From Methylobacterium sp. FF17 (GTDB lineage: Bacteria; Pseudomonadota; Alphaproteobacteria; Rhizobiales; Beijerinckiaceae), in contig NZ_CP107532.1 in NCBI RefSeq assembly GCF_025813715.1, positions 3,116,001 to 3,180,000 of the forward strand: a stretch of DNA of 64,000 nucleotides, read 5' to 3'. The notes under the pieces are model-generated. The model did not search any database, was not told the origin of the DNA, and was given only the letters and a program-made list of their open reading frames with translations. Both the position numbers and the translations under genes were made by a program. Positions 1 through 64,000 of the stretch are shown in pieces (the first letter of the stretch is position 1; each line of letters starts with the position of its first letter).

Positions 1-394
1 GAACATCCATCGCATCTGGAGCATCAGGCGACATGGTGCGTTCAAAGCAGTCTCGTACGCGACCGCTCCGGTTTCGACGTAGCGTCATACGGAATCTGCG
101 CAATCATATCCGGTTTGCTCTGGTCGAATTGCTGATCCTGATAGGATCGCACATGGTCTCGATCTTTTTTGAGAAATATTGATTTGATAAAGCGATCAGA
201 TTGACATCAATTAACATCACGACTAAAGGTTACGGCGAATGCTCCGCCAAAACCATCGCCGGTCGCGCCGCCACGCTCACGCCGATCTACCTGTTGGGTG
301 TTTTCCTAATGCTTTGAAGATTATAGATTATTAACATCGTTAAAGTAAATCGATTATTTGTGTATATCCACCTGGGCTTGGGAGATTATTTGAC
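1..394. other. Non-coding stretch upstream of manC
   Basis: I recognise no gene here. Short open stretches exist but none has a start with a ribosome-binding site or a recognisable motif. The last 100 bases are AT-rich and probably carry the manC promoter. A GGGAG at 380-384 lies about ten bases before the manC start codon. Confidence 0.5.
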
Positions 395-1825
395 GTGTGT
401 GAAGTGATTGCTTCAATCCATCCCGTCATTTTATGCGGTGGATCGGGCACCCGGCTGTGGCCGGCCTCGCGCGAGAGCATGCCCAAGCAGTTCACCCGGC
501 TCGTCAGCCTCGAATCCTCGACCTTCCAGGACACCGCACGGCGCCTCGCGGATGCCGACGTGTTCGAGCGGCCCTGCGTGCTCACGAGCAGCGATGCCCG
601 CTTCATCGTCGCCGAGCAACTCGCGGAGATCGGCATCGACGCCGACATCATCCTGGAGCCGGAGCGGCGCGACTCGGCGGCCGCCGTGGCCGTGGCGACC
701 CTCCACGCGGCGCGACGCGACCCGCGGGCGGTGGTGCTGATCCTCGCCGCCGACCACGTCATCGGGGACACGCCCGCCTTCGTGGAGGCCGCGCGCCATG
801 CCGCCGCCGGCGCGCGGGCCGGACAGATCATGACGCTCGGCATCACCCCGACCGCGCCGGCCACCGGCTACGGCTACATCCGCGTGGGTACTGCCCTCGA
901 AGGCGCCTCGGGCAATCACCGGGTCGAGCGCTTCGTGGAGAAGCCGGACCGGGCCGGGGCCGAGCGCCTGATCGCCGAGGGCGCCCTGTGGAATTCCGGC
1001 TACTTCCTGTTCCGCGCCGACGTGATGCTGGCCGAACTGGAAGCCCACGTTCCCGAGATCCTCGCCGCGACGCGGGCGGCGCTCGACGGCGCGGTGCGCG
1101 ACCTCGACTTCGTTCGCCTCGATGCCGCCGCCTTCGGGCGGGCGCCGAAGACCTCCATCGACTACGCGGTGATAGAGCGCACCGAGCGGGCGGGGGTGCG
1201 TCCCGTCGCGTTCCCCTGGTCCGATGTCGGCACCTGGGACGCGGTCTGGGCCGTGCTGCCCCACGACGCGGAGGGCAACGCCCTGCGCGGCCGGGTGGAA
1301 GCGCTCGATACGCGGGGCAGCCTGATCCACAGCGAGGGCGAGCACCTGACCACCGTGGTCGGCCTCGACGACGTCGTGGTGGTGACCACCGCCGACGCGG
1401 TGCTGGTGACCTCGAAGGCGCGGGCGACCCAGGTCAAGGACCTCGTCACGCGCCTGCGCGAGAAGGCCCATCCGGAGGCGGACGCGCATCGGCGCATGTA
1501 CCGCCCCTGGGGCTGGTACCAGCGCATCGACATCGGCGAACGCTTCCAGGTGAAGCGCATCCTGGTGACGCCGGGCGGACGGCTCTCGCTTCAGAAGCAC
1601 TACCACCGCGCCGAGCACTGGGTGGTGGTCAAGGGCACGGCGGAGGTCACGCTCAACGACGCGGTGGTGCTGGTCCACGAGAACGAGGCGATCTACCTGC
1701 CCATCGGCTCGATGCACCGCCTCACCAACCCGGGCAAGATTCCCCTCGAACTCATCGAGGTGCAGGTGGGCTCCTATACCGGCGAGGACGACATCATCCG
1801 CGTCGAGGACATCTACGGGCGCTAG
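395..1825 (+). CDS. manC: Mannose-1-phosphate guanylyltransferase / mannose-6-phosphate isomerase
   Basis: Makes GDP-mannose from mannose-1-phosphate and GTP; the C-terminal cupin domain of this two-domain family can also isomerise fructose-6-phosphate to mannose-6-phosphate. It acts in the cytoplasm and feeds polysaccharide synthesis. The nucleotidyltransferase signature GGSGTRLWPASRESMPKQF lies at about residues 15-33, FVEKPD near 179 and WNSGYFLF near 199. The last ~110 residues form the cupin domain with QKHYHRAEHWVVVKG. At 476 residues it is full length for the family. The start is GTG at 395, with GGGAG ten bases upstream; a second GTG at 404 is possible. GC content is high, unlike the AT-rich sugar genes further into the island. 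It ends about 40 bases before an IS5-type element, so any downstream operon partner has been displaced. Confidence 0.93.
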   Translation: MCEVIASIHPVILCGGSGTRLWPASRESMPKQFTRLVSLESSTFQDTARRLADADVFERPCVLTSSDARFIVAEQLAEIGIDADIILEPERRDSAAAVAVATLHAARRDPRAVVLILAADHVIGDTPAFVEAARHAAAGARAGQIMTLGITPTAPATGYGYIRVGTALEGASGNHRVERFVEKPDRAGAERLIAEGALWNSGYFLFRADVMLAELEAHVPEILAATRAALDGAVRDLDFVRLDAAAFGRAPKTSIDYAVIERTERAGVRPVAFPWSDVGTWDAVWAVLPHDAEGNALRGRVEALDTRGSLIHSEGEHLTTVVGLDDVVVVTTADAVLVTSKARATQVKDLVTRLREKAHPEADAHRRMYRPWGWYQRIDIGERFQVKRILVTPGGRLSLQKHYHRAEHWVVVKGTAEVTLNDAVVLVHENEAIYLPIGSMHRLTNPGKIPLELIEVQVGSYTGEDDIIRVEDIYGR

Positions 1826-1951
1826 AAGATAGGCAAGATGATCCGATCCTAATATGTCTGGTATTTTGGACTAGGGTGTGAACCGAACCAAGACGTTGCG
1901 AGAGTTCTGGTTTTGTGATTCAGAGCCGCCGTTTGCAGCACGGAGGCGGCG

Positions 1952-2274
1952 ATGGCGGACCTGTTCTGGCCCTCGGATGAGCAGTGGGCGGTGATGGAAC
2001 CGTTCATGCCCAAGAACCAGCCTGGGCCGGAACGGAACGACGATCGGCAGGTCATTTCCGGCATCCTGCACGTGCTGACCTCGGGCTGCCGCTGGCGCGA
2101 CTGCCCGGCAGCGTATGGTCCGCGCACGACCGTCTACAACCGCTTCAATCGCTGGTCCCGCCGTGACTTTTGGCGGGCGATGCTGACCGCGCTGGCCAAG
2201 GGCGGATGGGGTGGCGAGGCGGCCGCCATCGACAGTACCTACGTCAAGTCGCACCGCTCGGCGCATGGCGGTAA
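1952..2274 (+). pseudogene. IS5-family transposase, N-terminal fragment
   Basis: Begins MADLFWPSDEQWAVMEPFMP and carries the usual N-terminal segment of IS5-family DDE transposases, including SGCRWRDCP, and a first catalytic Asp in AAIDSTYVKSHR. The reading frame is cut at HGG by an IS110-type element, and the remaining C-terminal half resumes at 5101. The product cannot be functional. Confidence 0.8.
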
Positions 2275-2289
2275 CGTATGGCCCGCCCC

Positions 2290-2526
2290 GTCCGCAAGTG
2301 GCTGATGATCCGCTGGTCTGAGCAGTCTGCATAAACGTATCCGGCCTTTCGGCGATGCCGTTGGCCAAGATGGAGATCCGCGCGTCCTGGTCCTCATAAA
2401 GGGGGCGGCGTCGAGCGCCATTTTACGCCAGAGGCTTCCAGAACACCGATCGACTGTCAGGCCATCTTCCTCTCGCCGCTCGCAGACATGGTGAGGCCGA
2501 CGAAGGCTTCGCCGACCAAGCTCGGT
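2290..2526 (-). ncRNA. Candidate bridge RNA / seekRNA of IS110-type copy 1
   Basis: This is the non-coding segment between the recombinase stop codon and the adjacent element end, the position where IS1111-subgroup elements encode their guide RNA. It contains AACGTAT at 2334-2340, which repeats the left insertion junction (2273-2279), and CATAAAGGGGG at 2395-2405, which repeats the right junction (5098-5108). Both repeats span element end plus target, as expected for guide segments. Transcription and RNA limits are not visible from sequence; I infer the minus strand from the recombinase orientation. Confidence 0.5.
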
Positions 2527-3555
2527 TCAGGCAGCCACCGCCGCCGGCTCATAGACGCGTTTGTGGCGCAGCAGCGCCCAGACGGTCCGAGCCATCTTGG
2601 CTGCTAGCGCAACGACGGCGGTGTTGGCGTGCGCCCGCGCCAGCAGGCCCCGGAGCCATTGGCCGATCCGCGTATCGCTTTTGCGAAGGGTCGGCATCGC
2701 CGCCCGTGCACCCTGGATCAGCATCTTGCGCAGGTACTTGCTGCCGCGCTTGGTGATGCCGACGAGTTTGGGTCGTCCGCCAGTCGTGACTTGCCGCGGC
2801 ACGAGGCCGAGCCAGGCCGCCAGATCACGCCCGCGGGCGAAGGTGGCCACGTCACCGATCGCCGCAATCAGCGCTGTGGCGTTGAGTGCACCGATGCCCG
2901 GGATGGTGGTGAGCCGGCGAGCACTCTCGTCGGTCCGGGCCTGTTCGGCGAACTCGCCATCGAGCGTTGCGATGCGTTCGTCGAGGGACTGCCAACGTTC
3001 CCGCACGTCGGCCACGAGGCTGCGCATTCGTGGCGTGATGTCCGCGGCGGTGTCGGGATCGAGCAGGGTGTTCAGCCTGGCGGCAAGCTTGGCACGTTCT
3101 TGCGGGACGATGTGGCCACGCTCCAGCAGGATGGCCCGGATCTGGTTCATCAAGGCCGTGCGTTCGCCCACGAGCTGGTCGCGCACCCGGTGCAGAGTCT
3201 GCATGTCGAGCTGCGCTTCCGACTTCAGCGCGACGAACCGCATAGTCGGACGCGTCGCAGCCTCTGCGATCGCCTCGGCGTCACGGTCGTCGTTCTTCTG
3301 GGCCTTGACGTAGGGGCGCACGTATTCCGGCGACATCAGCCGGATGGTGTGGCCTTGAGCGGCGAGCGCCCGGCCCATGTGATGCGCGCCACAGCACGCC
3401 TCCATGGCGATGATGCAAGGTGGAAGCGTCGCGCCAAAGGTCATCACCGTCTCGCGTCGCATCCGGCGTCGCAGGACGACCCGACCGGTCGCATCCTGCC
3501 CGACCACACTGCAGCTGTTCTTGCCCAGATCGATCCCGAGTATCGCAATGGCCAT
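2527..3555 (-). CDS. IS110-family transposase (DEDD recombinase), copy 1
   Basis: A 342-residue IS110-type recombinase. The N-terminal RuvC-like DEDD domain begins MAIAILGIDLGKNSC and includes KNDDRDAEAI. The C-terminal Transposase_20 domain has TIPGIGALNATALIAAIG and TKRGSKYLRKMLIQGA, the latter around the expected nucleophilic serine. I prefer the ATG at 3555 because GGAG lies seven bases upstream; an earlier in-frame codon would add 12 unlikely residues. The protein is identical to the copy at 43118-44146. The element appears coding-intact, but an IS1182-type insertion splits its far end, so this copy may be unable to move. Confidence 0.9.
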   Translation of the reverse strand: MAIAILGIDLGKNSCSVVGQDATGRVVLRRRMRRETVMTFGATLPPCIIAMEACCGAHHMGRALAAQGHTIRLMSPEYVRPYVKAQKNDDRDAEAIAEAATRPTMRFVALKSEAQLDMQTLHRVRDQLVGERTALMNQIRAILLERGHIVPQERAKLAARLNTLLDPDTAADITPRMRSLVADVRERWQSLDERIATLDGEFAEQARTDESARRLTTIPGIGALNATALIAAIGDVATFARGRDLAAWLGLVPRQVTTGGRPKLVGITKRGSKYLRKMLIQGARAAMPTLRKSDTRIGQWLRGLLARAHANTAVVALAAKMARTVWALLRHKRVYEPAAVAA

Positions 3556-3597
3556 CGGTCCGCTCCATCCCTCGTGTGAGCCACACTGCAAACCTAG

Positions 3598-5064
3598 GAG
3601 CCCGTCCGAGTGATCCTCTCGACGGTGAGGCGGGAGGGTGATTCACTTGGCTCATGGCCAAGGTGTTTCGCGCGTGGGATGTTGATCAGGGTTGGCTTTT
3701 GCCGCCCTCGCTGCACGAGTTCGTGCCGCCCGGGCACATGGCACACTTCGTACGCGACACAGTGCGGGAAGCGCTCGACCTCTCGGCCATCCTCGGCACC
3801 TATAGTGAGGAGCGCGGCTACCCGCCCTACCATCCGGGTATGATGGTGGCGCTCCTTCTCTACGGCTACAGCCGCGGCCTGTACTCGTCGCGTCAACTCG
3901 CCAGGGCCTGCGAGGAGCGGGTCGACGTCATGGCGGTGACGGGCCTGAACCGGCCGGACTTCCGCACCATCGCCGACTTCCGCAAGCGCCACCTCGTGGC
4001 CTTGTCCGACCTGTTCGTGCAGGTTCTGCGCCTGTGTCGGGCCGCCGGTCTGGTGCAGTTCGCCCATGTGGCGGTGGACGGCACCAAGGTGAAGGCCAAC
4101 GCCTCCCGTCATAAGGCGATGAGCTACGGACGCATGAAGACGGCCGAGCCCGCGCTGGCTGCCGAGGTCGACGCGTGGTTGGAGCGGGCGCGTGAGGCCG
4201 ATGCGGCCGAGGATGAGGCTCAGGGCCCGGACCGGCGCGGGGACGAGACGCCGGACTGGATGGCCGACAAGCAGCGACGCCTGGAGACGATCCGCGCCGC
4301 TAAAGCCGCCCTGGAAGTGGAAGCGATCGACCCGCCCGACCCCGAGGACGAGAGCGGGCCGGGTGCATCCTCGGGCATGCGCTGGCAGGGGCGGCCCTTG
4401 CGCGGGGAGGACGGCGGTCCGCCCGACCGGGCGCAGCGCAACTTCACCGACCCAGACAGCCGCATCCTGCCGACCCGCGACGGGTTCGTGCAGGGCTACA
4501 ACGGTCAGATCGCCGTCGATGCCGCGCATCAGATCATTGTGGCCCATCGCCTCGTGACGAACGCCTCCGATGCCCGCGCCCTCGTGCCCCTCATCGACGA
4601 CGCCCGCGCTCATCTCGGGCGCAAGCCGTACGAGGTCTCGGGGGATTCCGGTTTTGCCAACGAGGCGAACCTGACCGCCCTGAAGCAGCGCCGGATCGCC
4701 GCTTATCTTGCTCCCGGTCGGGCCCGCCATAGCCAAGCGGATGCGGCCGGTCGTCGGACGCTGACGAAGACGCCCCTGATGCAGGCGATGGCCGCGCGCC
4801 TGAAACGGGCTGGCCGCCGCAGCCGCTATCGCCTCAGGAAGCAGGTCGTCGAGCCGGTGTTCGGGCAGATCAAGCAGGCCCGAGGCTTCCGCCAGTTCTT
4901 ACTCCGGGGCCTCGATCAGGTCCGGGGCGAATGGGCGATGGTCTGCACCGCCCACAACCTTCTCAAGCTGGCAAAGGCAGGGCGATGAGCTCAAAGCCGA
5001 CACACACCTCTGACCAGATCTCGACGCTCAAACCATCCCATAAACTCGTTACTCGGACGGGCTC
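3598..5064 (+). mobile_element. IS1182-type element, copy A
   Basis: 1467 bp bounded by the inverted repeat GAGCCCGTCCGAGT / ACTCGGACGGGCTC and flanked by CTAG on both sides (3594-3597, 5065-5068). The two flanks are contiguous IS110-type sequence, so this copy still sits in its original insertion site. It differs from the other copies by a T at 3626. Confidence 0.92.
3654..4988 (+). CDS. IS1182-family transposase, copy A
   Basis: 444-residue DDE transposase. The N-terminal DUF772-type domain (about 1-130) contains RGYPPYHPGMMVALLLYGYS. Candidate catalytic residues are Asp in VAVDGTKVKANAS (near 142), Asp in VSGDSGFANEANL (near 330) and Glu in EPVFGQIKQARGF (near 399). An acidic, variable insertion (about 180-270) separates the first Asp from the rest of the catalytic core. 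It fills nearly the whole element, and the same protein recurs in copies B, C, D and F. Confidence 0.93.
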   Translation: MAKVFRAWDVDQGWLLPPSLHEFVPPGHMAHFVRDTVREALDLSAILGTYSEERGYPPYHPGMMVALLLYGYSRGLYSSRQLARACEERVDVMAVTGLNRPDFRTIADFRKRHLVALSDLFVQVLRLCRAAGLVQFAHVAVDGTKVKANASRHKAMSYGRMKTAEPALAAEVDAWLERAREADAAEDEAQGPDRRGDETPDWMADKQRRLETIRAAKAALEVEAIDPPDPEDESGPGASSGMRWQGRPLRGEDGGPPDRAQRNFTDPDSRILPTRDGFVQGYNGQIAVDAAHQIIVAHRLVTNASDARALVPLIDDARAHLGRKPYEVSGDSGFANEANLTALKQRRIAAYLAPGRARHSQADAAGRRTLTKTPLMQAMAARLKRAGRRSRYRLRKQVVEPVFGQIKQARGFRQFLLRGLDQVRGEWAMVCTAHNLLKLAKAGR

Positions 5065-5100
5065 CTAGCAGTGAAGCCCAGTGAGGGGCGGGCCATCCAT

Positions 5101-5536
5101 AAAGGGGGGCCTGGAGCCAGGCCATCGGCCGCTCGCGCGGCGGCCAGACGACCAAGATCCACGCGCTCACCGATGTCCTCGGCCGCCCCGGCGTCCTTCT
5201 GCTGACGCCTGGCAACGCCAGCGACGTCACCACCGCCCCAGCCGTAGTCGCCGAGGCTCCCGGTCGGGTCCGTCGCCTAGCTGCCGACAAGGGCTACGAC
5301 GCCGACTGGCTCCGGACCGACCTGCGGGAAAAAGGCATCACGCCGATCAACCCAGGCAAGCGCGGCCGCAAGCGGAAGATCCGCCACGACAAGCGCCGCT
5401 ACCGCGAACGCTGGCGCATCGAGGCGACCCTAATCGCTCCAGGGACTTCCGTCGCATCGCCACCCGCTACGACAAGCTGGCCCGCAACTACGCCTCCGCC
5501 GTTGCGCTCGCCGCCGTCATCGCCTTCCGGTGCTGA
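5101..5536 (+). pseudogene. IS5-family transposase, C-terminal fragment
   Basis: Continuation of the transposase cut at 2274. The frame reads AIGRSRGGQTTKIHALTD and later ADKGYDADWLR, which carry the mid-domain and the second Asp. Near the end, RERWRIEATL shifts frame before RDFRRIATRYDKLARNYAS and the stop at 5536. The frameshift and the split both make it a pseudogene. Confidence 0.75.
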
Positions 5537-5549
5537 TCGAGTCCAGACC

Positions 5550-7346
5550 CTTGGGCGGACGACGGTCTCGTTCGCCGTGGGTGCAGCCGAAAACTCTTCT
5601 ATCGCCGCGATCACCGGCTTGACTGGGGACGAGCTTCTATCGTGCATCGCGTTAAACGATGGTCGGGTAGCTTTGTCCATGGATCGAAGGTCGCTTCTCG
5701 TCAGGCTAACTGCTTCAGCGGTTGGGACCGTGGCCTACACCTTGACGACGAGCACCAACCGCACGTTCTCGATTGCAGTGCCCGCGAACAATGGAGGGAT
5801 CGGCGGCGTCGCGATCAACGCAGCCGGCGCGGCTGGGACCGCATACGAGGGGTACAGCCTCTCGGACGGCATGACCTTCGCCTCGATGCCGTCGTTCGTC
5901 TCGTCTGCGGCCCCCAAGGGCGACCTGTTCGATACGCGTGGTTACCTGCTTCCGGCCGCTGTACAGACGCCGCGCTCGGCTGGCGCCGGCGGTCTCACGC
6001 TCAAGGGCTACGACGTCGGCCCGACCCATCAAGGCTATCTCGATGCCAACCGGGGCCAGCCGGTCGCCTCTTGGCAGGACCTCATCGCCACCGAAGGTAG
6101 CGCTCTCGTCCTCAAGTCTCGCGCGGCTTCGGTCCAGGAGAAGGCGCTGACGGATGGCAAGGACATCTTGTCGGCCATGATCCATACGGGCGGGCGCCTC
6201 GTCTGCCGGCCCCCGTGCATCCTCGAGGCACGCATCCGCCTTGAAGCCGGTGCCGTGATGAACAAAGCATGGCACCCGACGCTGTGGCTGCAGCTCATGG
6301 GCGCGGCCAACTCGCAGTCCAACATCGAAATCGATTGGGAGGCCAACGACGCCTTCCCGCAGACGCTTGCTCCCAACGGCCAGAATTGGACGGGCGGTCT
6401 GTCGACCTCGATCGGGTCCAACGGCGCCAATGACAAGCCCGGCCTCATGGATGGCGGCTGGTACAACGTCGGCTTCCGCCTGCGCGAAGACGGGTTCGAC
6501 TACCTCATCGACGGGGCAATCATCACGTCGAAGGTGTTCAACATGCGGTCCAAGGGCGACCGCGCCGCCTACCTCATGCTGACGAACCACGTCGCCGACT
6601 TCGTTGGGCAGTATTCGCTTCCAGCTTGGACTGCCGCCGGCGCGACGGGCGCCCGCTCCTCGATCGAGTGGCTGCGCATGTGGCGTCAGGCCGGCACCAC
6701 CCACCGCAAGCCGCTCGTCGAGACCGCTGACCTCAAGATGGCGTTCGGCACCACCGCCTCGCGCACTATGCCGTCCCTCGCGGATCAGTTCGGCGACGCC
6801 ACCGTCGCGGAGACCTTCGAGGCCCTGGTGCACGACGTTCTCGCCCCCGGCGGCAACACGGATGGCGGTTGGACCGGCCTGCCTTCGTTCGTCACCCGCG
6901 TCGGCGACACTGTCACCATCGCCAATCCCGACAAGCCGGGCCGGCTCTACTTTGCCCGCGTCGGTGCCAAGGCTGGCGAGACCTGCCGACCGGCGCGCTG
7001 GGTATGCGACGTCGGCCCGAACCTGCGCGGTGGGCCCGAGCTGAACTTCACGACCGGGGTCACACAGATCGACCTCTACCCGATGGCAGACGTCGGCGAC
7101 CTCCTGCCGAAGCGCGTTGCGGTATCCAACCTCCCGGCCGGCGTGACCTACAACCCGGCGACCTTCCTCCTCACGTGGAACGGAGTCACGGCCATCACGC
7201 CGACTGCGGCCTTGATCACGGTGACCAACGCGGTGAGCCAAGTGGTCTCAGGCACCAAAACGCTCAAGCTTGTCTCCAACATCGCACTGCCTGTGGTGGA
7301 CGGTCTGGTTTACTCGATTGACCCCGGGGACGCCGCCAAGCGCTAG
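5550..7346 (+). pseudogene. GH16-like / LamG-like secreted protein, 5'-truncated first segment
   Basis: About 600 codons are open, but the 5' end is replaced by the IS5 element, so no genuine start remains. The centre resembles the concanavalin-A-like fold of GH16 glycosidases: HPTLWLQLM, then IEIDWEAND at about 6320-6346, which fits the E-x-D-x-E catalytic signature, and later WYNVGFRLREDGFDYLIDG, matching the usual strand following the active site. A further region (VFVTRVGDTVTIANPDKPGR-like) may be a carbohydrate-binding or Ig-like module. The end, GLVYSIDPGDAAKR, is the start of a LamG-like domain that continues after an IS630 insertion at 8487. Assignment to GH16 rests on my reading of these motifs and is tentative. 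It probably belonged to the exopolysaccharide locus. Confidence 0.6.
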
Positions 7347-8484
7347 TGCACTGACTCAGACGGATGGTTCAGGGGATCGGCTGACTGCGGCGAGGATGTG
7401 GGTGGCTGGCTTGGTCCAGACGAAGGGTTTGGCGTTCCGGTTGTGCTCGGCGATGTAGCGTTTGATCGCTGCCTACAGGTCGACGACGCCGGTGAAGGAG
7501 CCGCGTCGCAGCCGACGACGGGTCAGCGCTGAGAAGAAGCCCTCGACGGCGTTGAGCCACGAGGCCGAGGTCGGAGTGAAGTGGAAGGTGAAGCCGCGGG
7601 TGCCGGGCGAGCCAGGCGCGTACCTTCGGATGCTCGTGGGTGGCGACGTTGTCGAGGATCGCGTGGATCGCCTTGCCGGGCGGGACGGCACCCTCGACGG
7701 CGTCCCGGCAACCGGATGAACTCACCGTTCCGGTGGCGCTGCATGCAGCGGCCGAGCACGGTGCCCGCCAGGACGTCGAGGGCGGCAAACAGCGTCGTGG
7801 TGCCGTGACGGGTATAGTCGTGGGTCTGGGCGGCGGGATGGCCTGTGGCGAGCGGACGGTCAGGGCGGGTCCGCTCCAGTGCCTGGATCTGGCTCTTCTC
7901 ATCGAGGGACAGCACCACCGCGTGGGCGGGTGGAGCCATGTAGAGGCCGACGACATCCTCGACCTTGGCGGCGAAGGCCGGGTCGCGCGAGCGCTTGAAC
8001 GTGCGCAGTCGATGCGGCTGGAGGCGGTGAGCGTCCCAGATCCGTTGCACGGCGCGCAACGAGTTCCCGACAGCGCGGGCCACGGCACGGCCGGTCCAGT
8101 GCGTGACCTCGCCCGGCGGCTCCGAGCAGGTCAGCGCCAGCACCTCGGCCACCGTCTCGGTCGAATGGGGTGGTGTCCCGGGCGGACGCGTCTTGTCGCG
8201 CAGCAGACCTTCGACGCCCGCCTCGGCGTAGCGCCGCTGCCAGCGCCATACGGCCGGGCGGCTGACGCCCGCCCGCCGAGCGACGTCTTGGACACTCAAG
8301 CGCTCGGCCGAGCGCAGGACGATGCGGGCGCGCTGGGTGTGTTTGAGCGGGCGGGAGCGGTCGCTGGCAATCGCAGCCAGCCGTACCGCGCCGGTCGCAT
8401 CGAGGAGCACGCATACCGTCTGAGCCATTGCCCAGACTCACACGTCTCATCGTCCGCGTGAATCCTCCGTCCGCGTCACTGCAC
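7346..8484 (-). mobile_element. IS630-family element, isoform a (degenerate)
   Basis: 1139 bp flanked by TA dinucleotides within CTAG (7343-7346, and 8485-8486 at the other end). The ends begin GTGCACTGACTCAG and finish CGTCACTGCAC. It interrupts the GH16/LamG-like gene. A related, intact isoform lies at 24955-26091. Confidence 0.85.
7369..8428 (-). pseudogene. IS630-family transposase, frameshifted
   Basis: Starts MAQTVCVLLDATGAVRLAAI and has the N-terminal helix-turn-helix region (QDVARRAGVSRPAVWRWQRR) and the first Asp in SLDEKSQIQALERTRPD. Near 7720 the frame shifts (after EFIRL), and the DDE remainder (NVATHEHPKVRAW, SWLNAVEGFFSALTRRR) is read in another frame. A further amber codon follows VVDL, where isoform c has a glutamine. 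It is therefore inactive, although isoform c could in principle mobilise it. Confidence 0.85.
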
Positions 8485-8486
8485 TA

Positions 8487-9122
8487 GGTGGCGGGCTCCG
8501 ATGTGGACACCATGGGCGGCTCTGATGGATCTTCGGCGGTGGCTCTTGCTACGGCTCTGAACCGGCCTACGCTGGTGGCTTGGAATGACCGTCAGACGCT
8601 CCGCTTCACCTCCGCGAACTCCCAGCGGATGGACATGCCGGGCAACCCCGCATTTGACACCTCGTTCACCCGTGTGCTCATCGTGGAGCTTGCCACCACC
8701 ACGGCGACGCAGTGCCTCATGAGTACCGCAGACCCCGCCAGCTCGACCACCATGAACCGCGCGGAGCAGCTCTTCGTCTTGGCCGATACGACGCTACGAG
8801 CCCGTCGCTCTGCGGCTGGCAGTCCGGAGGACGCCAGCGTCCTCCATGTCGCCGGTCGGCACATCATCATCGAGGACGTGATCGCCGGAACCAGCCGCGC
8901 CACGGTTTGGGTGGATAGGGCCAACGCCGTTACCTCGGGGACGACATCGCCCCCCCCTGTGGGCACGACTAAACAACCCTCGGTGCTCGACGCGCTGCCG
9001 GAGCCTACGATGCCCACGCGGATGCCTATCTCTCCCGAGGTCTCGTCTACAACCGTCTGCTCACGCTGACCGAAAAGCGGGAACTCGCTGCCTGGGCTTG
9101 CACCTACTATGGGACACTGTGA
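8487..9122 (+). pseudogene. LamG-like C-terminal segment of the GH16-like gene
   Basis: Continues the reading frame of 5550-7346 once the IS630 element is removed. RPTLVAWNDRQTLRFTSAN and NPAFDTSFTRVLIVELA are typical LamG-type concanavalin-A strands. Near 8971 the frame must shift by one base (a run of three A where four would keep the frame) to read TTLGARRAAGAYDAHADAYL and then YNRLLTLTEKRELAAWACTY, ending at TGA 9120-9122. There is also an in-frame TAG at the IS630 target. The next gene starts three bases after this stop, which suggests they were once translationally coupled. Confidence 0.55.
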
Positions 9123-9124
9123 TC

Positions 9125-10213
9125 ATGACGGAAGCTGAACTCCTCGACGGCCTCGAAGCCCTGAACCAGACTCGTCGTCAGGCCCTTGGGACCCTCGCTG
9201 GCGCCGCCGTCGCGGTAACCTCGCCTGTCGCAGCGGCCCCCACACTGCCGGCCCGACTGAGAGGTCTCGGCGTATTCTCACCCATGTACGCGGGCGCAGA
9301 GAAGCTCTCCGACTATCTACATTGGCTTGGTCGCCAGACGCTGCCGTTTGTGTCCGACAACGCCGAGGAGACAAAAGGTTGGTCGGAGGCCGTTAGCTCT
9401 ACCAAATGGCTCTGCGGGGTTTATGCCAAGTTGCCCACAACGTTGATCCTCGGTGTGCCGATCCTGCCTCGATATGATGCCGGCAAGTTCGCGGACGGCA
9501 ATGCCGGTAAATTCGACGCCAGCATTTGGGCGATGGCGAGCTCTGCTAAGCCACTCCTCGACCGTAGCGTGAGCGGTAAGCCGTTCACCATCATCATCCG
9601 GCCGGGCTGGGAGGGTAACGGCAACTGGATGCCATGGTTCGCTGGCACCGACCCTGTGGCGTCAGGCTACGTTGCTTACGTTCGCCGCTGCATCGGCATC
9701 TTCCGGCAGGTCGATCCCCGCTTCACTTTCTCCTGGTGCAACACGCTCGGTTGGATGCACGTCGATGCGTTCAAGACCTATTGGGGCGACGACGTCACGG
9801 ACTTCATCGATACCGACGTCTACGATGAGGCCTGGGAGCCACGCTGGCGCACGGACTTGGCCCTGCGCTGGAAGGAGCGGTTTTGGTACGGCGACAACGG
9901 CCTCGACGCCTACGCCAAATTCGCTGCCAAGAAGGGCAAGAAGCGAAGCTTCTCCGAGTGGGGGTGTCGCAATTTCTTCCCCCCGAACAACGCCGCGTCG
10001 GGCGGAGACAACCCCTATTTCATTGAGCAGATGGCCGCACACTTCGACGCGCTCGGAGACAAGCTTGCATTTCATTGCTACTTTGAGCGGGCCGATCAGC
10101 TCTCCTCTCTGTCTGCCGGCAAAGGCGTGAAGGACGCGGCCGGGATCTGGCAGCCCACGCCGACGCTCTTTCCTAAAGCTGCCGCGCGCTACAAGGTACT
10201 CTTCGGCGCCTGA
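9125..10213 (+). CDS. Tat-exported GH26-like glycoside hydrolase
   Basis: 362 residues with a twin-arginine signal (TRRQALGTLAGAAVAVTSP, about residues 20-40) followed by an alanine-rich cleavage region. The mature part resembles the GH26 (beta-mannanase-like) TIM barrel. The putative acid/base Glu is in RPGWEGNGNWMPW near residue 162 and the putative nucleophile Glu in FSEWGCRN near 277. The ATG at 9125 is chosen over an upstream in-frame codon because it directly follows the TGA of the preceding LamG segment and leaves a standard Tat leader. It probably trims or remodels the island's exopolysaccharide, but the substrate is unknown. A second GH26-like protein lies at 29264-31780 with a different export signal. 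Confidence 0.75.
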   Translation: MTEAELLDGLEALNQTRRQALGTLAGAAVAVTSPVAAAPTLPARLRGLGVFSPMYAGAEKLSDYLHWLGRQTLPFVSDNAEETKGWSEAVSSTKWLCGVYAKLPTTLILGVPILPRYDAGKFADGNAGKFDASIWAMASSAKPLLDRSVSGKPFTIIIRPGWEGNGNWMPWFAGTDPVASGYVAYVRRCIGIFRQVDPRFTFSWCNTLGWMHVDAFKTYWGDDVTDFIDTDVYDEAWEPRWRTDLALRWKERFWYGDNGLDAYAKFAAKKGKKRSFSEWGCRNFFPPNNAASGGDNPYFIEQMAAHFDALGDKLAFHCYFERADQLSSLSAGKGVKDAAGIWQPTPTLFPKAAARYKVLFGA

Positions 10214-10356
10214 GCTCCCCTGGCACAACGGAGCCGACGATCTTGACCCAGCGACGCTTATTTTAAGGCCTTACTCACCGCACGGCAATATCAGTGCGCT
10301 GCACTCGCGCGGCTTAGTTGTCTCGCAGTTGCAGCAACGATTTGAGTTGCATTGTA

Positions 10357-10368
10357 CGTAGTACTACG
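10357..10368. promoter_or_regulatory. Perfect 12-bp palindrome, possible operator
   Basis: CGTAGTACTACG lies about 40 bases before the small gene at 10407, in the 190-base gap after the GH26-like gene. Partial flanking symmetry (TTGCA on the left, CAAC on the right) makes a dimeric regulator site plausible. No regulator is identified. Confidence 0.3.
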
Positions 10369-10406
10369 CAACCCTGCGGTTAAGGGGAATGAGGAAGGGT
10401 ATCGGG

Positions 10407-10529
10407 ATGAGCTTCACGTTTAGCGCGGCTGTTGTCGCTGCTACCATCTGCCTTGCCGGCGTCGTCGAGTTCGCGGTCTGGTGCCAGCAAGCGCCCGTAG
10501 CGCCCGACGTCGTCTCCTCAGACGATTAG
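10407..10529 (+). CDS. Small single-pass membrane protein (40 aa)
   Basis: Starts MSFTFSAAVVAATICLAGVV and ends VSSDD. One hydrophobic segment fills residues 5-24. AGGAAGG sits eight bases before the ATG, a good ribosome-binding site. Its 3' end overlaps the end of the convergent gene 10518-10700 by 12 bases. Function unknown. Confidence 0.45.
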   Translation: MSFTFSAAVVAATICLAGVVEFAVWCQQAPVAPDVVSSDD

Positions 10530-10700
10530 CCCGATCAGCTTCGCCATGCTCCACCATGCCGCATATCCCCAAATGGCAACGGTTACGATGAAGAAGACCA
10601 TCAATGCTGCGAACGTGAGCCAGCTTGATATGCGGTTTCGGATACTTTGGATCGGAGTAGCCTGATCCGCTTGTGGGAGTTCGCCGTTACCGGGCTCCAT
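10518..10700 (-). CDS. Small membrane protein (60 aa)
   Basis: Starts MEPGNGELPQADQATPIQS and has a hydrophobic helix (WLTFAALMVFFIVTVAIWGY) over about residues 27-48, followed by a second weaker segment. AAGGAAG lies a few bases upstream of the ATG, which favours this start over longer in-frame alternatives. No homology is recognised. It lies between the GH26-like gene and an IS, with two other small membrane genes. Confidence 0.5.
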   Translation of the reverse strand: MEPGNGELPQADQATPIQSIRNRISSWLTFAALMVFFIVTVAIWGYAAWWSMAKLIGLIV

Positions 10701-10859
10701 CGGCTTCCTTATCCTTGGCTTGCTAGCAGTTGCAGAGTCAGCCCGACCTGCGGATTGCAACGAACTCATGGATGAAAAGGCCGCAAATTTTTTACCAGTG
10801 AAATCACGCCCGTCCGCGCACGGCCATGCGACGCACACCGGTTGGAGGGTCCTGCGCCG

Positions 10860-11042
10860 TCATGCCTTAGTGTCGCGAAATGCGAGCGTGACGCCCGTTC
10901 GTACGACGCGAAAAAGCGTCACGAAGCCTGCGTAAGTAAAATCGTATACGACGAAGACAGCCAGCAGCATAAGGGCAAAGAGCCCAAGAGGCTCTTCGGG
11001 CTCCTCGCGGTCATACCAGAGCGGATCATCACCAGCAGCCAT
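10860..11042 (-). CDS. Small membrane protein (60 aa)
   Basis: Starts MAAGDDPLWYDREEPEEPLG, with a hydrophobic segment (LFALMLLAVFVVYDFTYAGF) near residues 21-40. GGAGG lies nine bases before the ATG. Acidic N-terminus, basic C-terminus. It runs in the same direction as 10518-10700, separated by about 160 bases. Its final codons overlap a short repeat shared with 17590-17640. Confidence 0.45.
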   Translation of the reverse strand: MAAGDDPLWYDREEPEEPLGLFALMLLAVFVVYDFTYAGFVTLFRVVRTGVTLAFRDTKA

Positions 11043-11171
11043 TGGTCTTAACCTCCGCCGGCTCGGATGCCCGCGCCCGCCATCAAGCATCTAACCGCTC
11101 GATTGTCACCATCTTGGTTAGCGCATCCTTAACGACGGCGATCGTCAGGACGGTAGGAGGTCCATGGCTAG

Positions 11172-12638
11172 GAGCCCGTCCGAGTAACGAGTTTATGGGA
11201 TGGTTTGAGCGTCGAGATCTGGTCAGAGGTGTGTGTCGGCTTTGAGCTCATCGCCCTGCCTTTGCCAGCTTGAGAAGGTTGTGGGCGGTGCAGACCATCG
11301 CCCATTCGCCCCGGACCTGATCGAGGCCCCGGAGTAAGAACTGGCGGAAGCCTCGGGCCTGCTTGATCTGCCCGAACACCGGCTCGACGACCTGCTTCCT
11401 GAGGCGATAGCGGCTGCGGCGGCCAGCCCGTTTCAGGCGCGCGGCCATCGCCTGCATCAGGGGCGTCTTCGTCAGCGTCCGACGACCGGCCGCATCCGCT
11501 TGGCTATGGCGGGCCCGACCGGGAGCAAGATAAGCGGCGATCCGGCGCTGCTTCAGGGCGGTCAGGTTCGCCTCGTTGGCAAAACCGGAATCCCCCGAGA
11601 CCTCGTACGGCTTGCGCCCGAGATGAGCGCGGGCGTCGTCGATGAGGGGCACGAGGGCGCGGGCATCGGAGGCGTTCGTCACGAGGCGATGGGCCACAAT
11701 GATCTGATGCGCGGCATCGACGGCGATCTGACCGTTGTAGCCCTGCACGAACCCGTCGCGGGTCGGCAGGATGCGGCTGTCTGGGTCGGTGAAGTTGCGC
11801 TGCGCCCGGTCGGGCGGACCGCCGTCCTCCCCGCGCAAGGGCCGCCCCTGCCAGCGCATGCCCGAGGATGCACCCGGCCCGCTCTCGTCCTCGGGGTCGG
11901 GCGGGTCGATCGCTTCCACTTCCAGGGCGGCTTTAGCGGCGCGGATCGTCTCCAGGCGTCGCTGCTTGTCGGCCATCCAGTCCGGCGTCTCGTCCCCGCG
12001 CCGGTCCGGGCCCTGAGCCTCATCCTCGGCCGCATCGGCCTCACGCGCCCGCTCCAACCACGCGTCGACCTCGGCAGCCAGCGCGGGCTCGGCCGTCTTC
12101 ATGCGTCCGTAGCTCATCGCCTTATGACGGGAGGCGTTGGCCTTCACCTTGGTGCCGTCCACCGCCACATGGGCGAACTGCACCAGACCGGCGGCCCGAC
12201 ACAGGCGCAGAACCTGCACGAACAGGTCGGACAAGGCCACGAGGTGGCGCTTGCGGAAGTCGGCGATGGTGCGGAAGTCCGGCCGGTTCAGGCCCGTCAC
12301 CGCCATGACGTCGACCCGCTCCTCGCAGGCCCTGGCGAGTTGACGCGACGAGTACAGGCCGCGGCTGTAGCCGTAGAGAAGGAGCGCCACCATCATACCC
12401 GGATGGTAGGGCGGGTAGCCGCGCTCCTCACTATAGGTGCCGAGGATGGCCGAGAGGTCGAGCGCTTCCCGCACTGTGTCGCGTACGAAGTGTGCCATGT
12501 GCCCGGGCGGCACGAACTCGTGCAGCGAGGGCGGCAAAAGCCAACCCTGATCAACATCCCACGCGCGAAACACCTTGGCCATGAGCCAAGTGAATCACCC
12601 TCCCGCCTCGCCGTCGAGAGAATTACTCGGACGGGCTC
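11172..12638 (-). mobile_element. IS1182-type element, copy B
   Basis: 1467 bp, CTAG at 11168-11171 and 12639-12642. The end nearest the gene start carries the AATTC variant (as in copy D) instead of GATCC. The CTAG on its right is also the target duplication of the neighbouring IS701 element. Confidence 0.92.
11248..12582 (-). CDS. IS1182-family transposase, copy B
   Basis: Intact 444-residue protein, identical to copy A, on the minus strand. Confidence 0.93.
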   Translation of the reverse strand: MAKVFRAWDVDQGWLLPPSLHEFVPPGHMAHFVRDTVREALDLSAILGTYSEERGYPPYHPGMMVALLLYGYSRGLYSSRQLARACEERVDVMAVTGLNRPDFRTIADFRKRHLVALSDLFVQVLRLCRAAGLVQFAHVAVDGTKVKANASRHKAMSYGRMKTAEPALAAEVDAWLERAREADAAEDEAQGPDRRGDETPDWMADKQRRLETIRAAKAALEVEAIDPPDPEDESGPGASSGMRWQGRPLRGEDGGPPDRAQRNFTDPDSRILPTRDGFVQGYNGQIAVDAAHQIIVAHRLVTNASDARALVPLIDDARAHLGRKPYEVSGDSGFANEANLTALKQRRIAAYLAPGRARHSQADAAGRRTLTKTPLMQAMAARLKRAGRRSRYRLRKQVVEPVFGQIKQARGFRQFLLRGLDQVRGEWAMVCTAHNLLKLAKAGR

Positions 12639-12642
12639 CTAG

Positions 12643-14122
12643 TACTACTGTGTCATAAAGTTTGGGTGTAGAGTTGGTGACTCGATCTCGTGATGGAGCG
12701 AGGCATGGATCGCTTGAACTCCCCGCTGGCTGCTGACCAGCTTCGTTTTGCAAGATATCTGGAGGCTTTGTCAGGCGTCCTCGGCCATGCCGATCGGATT
12801 GCGCCGCTGAAGGCCTACTGCACGGGCCTCCTCCTGCCGGGTGCTCGCAAGAGCATCGAGCCGATGGCGGCCCGGATCGCGCCGGCGCGTGTCCAAGCCA
12901 CCCATCAGGCGCTGCATCACTTCGTGGCCAAGGGCGAATGGTCGGACAGCGCTTTGCTGGCCCGAGTCCGCAGCGAGGTTCTTCCTACGATCGAAAGCCA
13001 GGGCCCGATCCAGGCCTGGATCGTCGATGATACGGGCTTTCCCAAGAAGGGCCGCCATTCAGTTGGAGTGGGACGGCAATACTGCGGCCAGATCGGCAAA
13101 CAGGACAACTGCCAGATCGCCGTGACGCTCTCTGTGGCCAACGCCCAGGCCAGCCTGCCGGTGGCCTATCGCCTCTACCTGCCGGAAGCCTGGGCCTTGG
13201 ATGCCGAGCGGCGCGGCAAGGCCGCCGTGCCCGAGGAGATCGGCTTCCGGACCAAGCCAGAGATTGCGCTGGATCAGATCCGGGCGGCCTTGGCCGATGG
13301 GGTGCCGGCCGGCCTGGTTCTGGCTGATGCCGGATACGGGATCGACACGGCCTTCCGTACGGCGCTGACGGCTTTGGGCTTGCGCTACAGTCTGGGCGTT
13401 CAGTCCTCGACGAGCCTGTGGGCCCCAGGATCCGCACCGCTGCCGCCTAAACCCTGGAGCGGACGCGGGCGCCCACCCACCCGGGTACGACGGAGCCTCG
13501 AGCACAAGCCACTCTCGGCGGAGACGCTGGCCCGGTCTCTGCCGGAGACTGCCTGGCAGCGGATCACGTGGCGCGTTGGCACGAACGGTCTACTGACCTC
13601 GCGCTTTGCGGCCGTGCGGGCGCGCCCGGCACATCGGGATGAACTGCGACACGAGCCGCGTCCCGAGGAGTGGTTCCTGATCGAGTGGCCGGAGGGCGAG
13701 GATGCGCCGACCAAGTACTGGCTCTCGACCCTGCCGCCAGAGACGCCCCTGGCCGAGTTGGTCAGCCGGACGAAACTGCGCTGGCGCATCGAGCGGGACT
13801 ACCAGGAACTCAAACAGGAAATCGGGCTCGGCCACTACGAGGGGCGAAGCTGGCGCGGCTTCCATCATCACGCCAGCTTGTGCATCGCGGACTACGGGTT
13901 CCCGGTCTCCGAGCGAGGCCGTTTTCCCCCCTCAGGACCAGAGATCATCGAGCGGCAAGCGCTTGCCATACCCGCCGGTTACAAACCCCGTGGTGCTCCC
14001 GATCCGGCCCGAGCGACACGTGCCTGACTCCATCGCGACCCTGCGCCTACGGCTGGCACGGGCACTCACGCAAACCCTGCAACGATGTCCTTGCTGCCAA
14101 CAAAATTTGTGACACAGTAGTA
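12643..14122 (+). mobile_element. IS701-family element, copy 1
   Basis: 1480 bp with terminal inverted repeats beginning TACTACTGTGTCA, flanked by CTAG on both sides (YTAR-type 4-bp duplication). It is sandwiched between IS1182-type copies B and C, which point away from it. A copy of identical length is at 45660-47139. Confidence 0.9.
12705..14027 (+). CDS. IS701-family transposase, copy 1
   Basis: 440-residue DDE transposase starting MDRLNSPLAADQLRFARYLE. Catalytic candidates: Asp in WIVDDTGFPKKGRHSVGV (near 107), Asp in LVLADAGYGIDTAFR (near 207), and Glu in RDYQELKQEIGLGHYEGR (near 369). I prefer the ATG at 12705, with GGAG six bases upstream, over in-frame codons at 12690 and 12693. The protein is identical to 45755-47077. 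Confidence 0.9.
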   Translation: MDRLNSPLAADQLRFARYLEALSGVLGHADRIAPLKAYCTGLLLPGARKSIEPMAARIAPARVQATHQALHHFVAKGEWSDSALLARVRSEVLPTIESQGPIQAWIVDDTGFPKKGRHSVGVGRQYCGQIGKQDNCQIAVTLSVANAQASLPVAYRLYLPEAWALDAERRGKAAVPEEIGFRTKPEIALDQIRAALADGVPAGLVLADAGYGIDTAFRTALTALGLRYSLGVQSSTSLWAPGSAPLPPKPWSGRGRPPTRVRRSLEHKPLSAETLARSLPETAWQRITWRVGTNGLLTSRFAAVRARPAHRDELRHEPRPEEWFLIEWPEGEDAPTKYWLSTLPPETPLAELVSRTKLRWRIERDYQELKQEIGLGHYEGRSWRGFHHHASLCIADYGFPVSERGRFPPSGPEIIERQALAIPAGYKPRGAPDPARATRA

Positions 14123-14126
14123 CTAG

Positions 14127-15593
14127 GAGCCCGTCCGAGTGATCCTCTCGACGGCGAGGCGGGAGGGTGATTCACTTGGCTCATGGCCAAGGTGTTTCGC
14201 GCGTGGGATGTTGATCAGGGTTGGCTTTTGCCGCCCTCGCTGCACGAGTTCGTGCCGCCCGGGCACATGGCACACTTCGTACGCGACACAGTGCGGGAAG
14301 CGCTCGACCTCTCGGCCATCCTCGGCACCTATAGTGAGGAGCGCGGCTACCCGCCCTACCATCCGGGTATGATGGTGGCGCTCCTTCTCTACGGCTACAG
14401 CCGCGGCCTGTACTCGTCGCGTCAACTCGCCAGGGCCTGCGAGGAGCGGGTCGACGTCATGGCGGTGACGGGCCTGAACCGGCCGGACTTCCGCACCATC
14501 GCCGACTTCCGCAAGCGCCACCTCGTGGCCTTGTCCGACCTGTTCGTGCAGGTTCTGCGCCTGTGTCGGGCCGCCGGTCTGGTGCAGTTCGCCCATGTGG
14601 CGGTGGACGGCACCAAGGTGAAGGCCAACGCCTCCCGTCATAAGGCGATGAGCTACGGACGCATGAAGACGGCCGAGCCCGCGCTGGCTGCCGAGGTCGA
14701 CGCGTGGTTGGAGCGGGCGCGTGAGGCCGATGCGGCCGAGGATGAGGCTCAGGGCCCGGACCGGCGCGGGGACGAGACGCCGGACTGGATGGCCGACAAG
14801 CAGCGACGCCTGGAGACGATCCGCGCCGCTAAAGCCGCCCTGGAAGTGGAAGCGATCGACCCGCCCGACCCCGAGGACGAGAGCGGGCCGGGTGCATCCT
14901 CGGGCATGCGCTGGCAGGGGCGGCCCTTGCGCGGGGAGGACGGCGGTCCGCCCGACCGGGCGCAGCGCAACTTCACCGACCCAGACAGCCGCATCCTGCC
15001 GACCCGCGACGGGTTCGTGCAGGGCTACAACGGTCAGATCGCCGTCGATGCCGCGCATCAGATCATTGTGGCCCATCGCCTCGTGACGAACGCCTCCGAT
15101 GCCCGCGCCCTCGTGCCCCTCATCGACGACGCCCGCGCTCATCTCGGGCGCAAGCCGTACGAGGTCTCGGGGGATTCCGGTTTTGCCAACGAGGCGAACC
15201 TGACCGCCCTGAAGCAGCGCCGGATCGCCGCTTATCTTGCTCCCGGTCGGGCCCGCCATAGCCAAGCGGATGCGGCCGGTCGTCGGACGCTGACGAAGAC
15301 GCCCCTGATGCAGGCGATGGCCGCGCGCCTGAAACGGGCTGGCCGCCGCAGCCGCTATCGCCTCAGGAAGCAGGTCGTCGAGCCGGTGTTCGGGCAGATC
15401 AAGCAGGCCCGAGGCTTCCGCCAGTTCTTACTCCGGGGCCTCGATCAGGTCCGGGGCGAATGGGCGATGGTCTGCACCGCCCACAACCTTCTCAAGCTGG
15501 CAAAGGCAGGGCGATGAGCTCAAAGCCGACACACACCTCTGACCAGATCTCGACGCTCAAACCATCCCATAAACTCGTTACTCGGACGGGCTC
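14127..15593 (+). mobile_element. IS1182-type element, copy C
   Basis: 1467 bp, CTAG at 14123-14126 (shared with the IS701 duplication) and 15594-15597. GATCC end variant. Confidence 0.92.
14183..15517 (+). CDS. IS1182-family transposase, copy C
   Basis: Intact 444-residue protein, identical to copy A. Confidence 0.93.
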   Translation: MAKVFRAWDVDQGWLLPPSLHEFVPPGHMAHFVRDTVREALDLSAILGTYSEERGYPPYHPGMMVALLLYGYSRGLYSSRQLARACEERVDVMAVTGLNRPDFRTIADFRKRHLVALSDLFVQVLRLCRAAGLVQFAHVAVDGTKVKANASRHKAMSYGRMKTAEPALAAEVDAWLERAREADAAEDEAQGPDRRGDETPDWMADKQRRLETIRAAKAALEVEAIDPPDPEDESGPGASSGMRWQGRPLRGEDGGPPDRAQRNFTDPDSRILPTRDGFVQGYNGQIAVDAAHQIIVAHRLVTNASDARALVPLIDDARAHLGRKPYEVSGDSGFANEANLTALKQRRIAAYLAPGRARHSQADAAGRRTLTKTPLMQAMAARLKRAGRRSRYRLRKQVVEPVFGQIKQARGFRQFLLRGLDQVRGEWAMVCTAHNLLKLAKAGR

Positions 15594-15597
15594 CTAG

Positions 15598-15652
15598 CGA
15601 TCTCGGCGCGCACGGCTGGGGTGGTATGGGCGTTCGGGTGGATGGCGAGCAT
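15598..15652 (-). pseudogene. Possible N-terminus of an IS481-type transposase
   Basis: Read on the minus strand from 15652 it gives MLAIHPNAHTTPAVRAEI before IS1182-type copy C cuts it. This resembles the start of IS481-type transposases known from Methylobacterium, but 18 residues is little to go on. Confidence 0.3.
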
Positions 15653-16306
15653 CAGCGGCTCCTCCCGACGGTCGCAGCGCGGCGCGATCCCTCAAAACGC
15701 CAAGCGTGTTCCTCGATTGCCCAACGAGCAGCATCCCAACAACGTTCCGCAACCAAACAGCTACAGCTCTGGTTCATATTCGTGCATTCACTGTCTGACG
15801 TGTCATTCATTCGGCTATCTCAGCCTGCGGCACCAAACACTAGAACTTGAACCAACACATGCAGCTATCCTGTAAGGCCGGCTCCCCACAATCTAACCTG
15901 AGACCTGCATGCCCAACTCGACAGCGCCCGCTAACAGCACCTTGTAATCCTCATTCATCGACCTTGCACAAAATTACAATTAATAACTGCAAGGGCGCGT
16001 TGTGCCAGACTGTAAAAGAGATAAGCGTCGATAGACTGAGCGGATCGATGTGGCTGGACCGTCACCGGTTTCATAAAGTGTCAACTCCCTCGAGACTTAC
16101 CTGATCGCACTGTTGCATGGCCAAACCAGCTCCGCTACAGCAGCATCTCTGCTTGGCATGCGGACGAAACAGTAGGGATGCTGTTTGTACTATTCTCTAT
16201 CAAGCCACACTTGTTCTTGACTTTTGGATAGGAATCGTGCAAGTGGTCACATAGAAACTGCCAATCGTAGGTCCGCATTCAACGCTCTCAATCAGGCTCT
16301 TAAGAC
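15653..16306. other. Non-coding stretch before the pyruvyl transferase gene
   Basis: About 650 bases in which I see no gene. Composition falls from GC-rich near the IS to AT-rich near 16300. TTGACT near 16216, upstream of the next start codon, could be part of a promoter, but no convincing -10 partner is seen. Confidence 0.4.
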
Positions 16307-17311
16307 ATGAATAACATTGTTACTCGCATGCGTCAAAGCATCGATAAAGAGTTATCCTCGCTTATTCCGACGTCGAATAAATTTAGCCTGCTTGACTTTC
16401 CTGATCATGACAACATTGGTGATAGCGCGATATACTTAGGAGAGACAGCTTATTTTGCGCGGTCCGCTCTACGGCCGTCTTTTACATCAACGTGCCATGT
16501 TGTTGACTGGAAGGAAATTACCGAACGAGTTGCCGATGGTCCAATCTTTCTTCACGGCGGCGGAAACTTTGGAGATTTATGGCCGGCATTTCAAGAATTT
16601 CGTGAAAATGTCTTGCTCAGATTCCAAGATAGACAAGTAATCCAACTTCCGCAAACTATTCACTTTAGGAATACTAAGAACATTGAGAGAACGGCTCGGG
16701 CCATCGAGAGGCATCCTGCATTTACTTTATTTGTCAGAGATAATTCGAGTCTTGAATTGGCGACTCGGAATTTTGAATGCGATGTTCGTTTATGCCCGGA
16801 CATGGCGTTCTTTCTCAACATTAAAAAGGAGGGAAATCCGAAACACGAACTCCTGCTTCATTTGCGCAATGACAAGGAATCGGCACAAATGCACGACTCC
16901 TCTAAATATGCCAACTGCATGATGGTAGTTCGAGCAGACTGGCCTTCTGAAAAAAGGAATTTTGCCTTCAACTCGAAGTTGGAAACAGTACTCCAGTCCT
17001 TAACAAATCTAGAAATAACAAATAAGCCTTTGATGCGAGAGAAATATTACCGTCTGCTTGCGGGAAGGAGGTTAAAAAGAGGTTTATCACTGCTTTCCTC
17101 GGCGCGTCTTGTGATCACTGATAGGCTTCACGGGCACATACTTTGTGTCCTTCTTGGCATTCCTCACTGTGTAATCGATAATAGCTATGGAAAGCTTGGC
17201 TCATTCATGAATACCTGGGGCACAATGGGTGATCAGGTTTACACGGCGACATCTTTGGACGATGCAGTGAATGTACTCACGCGAGCCGAAGGACTGAAAC
17301 TCAAAGATTGA
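16307..17311 (+). CDS. Polysaccharide pyruvyl transferase family protein
   Basis: 334 residues of the PF04230 family, which adds pyruvyl (ketal) groups from phosphoenolpyruvate to sugars of exopolysaccharides. Visible family motifs are DNIGDSAIYLGE (near 35), IFLHGGGNFGDLWPAF (near 80), IQLPQTIHF (near 112), CPDMAFFL (near 160) and ITDRLHGHILCVLLGIPHCV (near 268), followed by DNSYGKL. This is full length for the family. The gene is markedly AT-rich compared with manC and galE, suggesting acquisition from another lineage. It stands alone between IS remnants, so it has no intact operon partner here. The acceptor sugar cannot be read from the sequence. Confidence 0.88.
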   Translation: MNNIVTRMRQSIDKELSSLIPTSNKFSLLDFPDHDNIGDSAIYLGETAYFARSALRPSFTSTCHVVDWKEITERVADGPIFLHGGGNFGDLWPAFQEFRENVLLRFQDRQVIQLPQTIHFRNTKNIERTARAIERHPAFTLFVRDNSSLELATRNFECDVRLCPDMAFFLNIKKEGNPKHELLLHLRNDKESAQMHDSSKYANCMMVVRADWPSEKRNFAFNSKLETVLQSLTNLEITNKPLMREKYYRLLAGRRLKRGLSLLSSARLVITDRLHGHILCVLLGIPHCVIDNSYGKLGSFMNTWGTMGDQVYTATSLDDAVNVLTRAEGLKLKD

Positions 17312-17348
17312 CTTAGTTTGTTGACTAGTATATCTATTAGATTCTGTT

Positions 17349-17590
17349 TCATATCGTTCGAGCCAGCCGTCTGACGAGGATCATGGCGGCGACCAGGACG
17401 AAGAAAGCAGTGCGGAGGATGGCGTTGCTTCGTGATCGTGGGCCCGCCTACGGCAGCGGCTCATCCAACCGAAGGTGCGTTCGATGAGCCAGCGCCGGGG
17501 CGGAACGGCGAACCCTTTCCGCCTCCACTCGAGCACAATGATCTCGATGGTGATGGCGAACGCCGTACCGACGCGCTCGCCTCGATAGGG
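17349..17590 (-). pseudogene. IS5-family transposase, C-terminal fragment
   Basis: Minus-strand reading gives PPRRWLIERTFGWMSRCRRR, the conserved C-terminal block of IS5-type transposases. A one-base frameshift follows, after which AFFVLVAAMILVRRLART is read to a TGA at 17349-17351. The upstream part is missing. Confidence 0.7.
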
Positions 17591-17693
17591 GCATTTCGCG
17601 ACAGTTAGGCACGATGGCACAGGCCCCTCAACTCGGGTGCTTCGCATGGCCATGGGCGGACTTGCGTAATAGCTCTGCAGGTAGCCGCTGCTC

Positions 17694-19161
17694 AGCTCGA
17701 CTTTGGCCATTCAGGCCGCCTGGCACAGGGCGTAGGCCCAGGCTGGTGGAAGACGGAACCGAAGTTTCCTACGGTCGCGCCTGCAGCCTGACATCGAAGA
17801 AGCTTCCTCGCGCCAGATCGTGCGACGGACGGCAGCGAGAGCATCGGAGAAGGTCGGCTGCGGTTTGGGGTACCACGCTGTCGCCGCGACCTGCCGCCTC
17901 TCACGTGCTGTCAGCCGGGTGGCGAGCAGGGTGACGATGGAGAACAGGGCGAGCAGGCAGGGCGTCGTGCGGGCAATGGCCTTGTCGGACCACTGGCGCT
18001 CTCGTCTCGACGCCGAGATGGGTCCGTGCCTCTTGGAAGGTAACCTCGACCTGCCAGCGGCGCACGAACCACGTCACGATCTGGGTCGGGTCTCGTGCGG
18101 TGTCGGTGCAGAGCAGCCCTTGCGGCTCGAAGCGGTTCTCGGGATCGCGGATCAGAACCCAGCGGATCGGCACTGCTGGTAGACCGGAATGATGCCAGAC
18201 GGCGGTGGCCGAGGCGATCTCGATCCTGCGTTCACCTGTGCCGTACCAGCCCGGCACGCTCACCTGCTGCCAGATGGTACCCGAGTCGGTCAGGATCTTG
18301 GACAGGGTTGGCCGCCGCACACCCTTCTTGCGCGGGCGCCCGATTGTACCAGGAAGCCTTGGAGGCGCTGGATCGTAGAGAGCCGCATCCAGGCGCAGGC
18401 GGGTGATGGCGGTGATACCGCCGCGGCGCAGAGCATCGAGAAACAGCAAGGCCGAGAAGGCGCTATCGCCGACCAGCACGAGATCGCGCCCCGGCAGCCA
18501 GCGCCTTACCTGCAAGGCCATCTGCCGTCCGACATCGAGCAGGGTCTTGTGCCGACGGCCTTGTTCCCGGCAGGCGCGCTCGGACGGAACGAGGGCAGTC
18601 AGGAACGGCAACGCCCAGACCCGACCGGCCCAGGGGATGGGTGCGAGCAGCATCAGGCTCATCCAGCGCAGGCCGATCGTCTTGACGAAATGGGCACCGG
18701 ACGAGCGCACCGGATCACGGTAGATCCCGCGGGCTTGGATGCGGCGGTCGCAGCGCCGCTCGATCGTGTCGTCGAGCGCCAGCACTACGGGGCCGTGTGG
18801 GACGAAGGCCTCGACGAGCAGCCGAAGCAGCATGTGGGCTCCAGCATGGGGAGACCATGCGGCGCGGCTGAGCACCCGGTGGGTGTTCACGAAATGGCGG
18901 TCGCGTGCCCGGCCCGTGATCCGCAGCACGCTCGCTACCGTGCGCCGGCCCGGACAGAGGATCGCACCGATCAGCAGCTCCTGAGCGTGTCGCCACGAAC
19001 GGTGGACGAACAGCGGAGCGAAGGACAGGATGATCCCGGCGAAGCAGGCAGGCAGGTGCGGCATGAGGCGTCTCTGGCGAGGGACACCATCAGCCTATCC
19101 ATCACGCCCGCTTCGTCACCCAGCGCGTTCCGCGACATGTCGAAATGGCCAAAGTCGAGCT
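17694..19161 (-). mobile_element. IS4/IS701-like element with perfect 18-bp inverted repeats
   Basis: AGCTCGACTTTGGCCATT at 17694-17711 and its exact complement at 19144-19161 bound a 1468-bp element. Its transposase gene is on the minus strand and frameshifted. The right end touches an IS630-type element. Confidence 0.82.
17711..19064 (-). pseudogene. DDE transposase (IS4/IS701-like), frameshifted
   Basis: The first 350 residues are open (start MPHLPACFAGIILSFAPLF). They include LALDDTIERRCDRRIQARG with a putative catalytic Asp, LVLVGDSAFSALLFLDAL with a second, and WQVEVTFQEARTHLGVET with the Glu. Near 18005 a one-base change shifts the frame. In the other frame the expected C-terminus continues (RQWSDKAIARTTPCLLALF and on to AYALCQAA) and stops at TGA 17711-17713. 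Family assignment between IS4 and IS701 is uncertain. Confidence 0.75.
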
Positions 19162-19163
19162 AA

Positions 19164-20323
19164 TACCAATCGGCGCTGATCATAACCGATATGCCCAGTC
19201 GCGCAGTCCGAGGGACATGATCTTCCAAGGCTGGGCAGTCAGCCTGTTCCAGGCGTCGCAGCATCGGTCGACGATGTCCTCGTAGGACGTGAAGATCCGA
19301 TCGCCGAGCCAGTTGTCGCGTAGGAACTGCCAGACATTCTCGACAGGGTTGAGTTCGGGCGCGCAGGGCGGCAGTGGCAGCAGCGTGATGTTGCCGGGCA
19401 CGGCGAGATCGTGAGCGCTGTGCCAGCCGGCTCCGTCGAGGATGAGCACGGCGTGGGCGGCGGGATCGACGCTGCGGCTGATCTCGGCCAGATGTGCGTT
19501 CATCGCCGAGGCGTCGCAGCGGGGCATGACGAGACCAGCCCCCTTGCCCTTCTCCGGGCAGATCGCCCCGAAGATGTAGGCGTAGCCCGTGCGCTGGTCC
19601 TTAGGGGCGGAGGGCCGGCTGCCCCGGCGGGCCCAGCGTCGCGGGAGCGTGTTCTTCTGACCGACCCGCGCCTCGTCCTGCCACCATAGCTCGATGGCCG
19701 TGCCGGGCGGCAAGCCGGCCCGGATCACAGTCACGGCGGCGGGCAGGTTTTTTTGAATGCCACCAGCGCGGCTGGGTCCTGCTCGTGGTGGCGCGGGCGC
19801 ACCGACAGCTTGCGGAAGCCGAGGGTCTTGATCGTGCGGCCGAGCGTGCTCTCGTCCAGGCTGATCCCGAAGCTCGTGTAGATCCAGGCCGCCAAGTCCT
19901 TCAGCCGCCAGCGCACCACACCGTGCCGATCCAGGTCGGGGCCTTCCTCGATCACCCGCGCCAGCGCCTGCCGCTGCGCTGCATCCAGCTTGGGTGGATT
20001 GCCGGGAGCTTTGCGGTCGATCAGTCCGGCAGGTCCGTCCACGTTGAAGGCCAACACCCAATCGCGCACCGTCTGCAGGCTCACGGCCCCGATCCGGGCC
20101 GCAGCCGTGCGGCTGCCGCCATCGTAGATCACCGCCAGCGCAAGCAGCCGACGGCTCTGGCCCGCGTCGCGGCTCGTCCGGGCCAACCGGCGCAGATCAT
20201 CCGCATCGAAGTCCTCCCGCAGTGGCACGGCAACGGACATGGCAAACCCTCCCGGTTCGCCTCATCGAATCACAACCGACAAGGCAACGTAACCCCGTGA
20301 GTCTCCATCACAACCGGTTGGTA
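19164..20323 (-). mobile_element. IS630-family element with frameshifted two-part transposase
   Basis: Ends TACCAATCGG at 19164 and CCGGTTGGTA at 20314-20323. It interrupts an IS481-type transposase gene that resumes at 20326. Confidence 0.8.
19180..20240 (-). CDS. IS630-family transposase, orfA-orfB joined by -1 frameshift
   Basis: orfA (20240 to 19731) starts MSVAVPLREDFDADDLRRLA after GGGAGGG, and carries the helix-turn-helix region (RIGAVSLQTVRDWVLAFN). The catalytic part is in the -1 frame down to 19180: WWQDEARVGQKNTLPRRWA (Asp), VLILDGAGWHSAHDLAVP (Asp) and LPPCAPELNPVENVWQFLR (Glu). The switch falls at a run of seven T (19748-19754, seven A on the coding strand), the slippery site usual for programmed frameshifting in this family. 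So I read it as one functional gene rather than a pseudogene. Confidence 0.8.
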
Positions 20324-20325
20324 TA

Positions 20326-20379
20326 AGACCCGATCCTACACGCCAAAGACCAATGGTATGGTCGAGCGCTTTAACGGTC
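20326..20379 (+). pseudogene. IS481-family transposase fragment, part 1
   Basis: Reads SYTPKTNGMVERFNG, the conserved stretch of the integrase core around the catalytic Glu. It is cut on the left by the IS630 element and on the right by an IS3 element; it resumes at 21698. Confidence 0.75.
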
Positions 20380-20418
20380 TGAACCGCGCCGGGTTTCCCG
20401 GAGGCCATTTGGTTTGAT

Positions 20419-21647
<1,229 letters not shown>

Positions 21648-21697
21648 GGCTCCATCCTCTCAAGAGTTGGAGCCTCCGGGAAACCCGGCGCGGTTCA

Positions 21698-21960
21698 GTC
21701 GGGTGCAGCGGGAGGTGTTGGGCATTACGATCTACAGCCACGGCGACCTGGAGACCGTCCTGCGCGGCTTCAACGCGGCCTACAATGGTCGCCGCCAGCG
21801 CGTGCTGAAGGGGCTGTCACCCGAGATGGTCCTGCGCCAGCGCATTGAAGCCGATCCCGCGCTGGCCACTCCATCTTACAGACCGCTCAAGCCCGGCATC
21901 CTCCGGAAAGCCCTTCGCATCGTCGTGGACGCCAAGGAGGTTTCACAACCAGACAGCTAG
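21698..21960 (+). pseudogene. IS481-family transposase fragment, part 2
   Basis: Continues part 1 as QREVLGITIYSHGDLETVLR, then FNAAYNGRRQRVLKGLSPEM, the C-terminal tail of IS481 transposases, ending at a stop near 21960. The N-terminal two-thirds of the gene is not in the window in this orientation. Confidence 0.8.
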
Positions 21961-22065
21961 CCTGTGGGTCCTGAGCGTTATGGCGTGGCTGGGCGGAGAG
22001 CTTGGCGATGCCCATGCTCCGAGGACTCGGCTCAACGTTTGCGCAGAGACCGACACGCCGTAATC

Positions 22066-22431
22066 CTACGGCAACATTCGTGCCAGATTGATTAGCTGCC
22101 AGTGCACAACCCCGTGGACTGCAAGCAGCGGACCCTTCTTGACCAACCTACTCAGCGTCTCGCAGTGCCGGACGTTCGGGCGCAGAGGGACAACAGGAGC
22201 CTTGCCGTCAATCAGCCGGTCGGGACCCTGCGCGTTGAACGCGAGCACCCAGTCGCGGACCGTCTACAGACCGACTCCGTCGAGCGCGGCGGCCTTGAAG
22301 CGTAAGCTATCCGCATAGGTCGCCGACAGCGCCAGTAGGCGGCGGGTTTAGTTCGGATCTTGCGAACTCTCCGCCAGAGCGCGCCGGCCCTCGGCGTCGA
22401 AGTCCGGCTGGAGCGGCAAGGCAGCAGCCAT
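22066..22431 (-). pseudogene. IS630-family transposase remnant with two nonsense codons
   Basis: Minus-strand reading from the ATG at 22431 starts MAAALPLQPDFDAEGRRALA and matches the N-terminal half of the IS630 orfA at 19731-20240 (VRDWVLAFNAQGPDRLIDGK). In-frame stops replace codons after SSQDPN and after DGVGL. The catalytic half is absent. Confidence 0.75.
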
Positions 22432-22663
22432 CTCACCCTCCTCAGGCGCCAAACCCGCGGACTGATTCACCCTAAAGCTTTTTATACTACCCGCGTTAGT
22501 CTACCTCAACGAGGGGTCGCATGAGATCTTCGGGTCGGTAGGCTTCGAACCCCTGCACAGCAATTGGATCACGCGGGCTGTCCTTCGGGGCAGCCTATCT
22601 GAGCTGGAGGCCCCCTCCCGTCGTGTCGCTCGAGCTCGATCAGGCGCAATGGGGCTTCCGCCT

Positions 22664-22924
22664 TCAGCAGCCGATGCAGATGCCCGGGTTCCATGGCTTG
22701 TCCATCGCTGAGGCACGCGAGATGCGGCGCAATGCGGGTGCTGCGACTGCGATCTCTGGTAGGGTGGCCACGGCCCTTAGATTAGCGGGTCCACTTGGGT
22801 GCGTATATACAAACTCGCGCGAGGATGAGGCCGGCAAACTCCCGGTTTCATCAACCTCGGCAGCGAGCGACAGTCCACAAGACAAGCTGACTAAAAGGCA
22901 GATTTCTAGGAAACGCAGAATCAC
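22664..22924 (-). CDS. Possible small secreted protein (86 aa)
   Basis: A GTG start would give MILRFLEICLLVSLSCGLSL and AAE, a plausible signal peptide with cleavage near residue 22, then a short low-complexity mature part ending in GICIGC. GGAGG lies about a dozen bases upstream, which is rather far. An overlapping plus-strand frame (22623-22934) is also open but has no start context. Flanked by IS remnants; may be a degraded gene. No homolog recognised. Confidence 0.35.
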   Translation of the reverse strand: MILRFLEICLLVSLSCGLSLAAEVDETGSLPASSSREFVYTHPSGPANLRAVATLPEIAVAAPALRRISRASAMDKPWNPGICIGC

Positions 22925-23039
22925 TACCCGATGAACCTCCAGCCGCCCTTCAGCAATGGGTATAGTAGAAGGGTGACCCTTTCCGGACAGTTACAGCGCG
23001 TCACCGTTCGCGTGATCCGGGCTTAACCCGACGACCCTT

Positions 23040-23480
23040 ACCCGAGGGCCTTACCAACAGCGCGGTAACTGAACGGGAAAGTTCGACGCGACAGGCACAG
23101 CACCGGTTCCGGCTCCATCGCGATCCTGCACATCGGCGGGTTGCAGGTCGAGGACGAGGACGTGCCCGTTTGTGTCGACCAGGACTTGCCGCTGGCGGAC
23201 CTTGATCTTCTTGCCCGCATCGTAACCGCGCGGGCCGCCACTCTCGATGGTCTTAACGCTCTGGCTATCAAGCACTGCAGCGGTAGGTGAAGCGCTTCGA
23301 TTATCCCGTTGCGGTTGGCCATGGCGAGAGTGTGGCCGATCCGGCCGAACAGACCGTCGTCGCGCTCCGCGCGAAGTAGCCGAACGTCAAGCTGCGTGGA
23401 GGCAAGTCCTTAGGGATTATCCGCCATGCGATGCCACGGCGCAGCACGTAGAAGATCGCGTTCCAGGTCTCGCGCATCGT
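23040..23480 (-). pseudogene. IS5-family transposase remnant
   Basis: Minus-strand readings in more than one frame give IAWRIIPKDLPPRS, then DSQSVKTIESGGPRGYDAGK and LDLQPADVQDRDGAGTG, all standard blocks of IS5-type transposases (compare the intact gene at 27422-28258). Frameshifts and stops break it, and IS1182-type copy D cuts its 5' side. Confidence 0.75.
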
Positions 23481-23484
23481 CTAG

Positions 23485-24951
23485 GAGCCCGTCCGAGTAA
23501 TTCTCTCGACGGCGAGGCGGGAGGGTGATTCACTTGGCTCATGGCCAAGGTGTTTCGCGCGTGGGATGTTGATCAGGGTTGGCTTTTGCCGCCCTCGCTG
23601 CACGAGTTCGTGCCGCCCGGGCACATGGCACACTTCGTACGCGACACAGTGCGGGAAGCGCTCGACCTCTCGGCCATCCTCGGCACCTATAGTGAGGAGC
23701 GCGGCTACCCGCCCTACCATCCGGGTATGATGGTGGCGCTCCTTCTCTACGGCTACAGCCGCGGCCTGTACTCGTCGCGTCAACTCGCCAGGGCCTGCGA
23801 GGAGCGGGTCGACGTCATGGCGGTGACGGGCCTGAACCGGCCGGACTTCCGCACCATCGCCGACTTCCGCAAGCGCCACCTCGTGGCCTTGTCCGACCTG
23901 TTCGTGCAGGTTCTGCGCCTGTGTCGGGCCGCCGGTCTGGTGCAGTTCGCCCATGTGGCGGTGGACGGCACCAAGGTGAAGGCCAACGCCTCCCGTCATA
24001 AGGCGATGAGCTACGGACGCATGAAGACGGCCGAGCCCGCGCTGGCTGCCGAGGTCGACGCGTGGTTGGAGCGGGCGCGTGAGGCCGATGCGGCCGAGGA
24101 TGAGGCTCAGGGCCCGGACCGGCGCGGGGACGAGACGCCGGACTGGATGGCCGACAAGCAGCGACGCCTGGAGACGATCCGCGCCGCTAAAGCCGCCCTG
24201 GAAGTGGAAGCGATCGACCCGCCCGACCCCGAGGACGAGAGCGGGCCGGGTGCATCCTCGGGCATGCGCTGGCAGGGGCGGCCCTTGCGCGGGGAGGACG
24301 GCGGTCCGCCCGACCGGGCGCAGCGCAACTTCACCGACCCAGACAGCCGCATCCTGCCGACCCGCGACGGGTTCGTGCAGGGCTACAACGGTCAGATCGC
24401 CGTCGATGCCGCGCATCAGATCATTGTGGCCCATCGCCTCGTGACGAACGCCTCCGATGCCCGCGCCCTCGTGCCCCTCATCGACGACGCCCGCGCTCAT
24501 CTCGGGCGCAAGCCGTACGAGGTCTCGGGGGATTCCGGTTTTGCCAACGAGGCGAACCTGACCGCCCTGAAGCAGCGCCGGATCGCCGCTTATCTTGCTC
24601 CCGGTCGGGCCCGCCATAGCCAAGCGGATGCGGCCGGTCGTCGGACGCTGACGAAGACGCCCCTGATGCAGGCGATGGCCGCGCGCCTGAAACGGGCTGG
24701 CCGCCGCAGCCGCTATCGCCTCAGGAAGCAGGTCGTCGAGCCGGTGTTCGGGCAGATCAAGCAGGCCCGAGGCTTCCGCCAGTTCTTACTCCGGGGCCTC
24801 GATCAGGTCCGGGGCGAATGGGCGATGGTCTGCACCGCCCACAACCTTCTCAAGCTGGCAAAGGCAGGGCGATGAGCTCAAAGCCGACACACACCTCTGA
24901 CCAGATCTCGACGCTCAAACCATCCCATAAACTCGTTACTCGGACGGGCTC
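23485..24951 (+). mobile_element. IS1182-type element, copy D
   Basis: 1467 bp, CTAG at 23481-23484 and 24952-24955. AATTC end variant. Its right CTAG overlaps the TA-flanked end of an IS630 element. Confidence 0.92.
23541..24875 (+). CDS. IS1182-family transposase, copy D
   Basis: Intact 444-residue protein, identical to copy A. Confidence 0.93.
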   Translation: MAKVFRAWDVDQGWLLPPSLHEFVPPGHMAHFVRDTVREALDLSAILGTYSEERGYPPYHPGMMVALLLYGYSRGLYSSRQLARACEERVDVMAVTGLNRPDFRTIADFRKRHLVALSDLFVQVLRLCRAAGLVQFAHVAVDGTKVKANASRHKAMSYGRMKTAEPALAAEVDAWLERAREADAAEDEAQGPDRRGDETPDWMADKQRRLETIRAAKAALEVEAIDPPDPEDESGPGASSGMRWQGRPLRGEDGGPPDRAQRNFTDPDSRILPTRDGFVQGYNGQIAVDAAHQIIVAHRLVTNASDARALVPLIDDARAHLGRKPYEVSGDSGFANEANLTALKQRRIAAYLAPGRARHSQADAAGRRTLTKTPLMQAMAARLKRAGRRSRYRLRKQVVEPVFGQIKQARGFRQFLLRGLDQVRGEWAMVCTAHNLLKLAKAGR

Positions 24952-24954
24952 CTA

Positions 24955-26091
24955 GTGCACTGACTCAGACGGATGGTTCAGGGGTTCGGTTGAGAGCGTC
25001 GAAGATGGCAGCGGCGGGTTTGGTCCAGACGAAGGGTCTGGGCCTTTGGTTGTGCTCGACGATGTAGCGTTTGATGGCCGCCTGCAGGTCGACGAGTCCG
25101 GTGAAGGTCCCGCGTCGCAACCGGCGGCGTGTGAGGGCGGAGAAGAAGCCCTCGACGGCGTTGAGCCATGAGGCCGATGTCGGGGTGAAGTGGAAAGTCC
25201 ATCGCGGATGGCGGGCGAGCCAGGCGCGGACCTTCGGGTGCTTGTGGCTGCCGTAGTTGTCGAGCACCGCGTGGATCACCTTGCCCGCCGGCACGGCGGC
25301 CTCGACCGCGTTCAGGAAGCGGATGAACTCGCCATGGCGATGGCGCTGCATGCAGCGGCCGAGCACGGTGCCCTCCAAGACGTTCAAGGCGGCGAACAGG
25401 GTTGTGGTGCCGTGACGGCTGTAGTCATGGGTCTGGGCGGCGGGATGCTCTGGTCCGAGCGGCTGGTCGGGACGGGTGCGCTCCAGGGCCTGGATCTGGC
25501 TCTTCTCGTCGATGGAGAGCACGACCGCATGGGCGGGCGGATCCATGTAGAGGCCGACCACATCCTCGACCTTCTCGGCAAAGGCCGGATCGTGGGATCG
25601 TTTGAAGGTGCGAACCCGATGCGGTTGCAGGCGATGCGCCTGCCAGATCCGCTGCACGGAGCGCAACGAGATCCCGGTCTGCTGGGCGACGGCGCGCCCG
25701 GTCCAGTGGGTCACCTCGCCGGGGGGCTCCGAGCAGGTCAGCGCCAGCACCTTGGCCACCGTTCGGGTCGGATGGGGTGGGATGCCTGGCGGGCGGGTCC
25801 TGTCGCGCAGCAAGCCTTCGACGCCCTCCTCAGCAAAGCGCTGCTGCCAGCGCCAGACGGCGGGCCGACTGACACCGGCCTGCCGGGCCACGTCCTGTAC
25901 GTTGAGACGCTCGGCCGAGAGCAGAACGATACGGGCCCGCAGGATGTGTTTGAGGGGCCGTGATCGATCCCCGGCGATCTCGGTCAGCTGTGACTGGGCG
26001 GTGTCATTGAGGAGCACGCAAACGGTCTGAGCCATCGCACAGACTCGCACACGTCACCCACCACGTGAATCCTCTGATCGCGTCAGTGCAC
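24955..26091 (-). mobile_element. IS630-family element, isoform c (intact)
   Basis: 1137 bp, TA-flanked (24953-24954, 26092-26093), ends GTGCACTGACTCAG and GCGTCAGTGCAC. It is related to, but clearly diverged from, the broken isoform a at 7346-8484. Confidence 0.9.
24965..26035 (-). CDS. IS630-family transposase, isoform c
   Basis: 356 residues, a single intact frame starting MAQTVCVLLNDTAQSQL. The helix-turn-helix is QDVARQAGVSRPAVWRWQQR. The DDE triad is Asp in LSIDEKSQIQALERTRPD, Asp in HAVLDNYGSHKHPKVRAW, and Glu in SWLNAVEGFFSALTRRRL. Five extra in-frame codons upstream of 26035 are unlikely to be used because isoform a aligns from the same methionine. Confidence 0.9.
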   Translation of the reverse strand: MAQTVCVLLNDTAQSQLTEIAGDRSRPLKHILRARIVLLSAERLNVQDVARQAGVSRPAVWRWQQRFAEEGVEGLLRDRTRPPGIPPHPTRTVAKVLALTCSEPPGEVTHWTGRAVAQQTGISLRSVQRIWQAHRLQPHRVRTFKRSHDPAFAEKVEDVVGLYMDPPAHAVVLSIDEKSQIQALERTRPDQPLGPEHPAAQTHDYSRHGTTTLFAALNVLEGTVLGRCMQRHRHGEFIRFLNAVEAAVPAGKVIHAVLDNYGSHKHPKVRAWLARHPRWTFHFTPTSASWLNAVEGFFSALTRRRLRRGTFTGLVDLQAAIKRYIVEHNQRPRPFVWTKPAAAIFDALNRTPEPSV

Positions 26092-26093
26092 TA

Positions 26094-26363
26094 GGTAACC
26101 GGTTTGAAGCGAGTGCCCAGGTCCGCAATAAGGAATACGGTCTTGCGAATCGCTTTCGGCAATTCGAATTCAGCTGTAAAAAGACACTCCAACGTCAGGT
26201 GTATCTAGGTGATCTACCACGTTCAGCCGCCATGCTATCCGTGATAACCCCCGAGCGCATGAGGCATAAACAATGTGATACATTCCTGATATAATTCCCA
26301 AGTAAGAGAAGGGCCGTCGAGTTTTTTTCGGCTCGCGCACACTATCATGGCAGAGGATACGAG
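26094..26363. other. galE upstream region
   Basis: 270 bases with no gene. A perfect TATAAT at 26290-26295 is a candidate -10 element, but no good -35 lies at the right distance. Seven T at about 26320-26327 follow. GAGG sits seven bases before the galE ATG. Confidence 0.4.
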
Positions 26364-27356
26364 ATGGCGGTTTTGGTCACCGGCGGTGCAGGATATATCG
26401 GCAGCCACATGGTGCTCGCGCTCATTGATAGCGGGCATGATGATGTGGTGGTAATTGACAACCTATCGACCGGGTTTGACTGGGTACTACCGCCCGAGGT
26501 CACTCTCGTAGTCGGCGATATCAGCGACCAGACATTAGTCGCGGATGTAATCCGCCGCCACAAGGTCGACGCCCTGGCACATTTCGCCGCCCGCATCGTG
26601 GTTCCCGATTCAATGGCCGATCCGCTCGGTTACTACCTTGCCAACACGGTCAAGACCCGCGCCCTTATCGAGACGGCGATTAAGGAGGGCGTGAAACACT
26701 TCATCTTTTCCTCAACGGCGGCGGTCTACGGCGAGCCCGCGGTGGCGCCGGTACCAGAGGATCTCGTTACCGCACCGATAAACCCATACGGCCGCTCGAA
26801 GCTTATGAGCGAGTGGATGATCGTTGACGCCGCCAAGTCTCACGGCTTCAGCTACGTCATCCTGCGTTATTTCAATGTCGCCGGTGCCGATCCGCGGGGC
26901 AGGAGCGGGCAATCGACGCCGAACGCCACCCACCTCATCAAGGTCGCGACCCAGGCGGCGCTCGGACAACGCCAGCTACTCGAGGTCTTCGGCACCGACT
27001 ACCCGACGCCGGACGGCTCATGCCTGCGCGACTACATCCAGGTTACGGACCTCGCCGATGCTCACCGACTCGCTCTCGACCACCTGCGGGCTGGCGGAGA
27101 GAATTTAATCCTAAACTGCGGCTACGGTCAAGGTTACTCGGTCCTGGAAGTGATCGAGGTCGTCAAACGCGTCTCAGGTGTTGACTTCCCGGTCAGACTC
27201 TCGCCCCGCCGTGCCGGTGATCCCGCTCGAATTGTCGCTAAGGCGGATCGTATCCGTAATCTCCTAGGTTGGCGTCCCAATTACGACGATCTCGACGGCA
27301 TCGTCAAACAAGCCCTAGATTGGGAAGACGCGCTTTCAAAGCGGAATCTGCGTTAG
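26364..27356 (+). CDS. galE: UDP-glucose 4-epimerase
   Basis: 330-residue extended short-chain dehydrogenase that interconverts UDP-glucose and UDP-galactose with bound NAD in the cytoplasm. The NAD-binding glycine motif VTGGAGYIGSH is at residues 5-15, DNLSTG follows beta-strand 2, and FSSTAAVYG precedes the catalytic YGRSK (Tyr-x3-Lys, near residue 145). RYFNVAGADPRGRSG is the usual GalE substrate-loop sequence, and LRDYIQVTDLADAH is the conserved distal motif. Length and motifs fit GalE; another nucleotide-sugar epimerase of the same clade cannot be excluded. It would supply galactose donors for the exopolysaccharide. It is flanked on both sides by IS elements. Confidence 0.9.
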   Translation: MAVLVTGGAGYIGSHMVLALIDSGHDDVVVIDNLSTGFDWVLPPEVTLVVGDISDQTLVADVIRRHKVDALAHFAARIVVPDSMADPLGYYLANTVKTRALIETAIKEGVKHFIFSSTAAVYGEPAVAPVPEDLVTAPINPYGRSKLMSEWMIVDAAKSHGFSYVILRYFNVAGADPRGRSGQSTPNATHLIKVATQAALGQRQLLEVFGTDYPTPDGSCLRDYIQVTDLADAHRLALDHLRAGGENLILNCGYGQGYSVLEVIEVVKRVSGVDFPVRLSPRRAGDPARIVAKADRIRNLLGWRPNYDDLDGIVKQALDWEDALSKRNLR

Positions 27357-27421
27357 CATACCTGGGGGCATCTGTTGAAGCATGGGCTCTCGGCTCGTCT
27401 CTTAGAGGCTGACTCAGAAGT

Positions 27422-28258
27422 TCATGATGGATAGCAGTACCTTGCGAGCCGTCGCGACATCATCCTGATGCTGGCGATCAGGGCCCAGGCGGTGGAGCTC
27501 GCGCTGGTTTTCTCCCAGTCCTTGGCAAGACGCCGGCAGCGGCCGAGCCAAGCGAAGGTTCGTTCAACCACCCACCGGCGCGGGAGAACTTCGAAGCCCT
27601 GAGCGGTGTCGGATCGCTTGATGATCTCAAGGGTCCAGACGCCTTGGCCGTGAAGTGCTGCGCGCAGCTTTTCGCCTGCGTACCCACCATCGGCGAAGAT
27701 GTGGCGCAGCCACGGAAAGCGGTGAGGGATCGCCTTCAGCAGAGCTGGAGCTCCGTCGCGATCCTGCACGTCCGCCTCGTGAACGAGAACGAAGAGCATC
27801 AGCCCGAGCGTGTCAGTCACGATGTGACGCTTGCGGCCTTTGATCTTCTTGCCCGCGTCGTAGCCAGCAAGCCCTCCGCTCTCGGTCGTCTTCACACTCT
27901 GGCTGTCGATGACGCCGGCGGTGGGGCTGGCCTCACGTCCTTCGAGGTCTCGCGTGCTCAAGACCAGGATGTGGTTGATCGTGTCCCAGAGACGGCTGTC
28001 CCGCCACCGGTAGAAGTAGCCCTGCACCGTCGAACGTGGGGGAAAATCCTTGGGCAGCATGCGCCATTGGCAGCCGCCGGAGGCGATGTAGAGGATGGCG
28101 TCCATCACCGCTCGCAGGTCCGTCCTGCGTGGCCGTCCACCAGGCTTGGGTGGTGGCAGGAGCGGCGCGATCACACCCCATTCCAGATCCGTCATGTCGC
28201 TCGGATATCGGGCCGACTCACGTCTATGTTGGTGACGACTACGCGCGTCCCACGCCAT
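27422..28258 (-). CDS. IS5-family transposase
   Basis: 278 residues from MAWDARSRHQHRRESARYPS. The N-terminal domain (DMTDLEWGVIAPLLPPPKPG) is followed by the DDE core: Asp in GVIDSQSVKTTESGG, Asp in IFADGGYAGEKLRAAL, and Glu in RRWVVERTFAWLGRCRRLAK. The gene is open throughout. Element ends were not found: GAGGCTGACTCAGAAG at about 27405-27420 could be one end, but no partner is evident near 28260, where an IS481 fragment begins. So the element may be truncated on that side. Confidence 0.85.
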   Translation of the reverse strand: MAWDARSRHQHRRESARYPSDMTDLEWGVIAPLLPPPKPGGRPRRTDLRAVMDAILYIASGGCQWRMLPKDFPPRSTVQGYFYRWRDSRLWDTINHILVLSTRDLEGREASPTAGVIDSQSVKTTESGGLAGYDAGKKIKGRKRHIVTDTLGLMLFVLVHEADVQDRDGAPALLKAIPHRFPWLRHIFADGGYAGEKLRAALHGQGVWTLEIIKRSDTAQGFEVLPRRWVVERTFAWLGRCRRLAKDWEKTSASSTAWALIASIRMMSRRLARYCYPS

Positions 28259-28329
28259 CTCATCCTCCAGCTGCTTGTCGGCTGGAAGAAGCACAACCCG
28301 TTGAAACCACTCAAACCCTTTTGGGCCTG

Positions 28330-28959
28330 CCTCTCAGCACCGAACAGGGCAAGCTGCAGTTGTTCGTGGCCACCGACTGCACGAGCAAGTTTGCCTTCGT
28401 TCAACTGCACGGACGAGCAACGCAACGGATTGCGACAGCCTTTCTACACGATCTGGTCGCCGCCGTACCGTACACGATCTACACGGTGCTGAAGGATAAT
28501 GGCATCCAGGTCGCCGACAATCATCCGGTTGACGAGGAGGTCGAGGCGAATGCGGCTGCCTATTGGGCAGCGCGCGAAGAGCCGCGCACTTACCGCTGGC
28601 ACTCGTTCGATTGGGCGTGCGAGCAGACCATGATCGAGCATCGCCTGACCAAGCCGCGCGGCCCGTGGACGAACGGTCAAGTCGAGCGGATGAACCGCAC
28701 CATCAAGGACGCCACGGTCAAGCGCTATCATTACGCCAGCCACGACGAGCTGAGCTACCACTTGCAGCTGTACGTGAATGCCTACAACTACGGCCGCCGG
28801 CTCAAGACCCTGCGCGGTCTCACGCCCTACGAGTTCGTCTGCCACACCTGGACGAAAGAGCCAGAACGCTTCAGGCTCGATCCGTCACACCACATGCTGG
28901 GACCAAACATCAGGCTCACTTCACGCAAAAGGAATTTATACTTACTGATGCAACTGTAA
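28330..28959 (+). pseudogene. IS481-family transposase, 5'-truncated
   Basis: Integrase core: TEQGKLQLFVATDCTSKFAF (first Asp), PYTIYTVLKDNGIQVAD (second Asp), and RLTKPRGPWTNGQVERMNRT (Glu), followed by NYGRRLKTLRGLTPYEFVC. The helix-turn-helix N-terminus is missing and the open frame runs backward into the antisense of the IS5 gene. The final codons after GPNI are probably flanking DNA. Confidence 0.8.
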
Positions 28960-29232
28960 CTCGATTGCAACGACCGCTGGCTTTGTTGCGCCGCAACGCT
29001 GTAGGGTCTGGTTTTCTCTGGACTGACAATTAATCTTCGTTTAGCGATCTCAGAGAACGATTTGCATTCTGCCGAAAATAGAGATTGAATACAGAACGAG
29101 AAATTCGCAAGTCAATCATAAAATATATGCTTTTTTCAGTATGGTTTTTAACTTTACGCTTGAACTCCGCGCTGTCAGTAGTCCGCCTTCGATAATTACC
29201 ATTCCATCTCGATGTTGTGTGAAGGTGTTACG
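28960..29232. other. Non-coding stretch before the GH26-RTX gene
   Basis: Increasingly AT-rich; no gene seen. GAAGG lies eight bases before an ATG at 29233, which opens a frame one base out of step with the main gene (see the next entry). Confidence 0.4.
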
Positions 29233-29263
29233 ATGGCAGTGGTAAAGAAACGCGCAGTGAAAT

Positions 29264-31780
29264 TTGGGATTTGGTATGACTCAACTTGGAGCTTATGTGG
29301 GAAATTCTCCGAAGGCTGTTCTTGCTTTCGAGGAGTGGCTTGATCGGCCGGTTGACTTTGTTCGTGCGCACACCGGACGCGGCAGCTGGTGGGACTATGA
29401 CTCGAGCATCGGCTGGGTCGGCTCTCAGCTACAGGCCCTGAACAAGCCCATCAACTGGACCATTCCGATGTTCGCCTTCGGCGGCAACCTCGCCGAAGCT
29501 GCAAGCGGCGCCTATGACGACCACTACGTTAAGGCCGCCCAGAGCATCCTGAAGACCCGCAGCGTCGACGAAAAGATCTTTGTTCGCTTCGGCGAGGAGT
29601 TCAACGGCGGCTGGATGCCCTGGGCTGCCAAGGGCAAGGAAGGCGACTTCATCCAGACCTACCGCAACATGGTCGATGCCTTCCGCTCCGTCTCGGACAA
29701 GTTCGTCTTCGAGTGGAACGTGAATGTCGGCCACCAGGGCATGGACCCGGCCAAGGCCTACCCTGGTGACGCCTATGTCGACGTCATCGGCATGGACTTC
29801 TACCTCAACACAGCCTGGGACCCGAAGGACCCGCTCGCGGCCTGGGACTACATGGTCAAGCGGGACTACGGGCTGCAGTGGCTGGAGAGCTTTGCGGCTC
29901 AGCACGGCAAGCCTACGGCCTACGCCGAATGGGGCATCAAGGCCGACAATGCCGCCCCCTACATCACCAAGGCCGCCGAGTGGTTCCAGAGCCACAACGT
30001 GCTCTACCAGAGCTACTGGGACGACAACAACGAGATGCCGAGCAAGATCAGCGACGGCTCCAATCCCCAGAACGCTGCCGAAGCCGCTGCCTACAAGGCC
30101 GCGTTCGGAAAGGCTCCGGCCGAGACCGGCCCCAACACCGCGCCGGTGGCCACGTCCGACACCTACATCCTGGACGAGAACACCACGCTGAAGATCACGG
30201 CAGGGGGCGTCCTCGCCAACGACCGTGACGCCGATGGCGATGCGCTCTCGGCCATGCTCGTGACCCAGCCCACCAACGGTAAGCTGACGCTGAACCCGAA
30301 TGGCTCCTTCAGCTACACGCCGGACCCGAACTTCAGCGGCACCGACAGCTTCACCTACGTGGCCCGCGACGCCAAGGTCGGCAGCACCCCGACCAAGGTG
30401 ACGCTGAACGTGCTGGAAACAGACGACGCGGCGGTCTCGGGCACGCCCTTGACCTGGGCGGTCGGTACGGCCGGCAACGATGTCATGACCGGCAACACCA
30501 GCAACAACAGCCTCGATGGCTCCACCGGAACCGACACCTTGACGGGCAAGGGCGGCGACGACACCTACGTGGTTGACCGGGCTGAAGACCGGGTCATTGA
30601 GGCCTCTGGCGAGGGCATCGACACCGTCAAGAGCTACGCCATCACCGGCTACGCACTCTCGGCCAACGTCGAGAACCTCATGCTCATGAACGGCAACCAG
30701 TTTGGAACCGGTAATGCCTTGAGCAACGGCATCGCGGGCTCGGCTGGCAACAACGTGCTCAACGGCAAGGCGGGCAACGACTGGCTCACGGGTGGCGCGG
30801 GCTCCGACACCTTCGTGTTCGAGCGTGGTACCGGTCACGACACCATCCGCGACTTCGTCACTAGTGGCACGGGGCAGGATGTGGTCAAGCTTGTCGGCTT
30901 CGACTACGCCTCCTTCGCTCAACTTCGGAGCGCGATGAGCCAGGATGGCGCCGATACGTTGCTCAAGCTCTCCGATGGCAGCAGCGTCACCTTCCTCAAC
31001 CACAAGGTCAGCGACTTCACTGCCGGAGATCTTGGTTTTACAGCGTCCGCACCTACTTCGCCGACCTTGCCGGAACAGCCCTCAACGCCGAACCAGCCCG
31101 AAGTTCCAGCCTCTCCGACACAACCTAGCGAGCCGGCATCGCCAGAACTACCGGTTTTCCGCCCTGAGAGGCCAGCGGAGTCAGATCGTCCTGTGACCTG
31201 GAGGATGGGAACAAACAGCAACGAAACGATGATCGGCACCTCGGCTAACAACGTACTTAAAGGTGGTGGCGGCGAGGATGCGCTGAAAGGTGGTAAGGGT
31301 GACGATACCTACGACGTCGACAACGCCGGCGATATCGTGGTGGAGAAGGGAGGTGAAGGTATCGATACGGTCGAGGCTTGGATCTCGCATACGCTCTCGG
31401 CTAACGTTGAGAACCTCATGCTTCTGGGACAAGACCTGACTGGCACGGGCAACGGACTTGCCAATCTGATCGTCGGCGGCGAGGGAAATGACGTGCTCAA
31501 TGGCAAGGCCGGTAACGACTGGCTCACCGGCAGCAGGGGTGCCGACACCTTTGTGTTCGAAAAGGGTACGGATCACGATGTAATCACTGATTTCGTCATC
31601 GACGGCTTCACGCACGATGTGGTCGACCTTACCAGCTTTGGCTATTCTGATTTCAGCCAGGTGCAGGCGTTGCTGTCTCAGTCGGGCTCTGACACGCTGC
31701 TGAGCCTCCCGGACGGAAGTCACGTCACTTACCTCAACCACTTCGTTAGCCAGTTTACGGCAGGCAACTTCGTACTGTGA
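29264..31780 (+). CDS. GH26-like hydrolase with Ig-like module and duplicated RTX repeats
   Basis: 838-residue secreted enzyme. Residues ~1-290 are a GH26-like barrel with putative acid/base Glu in VRFGEEFNGGWMPW (near 112) and nucleophile Glu in AYAEWGIK (near 221). Residues ~295-385 form a cadherin/VCBS-like module (TYILDENTTLKITAGG, PNFSGTDSFTYVARDA). Two RTX blocks (about 395-600 and 645-838) contain GKGGDDTYVVD, GKAGNDWLTGGAGSDTFVF and their second-copy equivalents, joined by a Pro/Ser-rich linker. RTX repeats bind calcium and usually accompany type I secretion without a signal peptide; none is seen. The start is doubtful: TTG 29264 and ATG 29276 lack a ribosome-binding site, whereas ATG 29233 has one but is a base out of frame. 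It probably acts on the island's polysaccharide. Confidence 0.8.
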   Translation: MGFGMTQLGAYVGNSPKAVLAFEEWLDRPVDFVRAHTGRGSWWDYDSSIGWVGSQLQALNKPINWTIPMFAFGGNLAEAASGAYDDHYVKAAQSILKTRSVDEKIFVRFGEEFNGGWMPWAAKGKEGDFIQTYRNMVDAFRSVSDKFVFEWNVNVGHQGMDPAKAYPGDAYVDVIGMDFYLNTAWDPKDPLAAWDYMVKRDYGLQWLESFAAQHGKPTAYAEWGIKADNAAPYITKAAEWFQSHNVLYQSYWDDNNEMPSKISDGSNPQNAAEAAAYKAAFGKAPAETGPNTAPVATSDTYILDENTTLKITAGGVLANDRDADGDALSAMLVTQPTNGKLTLNPNGSFSYTPDPNFSGTDSFTYVARDAKVGSTPTKVTLNVLETDDAAVSGTPLTWAVGTAGNDVMTGNTSNNSLDGSTGTDTLTGKGGDDTYVVDRAEDRVIEASGEGIDTVKSYAITGYALSANVENLMLMNGNQFGTGNALSNGIAGSAGNNVLNGKAGNDWLTGGAGSDTFVFERGTGHDTIRDFVTSGTGQDVVKLVGFDYASFAQLRSAMSQDGADTLLKLSDGSSVTFLNHKVSDFTAGDLGFTASAPTSPTLPEQPSTPNQPEVPASPTQPSEPASPELPVFRPERPAESDRPVTWRMGTNSNETMIGTSANNVLKGGGGEDALKGGKGDDTYDVDNAGDIVVEKGGEGIDTVEAWISHTLSANVENLMLLGQDLTGTGNGLANLIVGGEGNDVLNGKAGNDWLTGSRGADTFVFEKGTDHDVITDFVIDGFTHDVVDLTSFGYSDFSQVQALLSQSGSDTLLSLPDGSHVTYLNHFVSQFTAGNFVL

Positions 31781-31824
31781 CGAACCGCTCCTTACCAGAC
31801 GTCGCAGCCAGCCCCTGCCCTACA

Positions 31825-31844
31825 CCCCAGCGTCACTGCTGGGG
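31825..31844 (+). terminator. Hairpin after the GH26-RTX gene
   Basis: CCCCAGC (31825-31831) pairs with GCTGGGG (31838-31844) across a six-base loop, 45 bases after the stop. No U-run follows directly, so intrinsic termination is uncertain. Confidence 0.4.
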
Positions 31845-32151
31845 GACTTGCTGCGCAGAAAAAAGACGGGACGTAACTGAAGCGATTACTGATTTTAACC
31901 CTGTAATTCTGGATTTATCAGTATGCACAACTTGAAATTTCATACATCTGACATATCAGTCAAGATAAACCGATCTATATCAAATCTTAGGTAACGCCAA
32001 TGTATGACTAAAGTTTGTTAATACTTATTAGGTCTGCAAACAAGATAGCTATATCTTTCTCGTGCGCCAGCTGTAAAATTCTAAATAATATCGTTTCGCG
32101 CATTCATTGCATTCTATATAAGGCTAAATATATTCATGCCGAGCGGGTCCG
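31845..32151. other. AT-rich non-coding stretch
   Basis: About 300 bases, strongly AT-rich, between the GH26-RTX gene and the glycosyltransferase. No gene seen; likely promoter territory for the GT14 gene. Confidence 0.45.
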
Positions 32152-33069
32152 ATGGTCGATATAATAAAACTCAAATATAATTCGTTGTGTGAAATGCCCT
32201 TAGCTTTTATCGTGCTTGCGCACGATGATTGGAATCATCTAAAAAAGCTCGTACAAGTACTGTCGGCAAATGAATCCGATACCGTTATAGTTCATATTGA
32301 TAAGCGCGCGCGTCAAATCGATTGTGAAAGAATTAATGACTTGCTCTCGAATAAAAACGTGTTTCTTTGTAAGCGGCAAAGCTGTCACTGGGGGGACTTC
32401 AGTCTAGTCTCCGCCACGTTGAATGGAATACAGACTCTCATTCACACCGGCCGCGAATTCCAATACACAAGTCTTGTTAGCGGGCATGATTATCCAACGC
32501 AAAGCATCGACAATCTCAAACAATATCTCCTCCAAAATCAGGGAAAAGAGTTCATTGAGAGCTATGAAATGAGCAAAGAAAACTGGACCGTCGATGGGTT
32601 GTATGAAAATCGCTATAGGTACTACTTTACGAAATTTTCAATCGTAAAAAGCAAACATAAACTAACCATGATTGCCGCTAAATTAAATAGCTTGTTTAAG
32701 ATAAATCGTAGTATTCCTTACGGGTTGAAAGCTTATAGTGGTTCTCAGTGGTGGACTATTACAAAAAAAGCGGTGTATTTGCTAAATAGGCGCGCTAACG
32801 AAAAATCAATAACGCGCTTCTTTGAAACTACACTAATTCCAGATGAGATGTTTTTTCAAACTTTGATCAATAATTCCGAACTTGCCGACAAAGTTGTAAG
32901 AAACAATTTGCGTTATATATCTTGGAACAAGATGGGTCGGCCACGATGGTTGACAAATGAAAGCTTCGATGATCTCAGAAATCCGATGCATTTTTTTGCG
33001 AGGAAAATAGCAAGTGATAATAACAAAGGACTTGTGAAGCGCTTAGATGACATAATGGGATATCGATGA
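32152..33069 (+). CDS. Core-2/I-branching-type glycosyltransferase (GT14 family)
   Basis: 305 residues of the PF02485 family, which transfers N-acetylglucosamine or xylose in branching reactions in characterised members; the bacterial specificity is unknown. Family features are LAFIVLAHDDWNHLKKLVQV at the N-terminus, VIVHIDKRA, the HWGDFSLVSATLNGI block, SLVSGHDYPTQSIDNLKQYL (the conserved SGxDYP), GSQWWTITKKAVYLL and TLIPDEMFFQTLINNS. ATG 32152 is used; an in-frame ATG at 32194 starts exactly at MPLAFIVLAHDD and could be the real start. There is no transmembrane anchor, so it is probably cytoplasmic or peripheral. Very AT-rich, like the pyruvyl transferase and polymerase, suggesting a shared foreign origin. 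Confidence 0.85.
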   Translation: MVDIIKLKYNSLCEMPLAFIVLAHDDWNHLKKLVQVLSANESDTVIVHIDKRARQIDCERINDLLSNKNVFLCKRQSCHWGDFSLVSATLNGIQTLIHTGREFQYTSLVSGHDYPTQSIDNLKQYLLQNQGKEFIESYEMSKENWTVDGLYENRYRYYFTKFSIVKSKHKLTMIAAKLNSLFKINRSIPYGLKAYSGSQWWTITKKAVYLLNRRANEKSITRFFETTLIPDEMFFQTLINNSELADKVVRNNLRYISWNKMGRPRWLTNESFDDLRNPMHFFARKIASDNNKGLVKRLDDIMGYR

Positions 33070-33299
33070 ATTAGAGTTTGCTGAAGAGAAAATCATATTA
33101 TAATTTATTAGTTGCTTGTTTGATCTCTTGTTCTATGAGCGTTCTCAAAGCTGGGCCGTGTAATTGCTTGAGCCAGGCGATGGCAGCGGCAAGAGATACG
33201 ACGCTCATGAAGCTGACGGCGGTCCTCTCCCGTCGGGCAGTAATTACGCGCCATTCCTTGGAGGGTTTTAGGGCCGCATAGATGACCTACCTTCTGGAC
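33070..33299. other. Short stretch with a possible transposase scrap
   Basis: No intact gene. On the minus strand 33150-33250 reads AKEWRVITARRERTAV and a hydrophobic run, which might be the tail of an IS5-type transposase, but this is weak. Confidence 0.25.
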
Positions 33300-34032
33300 C
33301 CTTGGGGTCTGTCAGGAGGTCGACCATGGGGCTGCGGTGCAAGCGGTGCGGGAGCGAGGGCCAGGTCAAGAACGGGCTGATGCGCTCCAAGCAGCGGTAT
33401 CGGTGCAAAGCCTGCGGCCTGAACTTCACCGACACGCCCGCCCGCGGCAAGCCGCTGGTCATGAAAGCCACTGCGGTTCTGCTCTATGTCAGCGGCTTGT
33501 CGATGAACCGCACCGCCAAGTTGCTTGGTGTTTCGACACCCACGATCCAAGCCTGGCTGGAGCAGTTCGCGGCCGCCTACGCGCAGAAGCCCGAGCCGGA
33601 AGGCCGGGCGGTGGTGATCGAGCTTGATGAGATGTGGCACTATCTCAAAAAAAGTCCGAACCGCTCTGGATTTGGAAAGTTTGGGATCGTGCTTCAGGGC
33701 AGCTCGTAGACTGGGAGTGTGGCGGTCGTGACAAGGCCACCTGCGAACGCCTGATCGAGCCGCTCACGCGCTGGCGCACCCGGCTCTACTGCACAGACGA
33801 TTACGCCGTCTATGACGTGCTCCTGCCCGTCGGGCAGCGCTATGCCGGCAAGGACGAAACTCACGGCGTCGAGCGGGACAACGCGCGTCCCGCGGCACTG
33901 GCTGGCCCGCTTCCGACGTCGCTCCATCGTGGTCTCGAAAACTAAGCGGATGGTGGACGTCAGCCTCGCACTATTCGCCCGCTTCGCCGGGAACAGCAGG
34001 ATCAGCGACCTCCTATCTATGCTCGCCTAAGA
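33300..34032 (+). mobile_element. IS1-family element (limits approximate)
   Basis: Contains an insA/insB-type gene pair. GGGTCT occurs near both ends (about 33304, and on the complement near 34033), but the full inverted repeats could not be fixed. Its right end replaces the terminal ~38 bases of IS1182-type copy E. Confidence 0.65.
33326..34030 (+). pseudogene. IS1-family transposase InsA-InsB, frameshifted
   Basis: InsA part: MGLRCKRCGSEGQVKNGLMR, a zinc-finger-like cysteine region, then LLGVSTPTIQAWLEQFAA. InsB is reached by the usual -1 slip at seven A (33647-33653), giving KKKSEPLWIWKVWDRASGQL and RLYCTDDYAVYDVLLPVGQR. A second shift, not programmed, occurs at a CCC near 33889: one extra C breaks the frame before RHWLARFRRRSIVVSKTKR and LFARFAGNSRISDLLSMLA. 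So it is probably inactive. Confidence 0.8.
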
Positions 34033-35462
34033 CCCTCGAGATCCGGACGGGCGTTATCGTGGGCTTTAGGCTCAGCGCCCGGCCTTGGCCAGCTTCAGGA
34101 GGTTGTGGGCGGTGCAGATCATCGCCCATTCGCCGCGGACCTGATCGAGCGCGCGGAGCAGGAACTGTCGGAAGCCCCGGGCCTGCTTGATCTGTCCGAA
34201 CACTGGCTCGACGACCTGCTTTCTGAGGCGGTAGCGGCTCCGGCGGCCAGCCCGCTTCAGCCGCTCGGCCATCGCACGCATCAGGAGCGTCTTCGTCAGC
34301 GTACGACGACCGGCCGCATCCGCCTCGCCGTGACGCTCCCGCCCCGGGGCAAGATAGGCGGTGATCCCCCGCTGCTTCAGCGCAGCCAGGTTCGGCTCGT
34401 TGGCAAAGCCTGCATCGCCTGAGACCTCGCACGGTTTGCACCCGAGATGAACGCGGACGTTATCGATGAGCTTCACGAGGGCGCGGGCGTCAGCTGCGTT
34501 CGTCACCAGGCGGTGCGCCACGATGATCTGATGCGCGGCATCGACCGCGATCGGGCCGTTGTAGCCCTGCACGAACCCGTCGCGGGTCGGCAGGATGCGG
34601 CTGTCTGGGTCGGTGAAGTTGCGCTGCGCCCGGTCGGGCGGACCGCCGTCCTCCCCGCGCAAGGGCCGCCCCTGCCAGCGCATGCCCGAGGATGCACCCG
34701 GCCCGCTCTCGTCCTCGGGGTCGGGCGGGTCGATCGCTTCCACTTCCAGGGCGGCTTTAGCGGCGCGGATCGTCTCCAGGCGTCGCTGCTTGTCGGCCAT
34801 CCAGTCCGGCGTCTCGTCCCCGCGCCGGTCCGGGCCCTGAGCCTCATCCTCGGCCGCATCGGCCTCACGCGCCCGCTCCAACCACGCGTCGACCTCGGCA
34901 GCCAGCGCGGGCTCGGCCGTCTTCATGCGTCCGTAGCTCATCGCCTTATGACGGGAGGCGTTGGCCTTCACCTTGGTGCCGTCCACCGCCACATGGGCGA
35001 ACTGCACCAGACCGGCGGCCCGACACAGGCGCAGAACCTGCACGAACAGGTCGGACAAGGCCACGAGGTGGCGCTTGCGGAAGTCGGCGATGGTGCGGAA
35101 GTCCGGCCGGTTCAGGCCCGTCACCGCCATGACGTCGACCCGCTCCTCGCAGGCCCTGGCGAGTTGACGCGACGAGTACAGGCCGCGGCTGTAGCCGTAG
35201 AGAAGGAGCGCCACCATCATACCCGGATGGTAGGGCGGGTAGCCGCGCTCCTCACTATAGGTGCCGAGGATGGCCGAGAGGTCGAGCGCTTCCCGCACTG
35301 TGTCGCGTACGAAGTGTGCCATGTGCCCGGGCGGCACGAACTCGTGCAGCGAGGGCGGCAAAAGCCAACCCTGATCAACATCCCACGCGCGAAACACCTT
35401 GGCCATGAGCCAAGTGAATCACCCTCCCGCCTCGCCGTCGAGAGGATCACTCGGACGGGCTC
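34033..35462 (-). mobile_element. IS1182-type element, copy E (mosaic, one end lost)
   Basis: The right-hand 907 bases (34556-35462) match copy F base for base as far as I can compare by eye, including the terminal repeat and CTAG at 35463-35466. The left 520 bases are diverged, and the terminal repeat on that side is missing next to the IS1 element. Confidence 0.88.
34072..35406 (-). CDS. IS1182-family transposase, copy E (mosaic)
   Basis: 444 residues, same length and same N-terminal ~280 residues as copy A. The C-terminal ~165 differ at many positions, for example TNAADARALVKLIDNVRVHL against TNASDARALVPLIDDARAHL, and GFANEPNLAALKQRG. The catalytic Asp in GDAGF and Glu in EPVFGQIKQARGF are kept, so the protein could be active, although the element has lost one end. 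Confidence 0.9.
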   Translation of the reverse strand: MAKVFRAWDVDQGWLLPPSLHEFVPPGHMAHFVRDTVREALDLSAILGTYSEERGYPPYHPGMMVALLLYGYSRGLYSSRQLARACEERVDVMAVTGLNRPDFRTIADFRKRHLVALSDLFVQVLRLCRAAGLVQFAHVAVDGTKVKANASRHKAMSYGRMKTAEPALAAEVDAWLERAREADAAEDEAQGPDRRGDETPDWMADKQRRLETIRAAKAALEVEAIDPPDPEDESGPGASSGMRWQGRPLRGEDGGPPDRAQRNFTDPDSRILPTRDGFVQGYNGPIAVDAAHQIIVAHRLVTNAADARALVKLIDNVRVHLGCKPCEVSGDAGFANEPNLAALKQRGITAYLAPGRERHGEADAAGRRTLTKTLLMRAMAERLKRAGRRSRYRLRKQVVEPVFGQIKQARGFRQFLLRALDQVRGEWAMICTAHNLLKLAKAGR

Positions 35463-35466
35463 CTAG

Positions 35467-35850
35467 CGAGGCTACGGTTCCGGCGGGCAAGATCGTTCAC
35501 GCGTTCCTGGACAACTACGCCGCCCACAAGCATACAAAGGTCCGCGATTGGGTCGATCGCCACCCGCGATGAACCGTGCACATCACCCCGACCTTAGCCT
35601 CTTGGCTCAATGCCGTCGCTGGTGTCTTAGCCAAGTTGGCAAAAAGCGGGCCAACGGGGAATAAACAGATCGAGGATCGAGGTGAAGGCTGCCAGTGAGC
35701 GCTTCATCGCTGAGAGCTACCGCGACCCAAAACCCTTCCTCTGGACCGCCGACCTCCATCGCATGACCAAATCTACCAAGCCCGGGCTCCAGGTGTTTTG
35801 TTTGCGACACCAGCTCGGGGTTAGGCGGAAACCACTCGTAAAGAAACGAA
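35467..35850 (+). pseudogene. IS630-family transposase, C-terminal remnant
   Basis: Reads VPAGKIVHAFLDNYAAHKHT, then a stop where Trp is expected (RHPR then TVHITPTLASWLNAV), then shifted frames and ASERFIAESYRDPKPFLWTA. This is the second half of an IS630-type transposase with several lesions, cut on its 5' side by IS1182-type copy E. Confidence 0.8.
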
Positions 35851-35953
35851 CGCCCTGTACACTGCCCCCATCAAATGTTGTGAACGTACCCTACAGACAA
35901 AATCCTAGATCTATGCATCTCATTGCGATAGCGTGTATTTGGCACGTGGCAGG

Positions 35954-37273
35954 ATGATTTTTTGTGGGTACCTCAGATCGCTAAGCCCGAAGTTTTCTCC
36001 GCTTGAACAGGAGCGCACCATCTTCGATTCATCAAATCAACCTAATGGAAAGACTCAAAGCCGATCAACTAGTGGGGGGCAGGGTTACACCCTATGTGTC
36101 CTATTAATTCTGGCTGCGACTTTGCTGCAGAAAGTTGCGGTACCGGGCACAGGGGGAGCTTTATCAATAACCACAGTTATTTTGCCGTTGCTCGCCTTTA
36201 TAGCTTGGTGCCGAAGCGTTCTCATCATCGATATTTACGCATTTTTTGGCTTAGTCGCCTTTCTAACCTCATCCAGCATATCACTTTATCTTAACGGCAG
36301 CGTCAACAAAATTTCCCTATCCAGTGTCGCACTTTTTACATTTGTACAGTCATCATTAATATTTCGTCGGTTGCCTTATGACACAGGTTTTATCAAAGCA
36401 ACGTCGTTTTATCGCGACTGGATGTTTATTCTTTCAATGGGCGGCATATTGCAGTATACTATTCAGTATGTAGTTCCGTCAAGTATAGCCTTTCCGATTG
36501 ATCATTATCTCCCAGATGAACTAAAAGTCACTGTTTATAATAACCTGAATCCTCTATTTTATGGTTCAGAAATAATCAAAACTAACGGAATATTCTTCGC
36601 GGAACCATCGTTTTTTAGCCAATTTGTTGGAATTGCATTGATATATGAGTTAGCTACTACTCAAAGAATGATCAGAATTTTCGTCTTCTTAACGGCGCTT
36701 CTATGCAGCTTCTCTGGGACCGGCATCATCCTAGTCGCGTTTTTTGGGACCTACCAAGTTCTGAAAAGGCTAAAATTCGAGGTTGTCGTTGCCGGCGTAG
36801 CATTAGCATTGATAGTAGGCGTGCTTGGTAGCATGCTACAGATTAATGCTCTCACTGAGCGGGTCAATGAATTCAGTACACCGAACTCGAGTGGTCACGC
36901 TCGATTTATTTCAATCTTTGGACTACTCGACGCCGTTACATTTACAAATCTCACGCTAGCGTTTTTTGGAACCGGACCAGGAACAATCAGCTCATATTTT
37001 CTTTATCTACCATACCTCGTGTTCGATCCGACCTGGGGTAAGATTTTGTTTGAATACGGGATTATTGGATTGCTATGCTACTTGTATTACTTTTTTGTTG
37101 GGATTAGAGGTAGAGAGAATGCAGTCAGGGGACCACTTGTAATGTCATTCTTTTTACTGGGCGGATACTTTCTGGATGGGACAATATTGACGTTGGTGGC
37201 CGTATTACTTGTGTTTCAGAATCCGCCAAAGGTTTATCTAGTTACAAAATCTAGGGCAGACCGTGCTATGTAG
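35954..37273 (+). CDS. Wzy-like polysaccharide polymerase (polytopic membrane protein)
   Basis: 439 residues with about ten to twelve hydrophobic segments, for example YTLCVLLILAATLLQKV, ITTVILPLLAFIAWC, FVFLTALLCSFSGTGIILVA and VVAGVALALIVGVLGSML. Between them is a large loop with FFAEPSFFSQFVGIALIYEL, a pattern frequent in O-antigen ligase/polymerase proteins, and a C-terminal GTGPGTISSYFLY. Such proteins join repeat units at the periplasmic face of the inner membrane. ATG 35954 follows GGCAGG closely; a GTG at 35933 is an alternative. Low GC, like the GT14 and pyruvyl transferase genes. Sequence of this family is poorly conserved, so the role rests on topology and context. Confidence 0.7.
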   Translation: MIFCGYLRSLSPKFSPLEQERTIFDSSNQPNGKTQSRSTSGGQGYTLCVLLILAATLLQKVAVPGTGGALSITTVILPLLAFIAWCRSVLIIDIYAFFGLVAFLTSSSISLYLNGSVNKISLSSVALFTFVQSSLIFRRLPYDTGFIKATSFYRDWMFILSMGGILQYTIQYVVPSSIAFPIDHYLPDELKVTVYNNLNPLFYGSEIIKTNGIFFAEPSFFSQFVGIALIYELATTQRMIRIFVFLTALLCSFSGTGIILVAFFGTYQVLKRLKFEVVVAGVALALIVGVLGSMLQINALTERVNEFSTPNSSGHARFISIFGLLDAVTFTNLTLAFFGTGPGTISSYFLYLPYLVFDPTWGKILFEYGIIGLLCYLYYFFVGIRGRENAVRGPLVMSFFLLGGYFLDGTILTLVAVLLVFQNPPKVYLVTKSRADRAM

Positions 37274-37442
37274 ACGGGGATTTTGCGCTGGCATACGTTG
37301 CGTGGCATTAATCCGGGAATTCTTTGTAAAGCAGGTAAATATCGCAATCTGGAGCATCATCCGAGCGGACACCTCGAAGCACCCCCTTCTGTGTTGGGCG
37401 GTGTAGTGATTCCCTGATGTTGTCGGCGTTGGGGAGGCTCGG

Positions 37443-37620
37443 ATGGGTCAGCCAGCGTTCTTCGATCTGGATGAGCACTATCAGCGCTTGTCGGATAACG
37501 GCGATCCGTTGGTGAAGTTCGCGGCGCTGATCGACATCGAGGCTTTCCGACTGAAGTTGGCGACCGCACTGAAGCGGTCCGATGGGTCGAAGGGTGCCCG
37601 CCCGCCCTACGATCCGGTGC
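37443..37620 (+). pseudogene. IS5-family transposase, N-terminal part
   Basis: Starts MGQPAFFDLDEHYQRLSDNG and reaches GARPPYDPVL, where the IS630 element enters at a TA. The frame continues exactly at 40036 (MFKILILQTLY). Confidence 0.85.
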
Positions 37621-37713
37621 TAGAGCGTTTTCGGGCTGCGCTGAATCGGGCAGGTGGGGTTCACGCGAAGCTGTTGGGCTGATTCACTGATCGCTTTTGA
37701 GAAGGAGCGAAGC

Positions 37714-38094
37714 ATGGGTCGACCCTACAGCCAGGACCTGCGCGAGCGCATGGTTAAGGCCGCGGCAACGACTTCGCGCCGCCAGGCGGCCGCGCGCTTT
37801 GGGGTCGGCATCGCGACCTCGATCCGCTGGATGGCCGCGCTCACGACGACCGGGACGGTGGCCGCTCGTCCGCAAGGACGGGCGCGCCGCTCGAAGCTCG
37901 ATCCGCACGAGGCGTTCTTGCGTGGCCTGATCGACGCGAAGGACGACATCACCCTTGAGGAGATGCGCGCCCGGCTCTGGGACGAGCACGATCTCACGGT
38001 CGGTCTGGGCACCCTATGGAGCTTCCTCGACGCACGCGATCTCACCTACAAAAGAAGACAGCTCACGCCGCCGAGCAGGAACGCCCGGAGGTGA
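37714..38094 (+). pseudogene. IS630-family transposase orfA and start of broken orfB
   Basis: orfA starts MGRPYSQDLRERMVKAAATT after AAGGAG and carries AAARFGVGIATSIRWMAAL (helix-turn-helix). Slipping back one base at the AAAA near 38050 leads into orfB (TAHAAEQERPEVKTARET), but there a TGA replaces the expected Trp. After it DPARLVFLDETWTSTNMART carries the first catalytic Asp up to 38249. The IS110 insertion and the nonsense codon make it inactive. Confidence 0.8.
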
Positions 38095-38263
38095 AAACGG
38101 CGCGCGAGACCTGATTCGAGGGCCAACCCGATCTCGACCCTGCGCGCCTGGTTTTCCTCGACGAGACCTGGACCTCCACCAACATGGCCCGCACCCGTGG
38201 GCGTTCCCCGCGCGGCGAGCGGCTGCGCTCGCCCATCCCCGCACGGTCATGTGTGGACGCCCC

Positions 38264-38510
38264 TTCGGGTGCAAGCAAAATCTCTGGACGGGTGCGGTGC
38301 GTGATCGGGTGCTGCCATGTGTCGGGCCTCTGATGCGGCGGGTTACATGCCGCGGGCCCGTATGGGAGTACGAGAGTCGGGACCACATCACTACAGCGCG
38401 CTCGAAGCGCTCCCCGTGCGCCTGGTTCTCCCAACTCCGTCTCACCGACGTTGCGCCATACCTGTCCGTCGACCTCCTCACGCCCTCCGACAGCCTCGCG
38501 TCCGCCCCGC
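38264..38510 (-). ncRNA. Candidate bridge RNA / seekRNA of IS110-type element b
   Basis: The non-coding segment after the recombinase stop. CATGTGT at 38316-38322 repeats the left junction (38248-38254), and CATCACT at 38386-38392 repeats the right junction (39607-39613). The two candidate guides are 70 bases apart, against about 61 in the unrelated element at 2290-2526. RNA limits and strand are inferred. Confidence 0.5.
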
Positions 38511-39536
38511 CTACGCGGTGACGGCCGGAGCTCGGTAGATCCCACCCTTCGTCAGAAGGGCCCACGCGATGCGCGCGTTCTTGTTCGCCACAGCTACGAT
38601 GACCAGCATCGGCGGCTTGCGAGCGAGCATTTGGCCGAGCCATGAGTCGGCCGGCACGCCCTTGCGCTTGGCCCAGCGTACCACCGCGCTGGCCGCGATG
38701 ATGAGCAGGCGTCTCAGCGTCCGCTCGCCCATGCGCGAGGTGCGACCCAGGCGCTCTTTGCCGCCGGTCGAGCGCTGCACCGGTGTCAGCCCGACCCAGG
38801 CGGCGAAGTCGCGGCCCGAACGGAACGTCTCAACGGGCGGGGCCAGGGCCTCGATGGCAGTGGCGATCAGCGGACCGATGCCCGGCACGCTCATCAGCCG
38901 CCGTGCCGTATCGTCGGCCTTCGCGCGCGTGGCGATCTCAGCATCCAGGGTTGCGGTCTGCTCCTGCAGATGGCGGAGCGCACAGACGAGAACGGCGAGG
39001 CTGGCGCGGGCGGCTGGAGGAATGTCCGAAGCGGGATCCTCGATCTGCGCGATCAACCGCTCGATATGGGCGGGCCCCTGCGCCGCGATCAGGCCGTACT
39101 CGGCAAGATGGCCGCGGATCGCGTTGATGAGCTGGGTGCGCTGGCCGACCAGCACGTCGCGGGTCCGGAAGATCACCGCGGAGGCCTGCTTGGCTTCGCT
39201 CTTCACGGCAACGAAGCGCATGGTCGGACGCTGCGCGGCCTCGCAGATCGCCTCGGCATCGGCCGCGTCGTTCTTCTGCCGCTTGACGAAGGGCTTCACG
39301 TAGGCAGGCGCGATCAGCTTGACCGTGTGACCGAGCTTGCCGATCTCGCGGCCCCAGTGATGCGCACCGGGGCAGGCCTCCATCGCCACGAGGCAGGGCG
39401 GTTGAGCAGCAAAGAAGGCCAGCACCTGCTCCCGCCGCAGCTTCTTGCGGAAGATCGGCGCACCGGCAGCGTTCGCGCCGTGCGCCTGGAAGACTTTCTT
39501 GGCCAGATCCAGGCCGATGATGCTAACCTCTGTCAC
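38511..39536 (-). CDS. IS110-family transposase (DEDD recombinase), element b
   Basis: 341 residues starting MTEVSIIGLDLAKKVFQAHG. The RuvC-like DEDD domain includes GLDLAKKVF, AMEACPGAHHWGREI and KNDAADAEAI. The C-terminal domain has MSVPGIGPLIATAIEAL and the GERTLRRLLIIAASAVVRWA region holding the expected serine. Only moderately similar to the IS110 protein at 2527-3555. Appears intact. Confidence 0.9.
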   Translation of the reverse strand: MTEVSIIGLDLAKKVFQAHGANAAGAPIFRKKLRREQVLAFFAAQPPCLVAMEACPGAHHWGREIGKLGHTVKLIAPAYVKPFVKRQKNDAADAEAICEAAQRPTMRFVAVKSEAKQASAVIFRTRDVLVGQRTQLINAIRGHLAEYGLIAAQGPAHIERLIAQIEDPASDIPPAARASLAVLVCALRHLQEQTATLDAEIATRAKADDTARRLMSVPGIGPLIATAIEALAPPVETFRSGRDFAAWVGLTPVQRSTGGKERLGRTSRMGERTLRRLLIIAASAVVRWAKRKGVPADSWLGQMLARKPPMLVIVAVANKNARIAWALLTKGGIYRAPAVTA

Positions 39537-39609
39537 GGACGCCTCCCTCGGGTGGTTGACAACACCACCAATCTGGCACGTCGATGCCGTCGGGGGGCGT
39601 CCACCCCAT

Positions 39610-40011
39610 CACTGGAAGACCACGACCCTGGTAGCTGGCCTGCGCCTGTCCGGGATCGCCGCCCCGTTCGTGCTCGATGGGCCGATCAACCTCGACGCCT
39701 TTCAGGCCTATGTCGATCAGGTTCTGGTGCCCGAACTCGCCCCCGGCGACATCGTCGTCATGGACAACCTCGGAAGCCACAAGGGGCCCGCCGTGCGTGC
39801 CGCCATCGCGGCAGCCGGCGCGCGGCTCTTGTTCCTCACGCCCTACTCGCCCGACTTCAACCCCATCGAGATGGCGTTCTCGAAGCTGAAGGCGCTCCTG
39901 CGCAAAGCGGCCGAGCGAACCGTCGAGGGATTGTGGTCGGCCATCGGACGCCTCGTCGACACCGTCACGCCAGGCGAGTGCGCAAACTTCTTCGCCGCAG
40001 CAGGATACTAA
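39610..40011 (+). pseudogene. IS630-family transposase orfB, C-terminal part
   Basis: Continues from HGH at 38249 as WKTTTLVAGLRLSGIAAPFV. Asp in IVVMDNLGSHKGPAVRAAI and Glu in LTPYSPDFNPIEMAFSKLKA complete the DDE triad. Stop near 40011. Confidence 0.85.
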
Positions 40012-40035
40012 CCAGATCAAACCGAAAATGCTCTA

Positions 40036-40950
40036 ATGTTCAAAATCCTGATCCTGCAGACGCTCTACACGCTGTCGGACGACGCCACCGAGTTCCAGAT
40101 CCGGGACAGGCTCTCGTTCATGCGCTTCCTCGGCCTCGGCTTCGAGGATGCGGTGCCGGACTCAAAGACAGTGTGGCTATTCCAGGAACAGCTGACCCGG
40201 GCCTGCGCGATCGACGCGCTGTTTGCTGCCTTCGACGCCTGGCTGAAGGGCAATGGTAATCTCGCGATGTCGGGGCAGATCATCGACGCTTCGATCATCG
40301 CGGCTCCACGTCAGCGCAACACCGATGCGGAGAAGGCGGCTCTCAGGGAGGGCAAGATCCCTGACGCGTGGGCGGCCAAACCGAAGAAGCTCGCGCAGAA
40401 GGACCGCGATGCCCGCTGGACCCTAAAGCGGGCCAAGGCGCGGCCCGCAAAGGCGGACGGCACCAAGGCCAAGGTTGAGATCGCGATCCCGGTGTTCGGG
40501 TACAAGACGCATGTCTCGATCGACCGCAAGCACGGGTTTGTCCGCCGCTTCACCGTCACCAGCGCGGCCGCTCACGACGGGACGCAACTGGCCAACGTCC
40601 TCGACGCGGCCAGCACGGCGAGCGAGGTCTCTCGCCGATACCGCCTACCGCTCGAAGACCAACGAGGCTCAGCTGGCCAAGCATGGCCGGCGCTCGAAGA
40701 TCCACTTCCGGCGACAGCCCGGCCACGACCTGACGCCGGCGCAGCGCGAGGCCAACCGCGCCCGCTCCAAGGTCCGCTCGGCGGTCGAGACGGTATTTGC
40801 CGGCCACAAGCACCGCTTTGGCCTGTTCGTGCGCACCATCGGCCTGGCTCGAGCCCGGACCAAGATTGGGCTCACCAACCTCGCCTACAACCTCAAGCGC
40901 TTCCTCTGGCTCGAAGCCCGGCCGGTGGCGGCCCGAGGGATGGTCGGGGC
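40036..40950 (+). pseudogene. IS5-family transposase, C-terminal part, frameshifted
   Basis: MFKILILQTLYTLSDDATEF, then GQIIDASIIAAPRQRNT (first Asp) and GYKTHVSIDRKHGFVRRFTV. After NVLDAASTASEV, near 40625, the frame shifts; the other frame carries LADTAYRSKTNEAQLAKHG (second Asp) and RSAVETVFAGHKHRFGLFVR (Glu). The exact 3' end is unclear. Confidence 0.8.
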
Positions 40951-41071
40951 GGACCCTATGCCCCCTCACCACCACTGCCAGACTGCCAGAACGCCAGTCC
41001 GAGGACGCCGAAGCTCCGGGCGGGGTCAATCAGACGGTCAAACCCCGCCATTGCACGGTTCTTCGAGGTGT

Positions 41072-41351
41072 TCGCTTGCCAGAGCAACGCAAATGCTTGC
41101 GTGCGTCCTAGACAACGTTAAACCATCCCGGGACGCTGGGTGGGCAGCTTTTGGTGATATGGAACGTCACCATCAAGGGGCAAAACTCGGTCAACACCTG
41201 CCGGTCTGGTTCGCAATACCGTAGGATTGAACCCAGGAGAAACTTAGCGCCGATATTGACAATGTTTGCTATACAATAAACGTTGGATTTTCAAAGTATA
41301 AATATATGCATCAACAAAACCGCCAACTGTATCAATCGTGGAATGATGTAG
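41072..41351. other. Short non-coding stretch
   Basis: 280 bases between the IS5 end and the next possible gene; nothing recognised. Confidence 0.4.
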
Positions 41352-41837
41352 TTAGTAAATATCCATCGAGATTGCATTTAAACCAGGACCTATCGCAGCC
41401 TCATCACGAACGCCCTCAATAGTTCTTTTACTAAGTTCCGACATACGAATCCTACGCTTAAAATTTGAGCTGACTTGGTGATGCCGCTCTTTGCGAATCC
41501 TGGCCACATGTTGCTGAGTATGATGCCGACGGAGTGAGGCGTAGCGGACGTCAGGCCTCACAGCATATACCGTGGGTTGAGAAATTTTGTATACAATCGC
41601 AGTAGAAGGTGGACGTGGCACAGCCGCAAGAACGGCTATGGGGTCCGTCAGTACGGATCGTGAAGCCGCTTTTTCGGACCCGCAGCCAGAACAGACTGAT
41701 CCGCTCAGGCGGTTCCACGATGCCTTATCGGCCGCCCGCAACTCCTGAAAGCCTCGGGCCGACGGTGGGAGAGCTCCCGTCAGTGAGGTCACAATGCCCG
41801 TGAGGAACGCAGCAGTTATTGCGATATTGAACTTCAT
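41352..41837 (-). CDS. Possible secreted protein of unknown function (161 aa)
   Basis: A good signal peptide (MKFNIAITAAFLTGIVTSLT, cleavage near residue 28) precedes a basic mature part with several histidines and arginines (YASLRRHHTQQHVARIRKER). GGAG lies 11 bases before the ATG. The mature part has no motif I recognise and could be partly degraded. It sits between IS elements at the end of the island. Confidence 0.4.
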   Translation of the reverse strand: MKFNIAITAAFLTGIVTSLTGALPPSARGFQELRAADKASWNRLSGSVCSGCGSEKAASRSVLTDPIAVLAAVPRPPSTAIVYKISQPTVYAVRPDVRYASLRRHHTQQHVARIRKERHHQVSSNFKRRIRMSELSKRTIEGVRDEAAIGPGLNAISMDIY

Positions 41838-42070
41838 TCCGTCTCTGCTCCGGCCTGCTCACACCTGGCTGTTATGGCGGCTTAACGGTGATTGCGCCAG
41901 CACTTTTAAACGCTAATCGCCGGGCAGCCAACAACTACGCTGGAGGCGTAATGAGCTGCAAACCAAATTAAGCCCCAGGGGCTGACGCTCGGTAAGACTG
42001 CAGTTCCACACGAAAATAACCATTTTCATACACACAAGGGACGGCACTGCACAGAAAAAAACTTGTAAGT
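41838..42070. other. Non-coding stretch
   Basis: About 230 bases; no gene or repeat recognised. Confidence 0.4.
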
Positions 42071-42501
42071 TTGACGCACGAATTTGTTAGAAGAGTCGTT
42101 AGGTCAATTCTACCGAACGCACATCCTAAACTCGATTGTTGTCCCATAGCCGGCGGTCGAGCTTACCTAACTGGTCCTTGGCGAACAAAACTGTATGCGG
42201 GCTTTGCGAAGAGCCACTCACTTCGTCTAATTCGATTTCCTCTACACGGCACGTGAGCACAGCACGGAAACGGCTGACCTGCTGCTCGCAGATAGAGATC
42301 TCGGATATAGTGAACATGGAATTTGTGCGAACCGGGCACATATCCTAGAACTAGTTCCAGTTGTCTTCGAAGGGGTCGTAAGACTCGATAATTTCTACTT
42401 GAATCCCGATCTTCTGAGCCCTGAGCTTGAGCCGCGCTGCTTCCAGGTGAGGCAAAAAGACGCCGCCGCGTTACGAGCCTTAGAGCGCCTAACAGAACGG
42501 C
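42071..42501 (+). pseudogene. Broken gene of unknown function
   Basis: One frame starts MTHEFVRRVVRSILPNAHPK and closes at about 42256. A second frame is open from 42231 and reads TADLLLADRDLGYSEHGI, HILELVPVVFEGVVRLDNFY and LNPDLLSPELEPRCFQV. The two look like parts of one protein joined by a frameshift near 42230, cut at the 3' side by an IS5-type fragment. I do not recognise the family. Confidence 0.3.
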
Positions 42502-42531
42502 ATGGAGTTGGAAGTTCTGCGTTGGTTTGGC

Positions 42532-42865
42532 ATGGCCAGACCGCTTCTCCCCGATGATCTCTGGGATGAGATCGCTCCGCTCCTCCCGCCGCCTCGGCCC
42601 CGTCCGAAGGGCGGGCTTCGTCCCATTGAGAACCGGGCCGCACTGACGGGCATCCTGTTCGTGCTGCGCTCGGGCCTGCCGTGGGAGATGCTGCCGGTCG
42701 AGATGGGCTGCGGCTCCGGCATGAGTTGCTGGCGGCGGCTGCGGGATTGGCAAGCGGCGGGCGTGTGGAGCCGTCTGCATCACGTGTTGCTGGAGCGTCT
42801 GTACGCGGCCGGGCAGATCGACTGGAGCCAGGCTTGCCTGGACAGCGCATCTGTCCCAGCCAAAA
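42532..42865 (+). pseudogene. IS5-family transposase, N-terminal fragment
   Basis: Starts MARPLLPDDLWDEIAPLLPP and includes GILFVLRSGLPWEMLPVEMG and LDSASVPAK (first Asp), where the second copy of the IS110-type element enters. It is a different IS5 subtype from the one at 1952. The rest of the gene is not found. Confidence 0.85.
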
Positions 42866-42880
42866 CGTATGGCCCGCCCC

Positions 42881-43117
42881 GTCCGCAAGTGGCTGATGAT
42901 CCGCTGGTCTGAGCAGTCTGCATAAACGTATCCGGCCTTTCGGCGATGCCGTTGGCCAAGATGGAGATCCGCGCGTCCTGGTCCTCATAAAGGGGGCGGC
43001 GTCGAGCGCCATTTTACGCCAGAGGCTTCCAGAACACCGATCGACTGTCAGGCCATCTTCCTCTCGCCGCTCGCAGACATGGTGAGGCCGACGAAGGCTT
43101 CGCCGACCAAGCTCGGT
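42881..43117 (-). ncRNA. Candidate bridge RNA / seekRNA of IS110-type copy 2
   Basis: Same sequence as 2290-2526. Here the left junction reads AAACGTAT, matching the internal AAACGTAT segment over all eight bases, one more than at copy 1. Confidence 0.5.
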
Positions 43118-44146
43118 TCAGGCAGCCACCGCCGCCGGCTCATAGACGCGTTTGTGGCGCAGCAGCGCCCAGACGGTCCGAGCCATCTTGGCTGCTAGCG
43201 CAACGACGGCGGTGTTGGCGTGCGCCCGCGCCAGCAGGCCCCGGAGCCATTGGCCGATCCGCGTATCGCTTTTGCGAAGGGTCGGCATCGCCGCCCGTGC
43301 ACCCTGGATCAGCATCTTGCGCAGGTACTTGCTGCCGCGCTTGGTGATGCCGACGAGTTTGGGTCGTCCGCCAGTCGTGACTTGCCGCGGCACGAGGCCG
43401 AGCCAGGCCGCCAGATCACGCCCGCGGGCGAAGGTGGCCACGTCACCGATCGCCGCAATCAGCGCTGTGGCGTTGAGTGCACCGATGCCCGGGATGGTGG
43501 TGAGCCGGCGAGCACTCTCGTCGGTCCGGGCCTGTTCGGCGAACTCGCCATCGAGCGTTGCGATGCGTTCGTCGAGGGACTGCCAACGTTCCCGCACGTC
43601 GGCCACGAGGCTGCGCATTCGTGGCGTGATGTCCGCGGCGGTGTCGGGATCGAGCAGGGTGTTCAGCCTGGCGGCAAGCTTGGCACGTTCTTGCGGGACG
43701 ATGTGGCCACGCTCCAGCAGGATGGCCCGGATCTGGTTCATCAAGGCCGTGCGTTCGCCCACGAGCTGGTCGCGCACCCGGTGCAGAGTCTGCATGTCGA
43801 GCTGCGCTTCCGACTTCAGCGCGACGAACCGCATAGTCGGACGCGTCGCAGCCTCTGCGATCGCCTCGGCGTCACGGTCGTCGTTCTTCTGGGCCTTGAC
43901 GTAGGGGCGCACGTATTCCGGCGACATCAGCCGGATGGTGTGGCCTTGAGCGGCGAGCGCCCGGCCCATGTGATGCGCGCCACAGCACGCCTCCATGGCG
44001 ATGATGCAAGGTGGAAGCGTCGCGCCAAAGGTCATCACCGTCTCGCGTCGCATCCGGCGTCGCAGGACGACCCGACCGGTCGCATCCTGCCCGACCACAC
44101 TGCAGCTGTTCTTGCCCAGATCGATCCCGAGTATCGCAATGGCCAT
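43118..44146 (-). CDS. IS110-family transposase (DEDD recombinase), copy 2
   Basis: Identical to the 342-residue protein at 2527-3555. Confidence 0.9.
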   Translation of the reverse strand: MAIAILGIDLGKNSCSVVGQDATGRVVLRRRMRRETVMTFGATLPPCIIAMEACCGAHHMGRALAAQGHTIRLMSPEYVRPYVKAQKNDDRDAEAIAEAATRPTMRFVALKSEAQLDMQTLHRVRDQLVGERTALMNQIRAILLERGHIVPQERAKLAARLNTLLDPDTAADITPRMRSLVADVRERWQSLDERIATLDGEFAEQARTDESARRLTTIPGIGALNATALIAAIGDVATFARGRDLAAWLGLVPRQVTTGGRPKLVGITKRGSKYLRKMLIQGARAAMPTLRKSDTRIGQWLRGLLARAHANTAVVALAAKMARTVWALLRHKRVYEPAAVAA

Positions 44147-44188
44147 CGGTCCGCTCCATCCCTCGTGTGAGCCACACTGCAAACCTAG

Positions 44189-45655
44189 GAGCCCGTCCGA
44201 GTAACGAGTTTATGGGATGGTTTGAGCGTCGAGATCTGGTCAGAGGTGTGTGTCGGCTTTGAGCTCATCGCCCTGCCTTTGCCAGCTTGAGAAGGTTGTG
44301 GGCGGTGCAGACCATCGCCCATTCGCCCCGGACCTGATCGAGGCCCCGGAGTAAGAACTGGCGGAAGCCTCGGGCCTGCTTGATCTGCCCGAACACCGGC
44401 TCGACGACCTGCTTCCTGAGGCGATAGCGGCTGCGGCGGCCAGCCCGTTTCAGGCGCGCGGCCATCGCCTGCATCAGGGGCGTCTTCGTCAGCGTCCGAC
44501 GACCGGCCGCATCCGCTTGGCTATGGCGGGCCCGACCGGGAGCAAGATAAGCGGCGATCCGGCGCTGCTTCAGGGCGGTCAGGTTCGCCTCGTTGGCAAA
44601 ACCGGAATCCCCCGAGACCTCGTACGGCTTGCGCCCGAGATGAGCGCGGGCGTCGTCGATGAGGGGCACGAGGGCGCGGGCATCGGAGGCGTTCGTCACG
44701 AGGCGATGGGCCACAATGATCTGATGCGCGGCATCGACGGCGATCTGACCGTTGTAGCCCTGCACGAACCCGTCGCGGGTCGGCAGGATGCGGCTGTCTG
44801 GGTCGGTGAAGTTGCGCTGCGCCCGGTCGGGCGGACCGCCGTCCTCCCCGCGCAAGGGCCGCCCCTGCCAGCGCATGCCCGAGGATGCACCCGGCCCGCT
44901 CTCGTCCTCGGGGTCGGGCGGGTCGATCGCTTCCACTTCCAGGGCGGCTTTAGCGGCGCGGATCGTCTCCAGGCGTCGCTGCTTGTCGGCCATCCAGTCC
45001 GGCGTCTCGTCCCCGCGCCGGTCCGGGCCCTGAGCCTCATCCTCGGCCGCATCGGCCTCACGCGCCCGCTCCAACCACGCGTCGACCTCGGCAGCCAGCG
45101 CGGGCTCGGCCGTCTTCATGCGTCCGTAGCTCATCGCCTTATGACGGGAGGCGTTGGCCTTCACCTTGGTGCCGTCCACCGCCACATGGGCGAACTGCAC
45201 CAGACCGGCGGCCCGACACAGGCGCAGAACCTGCACGAACAGGTCGGACAAGGCCACGAGGTGGCGCTTGCGGAAGTCGGCGATGGTGCGGAAGTCCGGC
45301 CGGTTCAGGCCCGTCACCGCCATGACGTCGACCCGCTCCTCGCAGGCCCTGGCGAGTTGACGCGACGAGTACAGGCCGCGGCTGTAGCCGTAGAGAAGGA
45401 GCGCCACCATCATACCCGGATGGTAGGGCGGGTAGCCGCGCTCCTCACTATAGGTGCCGAGGATGGCCGAGAGGTCGAGCGCTTCCCGCACTGTGTCGCG
45501 TACGAAGTGTGCCATGTGCCCGGGCGGCACGAACTCGTGCAGCGAGGGCGGCAAAAGCCAACCCTGATCAACATCCCACGCGCGAAACACCTTGGCCATG
45601 AGCCAAGTGAATCACCCTCCCGCCTCGCCGTCGAGAGGATCACTCGGACGGGCTC
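44189..45655 (-). mobile_element. IS1182-type element, copy F
   Basis: 1467 bp, CTAG at 44185-44188 and 45656-45659. Left flank is the IS110-type element at the same CTAG used by copy A, but in the opposite orientation; right flank is IS701 and then chromosomal DNA. GATCC end variant. Confidence 0.92.
44265..45599 (-). CDS. IS1182-family transposase, copy F
   Basis: Intact 444-residue protein, identical to copy A. Confidence 0.93.
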   Translation of the reverse strand: MAKVFRAWDVDQGWLLPPSLHEFVPPGHMAHFVRDTVREALDLSAILGTYSEERGYPPYHPGMMVALLLYGYSRGLYSSRQLARACEERVDVMAVTGLNRPDFRTIADFRKRHLVALSDLFVQVLRLCRAAGLVQFAHVAVDGTKVKANASRHKAMSYGRMKTAEPALAAEVDAWLERAREADAAEDEAQGPDRRGDETPDWMADKQRRLETIRAAKAALEVEAIDPPDPEDESGPGASSGMRWQGRPLRGEDGGPPDRAQRNFTDPDSRILPTRDGFVQGYNGQIAVDAAHQIIVAHRLVTNASDARALVPLIDDARAHLGRKPYEVSGDSGFANEANLTALKQRRIAAYLAPGRARHSQADAAGRRTLTKTPLMQAMAARLKRAGRRSRYRLRKQVVEPVFGQIKQARGFRQFLLRGLDQVRGEWAMVCTAHNLLKLAKAGR

Positions 45656-45659
45656 CTAG

Positions 45660-47139
45660 TACTACTGTGTCACAAATTTTGTTGGCAGCAAGGACATCGT
45701 TGCAGGGTTTGCGTGAGTGCCCGTGCCAGCCGTAGGCGCAGGGTCGCGATGGAGTCAGGCACGTGTCGCTCGGGCCGGATCGGGAGCACCACGGGGTTTG
45801 TAACCGGCGGGTATGGCAAGCGCTTGCCGCTCGATGATCTCTGGTCCTGAGGGGGGAAAACGGCCTCGCTCGGAGACCGGGAACCCGTAGTCCGCGATGC
45901 ACAAGCTGGCGTGATGATGGAAGCCGCGCCAGCTTCGCCCCTCGTAGTGGCCGAGCCCGATTTCCTGTTTGAGTTCCTGGTAGTCCCGCTCGATGCGCCA
46001 GCGCAGTTTCGTCCGGCTGACCAACTCGGCCAGGGGCGTCTCTGGCGGCAGGGTCGAGAGCCAGTACTTGGTCGGCGCATCCTCGCCCTCCGGCCACTCG
46101 ATCAGGAACCACTCCTCGGGACGCGGCTCGTGTCGCAGTTCATCCCGATGTGCCGGGCGCGCCCGCACGGCCGCAAAGCGCGAGGTCAGTAGACCGTTCG
46201 TGCCAACGCGCCACGTGATCCGCTGCCAGGCAGTCTCCGGCAGAGACCGGGCCAGCGTCTCCGCCGAGAGTGGCTTGTGCTCGAGGCTCCGTCGTACCCG
46301 GGTGGGTGGGCGCCCGCGTCCGCTCCAGGGTTTAGGCGGCAGCGGTGCGGATCCTGGGGCCCACAGGCTCGTCGAGGACTGAACGCCCAGACTGTAGCGC
46401 AAGCCCAAAGCCGTCAGCGCCGTACGGAAGGCCGTGTCGATCCCGTATCCGGCATCAGCCAGAACCAGGCCGGCCGGCACCCCATCGGCCAAGGCCGCCC
46501 GGATCTGATCCAGCGCAATCTCTGGCTTGGTCCGGAAGCCGATCTCCTCGGGCACGGCGGCCTTGCCGCGCCGCTCGGCATCCAAGGCCCAGGCTTCCGG
46601 CAGGTAGAGGCGATAGGCCACCGGCAGGCTGGCCTGGGCGTTGGCCACAGAGAGCGTCACGGCGATCTGGCAGTTGTCCTGTTTGCCGATCTGGCCGCAG
46701 TATTGCCGTCCCACTCCAACTGAATGGCGGCCCTTCTTGGGAAAGCCCGTATCATCGACGATCCAGGCCTGGATCGGGCCCTGGCTTTCGATCGTAGGAA
46801 GAACCTCGCTGCGGACTCGGGCCAGCAAAGCGCTGTCCGACCATTCGCCCTTGGCCACGAAGTGATGCAGCGCCTGATGGGTGGCTTGGACACGCGCCGG
46901 CGCGATCCGGGCCGCCATCGGCTCGATGCTCTTGCGAGCACCCGGCAGGAGGAGGCCCGTGCAGTAGGCCTTCAGCGGCGCAATCCGATCGGCATGGCCG
47001 AGGACGCCTGACAAAGCCTCCAGATATCTTGCAAAACGAAGCTGGTCAGCAGCCAGCGGGGAGTTCAAGCGATCCATGCCTCGCTCCATCACGAGATCGA
47101 GTCACCAACTCTACACCCAAACTTTATGACACAGTAGTA
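45660..47139 (-). mobile_element. IS701-family element, copy 2
   Basis: 1480 bp in inverse orientation to copy 1, flanked by CTAG (45656-45659, 47140-47143). The right flank is the unbroken chromosome leading to tRNA-Glu. Confidence 0.9.
45755..47077 (-). CDS. IS701-family transposase, copy 2
   Basis: Identical to the 440-residue protein at 12705-14027. Confidence 0.9.
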   Translation of the reverse strand: MDRLNSPLAADQLRFARYLEALSGVLGHADRIAPLKAYCTGLLLPGARKSIEPMAARIAPARVQATHQALHHFVAKGEWSDSALLARVRSEVLPTIESQGPIQAWIVDDTGFPKKGRHSVGVGRQYCGQIGKQDNCQIAVTLSVANAQASLPVAYRLYLPEAWALDAERRGKAAVPEEIGFRTKPEIALDQIRAALADGVPAGLVLADAGYGIDTAFRTALTALGLRYSLGVQSSTSLWAPGSAPLPPKPWSGRGRPPTRVRRSLEHKPLSAETLARSLPETAWQRITWRVGTNGLLTSRFAAVRARPAHRDELRHEPRPEEWFLIEWPEGEDAPTKYWLSTLPPETPLAELVSRTKLRWRIERDYQELKQEIGLGHYEGRSWRGFHHHASLCIADYGFPVSERGRFPPSGPEIIERQALAIPAGYKPRGAPDPARATRA

Positions 47140-47190
47140 CTAGGCACCGAGTTGAAGAAAATCAGCCTGCGTGAGAGCTTAGGGTTAGCG

Positions 47191-47266
47191 TGGCGCGCCC
47201 TACGGGAATCGAACCCGTGTTTTCGCCGTGAAAGGGCGACGTCCTGGACCGCTAGACGAAGGGCGC
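47191..47266 (-). tRNA. tRNA-Glu (anticodon TTC)
   Basis: Minus-strand reading gives a 7-bp acceptor stem (GCGCCCT with AGGGCGC), anticodon loop CTTTCAC with anticodon TTC, a T loop with GGTTCGATTCC and an encoded CCA at 47191-47193. It lies about 50 bases from the last IS of the island. Confidence 0.95.
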
Positions 47267-47425
47267 TGCTGCGGCGAGGGGTTCTATATGCGGCTTCGGG
47301 CGCTGGGGCAACGGGGATTCGCCGTTGAGTTTGCCGCTTGACGAATTCGGCGGCACTGGGTTTGTCGGAGGCTTCATCGGTGGGCCCGTGCAATCGCCGG
47401 CCGCCGGACAGCGGACCTGTGATCC

Positions 47426-48253
47426 ATGACGACGCGACGCGACGGCCCTCCGAGCCCGAGGACGACGAAGCCCGGCTTTTCACGGGGGTCCTTCCGGCGC
47501 GGACCGCCGCAGAAGCAGCGTGGGGCGGCGAGCGTGGCAGCGGCCTCGGGCGATCATGTGGTGCTGTACGGCTGGCACCCCGTGGCGCAGGCGCTGGCCA
47601 ACGAGGGGCGCAAGCTTCACAGGCTGCTCGCAACTGAGAATGCGATGGCACGGCTCGCCGAGGAGATCGGCCCCCTTCGCATCGATCCCGAAATGGTGCG
47701 TCCCAGTGCCATCAATGCGCTGCTCGGGCCGGACGCGGTCCACCAGGGTCTGTACCTCGAGGCCGATCCATTGCCGGGCCCGGATCTCGACGACCTTTCC
47801 GACGACGTGCTGCTGCTCGCCCTGGATCAGATCACCGATCCGCACAACGTCGGCGCCATCGTGCGCACCGCGGCCGCCTTCGGGGTCGCGGGTATCATCA
47901 CCACCGCTCGCCACTCGCCCGTCGCCACCGGCGTGCTTGCGAAATCCGCCTCGGGCGGCTTGGAGCACGTGCCCCTGATCGTGGTGCGCAATCTCTCGGA
48001 CGCCCTGGTCGATCTCGGCAAGCGCGGCTTCACCCGGATCGGCCTGGATTCCGATGCGGAGACGGACCTCGACAGCATCGGCCCGAAGCGCCCGGCGGTG
48101 ATCGTGCTGGGCGCCGAGGGCAAGGGCTTGCGCCAGCGCACCCGCGACAATTGCGATGTGCTGGCCCGCATCCCCTTCAGCGGTGAGATCCGCAGCATCA
48201 ACGTCTCGAACGCCGCGGCCATCACCCTCTACGCCCTCAGCCCCCGGGGCTGA
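47426..48253 (+). CDS. rlmB: 23S rRNA (guanosine-2'-O-)-methyltransferase RlmB
   Basis: 275-residue SpoU (TrmH) family methyltransferase with a trefoil-knot fold; RlmB methylates G2251 of 23S rRNA in E. coli. The N-terminal substrate-binding domain includes VVLYGWHPVAQALANEGRKL. The three SpoU motifs are DQITDPHNVGAIVRTAAAFG (near 132), VIVLGAEGKGLRQRTRDNCD (near 214) and INVSNAAAITLYAL at the C-terminus. A basic Arg/Gly/Pro-rich N-terminal tail of about 35 residues precedes the domain. The ATG at 47426 has no strong ribosome-binding site. Another SpoU subfamily is possible, but domain layout favours RlmB. Confidence 0.88.
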   Translation: MTTRRDGPPSPRTTKPGFSRGSFRRGPPQKQRGAASVAAASGDHVVLYGWHPVAQALANEGRKLHRLLATENAMARLAEEIGPLRIDPEMVRPSAINALLGPDAVHQGLYLEADPLPGPDLDDLSDDVLLLALDQITDPHNVGAIVRTAAAFGVAGIITTARHSPVATGVLAKSASGGLEHVPLIVVRNLSDALVDLGKRGFTRIGLDSDAETDLDSIGPKRPAVIVLGAEGKGLRQRTRDNCDVLARIPFSGEIRSINVSNAAAITLYALSPRG

Positions 48254-48259
48254 GGCGCC

Positions 48260-49807
48260 TCAGCGCCAGAACGGCTCGACGTCGAGGAGGCCGCTGTGGG
48301 CCTCGGCGGCCGCCTTGAGCAGCTTGCGCGAATTCGCCTCGTTGTCGCCGGCGGCCAGTCCGGCGGCGAACAGGGTCTCGCCGGGCACCGGGGGCCGGTC
48401 CGGCGCGATCATCAGGCTGGCCAGCACCGAATGGGCGGTCGCCTGGTCGTTCAGCGCACCGAGGTGGTCCTGGAGGTCCGAGAGCGCGGACACGAAGGCC
48501 TTGTGGCGCTTGTGGGACTTCTTGTCCGCATAGAGGCTCGCGAAGAACTCGGCGCCGTAGCGCAGCTTCTTCGCCTCGATCCGCACCCGGTGGCGGGCCT
48601 CCGGGTCGAGGCGGTCGAGGTGACGGCCGCGCTTGCGGATGCGCTTGCGTGCCCGGTCGAGCACATCCTCGGCGAAATCCCGGGCGGCACGGTCACGCTC
48701 CGGTGCCCCCGACGCCTTGCGCCAGTCCCCCGTTTCCAGCCAACTCGCGAGGTCGAGGACGAGGCTCCGCCACTCCTGCGATTCCAGGGTCGCGAGCGCG
48801 GCGTCGTAGGCACGGGCCCGTTCCGCCTCCAGGCGCGCGCTGAGATCGTCGATACCGGGCTCGTCCGGACGCATGGCGATCTCGGCCGGCAGCGTTTCCG
48901 AGAGGAAGACGTCGAGGTTGCGTGCGTGTCCGAAGGGTTCGGTGACGCGCTTGATCTCCTCGCGCAGATGCGCGGCGGCCGGGTCCGCCGCCAGCACTGG
49001 TTTGAAGAGGGTCAGGGCCGAGCGCAGGCGGCGTAGGGCCACCCGCAACTGGTGCAAGCCCTCCGGATCGCGGGTGTGGAGGAACACGTCCTCGTTGAGC
49101 CGCAGGTGCCCGAGGCAGGCCTGCGCGATGGTGCGAAAAGCCGTGCCGGCGCTGTCGTCCTGCCCGAGGCGGACCGCGCCCGCCTTGCTCGGGCGCCGCA
49201 GCGTGCCGTCGATCAGGCGGAACCCGCGCGCGCTCTTGCTCATGGCTCCGAGGCGCAGGGGCACCGTCTCGCCGAGGGCCTGCGCCAGGGTGAAGAGATC
49301 CTCCGGTGATCCTTCCCGCAGCTCGAGTTCCAGTTCCCAGAGCGGGGTATCGCCGTTCGGCGTCTCGATCCGGCCCTGGTCGAGGGCGACCTCGATGCGG
49401 GAAGCGCCGTAACCGATGTGGCGGGTCCGGCGCTCGACGACCGTCGCGAAGACCGGGCGCAGGGTCGGATCGGACACTGCTTCGAGGATCGCTGGCACCG
49501 GGGTTCCGGACAGTTGCGCGAGATCGGGCTGCTCGCCCGTGACCGGGCCTTCCCATTCGGAGCGGTCGAACAGACCCACACCCGCGGCCGACGCCTTGAC
49601 CGTCTGCACGTAGGCCTCACCGTCCCGGCGTACACGCAGGGTCAGTCCCTTCGCCCGGAGGTCACCTTCGGGGGTGTCGTAGTAGGTCGAGGTCAGGAGA
49701 GCCGTCTGCTCGGGCGTCGCGGTCTGCAGGAACGGGTGCCGGGCGAGTTCGGCGAGGTCGCCGCCCCCGCATTGCAGCTTCAGTTCGATTTCCCGTGGCG
49801 CGTCCAT
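48260..49807 (-). CDS. CYTH and CHAD domain protein
   Basis: 515 residues. The N-terminal CYTH domain (about 1-205) has the triphosphate-tunnel signature EIELK at residues 6-10; related proteins (YgiF type) hydrolyse inorganic triphosphate. The C-terminal CHAD domain (about 225-510) is a histidine-rich helical domain thought to bind polyphosphate, with GLHQLRVALRRLRSALTLFK and HRVRIEAKKLRYGAEFFASL. The start at 49807 is chosen because it places EIELK at the correct distance; longer in-frame extensions are unlikely. It is convergent with rlmB, with only six bases between the stop codons. Confidence 0.88.
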   Translation of the reverse strand: MDAPREIELKLQCGGGDLAELARHPFLQTATPEQTALLTSTYYDTPEGDLRAKGLTLRVRRDGEAYVQTVKASAAGVGLFDRSEWEGPVTGEQPDLAQLSGTPVPAILEAVSDPTLRPVFATVVERRTRHIGYGASRIEVALDQGRIETPNGDTPLWELELELREGSPEDLFTLAQALGETVPLRLGAMSKSARGFRLIDGTLRRPSKAGAVRLGQDDSAGTAFRTIAQACLGHLRLNEDVFLHTRDPEGLHQLRVALRRLRSALTLFKPVLAADPAAAHLREEIKRVTEPFGHARNLDVFLSETLPAEIAMRPDEPGIDDLSARLEAERARAYDAALATLESQEWRSLVLDLASWLETGDWRKASGAPERDRAARDFAEDVLDRARKRIRKRGRHLDRLDPEARHRVRIEAKKLRYGAEFFASLYADKKSHKRHKAFVSALSDLQDHLGALNDQATAHSVLASLMIAPDRPPVPGETLFAAGLAAGDNEANSRKLLKAAAEAHSGLLDVEPFWR

Positions 49808-50052
49808 GGATCGTCCTATCTTCGGCCTCGCTCCATCGCCGTCGATGGAGCGCTCCGCCCCTGCATCCGAGCACAAGCCGGACGGGGCGCAACCGTTCCG
49901 TACGGAATCGGCCGCATTTCCCTATCATATGCGGCGATCTCAAGCGGCGGCGCGACCGAAATCGAAGCGAATGTCGTTCGCCGGCGGCCCGATGTGGTGT
50001 AGCGGAAGGTTCCGGCCACGGCCGGTCGGGTGGCGTGTCGTTGGACGTTGTG

Positions 50053-50799
50053 ATGAATCGGGACCGGCTCAGGGCCGATCGGCTGCTGGTCGAGCAGGGC
50101 CATTTCGAGAGCCGCGCGCGGGCTCAGGCCGCCATCGCCGCCGGGCTGGTGCAGGCCGACGACCGCCCCGTGACGCGTGCCTCCGACCTGCTCGACCGCG
50201 ATGCGCGCATCACCGCGCGCGCGCCGCATCCCTTCGTTTCGCGGGGAGGCCTCAAGCTGACCGCCGCCCTGGAGGCCTTCGGGTTCGATCCCGACGCCCA
50301 GACCTGTCTCGATGTCGGAGCCTCGACAGGGGGCTTCACCGATGCGCTCCTGAAGCGCGGCGCGGCGCATGTCTACGCCGTCGATGTCGGGCGCGACCAG
50401 CTTCACGCGGCGCTGCGGAGCGACCCGCGCGTCACGAGCCTGGAGGGTCGGGACATCCGGTCCCTCGACCGGGCGGAGATTCCGATCCCGCCCACGCTCT
50501 GCGCCATCGACGTGAGCTTCATCTCGCTGCGCCTCGTCCTGCCGGCGGTCCTGGCTTTGCTGGCACCGGGGGCCGCACTGGCTGCGCTCATCAAGCCGCA
50601 ATTCGAGGCGGGCCGCGAGGGTGTCGGACGTGGCGGGATCGTTCGCGATCCGGAGATCCACGCGGCGGTGTGCGACGGGCTGCGGGACTTCATCGAAGCG
50701 TCGGGGATGCGTGTCCTCGGCCTGATCCCATCCCCCGTGACGGGGGGCGACGGCAATCGCGAGTTCCTGATCGGGGCGCGCCTGGATTCGACATCATGA
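50053..50799 (+). CDS. tlyA: TlyA-family rRNA 2'-O-methyltransferase
   Basis: 248 residues. An N-terminal S4 RNA-binding domain (RADRLLVEQGHFESRARAQA) is followed by FVSRGGLKL and an FtsJ/RrmJ-like methyltransferase fold. The SAM motif is DVGASTGGFTDALLKRG, with IDVSFISLRLVLP and LIKPQFEAGREGVGRGG later. TlyA proteins methylate cytidines in 16S/23S rRNA; the hemolysin name is historical. ATG 50053 is used, with GTG 50050 as an alternative. It overlaps the next gene by four bases (ATGA), so they are probably co-translated. Confidence 0.9.
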   Translation: MNRDRLRADRLLVEQGHFESRARAQAAIAAGLVQADDRPVTRASDLLDRDARITARAPHPFVSRGGLKLTAALEAFGFDPDAQTCLDVGASTGGFTDALLKRGAAHVYAVDVGRDQLHAALRSDPRVTSLEGRDIRSLDRAEIPIPPTLCAIDVSFISLRLVLPAVLALLAPGAALAALIKPQFEAGREGVGRGGIVRDPEIHAAVCDGLRDFIEASGMRVLGLIPSPVTGGDGNREFLIGARLDSTS

Positions 50800-52052
50800 C
50801 CGAGACGACCACCGAAACCCTGGAGATCGTTCGCCTGGGCGCCCGCGGCGATGGCATGGCGGAGGACGGAACCCCCGTCGCCTTCGCGCTGCCGGGGGAA
50901 CGCGTGACGATCCGGCGTGAGGGCGGGCGCGGACACCTGCAGACGGTCGAGCGGACCTCGCCGGATCGCATCACACCGTTCTGTCCGTATTTCGGGACCT
51001 GCGGCGGCTGCGCCGTGCAGCACCTCGCGGCGGGACCCTACGCCGCGTGGAAGCACGGCCAGCTCGTCCAGGCCCTGTCCCAGGCCCGGCTCGAGGTGCA
51101 GCCCGAGGCGATGATCGATGCGCGGGGAGAGGGACGCCGCCGCCTCACCCTGCACGTGCGCGCCGGGGAGGGCGGAGCCCGCGTCGGGTTGATGGCCGCG
51201 CGCAGCCACGACCTCGTCGCGATCGACCATTGCCCCATCACCGTGCCGATGCTGCACCGGGCCCCCGAGATCGCGGGCGCCCTGAGCGCGCCCCTCGGGC
51301 ACGGACGGAAACCCCTCGACGTCGCGTTCACGGCGACGGAGGCGGGCCTCGACGTGGACATCCGGGGGCACGGTCCGATCGCCGAAGGGGTTCGGGCGGT
51401 GCTGGTGCGCCTCGCGGCCGAACTCGATCTCGCGCGCCTGTCGCTGCACGGGGAGGTGCTGGTGGAGCGCCGTGCACCCGCCGTGACGAGCGCAGGGCTG
51501 CGGCTGGTCCCGCCGGCGGGCGGCTTCCTGCAGGCCACGGAGGCCGGCGAGGCCGTCCTGGCCGGCGCGGTCGTGGCTGCCCTCGACCGGAAGACGAAGC
51601 GCGTGGTCGACCTGTTCTCCGGCGCCGGTCCCTTCACCCTCGCCATGGCGCAGACCCGCGACGTGCACGCGGTGGAGGGGGAGGCCGCCGCCCTGGCGAG
51701 CCTCGACCGGGCGGTTCGGGCGGTGCCGGGTCTGCGTCGCGTCACGACGGAACGCCGCGACCTGTTCCGAAGGCCCCTCCTGCCCCTCGAACTGGAGGCC
51801 TACGACGCCGTGGTCTTCGATCCCCCGCGGGCGGGGGCGGGGGCCCAGGCGGTCCGGATCGCCGAATCGAAGGTGCCGCTGGTGATCGGCGTGGCCTGCG
51901 ATGTCGGCACGTTCTCCCGCGATGCCGCCGCCCTCGTCGCCGGAGGCTACACATTGGAGCAGGTCACCCCCATCGATCAGTTCGCGTATTCCGGCCATGT
52001 CGAGGTGGTCGGCGTGTTCCGACGTCCCCGCCCGGCGCGCAGGCGCCTGTAG
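50796..52052 (+). CDS. TrmA/RlmD-family RNA (uracil-5-)-methyltransferase
   Basis: 418 residues. An N-terminal TRAM-like domain (LEIVRLGARGDGMAEDGTPV) leads to an iron-sulfur cysteine cluster (CPYFGTCGGCAVQH). The class I fold has VVDLFSGAGPFTLAMAQT for SAM and FDPPRAGAGAQAVRI. The catalytic cysteine is in VACDVGTFSRDAAALV, a variant of the usual CNP context. The specific position modified cannot be told from the sequence. Co-translated with tlyA through the ATGA overlap. Confidence 0.88.
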   Translation: MTETTTETLEIVRLGARGDGMAEDGTPVAFALPGERVTIRREGGRGHLQTVERTSPDRITPFCPYFGTCGGCAVQHLAAGPYAAWKHGQLVQALSQARLEVQPEAMIDARGEGRRRLTLHVRAGEGGARVGLMAARSHDLVAIDHCPITVPMLHRAPEIAGALSAPLGHGRKPLDVAFTATEAGLDVDIRGHGPIAEGVRAVLVRLAAELDLARLSLHGEVLVERRAPAVTSAGLRLVPPAGGFLQATEAGEAVLAGAVVAALDRKTKRVVDLFSGAGPFTLAMAQTRDVHAVEGEAAALASLDRAVRAVPGLRRVTTERRDLFRRPLLPLELEAYDAVVFDPPRAGAGAQAVRIAESKVPLVIGVACDVGTFSRDAAALVAGGYTLEQVTPIDQFAYSGHVEVVGVFRRPRPARRRL

Positions 52053-52096
52053 CGCGGAAGCTCGACAAAGCCGCGCCGGCCCCTAGCTCTCATCGC

Positions 52097-52540
52097 ATGC
52101 GTACGCTGATCCTCGCCCTCGGACTCGTGGCCCTGACCGCCCCCGCCAGGGCGGATGCCTGCGGCGACCTCATCGAGCGCGTGGTCGCGAGCACCGAGGC
52201 GCGCGTCGTGAAGCGCACGGCGGATTTCGCCGAGTTCACGGCGGCCGAAGGCATCGGTCTGACGCTCGCCTGCGGCGAGCTCTCGTCGGTGGGCGTCCAG
52301 TTCCGGGGGCCGAGCCTGCCCGCCGGGTATTTTCCGTTGTTCGGCCGCGCCGGACACGCGACCACGGGCATCTCCGCCAGCGAGATCGAGGCAGCGGCGG
52401 TCAAGGCGCGTGAGAACGCCGTCACCACCCGGCACAGTCACGTGGATGCCGGGACGGCCCTCGTCACCTGTTCGGTCTCGAACTACGGCGCCGGTCTGGT
52501 GACCGCCTGCGCTGTGATCGACAAGGCCGACCGATCCTGA
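52097..52540 (+). CDS. Secreted protein of unknown function (147 aa)
   Basis: Signal peptide MRTLILALGLVALTAPARAD with cleavage after ARA. The mature part has four cysteines (ADACGDL, TLACGEL, VTCSVS, TACAVID), suggesting disulfides in the periplasm. It starts 44 bases after the methyltransferase stop. No family recognised. Confidence 0.7.
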   Translation: MRTLILALGLVALTAPARADACGDLIERVVASTEARVVKRTADFAEFTAAEGIGLTLACGELSSVGVQFRGPSLPAGYFPLFGRAGHATTGISASEIEAAAVKARENAVTTRHSHVDAGTALVTCSVSNYGAGLVTACAVIDKADRS

Positions 52541-52547
52541 GCCCGGG

Positions 52548-52625
52548 TCATGAGCGCATCGCGAGCACCATGTAACCCGAAAAGGCGAGGGCGGCGGCCA
52601 TCAGAAGGTAGACATTGGGTTCCAT
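52548..52625 (-). CDS. Possible 25-residue membrane peptide
   Basis: MEPNVYLLMAAALAFSGYMV and LAMRS: a single hydrophobic helix with a positive C-terminal end. CAGGG is just upstream. Its stop lies eight bases from the stop of the convergent upstream gene. Size resembles the small accessory subunits of membrane complexes, but there is no such complex nearby. Confidence 0.4.
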   Translation of the reverse strand: MEPNVYLLMAAALAFSGYMVLAMRS

Positions 52626-52758
52626 CGGGCCCTGTTAGGTGCGGCGCACAACGCGGTCGAGGGGACCCTCTGCCGCTGCGGCATCCCGTGCGCTTCAGAC
52701 CCTGTTAACCCTGTTGGCCTGAACGTTCCGGTGCGCCGACGATCCCACCGAGGAGCCG

Positions 52759-53178
52759 ATGCCCCCCTCCATCCGCCTCGTAAGCGCGTCCTTTCTGGTG
52801 ATCGCCGGTAGCCTGACCGGGTTCATGCCTGCTATCTCCGAGTTCGTGGTCACGCCGGCTCGGGCGCAGGAGCCGCTGTTCCTGCGCATTCGCCCGGCCG
52901 GGGAAACCTCCGTCGGCTCCGGCGGCGCTGGTCCGTCGGACGAGGAGATCGCCCGGGCGGCCCGCGCACGCAGCGAGGCGGTCTGGCAGCGGGCCGAGCA
53001 GCGGTCCCGCATCGCCATCGCGTCGGTCTGCACGGGGTGCCTCACCGCCCCGCGTCCGGCCGAACCCGGCCCCGCTCCGCGATCCCCGGTTCGCCCGGAG
53101 GCGGCCGAAATCATTCCCGCCGCGGCCGAAGATCCGGTCGCCACCCCCGTTCCCTCTTCACAGGCAGACGCACCATGA
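52759..53178 (+). CDS. Secreted protein of unknown function (139 aa)
   Basis: Signal peptide region MPPSIRLVSASFLVIAGSLT with cleavage near ARAQ (about residue 36). A helical acidic/basic segment (DEEIARAARARSEAVWQRAE) is followed by CTGC, the only cysteines, and a Pro/Ala-rich tail. The stop overlaps the next start (ATGA at 53175-53178), so it is coupled to it. Confidence 0.6.
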   Translation: MPPSIRLVSASFLVIAGSLTGFMPAISEFVVTPARAQEPLFLRIRPAGETSVGSGGAGPSDEEIARAARARSEAVWQRAEQRSRIAIASVCTGCLTAPRPAEPGPAPRSPVRPEAAEIIPAAAEDPVATPVPSSQADAP

Positions 53179-53576
53179 CGCAGTCTCACCCGACCAGCGG
53201 CGCCGTTCCGGATCCGGATTGCCCGGTCTCCCTCGAACTCCTGGGCCAGGTCTACCGGGCCGATGCGGACGACCTGCCGGAGATCCTGGCGGCCATGTCC
53301 ACCACCACCCGGGCGCGCCTCGCGGTCTATCTCTACGGCAAGAGCCACATGCACCAGCTCGGCCTGCGGGTCGCGCGCGAGTGCGAGCGTGAGGATCTCG
53401 TGCGCGTCGCCGACGAGATCGGCTCGGTGGTCTATGGCCAGTCACGGCTGAAGCCCGCCCGCCCGGCAACGCCGAGCCCGGCCGCCGCGCCGCCGAAGAA
53501 GATCAGCCTCGGTGGCTCGGGCACGAAGAAGATCAGCCTCGGCGGCTCGGGCGCCAAGAAGCACCTCTTCGACTGA
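53175..53576 (+). CDS. Unknown cytoplasmic protein with repeated C-terminal KKISLGGSG
   Basis: 133 residues. A helical core (ADDLPEILAAMSTTTRARLA, HQLGLRVARECEREDLVRVA) leads through a Pro/Ala linker into two copies of KKISLGGSG and a final KKHLFD. No signal peptide. Coupled to the preceding secreted protein gene by the ATGA overlap. No family recognised. Confidence 0.7.
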   Translation: MTQSHPTSGAVPDPDCPVSLELLGQVYRADADDLPEILAAMSTTTRARLAVYLYGKSHMHQLGLRVARECEREDLVRVADEIGSVVYGQSRLKPARPATPSPAAAPPKKISLGGSGTKKISLGGSGAKKHLFD

Positions 53577-53662
53577 TGGATTCCTGGTCTCGGCGACGCG
53601 GTATCGCGCCGGGATCCGCAAGCGTGACAGGGGCCTGAAGACCGCCCCGGGAGAGATGCGGC

Positions 53663-53929
53663 ATGTTCGGTTCGTGGTGGAAGCTCGGCATGGACGCGAC
53701 CCTGCTCGCCATGGAATCGCAGCAGGTCATCGGCCTGCGCTTGGCCATGCTGGCGGTGGGCGATGCCGCCGCCCAGGCTGAGGCGCAGCGCATGGTCAGT
53801 GAGAAGATCATAGCGGCCAACGAGGCCGCCCTGCTCATTGCGATGGGCGGGTCCACGGCCCGTGTCGTCGCGGGCTATCGGCGGAAGGTCCGGTCGAACG
53901 TCCGACGCCTGTCGAAGCGTTCGCTGTAA
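53663..53929 (+). CDS. Small helical protein of unknown function (88 aa)
   Basis: Starts MFGSWWKLGMDATLLAMESQ and is mostly alpha-helical with an alanine-rich core and a basic C-terminus (RRKVRSNVRRLSKRSL). GGGAG lies nine bases before the ATG. The shape resembles phasin-like proteins, but similarity is too weak to assign. Confidence 0.65.
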   Translation: MFGSWWKLGMDATLLAMESQQVIGLRLAMLAVGDAAAQAEAQRMVSEKIIAANEAALLIAMGGSTARVVAGYRRKVRSNVRRLSKRSL

Positions 53930-54013
53930 TGCGCCAGGGCCGGTTAACCCTGCCTTAACCACGCGCTCCCATCCTCGCCCCGAACGTCGGACCGTGGGAC
54001 CAGGGAGCTTGTG

Positions 54014-54448
54014 ATGACCCACTTCGAACATCAGGTGCGGGAACGCGCCTACTACATCTGGGAAGACGAGGGCCGGGTCCTCGGTCGCGCCGAGGACCAC
54101 TGGCTGCGGGCCGAGACGGAGCTGCAGGCCCGCGCGTCGGCCGAGCCCGTCCTGATCCAGGCCGTTCCGCCCGCCCTGACCCTCTCCGCCAGTCCCGCCG
54201 AGGTGCTGAAGGCCAAGCCGAGCCGGGCCCGGTCGGCGGCCGCCAAGGTCGACGCCAAGGCCGAAGCCGCCACGAAGGCGGTCGCCGTGCCGGTCGCGAA
54301 GCCCGCGAAAGCAGCGGCCAAGGCACCCGCTAAGACACCCGCCAAGGTTGCTGCGAAGCCGGCGGGCAAGTCCGCCGCTCCGAAGTCCGTAGCGCCGAAG
54401 GCTGCTGCCCGTCCGCGCGCGGCCGAGTCGGCAGCGACGGTCCACTGA
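54014..54448 (+). CDS. DUF2934-like protein with histone H1-like Ala/Lys/Pro tail
   Basis: 144 residues. The N-terminus has RAYYIWEDEGRVLGRAEDHW, the typical signature of short DUF2934 proteins. After about residue 65 the protein becomes low-complexity with many AK, AP and PAK repeats (KAAAKAPAKTPAKVAAKPAG), like histone H1-type DNA-binding tails. A GTG three bases upstream of ATG 54014 is a possible alternative. GGGAGC is the ribosome-binding site. Nucleoid binding is inferred from composition only. Confidence 0.7.
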   Translation: MTHFEHQVRERAYYIWEDEGRVLGRAEDHWLRAETELQARASAEPVLIQAVPPALTLSASPAEVLKAKPSRARSAAAKVDAKAEAATKAVAVPVAKPAKAAAKAPAKTPAKVAAKPAGKSAAPKSVAPKAAARPRAAESAATVH

Positions 54449-54512
54449 GCAGCCGGGGCGCTCTGGCGGAATCCGCCCGACGCGTCCCCAATCTGCGAGC
54501 ATCGAGACCATT

Positions 54513-54544
54513 GAGCCCGCGCTCCGCCACCGGAGTGCGGGCTC
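54513..54544 (+). terminator. Strong GC hairpin between 54448 and 54667
   Basis: The arms at 54513-54526 and 54531-54544 pair over 14 bp with one mismatch and a four-base loop. A short T run follows (CGTTTC). It probably ends transcription from the DUF2934-like gene. Confidence 0.6.
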
Positions 54545-54666
54545 TCGCGTTTCCCGCCCCGCACGAACCCGGATCGGAACGAAACCGAACCTTTGCGGTT
54601 GTCCGCGCAACAGCGATCGCCTGCGGCCTGGCTCGGCGGCGGCGCATTCCGTTCCGCGAGGCTTCC

Positions 54667-54954
54667 ATGAAGACGACGTTGTCTACCCTGCTCGCGCTCA
54701 GCATCGCCGGGCTGCCCCTCGGCGCGGTGGCCGGAAACCTCGACCCGCAGGGTGCGCCGTTCATTCACGAGGTGGACGCGTCCGGCAACATCGGCGGACG
54801 GGCCCCGTGGAGCCGCGGTTGGGAATACGACTCGGGCAGCGACAACGATCGCCGCCCCGAGCTGCCCTACTATCAGCAGGGGCGCGGCCAGCAGACGGGC
54901 GGTCCGGCCCGCAATCTGCTGCCGGATGACGGCTTCCACATCTTCCCGCGCTGA
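54667..54954 (+). CDS. Secreted protein of unknown function (95 aa)
   Basis: Signal peptide MKTTLSTLLALSIAGLPLGA with cleavage near AVAG. The mature part is acidic and hydrophilic with aromatic residues (APWSRGWEYDSGSDND, ELPYYQQGRGQQTGG). No cysteines. Preceded by a hairpin terminator, so it probably has its own promoter. Confidence 0.65.
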   Translation: MKTTLSTLLALSIAGLPLGAVAGNLDPQGAPFIHEVDASGNIGGRAPWSRGWEYDSGSDNDRRPELPYYQQGRGQQTGGPARNLLPDDGFHIFPR

Positions 54955-55048
54955 GGCCGGCGCCACCGCGAGCGGCGGAGTCTTCCGCCGGTTCGCCCGC
55001 CTGGCCCGGGACGCAGCTTTCCGGGTCGAATCCATCACGGAAGACGTC

Positions 55049-55723
55049 ATGCCCAAGACCGTTCAGGCGGTGATCTTCGATATCGACGGTACGCTGCTCG
55101 ACAGCGTGGACCTCCACGCGCAGGCCTGGGTCGACGCCTTCGCGCATTTCGGAGTGACCGTCTCGCATGGCGACGCCCGGAGTCAGATCGGAAAGGGCGG
55201 TGATCAGCTCCTGCCGGTCTTCCTGGACGACGCCCGCGTGGACCGCGAGGGCGAGGAGATCGAGGCTTATCGGTCGGACCTGTTCAAGCGGAATTACCTT
55301 CCGCAGGTGAAGTCGTTTCCCGGCGTCCCGGACCTGTTCCGTCACCTGCGTTCCGAGGGTCTGACCATCGCGCTCGCCTCGTCCGGCAAGGCGGAGGAGG
55401 TGGAGCATTATCAGACGCTCCTGGGGATCGAGGGGATGGCGGATGTCGTGGTGACCTCCGACGACGTCGAGCGTTCGAAACCCTTCCCCGATATCTTTGC
55501 GGCCGCTCTCGACAAGCTCGCCCCGATCCGCGCGGAGGCCGCGCTGGTGATCGGCGATACCCCCTACGATGCCCAGGCCGCGACCAAGGCCGGGATCCGC
55601 ACGATCGGTGTGCTCTGCGGCGGCTTCCCGGAGGCCAGCCTGAACGAGTCGGGATGCATCGCGATCTACCGTGATCCTCAGGACATCCTCGACGGCTATC
55701 GTGATTCACCGATTGCCAGCTAG
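55049..55723 (+). CDS. HAD-superfamily phosphatase (Gph/beta-PGM-like)
   Basis: 224 residues. Motif I FDIDGTLLDSVD holds the nucleophile Asp near residue 10. A helical cap follows, then motif II ALASSGKAEEVE, motif III Lys in SKPFPDIF, and motif IV VIGDTPYDAQAATKAG. This layout fits subfamily IA phosphatases such as phosphoglycolate phosphatase and beta-phosphoglucomutase; the substrate cannot be told. Starts 94 bases after the previous gene. Confidence 0.88.
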   Translation: MPKTVQAVIFDIDGTLLDSVDLHAQAWVDAFAHFGVTVSHGDARSQIGKGGDQLLPVFLDDARVDREGEEIEAYRSDLFKRNYLPQVKSFPGVPDLFRHLRSEGLTIALASSGKAEEVEHYQTLLGIEGMADVVVTSDDVERSKPFPDIFAAALDKLAPIRAEAALVIGDTPYDAQAATKAGIRTIGVLCGGFPEASLNESGCIAIYRDPQDILDGYRDSPIAS

Positions 55724-55885
55724 GGCAGGGCGACTTGGCAGGCGACCACGCGAACACCAGATCATCCCCACTTTTCGAGACGAAACACGTTTTGTTCCCG
55801 TCCGCAGGGCTGGATTGCGTGCCGGCTATGGATAGATGGCAAATAACCCTGGCGCGGGCGCCGGGGATGGCGTAGCGAGCCGGCC
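55724..55885. other. Intergenic stretch
   Basis: 160 bases, no gene; includes a GC-rich self-complementary segment near 55855 that may be part of a terminator for the HAD gene. Confidence 0.35.
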
Positions 55886-56131
55886 GTGATCGCGACGGAT
55901 CACGCCATGGATTCGCGGATCATGCCTCAGCCGGCCCCTTCGAACCTGAAAACTGAACTCTCGAGCGAGGCGACGCCGCTCCAGGTCCAGATCCGCTCGG
56001 CGGTCGAGGACCGTACGACGCCGATCAGTCGCCTGCTGCGGCTGATGTCCGCCCTCGATGCGGACGCCACCGCGAACGAGAACCTGCGGCACGTCCTCCG
56101 CGCACGGATCGGCGCACCCCTCAGCGTCTGA
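55886..56131 (+). CDS. Possible small protein of unknown function (81 aa)
   Basis: GTG 55886 or ATG 55907 (MDSRIMPQPAPSNLKTEL) could start it. The C-terminal half is helical (SRLLRLMSALDADATANENL). No clear ribosome-binding site and no family. Confidence 0.4.
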   Translation: MIATDHAMDSRIMPQPAPSNLKTELSSEATPLQVQIRSAVEDRTTPISRLLRLMSALDADATANENLRHVLRARIGAPLSV

Positions 56132-56178
56132 AGCGACCGAGTCTGATCACCGCCGGGTCCCGTCCCGGCTGTTGCGTT

Positions 56179-56472
56179 CTACGGCCAGATCCACGCGCAG
56201 GCGCTTTCGCCGGTGACGGACAGGCACTCGTAGGGCGCCCCGCCCACCATCGCCCGGTGCTCGGCCGCAGCGATCCGCCCGCGCGGGACCAGGCGGCACC
56301 CTGGATGACTGGGAAGGGCGGTTTCCGCCACCGCCCGCTCACCGGTACTCATCAGCACCCGCAGGTTGACCAGAGTGTCGCAGGCGAGGACCTGAGCGAG
56401 TGGCTCCGACCGTAGGGGTGAACCGACCCCTACCAGTGCTGCGACGATCCAGATGCGCAAAGGGGCCGTCAT
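56179..56472 (-). CDS. Secreted cysteine-containing protein, paralog 2 (97 aa)
   Basis: Signal peptide MTAPLRIWIVAALVGVGSPL; mature part with CDTLVNLRVLM, HPGCRLV, YECLSVTGESACAWIW. The same order of motifs as the upstream neighbour 56469-56861, with which it overlaps by ATGA. Four cysteines suggest two disulfides in the periplasm. Function unknown. Confidence 0.65.
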   Translation of the reverse strand: MTAPLRIWIVAALVGVGSPLRSEPLAQVLACDTLVNLRVLMSTGERAVAETALPSHPGCRLVPRGRIAAAEHRAMVGGAPYECLSVTGESACAWIWP

Positions 56473-56861
56473 CGGCGGGGCTTTTCCGCTGCCCGGGACT
56501 TCTCGCCAGCGCGCGCCTTCGTGGGCGGCTGGCTGAGGTTCACTGCGCCGGCCACGACCCAATGGCAGACACTGGTGCTGCGCAGGGACAGGCAATCGTA
56601 GTCGCTGCCGTTCAGGCTCAGGCGCTCCTGCAGGGCGGTGATCGCGTCCCGCGCCAGCACCGCGCAACCGAGATGATCCGCCTTGTCGTCACCGAGGATC
56701 GCCGCCGCGACCGTCGTATCCGCCTTGGTCTGCCGCATCAGGAGGCGCAGATTCACCAGGGAGGGGCAGCCGATGACGGGAGCCGGTCCCGCCGCCTCGG
56801 CGGTTGGGGAAGCTCCTGCGGCCAGCAACAGGGCGATGCCGATCAGGCGAAGGGGGGACAT
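56469..56861 (-). CDS. Secreted cysteine-containing protein, paralog 1 (130 aa)
   Basis: Signal peptide MSPLRLIGIALLLAAGASPT and AEAAG. Mature part has CPSLVNLRLLM, HLGCAVLARDAITALQERL, YDCLSLRSTSVCHWVVAGAV and a basic tail. Four cysteines spaced as in paralog 2. The pair overlap by four bases and probably arose by tandem duplication. Confidence 0.68.
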   Translation of the reverse strand: MSPLRLIGIALLLAAGASPTAEAAGPAPVIGCPSLVNLRLLMRQTKADTTVAAAILGDDKADHLGCAVLARDAITALQERLSLNGSDYDCLSLRSTSVCHWVVAGAVNLSQPPTKARAGEKSRAAEKPRR

Positions 56862-56981
56862 CTCGGACCTCTGTCGACGCGCCGGGTGTGCGTTCTCGGC
56901 CCACCATACGGCGGATCGCCGACCCTGCTGCAGCAGCAATTAGGGCGGATATGGGTCCGAAACACGGGTGTCCTCGCTGAG

Positions 56982-57485
56982 TCAGCCGGCCACGCGGCGC
57001 AGCTTTGCGAACCGCTTGAGTGCCCTGTCGCGACGCAGGCGTGAGAGCCGGTCGATCCAGAAGATGCCGTCGAGCTGATCGACCTCGTGTTGCAGGCAGG
57101 CTGCGCGAAATCCCTCCGCTTCCTCCTCGTGCTCGACCCCGGACAGGTCGCTGAAGCGGACACGTACCCGCACGGCCCGATCGACCGTTTCCACGATCCC
57201 CGGCATCGAGACGCTGCCCTCCGTCTGCGGGCCGCGCTCGTCGGATGTCCAGACGATCTGGGGATTGACGTAGATCGTCGTCGGCGCGCCGGGCTCCATG
57301 CGCAGGACCACGACCCGCTGCAGCAACCCGATATGCGGCAGGGTCAGGCCGAGGGCGGAGACCGCCTGCATCACCGCTTCGAGGTCGGCGACGGATTGCC
57401 GAAGGCTCGCATCGAAGGCGGTCACCGGCTCCGCGACGTGGCGCAGGCGGGGGTCGGGATAGAGGAGGAGGGATGCGGCTGACAC
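56982..57485 (-). CDS. Peptide-deformylase-like protein lacking key catalytic residues
   Basis: 167 residues with the peptide deformylase fold (YPDPRLRHVAEPV; NPQIVWTSD; HEVDQLDGIFWIDRLSRLRR). The usual three motifs are altered: GLAAPQ appears as GLTLPH (Gln to His51), EGCLS as EGSVS (metal-ligand Cys to Ser91), and HEFDH as HEVDQ (second metal-ligand His to Gln137). His133 and Glu134 remain. So metal binding and deformylase activity look lost, and it is probably a regulatory or binding paralog. The start is uncertain: GTG 57485 fits the domain; no ATG is close. Confidence 0.75.
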   Translation of the reverse strand: MSAASLLLYPDPRLRHVAEPVTAFDASLRQSVADLEAVMQAVSALGLTLPHIGLLQRVVVLRMEPGAPTTIYVNPQIVWTSDERGPQTEGSVSMPGIVETVDRAVRVRVRFSDLSGVEHEEEAEGFRAACLQHEVDQLDGIFWIDRLSRLRRDRALKRFAKLRRVAG

Positions 57486-57616
57486 CGTTATGGTCCGAGG
57501 GTTGGAGTGTTCACGCCTGCGCGAGCGCACGTGGGGCTGGCTCGGGAAACGGCCTCGTGGCGCACTCCTTGCGGCCGGAGAGGCTCGCGCCGCTGGAAAC
57601 GCCTCCGGGAGACACA

Positions 57617-57805
57617 ATGATCGATCATCGTCCCGAATCCCGATCCGAGGGCGCCGAGGGCCGACGCGCCGGCATCGGCGACGCCGGCGGGATCCTCCTG
57701 CTGATGTTGACGACCCTGCTCGGACTCCTCTGGGCGATCGTGCTGGTCACCCATTTCCACGCCCCCTTGAGCAGCGTCGGCCAGTCGCTTTGGCTGACGC
57801 GTTGA
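57617..57805 (+). CDS. Small single-pass membrane protein (62 aa)
   Basis: MIDHRPESRSEGAEGRRAGI followed by a hydrophobic helix (ILLLMLTTLLGLLWAIVLVT) and a short tail. GGGAG is six bases before the ATG. Its stop nearly touches the convergent tamB stop (57809). Function unknown. Confidence 0.6.
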   Translation: MIDHRPESRSEGAEGRRAGIGDAGGILLLMLTTLLGLLWAIVLVTHFHAPLSSVGQSLWLTR

Positions 57806-57808
57806 GGA

Positions 57809-60800
57809 TCAGTACTCCCACTCGGCCCCGACGCCCACGGCGGTGCGGCCGTCGCTGCCGGCTTCGCCCTGGATCTTGATCCGCCGCGTCACGTCGTAAT
57901 CCACCGTCGCGGCGGTGTCGGCGGGCTTGGCCCCTGCCTTGACGCCGACGCTGAGGCGGTCGCTGAGGTAGCGCGAGGCGCCCAGAGCCGGCCCGCCGCT
58001 GGCACCCGTCGAGACGTCGAGGCTGTCGAGCCCGAGACCCTTGCGTGCCTGCTCGAACACATCGACGCCGCCGGCCCCGCCGGAGAACTGCGCCACGGCC
58101 TGTGCGAGTTGGAGGGCCTGGAACGGCGACAGGCCGCCCGACGCCTTCTTGAAGAGCAGCCGCGACAGGACCTCGTCCTGGGGCAGGCTCGGGTCGGAGG
58201 TCAGCAGGAAGCTCGGTTGATTGGCCGGTCCGGTGACGGCGATGCGCGCGGTGACCTCGGCCGCCTTGGTCTCGGCGACGAAATCGAGGTCCGGAGCTGC
58301 GATCTCGCCGCCGAACGTGAGGCGTCCCCGGGTAAAGTCCAACCGCTGGCCGACCACGCTGAGGCGGCCGCGCCGCATCTCGAAGGCGCCGTTCGCCACG
58401 GGATCCCGCGACGAACCGGTGAGGCGCAGCGATCCGCCGAGCTCGGCGTCGATGCCGCGCCCGCGCACGAAGATCCGGTTCGGCGCATTCACCGCGATGT
58501 CGAGGGTGGCGTCGAAGGGCGGTGCCGGCTTCCTCCCCTTGCGGCCGAGGGCGGCGACCTGAGCCCGGCGATCCGCCCGCGCGGCGAGGCGCGCGCGGAC
58601 CTCCGGCGGCGTGTTGACCCGTCGGATCTCGGGCAGGGGCTGCACGGTGGCGGGCAGGCGGTCCGGCACGGAGACATCGACGGAGGCGAGATCGATCCGC
58701 CCGGCGACCTTCGGGGTCCGGGCGAGGGGGCCGGTCAGAGCGAGGTTCAGGCTCGCGACAGCCGTCATCAGCGGGCTGGACACGAGTTCGGCCCGCTCGG
58801 CCGAGACTCGCAGGGAGCCCGGAAAGCCGGCCGCCGGGTCGAGCGCCACGCGTCCGTCGCCCCGCAGGGTGCCGCCGTTGCGGGTCAGCGCGGTCAGGCG
58901 CTCCACCACCAGGGTATCGCCACGCCCTGTGACGCGCCCCTCGATGTTGGTCAGCCGGATGCCCTGGAGCGGATCGGTGAACGAACCGCCCGTCAGGGTT
59001 GCGACGCCCTCGGCGCGGGGTGCCGCGAGGTTGCCGGAAACGCCGGCATCGATGGCGATGCGCCCAGCGACGCGCTGGCCTCCGACGCTCAGGAGGCTGT
59101 TCGCCAGCGCCAAGTCGAGCGTGCCGCGCAGCTTCAAGGCCAGCGCGCCGCCCGCCGCGATGGGAAGCGAGCCGCCGATGGTCATCTCGGCGCCGCGCCC
59201 GGCCGAGACACGGCCGTCGATCCCGGCACGTCCCTCGGAGACCGTTCCGCTGGCTCGGGCCTCGATCGGGGGCAGACCGGCCTTGCGGGTCTCCGGCGTG
59301 ACGAGGCGGGCGACGGTCAGCGCGTAGCGCCCCTCCGGCCGTTCGGCGGGCCCGCGCAGGTCGGCATCACCGTCGAGAGTGCCCGTCACCGCGAGGCTCG
59401 GGGAGGCGATGCGGGCCAGTGCGAGAGGCAGGGCACGGATGCCGACCTTGAGGTCGAGGGTCTGGCCGGCGCGCCCGGAAATGCTGACGCGACCGCCGCC
59501 GGCGGCCACCACCAGGTTGTCGATGACGGCCGATCCGCCGTCGAGTGTCACGCTGGCGGGGTTCGCCAGGGCCAGCCGGTCCCCTCCGCGTGCGGCGGAG
59601 AACCGGGCGAGTTCGATCCGGGTACGCTCTCCCGGCACGAGGCGTGCGGCGCCGTCGAGGTCGAAGCCCCGCGCCTTGGCCGAGAGCGTGATGTCGCTGG
59701 CGTTCGGCGAACCGATGGCGGAGAGGCGTATCGTATCGAGGCTTTCCCCCGCCGCGACGAGGCGGTCGGCATTCACGCGTCCGTCGATCACCGGTCGGCC
59801 GCGCAGGTCGCGCCCGGTGAGGTCGGAATCGAGGCGGGACAGGCCGAATTCACCGGCACGCAGCGACGTGCCCTTCGCCCGGAGCGCGGCATCCTGCCGG
59901 CCGCCATCGCGGGACAGGGTGATGGCGGCGTCCACGCTGCCGCCCAAGGGCGTCAGGGCGAGAGGGGAGAGGTCGTCGAGGTTGCCGGCCGCCAGGGTAA
60001 GCGCCGCTTGCGTCAGGAGGGTGCGGGCGTCGATGGCCGCGCTGCCGTCGAGGGCGACGGAGCCGAGCCGGAAGGCCAGCCGGTCGAGCGACCATGCATC
60101 TCCCGCCCCCCGGGCGAGGTGTGCGTCGCCGCGCAAGGGCTTCCCGCCGACATCGCCGGACAGGCGGACGGTGCCATCGAGGGCGCCGGTGAGGTCCGTA
60201 AGGGCGGCGTCCAGGCGCAGATCGCGCAGGGGCCGTCCGAGGGCGCGGGCCGCGTCCGCCGTCAGCGTGGCGGCGAGGTCCGGCTTCTCCAGGGTGCCGC
60301 TGAGGCGTCCGTCGAGGAGCGCGCGGCCGGCGAGCTTCGGATCGAGGGTCGAGAGATCCTTGAGGTCGACGATCAGCTTGGCGTCCGCCACCCGCGCCGT
60401 GGCGCGGCCCTCCAGGCGTCCTACGACCTCCGCGCCCTCGAAGCGTGCGCCGTCGAAGGCGTAGCCGTCATAGACCTGCGAGAGGCGTCCGCTGAAGCGC
60501 GGTGCCCGGCCGAGGGTCCGATCCAGGGCGGGGATCGAGAGGGCGAGCCCGCTCGTGCGCAGGTCCACATCCGCCGAGACCGCCTTGCGGGCGGGATCGC
60601 CCGTCAGGGCGGCCCGCGCCGTGAGCGCCCCGGCGAGGGGCCTGCCGGCCATTTCCGAGAAGGCCGCGAGATCGGACAGCGCCGCATCGACTGTTCCGGT
60701 GAGGGTGTTCTGCCCGATCCGGCCCGCATAGGACGCTCGGGCCGTCGGTCCGTCGAGGTCGAGGCGGGTGACGTCGAGGACGTTGTCCGGCTGGAGCGTG

Positions 60801-62203
60801 CCGCGGAAGGTGAGGGCCGCCCGCGATCCGATCGCCCGCCGCAGGGCCGGGTCGGCGAGGCGAAGGCCCTCCACCTTGGCGTCGGCCGAGAGCGCGAAGC
60901 GGGCCGCGCCGGGCTCCGGTCCGGTGGGCAGCATCGCCAGGATGGCGTCGACCCGCTCCAGAGCGCTGCCGTCCGCCCGCAGGCCGGCGGCCTTGAGGGT
61001 GCCGTTCACGGTCGGCCGGGCGATGGGTCCCTTCAGGCTGCCGTCGAAGGCGAGGCTGTCGAGTTCGGCATCGGCCGCCCGGGTAACGCCTCCGTCGGTC
61101 GGCAGCGCGCGCGCGGAGACGAGAAAGTCGGCGACGCGGTCGGCGCCGAGCGTGCCGCGCGCGTCGAGGCGCGCCGTGCGGGACGTGAGTTCGAGCCGGT
61201 CGATGCCGAAGGCGCCGCTATCGGCGAAGCGCAGGCCCCCTTCGAGCTTGGTGGTGCCGGAGAAGATCGCCGCAGCCGGGCCTGGCAGCAGGGCCTCGAT
61301 GCGCGAGGCGAGATCCAGGGCGAGCCGGCGCTCGGCCCCGATCCGCGAGATGCGGGCGGTCCCCTTGGCGCCGAGGTCGGGGCCGGCATCGAGATCGAGA
61401 CGCGCGTTCCAGGCGTCGAGGGTGCCGCGTCCGTCGAGGTCGAGGTTGATCGGGGGGGTGCCGGGGATGTTGGCCGCCTTCGAGAGCAGGCCACCGGCGG
61501 GCTCCACAAGGGTGGTCCTGAGTTCCAGGACCTCCCCCTTCGGCACGAACAGCAGCCGGGCGCCGAAGCGTCCCCCGGCATCCAGGCGGCGCACGTCGAG
61601 GTCGAGGTCCAGCCCCTCGGAGGGCGCGCCGAGTTTGGCGCGCCCTTCGGCTGCGAGCCGGGCGGATTGGCCCGCCAGCGCTTCGCCCAGGATGAGTTCC
61701 GCAAGCTTGAACGCCTTGACCTCGACCTTGACCGGCAGGTCCGGCAGCAGGGAGCCGTCCGGCTCCGGGGTCGCGGAGACCGGGGCGGGGAGGGGGCGCC
61801 GAAGGACTTCCAGGCGTCCGACCTCCAGGCTCTCCACCTCGAGGCGGCCCGACAGCAGGGCGAGGCGCCGCCAGACCAGGCGCGCCCGGTCGAGCTTCAG
61901 CCAGACGCCGTTCGCGTCGCTGATCGCCACGTCGCGGATCGTGGCGTCCGACGAGAGGGCGCCGTCGACGGCGCCGATGGCGACCCGCGAGCCCGGTGTG
62001 GACAGGGCCCGCGACAGCAGGCCGCCGAGCACGGTCTTCTCGCCGTCGTCCGCATGGGTCAGGGTGGCCTGGCTCGCGGCGAATACCGACAGGCACAGGA
62101 GCACCGCGACGACGCGCACCCTCCCGAACTTCTTCGCGACCATCCGCGCCGCCCGAGGAGGGCGGGCCGGTGCCCATGCGCTCAGTGCGGTCCGCAAGCC
62201 CAT
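57809..62203 (-). CDS. tamB: TamB, translocation and assembly module inner-membrane protein
   Basis: 1464 residues. The N-terminal signal-anchor (VRVVAVLLCLSVFAASQATL) is followed by a very long beta-rich body typical of AsmA-like/DUF490 proteins, with many repeats of the type LDLDGRGTLDAWNARLDLD. The C-terminal DUF490 domain has SFLLTSDPSLPQDEVLSRLL, FKKASGGLSPFQALQLAQAV and the final GVGAEWEY. TamB spans the periplasm and, with TamA, helps lipids and outer-membrane proteins reach the outer membrane. The start ATG (62201-62203) overlaps the tamA stop by four bases (ATGA), so the two are co-translated. Confidence 0.92.
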   Translation of the reverse strand: MGLRTALSAWAPARPPRAARMVAKKFGRVRVVAVLLCLSVFAASQATLTHADDGEKTVLGGLLSRALSTPGSRVAIGAVDGALSSDATIRDVAISDANGVWLKLDRARLVWRRLALLSGRLEVESLEVGRLEVLRRPLPAPVSATPEPDGSLLPDLPVKVEVKAFKLAELILGEALAGQSARLAAEGRAKLGAPSEGLDLDLDVRRLDAGGRFGARLLFVPKGEVLELRTTLVEPAGGLLSKAANIPGTPPINLDLDGRGTLDAWNARLDLDAGPDLGAKGTARISRIGAERRLALDLASRIEALLPGPAAAIFSGTTKLEGGLRFADSGAFGIDRLELTSRTARLDARGTLGADRVADFLVSARALPTDGGVTRAADAELDSLAFDGSLKGPIARPTVNGTLKAAGLRADGSALERVDAILAMLPTGPEPGAARFALSADAKVEGLRLADPALRRAIGSRAALTFRGTLQPDNVLDVTRLDLDGPTARASYAGRIGQNTLTGTVDAALSDLAAFSEMAGRPLAGALTARAALTGDPARKAVSADVDLRTSGLALSIPALDRTLGRAPRFSGRLSQVYDGYAFDGARFEGAEVVGRLEGRATARVADAKLIVDLKDLSTLDPKLAGRALLDGRLSGTLEKPDLAATLTADAARALGRPLRDLRLDAALTDLTGALDGTVRLSGDVGGKPLRGDAHLARGAGDAWSLDRLAFRLGSVALDGSAAIDARTLLTQAALTLAAGNLDDLSPLALTPLGGSVDAAITLSRDGGRQDAALRAKGTSLRAGEFGLSRLDSDLTGRDLRGRPVIDGRVNADRLVAAGESLDTIRLSAIGSPNASDITLSAKARGFDLDGAARLVPGERTRIELARFSAARGGDRLALANPASVTLDGGSAVIDNLVVAAGGGRVSISGRAGQTLDLKVGIRALPLALARIASPSLAVTGTLDGDADLRGPAERPEGRYALTVARLVTPETRKAGLPPIEARASGTVSEGRAGIDGRVSAGRGAEMTIGGSLPIAAGGALALKLRGTLDLALANSLLSVGGQRVAGRIAIDAGVSGNLAAPRAEGVATLTGGSFTDPLQGIRLTNIEGRVTGRGDTLVVERLTALTRNGGTLRGDGRVALDPAAGFPGSLRVSAERAELVSSPLMTAVASLNLALTGPLARTPKVAGRIDLASVDVSVPDRLPATVQPLPEIRRVNTPPEVRARLAARADRRAQVAALGRKGRKPAPPFDATLDIAVNAPNRIFVRGRGIDAELGGSLRLTGSSRDPVANGAFEMRRGRLSVVGQRLDFTRGRLTFGGEIAAPDLDFVAETKAAEVTARIAVTGPANQPSFLLTSDPSLPQDEVLSRLLFKKASGGLSPFQALQLAQAVAQFSGGAGGVDVFEQARKGLGLDSLDVSTGASGGPALGASRYLSDRLSVGVKAGAKPADTAATVDYDVTRRIKIQGEAGSDGRTAVGVGAEWEY

Positions 62204-64000
62204 CAGAACGACTGCCCCAGGCTGATGTAGAGGGCCACGGGGCGCTCGTGATTGCCCTTGATGCGGTCCATCGGGAAGGCGACATCGACGCGGATCGGAC
62301 CGATGCCGGTGTAGTAGCGCAGCCCCAGGCCGACGGCGTAGCGGATGCGCTCGTCGAAATCGGGCAGGCTTCCGGCGAACGCCGTGCCGGCATCGATGAA
62401 CGGCACCACGCCGATCGTGTCCGTGACCTTGATGCGCGCCTCCACCGACGCTTCGAGAAGGCTGCGCCCACCGATCGGCAGGTTGAAGGGGCCGCGCGGC
62501 CCGAGCGTCCGATAGGGGAAGCCACGCACCGACCCGCCGCCGCCGGCGAAGAAGCGGATATTGGCGGGGATGTCCTCGAGGTTCGCCCCCGAGATCGAGC
62601 CGAAGCCGATGCGCCCGGCCAGGATGTAGCGGCCCTCGTCGTCGAAGGCGTAGTAGGTCGAGCCCTGCGCCTTGGCGACGAAGATCGAGGGGTTCGAGCC
62701 CAGGAACCCCGCATAGGGCGTGGCCGAGGCGGTGAGGCGCACGCCTTCGGTCGGGTCGAGCAGGTTGTCCGTCGAATCGTAGGAGACCGACAGCGGAACG
62801 CCCACGAGGCGGTAATCGACCTTGCCCAGCGCGTCCTGCGAGCGGCCGGCCTGACCATCGACGCCGATCTGCGCGAAGAAGGTGTCCGAGAACCGGTGGC
62901 GCAGGGCGACCGTGCCCCCGGCCGCGTCGCTGACGTAGGATTGCTGCGCCTCGCGACCCGCGAAGACGTTGGCGACGAGGTCGTTGCGCGTGCCCCACAG
63001 AGCCGGCTTGACGAAGGTGGCGGAGACCCGCCCGCCCAGTCCGTTCGAATCGATGCCGGCCGCCTTGCGCTGCTTGGCGTAGAGATCGTTGCCGAGATAG
63101 TAGATGTCGGCGTCGAGCCGCAAGGTCTCGCCCCCGCCGAACAGGTTGCGGTTGGCGTAGTAGGCCCGGATACCCGGTCCGTCCACGGTGGAGAACCGGG
63201 CGGCGACGCCGATCAGGTTCCGCTCGCGCTCGGTGACGTCCACGAAGATCGGCAGGTTGCCGGCGGCGTCCAGGGTCTCGCCCTCGCGCACGCGGATCGA
63301 GCCGAGGCCCTCGACCTTGGCCACGAAGCGCCGGATGTCCGACACGGCCTTCGGGGAATAGGGATCGCCCGGCTCGGCATAGATGAACGAGCGGACGACG
63401 GCGGGGTCGATGTCCCGGGTGCCGCGGACCGCCACGTCGCCGAGGCCGGCGATCGGCCCCGGCTCGATCGTATAGGTCACGTCCATGACATGGGCGGCAT
63501 CGTCCACGACCGGATCACGCGACGCCGCCTTGGCGAAGGGGTGACCGAGGGCGCGGAAGCGATCCACGATCTTCGCCTCGCGGGCGAGAACGGTGGCGGA
63601 GCGTGCGGGCACGTCTGCGCCGACCCGCGTGAAGCGCTCGGGCAGGATCTCGTCGGGGACGGCATTGCCCCGTGCATCGCGCACCGCGATGGTGCGGAGG
63701 GTGTAGAGCGGCCCGGGGTCGACCACGACCTTGACGGGCACCAGGGCCCGCGCCCGCGAGGCTTCCGCCGCCCCCGCCGCCGTCACCACGCTGGCTTCCC
63801 CGGCCAGCGCCACGCCGTCGATGCGGATCGCGACTTTGCCCTGATAATAGCCGTAGCCGGAGAGCACGTCGGCCAGCCGGCGCAGGTCGGCCTCGGCGCG
63901 GCGCACCAGCCCCTCGCCATCGGGCGGTGCCTCCTGGCGCAGGCGGTAGAGGGTCGACGTGTCCTGGAGCGCCCGCAGCACGTCGTCGTCATCGACGCCC
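62203..64000 (-). CDS. tamA: TamA, outer-membrane Omp85-family protein (partial, 5' end outside window)
   Basis: About 599 residues are in the window and the frame is open to the right edge. POTRA-type segments (VVDPGPLYTLRTIAV and EPGPIAGLGDVAVRGTRDID) precede the C-terminal beta-barrel. The barrel includes AAGGTVALRHRFSDTFFAQI, FFAGGGGSVRGFPYRTLGPR (the conserved RGF region of Omp85 proteins) and ends in ALYISLGQSF with the terminal Phe of outer-membrane proteins. Partner of TamB. Confidence 0.9.
   Translation of the reverse strand, partial: GVDDDDVLRALQDTSTLYRLRQEAPPDGEGLVRRAEADLRRLADVLSGYGYYQGKVAIRIDGVALAGEASVVTAAGAAEASRARALVPVKVVVDPGPLYTLRTIAVRDARGNAVPDEILPERFTRVGADVPARSATVLAREAKIVDRFRALGHPFAKAASRDPVVDDAAHVMDVTYTIEPGPIAGLGDVAVRGTRDIDPAVVRSFIYAEPGDPYSPKAVSDIRRFVAKVEGLGSIRVREGETLDAAGNLPIFVDVTERERNLIGVAARFSTVDGPGIRAYYANRNLFGGGETLRLDADIYYLGNDLYAKQRKAAGIDSNGLGGRVSATFVKPALWGTRNDLVANVFAGREAQQSYVSDAAGGTVALRHRFSDTFFAQIGVDGQAGRSQDALGKVDYRLVGVPLSVSYDSTDNLLDPTEGVRLTASATPYAGFLGSNPSIFVAKAQGSTYYAFDDEGRYILAGRIGFGSISGANLEDIPANIRFFAGGGGSVRGFPYRTLGPRGPFNLPIGGRSLLEASVEARIKVTDTIGVVPFIDAGTAFAGSLPDFDERIRYAVGLGLRYYTGIGPIRVDVAFPMDRIKGNHERPVALYISLGQSF

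Follow-up and report, generated by a model that had tools for sequence, protein, structure and literature searches.

The element and the interrupted transposase gene

The window, i.e., the whole stretch of 64,000 nucleotides from Methylobacterium sp. FF17 that was analysed, carries near its start an IS5-family transposase gene that is cut in two by an IS1111-type element. This element in turn contains another insertion sequence. The features of the locus are the following:

1952..2274, plus strand: 5' half of the IS5-family (IS427-group-like) transposase that is split by the element, with DUF4096 (PF13340, 1.9e-26)
2273..2274, plus strand: core dinucleotide AA (TT in tnp sense), retained by the target at the element right end
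2275..5102, minus strand: IS1111-type (IS110-superfamily) element, delimited by the pair of subterminal inverted repeats (sTIRs), the ends in relatives and the copy L003
2275..2277: element right end CGT (ACG in tnp sense)
2278..2289, plus strand: sTIR of the right end, ATGGCCCGCCCC
2527..3591, minus strand: DEDD recombinase/transposase ORF, 354 aa from TTG and 342 aa from an inner ATG
3598..5068, plus strand: inner element, presumably IS1182-like, upstream of tnp inside the IS1111-type element (ORF 3654-4988, DUF772/DDE_Tnp_1)
5085..5096, plus strand: sTIR of the left end, GGGGCGGGCCAT
5097..5102: element left end CCATAA (TTATGG in tnp sense)
5103..5536, plus strand: 3' half of the split IS5-family transposase, shifted to -1 with respect to the 5' half

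An initial annotation, made from the sequence of the window, had named the element as IS110/IS1111-type, and the IS1111 identity was borne out by the domains, the sTIR and the ends in relatives. The recombinase matched PF01548 (2.6e-19) and PF02371 (1.1e-22) in Pfam and, of the solved structures, IS621 (chain 8wt6_A, 2.6e-6) and ISCro4 (9t56_A, 9e-5). Its length agrees with the 330-350 aa of the IS1111 family. It contains GLVPRQVTTG, fitting the C-terminal motif GL-P----S(t)G that is given for IS1111 transposases in the available text of PMC11187229. The sTIR is 12 bp long at both ends, within the 11-13 bp of the family, and the terminal extensions, i.e., TTATGG (left) and ACG (right), fit the IS1111 pattern of 7 (or 6) bp on the left and 3 bp on the right. 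As in the IS1111 family, a long non-coding stretch (2526-2290, minus strand) lies 3' of the recombinase stop. Relatives were taken as the best 80 of at least 296 from a scan of named genomes; 72 of them had a recognisable right end, and the right-end sTIR was recovered in 72 of the 80.

The left ends of relatives read LT-TT-ATGG and the right ends ATACG-TT-RT, and the core is therefore TT. The T preceding TT was assigned to the target because this position varies along with the left guide. When joined with a single core, the site has the same length as the uninterrupted copies.

The inner IS1182-like insertion is later than the IS1111-type element. CTAG is duplicated around it (3594-3597 and 5065-5068), and a single CTAG is found in L003, a copy of the IS1111-type element without this insertion, located some 32 kb from it in this genome. 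Having entered the stretch that joins the left sTIR to the recombinase start, the insertion parts the recombinase from the left end and may disable the copy in the window.

The actual target of the element is GGTAAAGGGGGG, also written as GGTAAAGGGGGGCC. The target first predicted, GGTAA-AAAGGGGGG, has two A too many because the shared core AA was counted twice; uninterrupted relatives have three A. Thirty IS5 loci out of a longer match list were compared at this site. Four of these, with that of the window included, are interrupted at exactly this point, 25 have the two halves adjacent, and in one the 5' half could not be aligned. Among the 26 non-interrupted loci, AAAGGGGGG was found in 20 and GG[T/C]AAAGGGGGGC in 17 (hand count). 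The frame across the run was followed in 26 uninterrupted copies with both halves aligned, i.e., the 25 and one from the same genome: it changes by -1 in 23 and by +1 in three, and no copy reads through in frame. Two overlapping ORFs and a conserved frameshift motif are described for the IS427 group of IS5 and the IS407 group of IS3 (PMC3281130, available part). From the frame switch at the run together with the published IS427-group motif, it follows that the element sits in a frameshift window.

Near its end, the IS5 3' half (5103-5536) loses frame again compared with an uninterrupted copy of the same genome.

The predicted guide RNA

Two repeats in the non-coding part of the element had been read as guide segments of a bridge RNA or seekRNA. 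Both are present, i.e., AACGTAT at 2273 and 2334, and CATAAAGGGGG at 2395 and 5098. Within positions 1-6000 of the window, AACGTAT occurs on the plus strand at these two places and nowhere on the minus strand (four plus-strand and two minus-strand occurrences in the whole window), and CATAAAGGGGG occurs at its two places only (three occurrences in the whole window). When the non-coding region was shuffled by dinucleotides, a match as long as the 11 nt at the right junction was reached in 4 of 5,000 shuffles, and one as long as the 7 nt at the left junction in 100 of 5,000. The 11-mer thus clearly exceeds chance, and the 7-mer taken by itself is weak. This weakness agrees with the view that the repeats are chance matches, or leftover copies of the junctions with no guide role, the site being recognised by the protein alone.

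The RNA was delimited from an alignment of 54 sequences and from pair counts. It was rightly placed downstream of the recombinase gene and within 2275-2526, but it is predicted to cover only about 2323-2488 of this interval. Its parts, in the order of the RNA, are the following:

2323..2488, minus strand: predicted bridge RNA/seekRNA with putative boundaries, closed by the stem GUCUGC (2487-2482) / GCAGAC (2330-2325)
2379..2449, minus strand: outer helix of the target loop (helix 3), strands about 2449-2438 and 2390-2379
2421..2429, minus strand: right target guide GGCGUAAAA, complementary to the target top strand
2406..2420, minus strand: apical hairpin of the target loop (helix 5), separating the two target guides
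2398..2405, minus strand: left target guide CCCCCU with core UU; AUG (2397-2395) comes next and runs on into the element left end
2334..2340, minus strand: left donor guide with core, AUACGUU, identical to the element right end ATACG-TT

The two target guides are of opposite polarity, and the complement of the top strand comes first (2429-2421, then 2405-2398), as in IS1111. Of the guide segments proposed initially, the existence of target- and end-recognising segments is upheld by covariation and structure, but AACGTAT is the donor guide plus core and not a target guide. The account with two guides had also overlooked the second target guide at 2421-2429, which pairs with the other target strand. 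That each repeat spans the element end plus target is correct for the left guide, whereas for the donor guide this appearance is explained by the core. A longer copy of the circle junction, i.e., 11 nt at 2330-2340 (ATACGTTTATG), was considered and rejected; as the bases after ATACGTT vary among relatives, only a donor match of 7 nt is claimed.

The non-coding regions of the relatives align around two short variable stretches. In the RNAalifold structure of the 54 sequences, the two target guides form an internal loop, with a 12-pair helix at its base and a 5-pair hairpin at its tip. The whole structure has 30 pairs, with 97.7% of cells paired and 10 pairs changed on both sides. Its covariation is 0.260, against 0.148 when shuffled and at most 0.081 when slid, and the paired cells fall to 29-46% when partners are slid; the structure was derived from the same alignment on which it was counted, and such a structure tends to beat slid versions. 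The outer helix 3 has 12 pairs, eight of them changed on both sides, and the apical helix 5 has five pairs (99.6% of cells paired), two of them changed on both sides; helices 1, 2, and 4 are nearly invariant across the alignment. Folded as a single sequence, the window RNA is not unusually stable (z -0.34; 64 of 200 shuffles as stable), as would also be expected of repeats with no guide role. The structural evidence is comparative only, since the fold is not visible from a single sequence. The Rfam search gave nothing at thresholds and two matches below gathering scores. For a right donor guide, the candidate CCAUC is invariant and also pairs within the RNA; no covariation of it was seen by eye across the alignments of the relatives.

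For IS1111 elements, right-end guide RNAs with target matches and reprogramming have already been published (PMC11187229 and PMC11208160, available parts). The seekRNA elements ISEc11, ISKpn4, ISPst6, and ISPa11 share with the present element an sTIR of 11-13 bp and a long non-coding region downstream of tnp, and the IS1111 seekRNAs likewise carry the top-strand match 5' of the bottom-strand match, make no target duplication and include close relatives with different targets, as far as described in the same text (PMC11187229). The bridge RNA of IS621, of the IS110 group, is alike in its left and right target guides of opposite polarity, placed in an internal loop around a stem loop, in its shared core dinucleotide and in its separate donor guide. 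In IS621, however, the RNA lies at the other element end, the guide order is reversed and the core is CT instead of TT, and its right donor guide has no counterpart found here (PMC11208160 and PMC11208158, in the parts available).

A different role for the RNA was also weighed, i.e., that of a leader or antisense element acting on the expression of the recombinase or of IS5 and not of a guide. The predicted RNA follows the recombinase gene and runs in the same direction, and its stretch complementary to the A/G run could base-pair with the IS5 messenger. However, it matches its own insertion site and the element end, and its order and position are those of the seekRNAs in the available text of PMC11187229. 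A purely regulatory role is considered very improbable.

Guides and flanks among relatives

The comparison of guides with flanks was made on 73 rows, i.e., the 72 relatives with a recognisable right end and the window element; 68 of the rows have a left end. Eight relatives without a recognisable right end (L054, L084, L088, L092, L094, L098, L110, and L131) were left out. Five of the 73 rows have no usable left end, and four have no usable right flank (short or N). The left guide of L115, in which the core reads TTTTT, was set by hand. For the right guide, two adjacent registers were allowed, likewise in the shuffles. The shuffles, to which all results below refer, leave shared ancestry among the relatives in place.

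The left guide was compared with its own left flank in 68 testable rows, giving 43 non-redundant pairs. The mean agreement was 4.54 of 6 positions, against 2.05 when shuffled, and none of 20,000 shuffles was as high. The same holds for the group without a C run (30 pairs, 4.50 against 1.77, 0 of 20,000) and with one row per guide (23 pairs, 4.48 against 1.87, 0 of 20,000). For one row per guide in the group without a C run, positions -6 to -1 matched in 6, 13, 20, 19, 22, and 23 of 23. Within the clade of the window element, the left guide is nearly constant (2,658 of 20,000 shuffles as high) and gives no test there because the variation is too small.

The right guide was compared with the complement of its own right flank in 69 testable rows (66 pairs), with 5.09 of 7 positions against 3.31 and none of 20,000 shuffles as high. 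Inside the clade of the window element, 34 pairs gave 4.94 against 4.15, again with 0 of 20,000. In the window itself, four of six positions of the right target (ACCGCC after the core) agree with the right guide (UACGCC), as counted by hand. When each guide was represented by one row, its own flank was strictly the best match for only 10 of 23 left guides and 7 of 21 right guides.

In every row but L066 (72 of 73), the donor guide is identical to the right end of its own element; the motif hardly varies, and the search pattern fixed 5 of the 7 letters. For this reason, L100 is the informative case: its RNA donor segment and its right end both read ATACATT. The present elements thus show a guide for the donor end together with a natural variant that matches it, while the available text of PMC11187229 describes target matches.

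The initial annotation held that the junctions of other copies should match the guide segments. Among the relatives the flanks follow the guides, and insertion regardless of the guides was not the pattern found; the copies in the same genome are more mixed. Repeats without a guide role would not be expected to follow the flanks across relatives, to lie in an RNA loop with compensatory changes around them, or to change together with the right end as the donor segment does in L100. Chance or leftover repeats are regarded as extremely improbable.

Six further RNAs of this kind have been predicted, three each for IS110 and IS1111, i.e., ISPpu10, ISAar29, ISHne5, ISCARN28, ISAzs32, and ISPa11 (PMC11208160, Extended Data Fig. 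10). They likewise have target- and donor-matching loops, and those of the IS1111 group lie in the right end. In the part of PMC11208160 available, the six were inspected singly, whereas guide-flank covariation across one subfamily is presented here.

Targets of the subfamily and proposed working

In the window element and in much of its clade, the guides read as the complement of AAAA(A)GGGG, the frameshift run within IS5/IS427-like transposase genes. In a tree of 66 proteins, a single branch (100/98) separates the 36 C-run guides from all others, and A-run guides and other guides changed at least four times each, as counted by supported branches. The right guide ends in four or more A in 34 of 45 distinct guide pairs.

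Among the relatives, the insertions lie in A/G or A runs of IS5-type, IS630-like, and HTH_Tnp_1 genes or, in a few cases, in terminator-like hairpins. Judged by the 3' half, the interrupted or flanking genes are IS5-type in 20 relatives and belong in eight to a set with DDE_3, which we take from this domain to be IS630-like; HTH_Tnp_1 genes also occur among them, e.g., in L111. Pfam scans of the flanks covered 128, 135, and 56 segments, i.e., 319 of 412, in all reading frames; they show which families are present and not at which locus, and antisense or shadow frames make up many of the segments. A scan of another ten flank ORFs gave a hit for two.

The frame was called by paralogue scores at the 32 interrupted loci that have paralogues for both halves, the remaining 36 of 68 loci having no paralogue on both sides. 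The frame changes by -1 in 21 of the 32 and by +1 in nine, and two are in frame; some calls are weak, e.g., that of L114. Without two identical copies, 30 interrupted loci remain, seven of them +1.

Three relatives (L078, L119, and L123) are inserted in an A run followed by a GC hairpin and a T run, which resembles a bidirectional terminator by a simple terminator test. L062 and L072 look terminator-like by eye but fail this test and were left out of the count.

The insertion into frameshift windows could be incidental even for an RNA-guided IS1111-type element, if guides favour A/T runs and transposase genes are over-sampled. A TT core with an oligo-T flank would be structurally convenient, and nested elements would outlast insertions in host genes. 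The three insertions in terminator-like A-run hairpins fit such a reading, as do the 11 of 45 distinct guide pairs without a run of at least four A at the right guide end, and flanks of some other relatives that match non-transposase families, e.g., citrate synthase or transporters (beside the element, with the gene not necessarily cut). On the other hand, the guides in much of the window's clade spell GGCG-N-AAAA-GGGG, which includes coding bases beyond the run, and the right guides follow the flank even inside this clade (34 pairs). Moreover, the frame switches at the site in 30 of the 32 interrupted loci with testable frames, 36 loci being outside the test. Incidental insertion is rated as rather unlikely.

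On the evidence of the ends, the core, the guide segments, the loop structure, the guide-flank covariation, and the target as a frame-switch site, all read from sequence, it is very likely that the element is an RNA-guided IS1111-type element with target and donor guides and a TT core, aimed at the frameshift run of an IS5/IS427-like transposase. In the proposed working, an RNA of about 166 nt would be transcribed 3' of the recombinase gene, from the same strand, and would load onto the recombinase. The right guide, which comes first, and the left guide would face each other across the internal loop and read both target strands, and the donor guide would read the element right end. The recombinase would then swap strands at the shared TT core, converting LT-TT-RT into LT-TT-[element]-TT-RT, so that nothing but the core is duplicated. 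The AUG that follows the left guide and continues into the element left end may help the exchanged strand settle, by analogy with the handshake pairing of IS621 (PMC11208158, available part). The frameshift signal would be hit because its sequence is constrained.

More broadly, it is moderately likely that the relatives form a subfamily of RNA-guided IS1111-type elements in Alphaproteobacteria, specialised on the frameshift windows of other insertion sequences (IS5/IS427-like, IS630-like, and HTH_Tnp_1), which has re-aimed its guides several times. The same reading, in which the elements are predators of other insertion sequences, also holds that frameshift signals would be among the few sequences that are strongly constrained, recurring and neutral to the host, and that re-aiming would take place among frameshift sites, similar-looking terminator hairpins, and other sites.

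The IS1111 seekRNA elements in the available text of PMC11187229 target attC, REP, or a short linear site, whereas the element here targets a transposase frameshift window. Known IS1111-family elements, as far as the sources available describe them, also target another mobile element, but there the target is a terminal repeat and here it is a recoding signal inside a transposase gene. The machinery is of a known kind. In the open-licence literature searched, no account turned up of an element that aims at frameshift windows in other insertion sequences, which is not proof of absence. The relatives make up a fairly large natural collection of IS1111-type guides that have been re-aimed and whose targets can be read; in it, the target guides, the donor guide, and the TT core of the IS1111 group are visible from sequence alone. 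They could aid in understanding IS1111-type recombinases and in testing them as tools. An ecological rule is also suggested, i.e., that an RNA-guided mobile element aims at the recoding signals of its competitors.

Other copies lie in the same genome. The IS5 half-gene with the nested element is found at three places (window 1894-5560, L133, and L134) with different outer flanks, and in one of these three copies the IS5 3' half differs and carries a G7 run. The nested element may move with IS5 or be re-inserted, and the three copies may stem from one insertion and not from independent events. A second copy in the window (42867-44185) has lost its left end beyond an IS1182-like insertion at the same CTAG. 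Its right flank agrees with L155, an uninterrupted relative from a different IS5 subgroup that reads AAAAAGGGGGG (A5G6 run), and fits the right guide at only three of six positions by hand count. Copies L005 and L007 are incomplete. Fragments at about 38857-38955 (L014) and 39193-39439 (L008) of the window are about 71% identical to the coding part of the element and are possibly another IS110-type copy.

Two neighbouring loci of the window were also noted. On the minus strand at 7369-8428, two overlapping ORFs resemble an IS630-type transposase split over two frames (family by eye). On the plus strand at 395-1825, an ORF resembling mannose-1-phosphate guanylyltransferase (name by eye) adjoins the IS5 copy.
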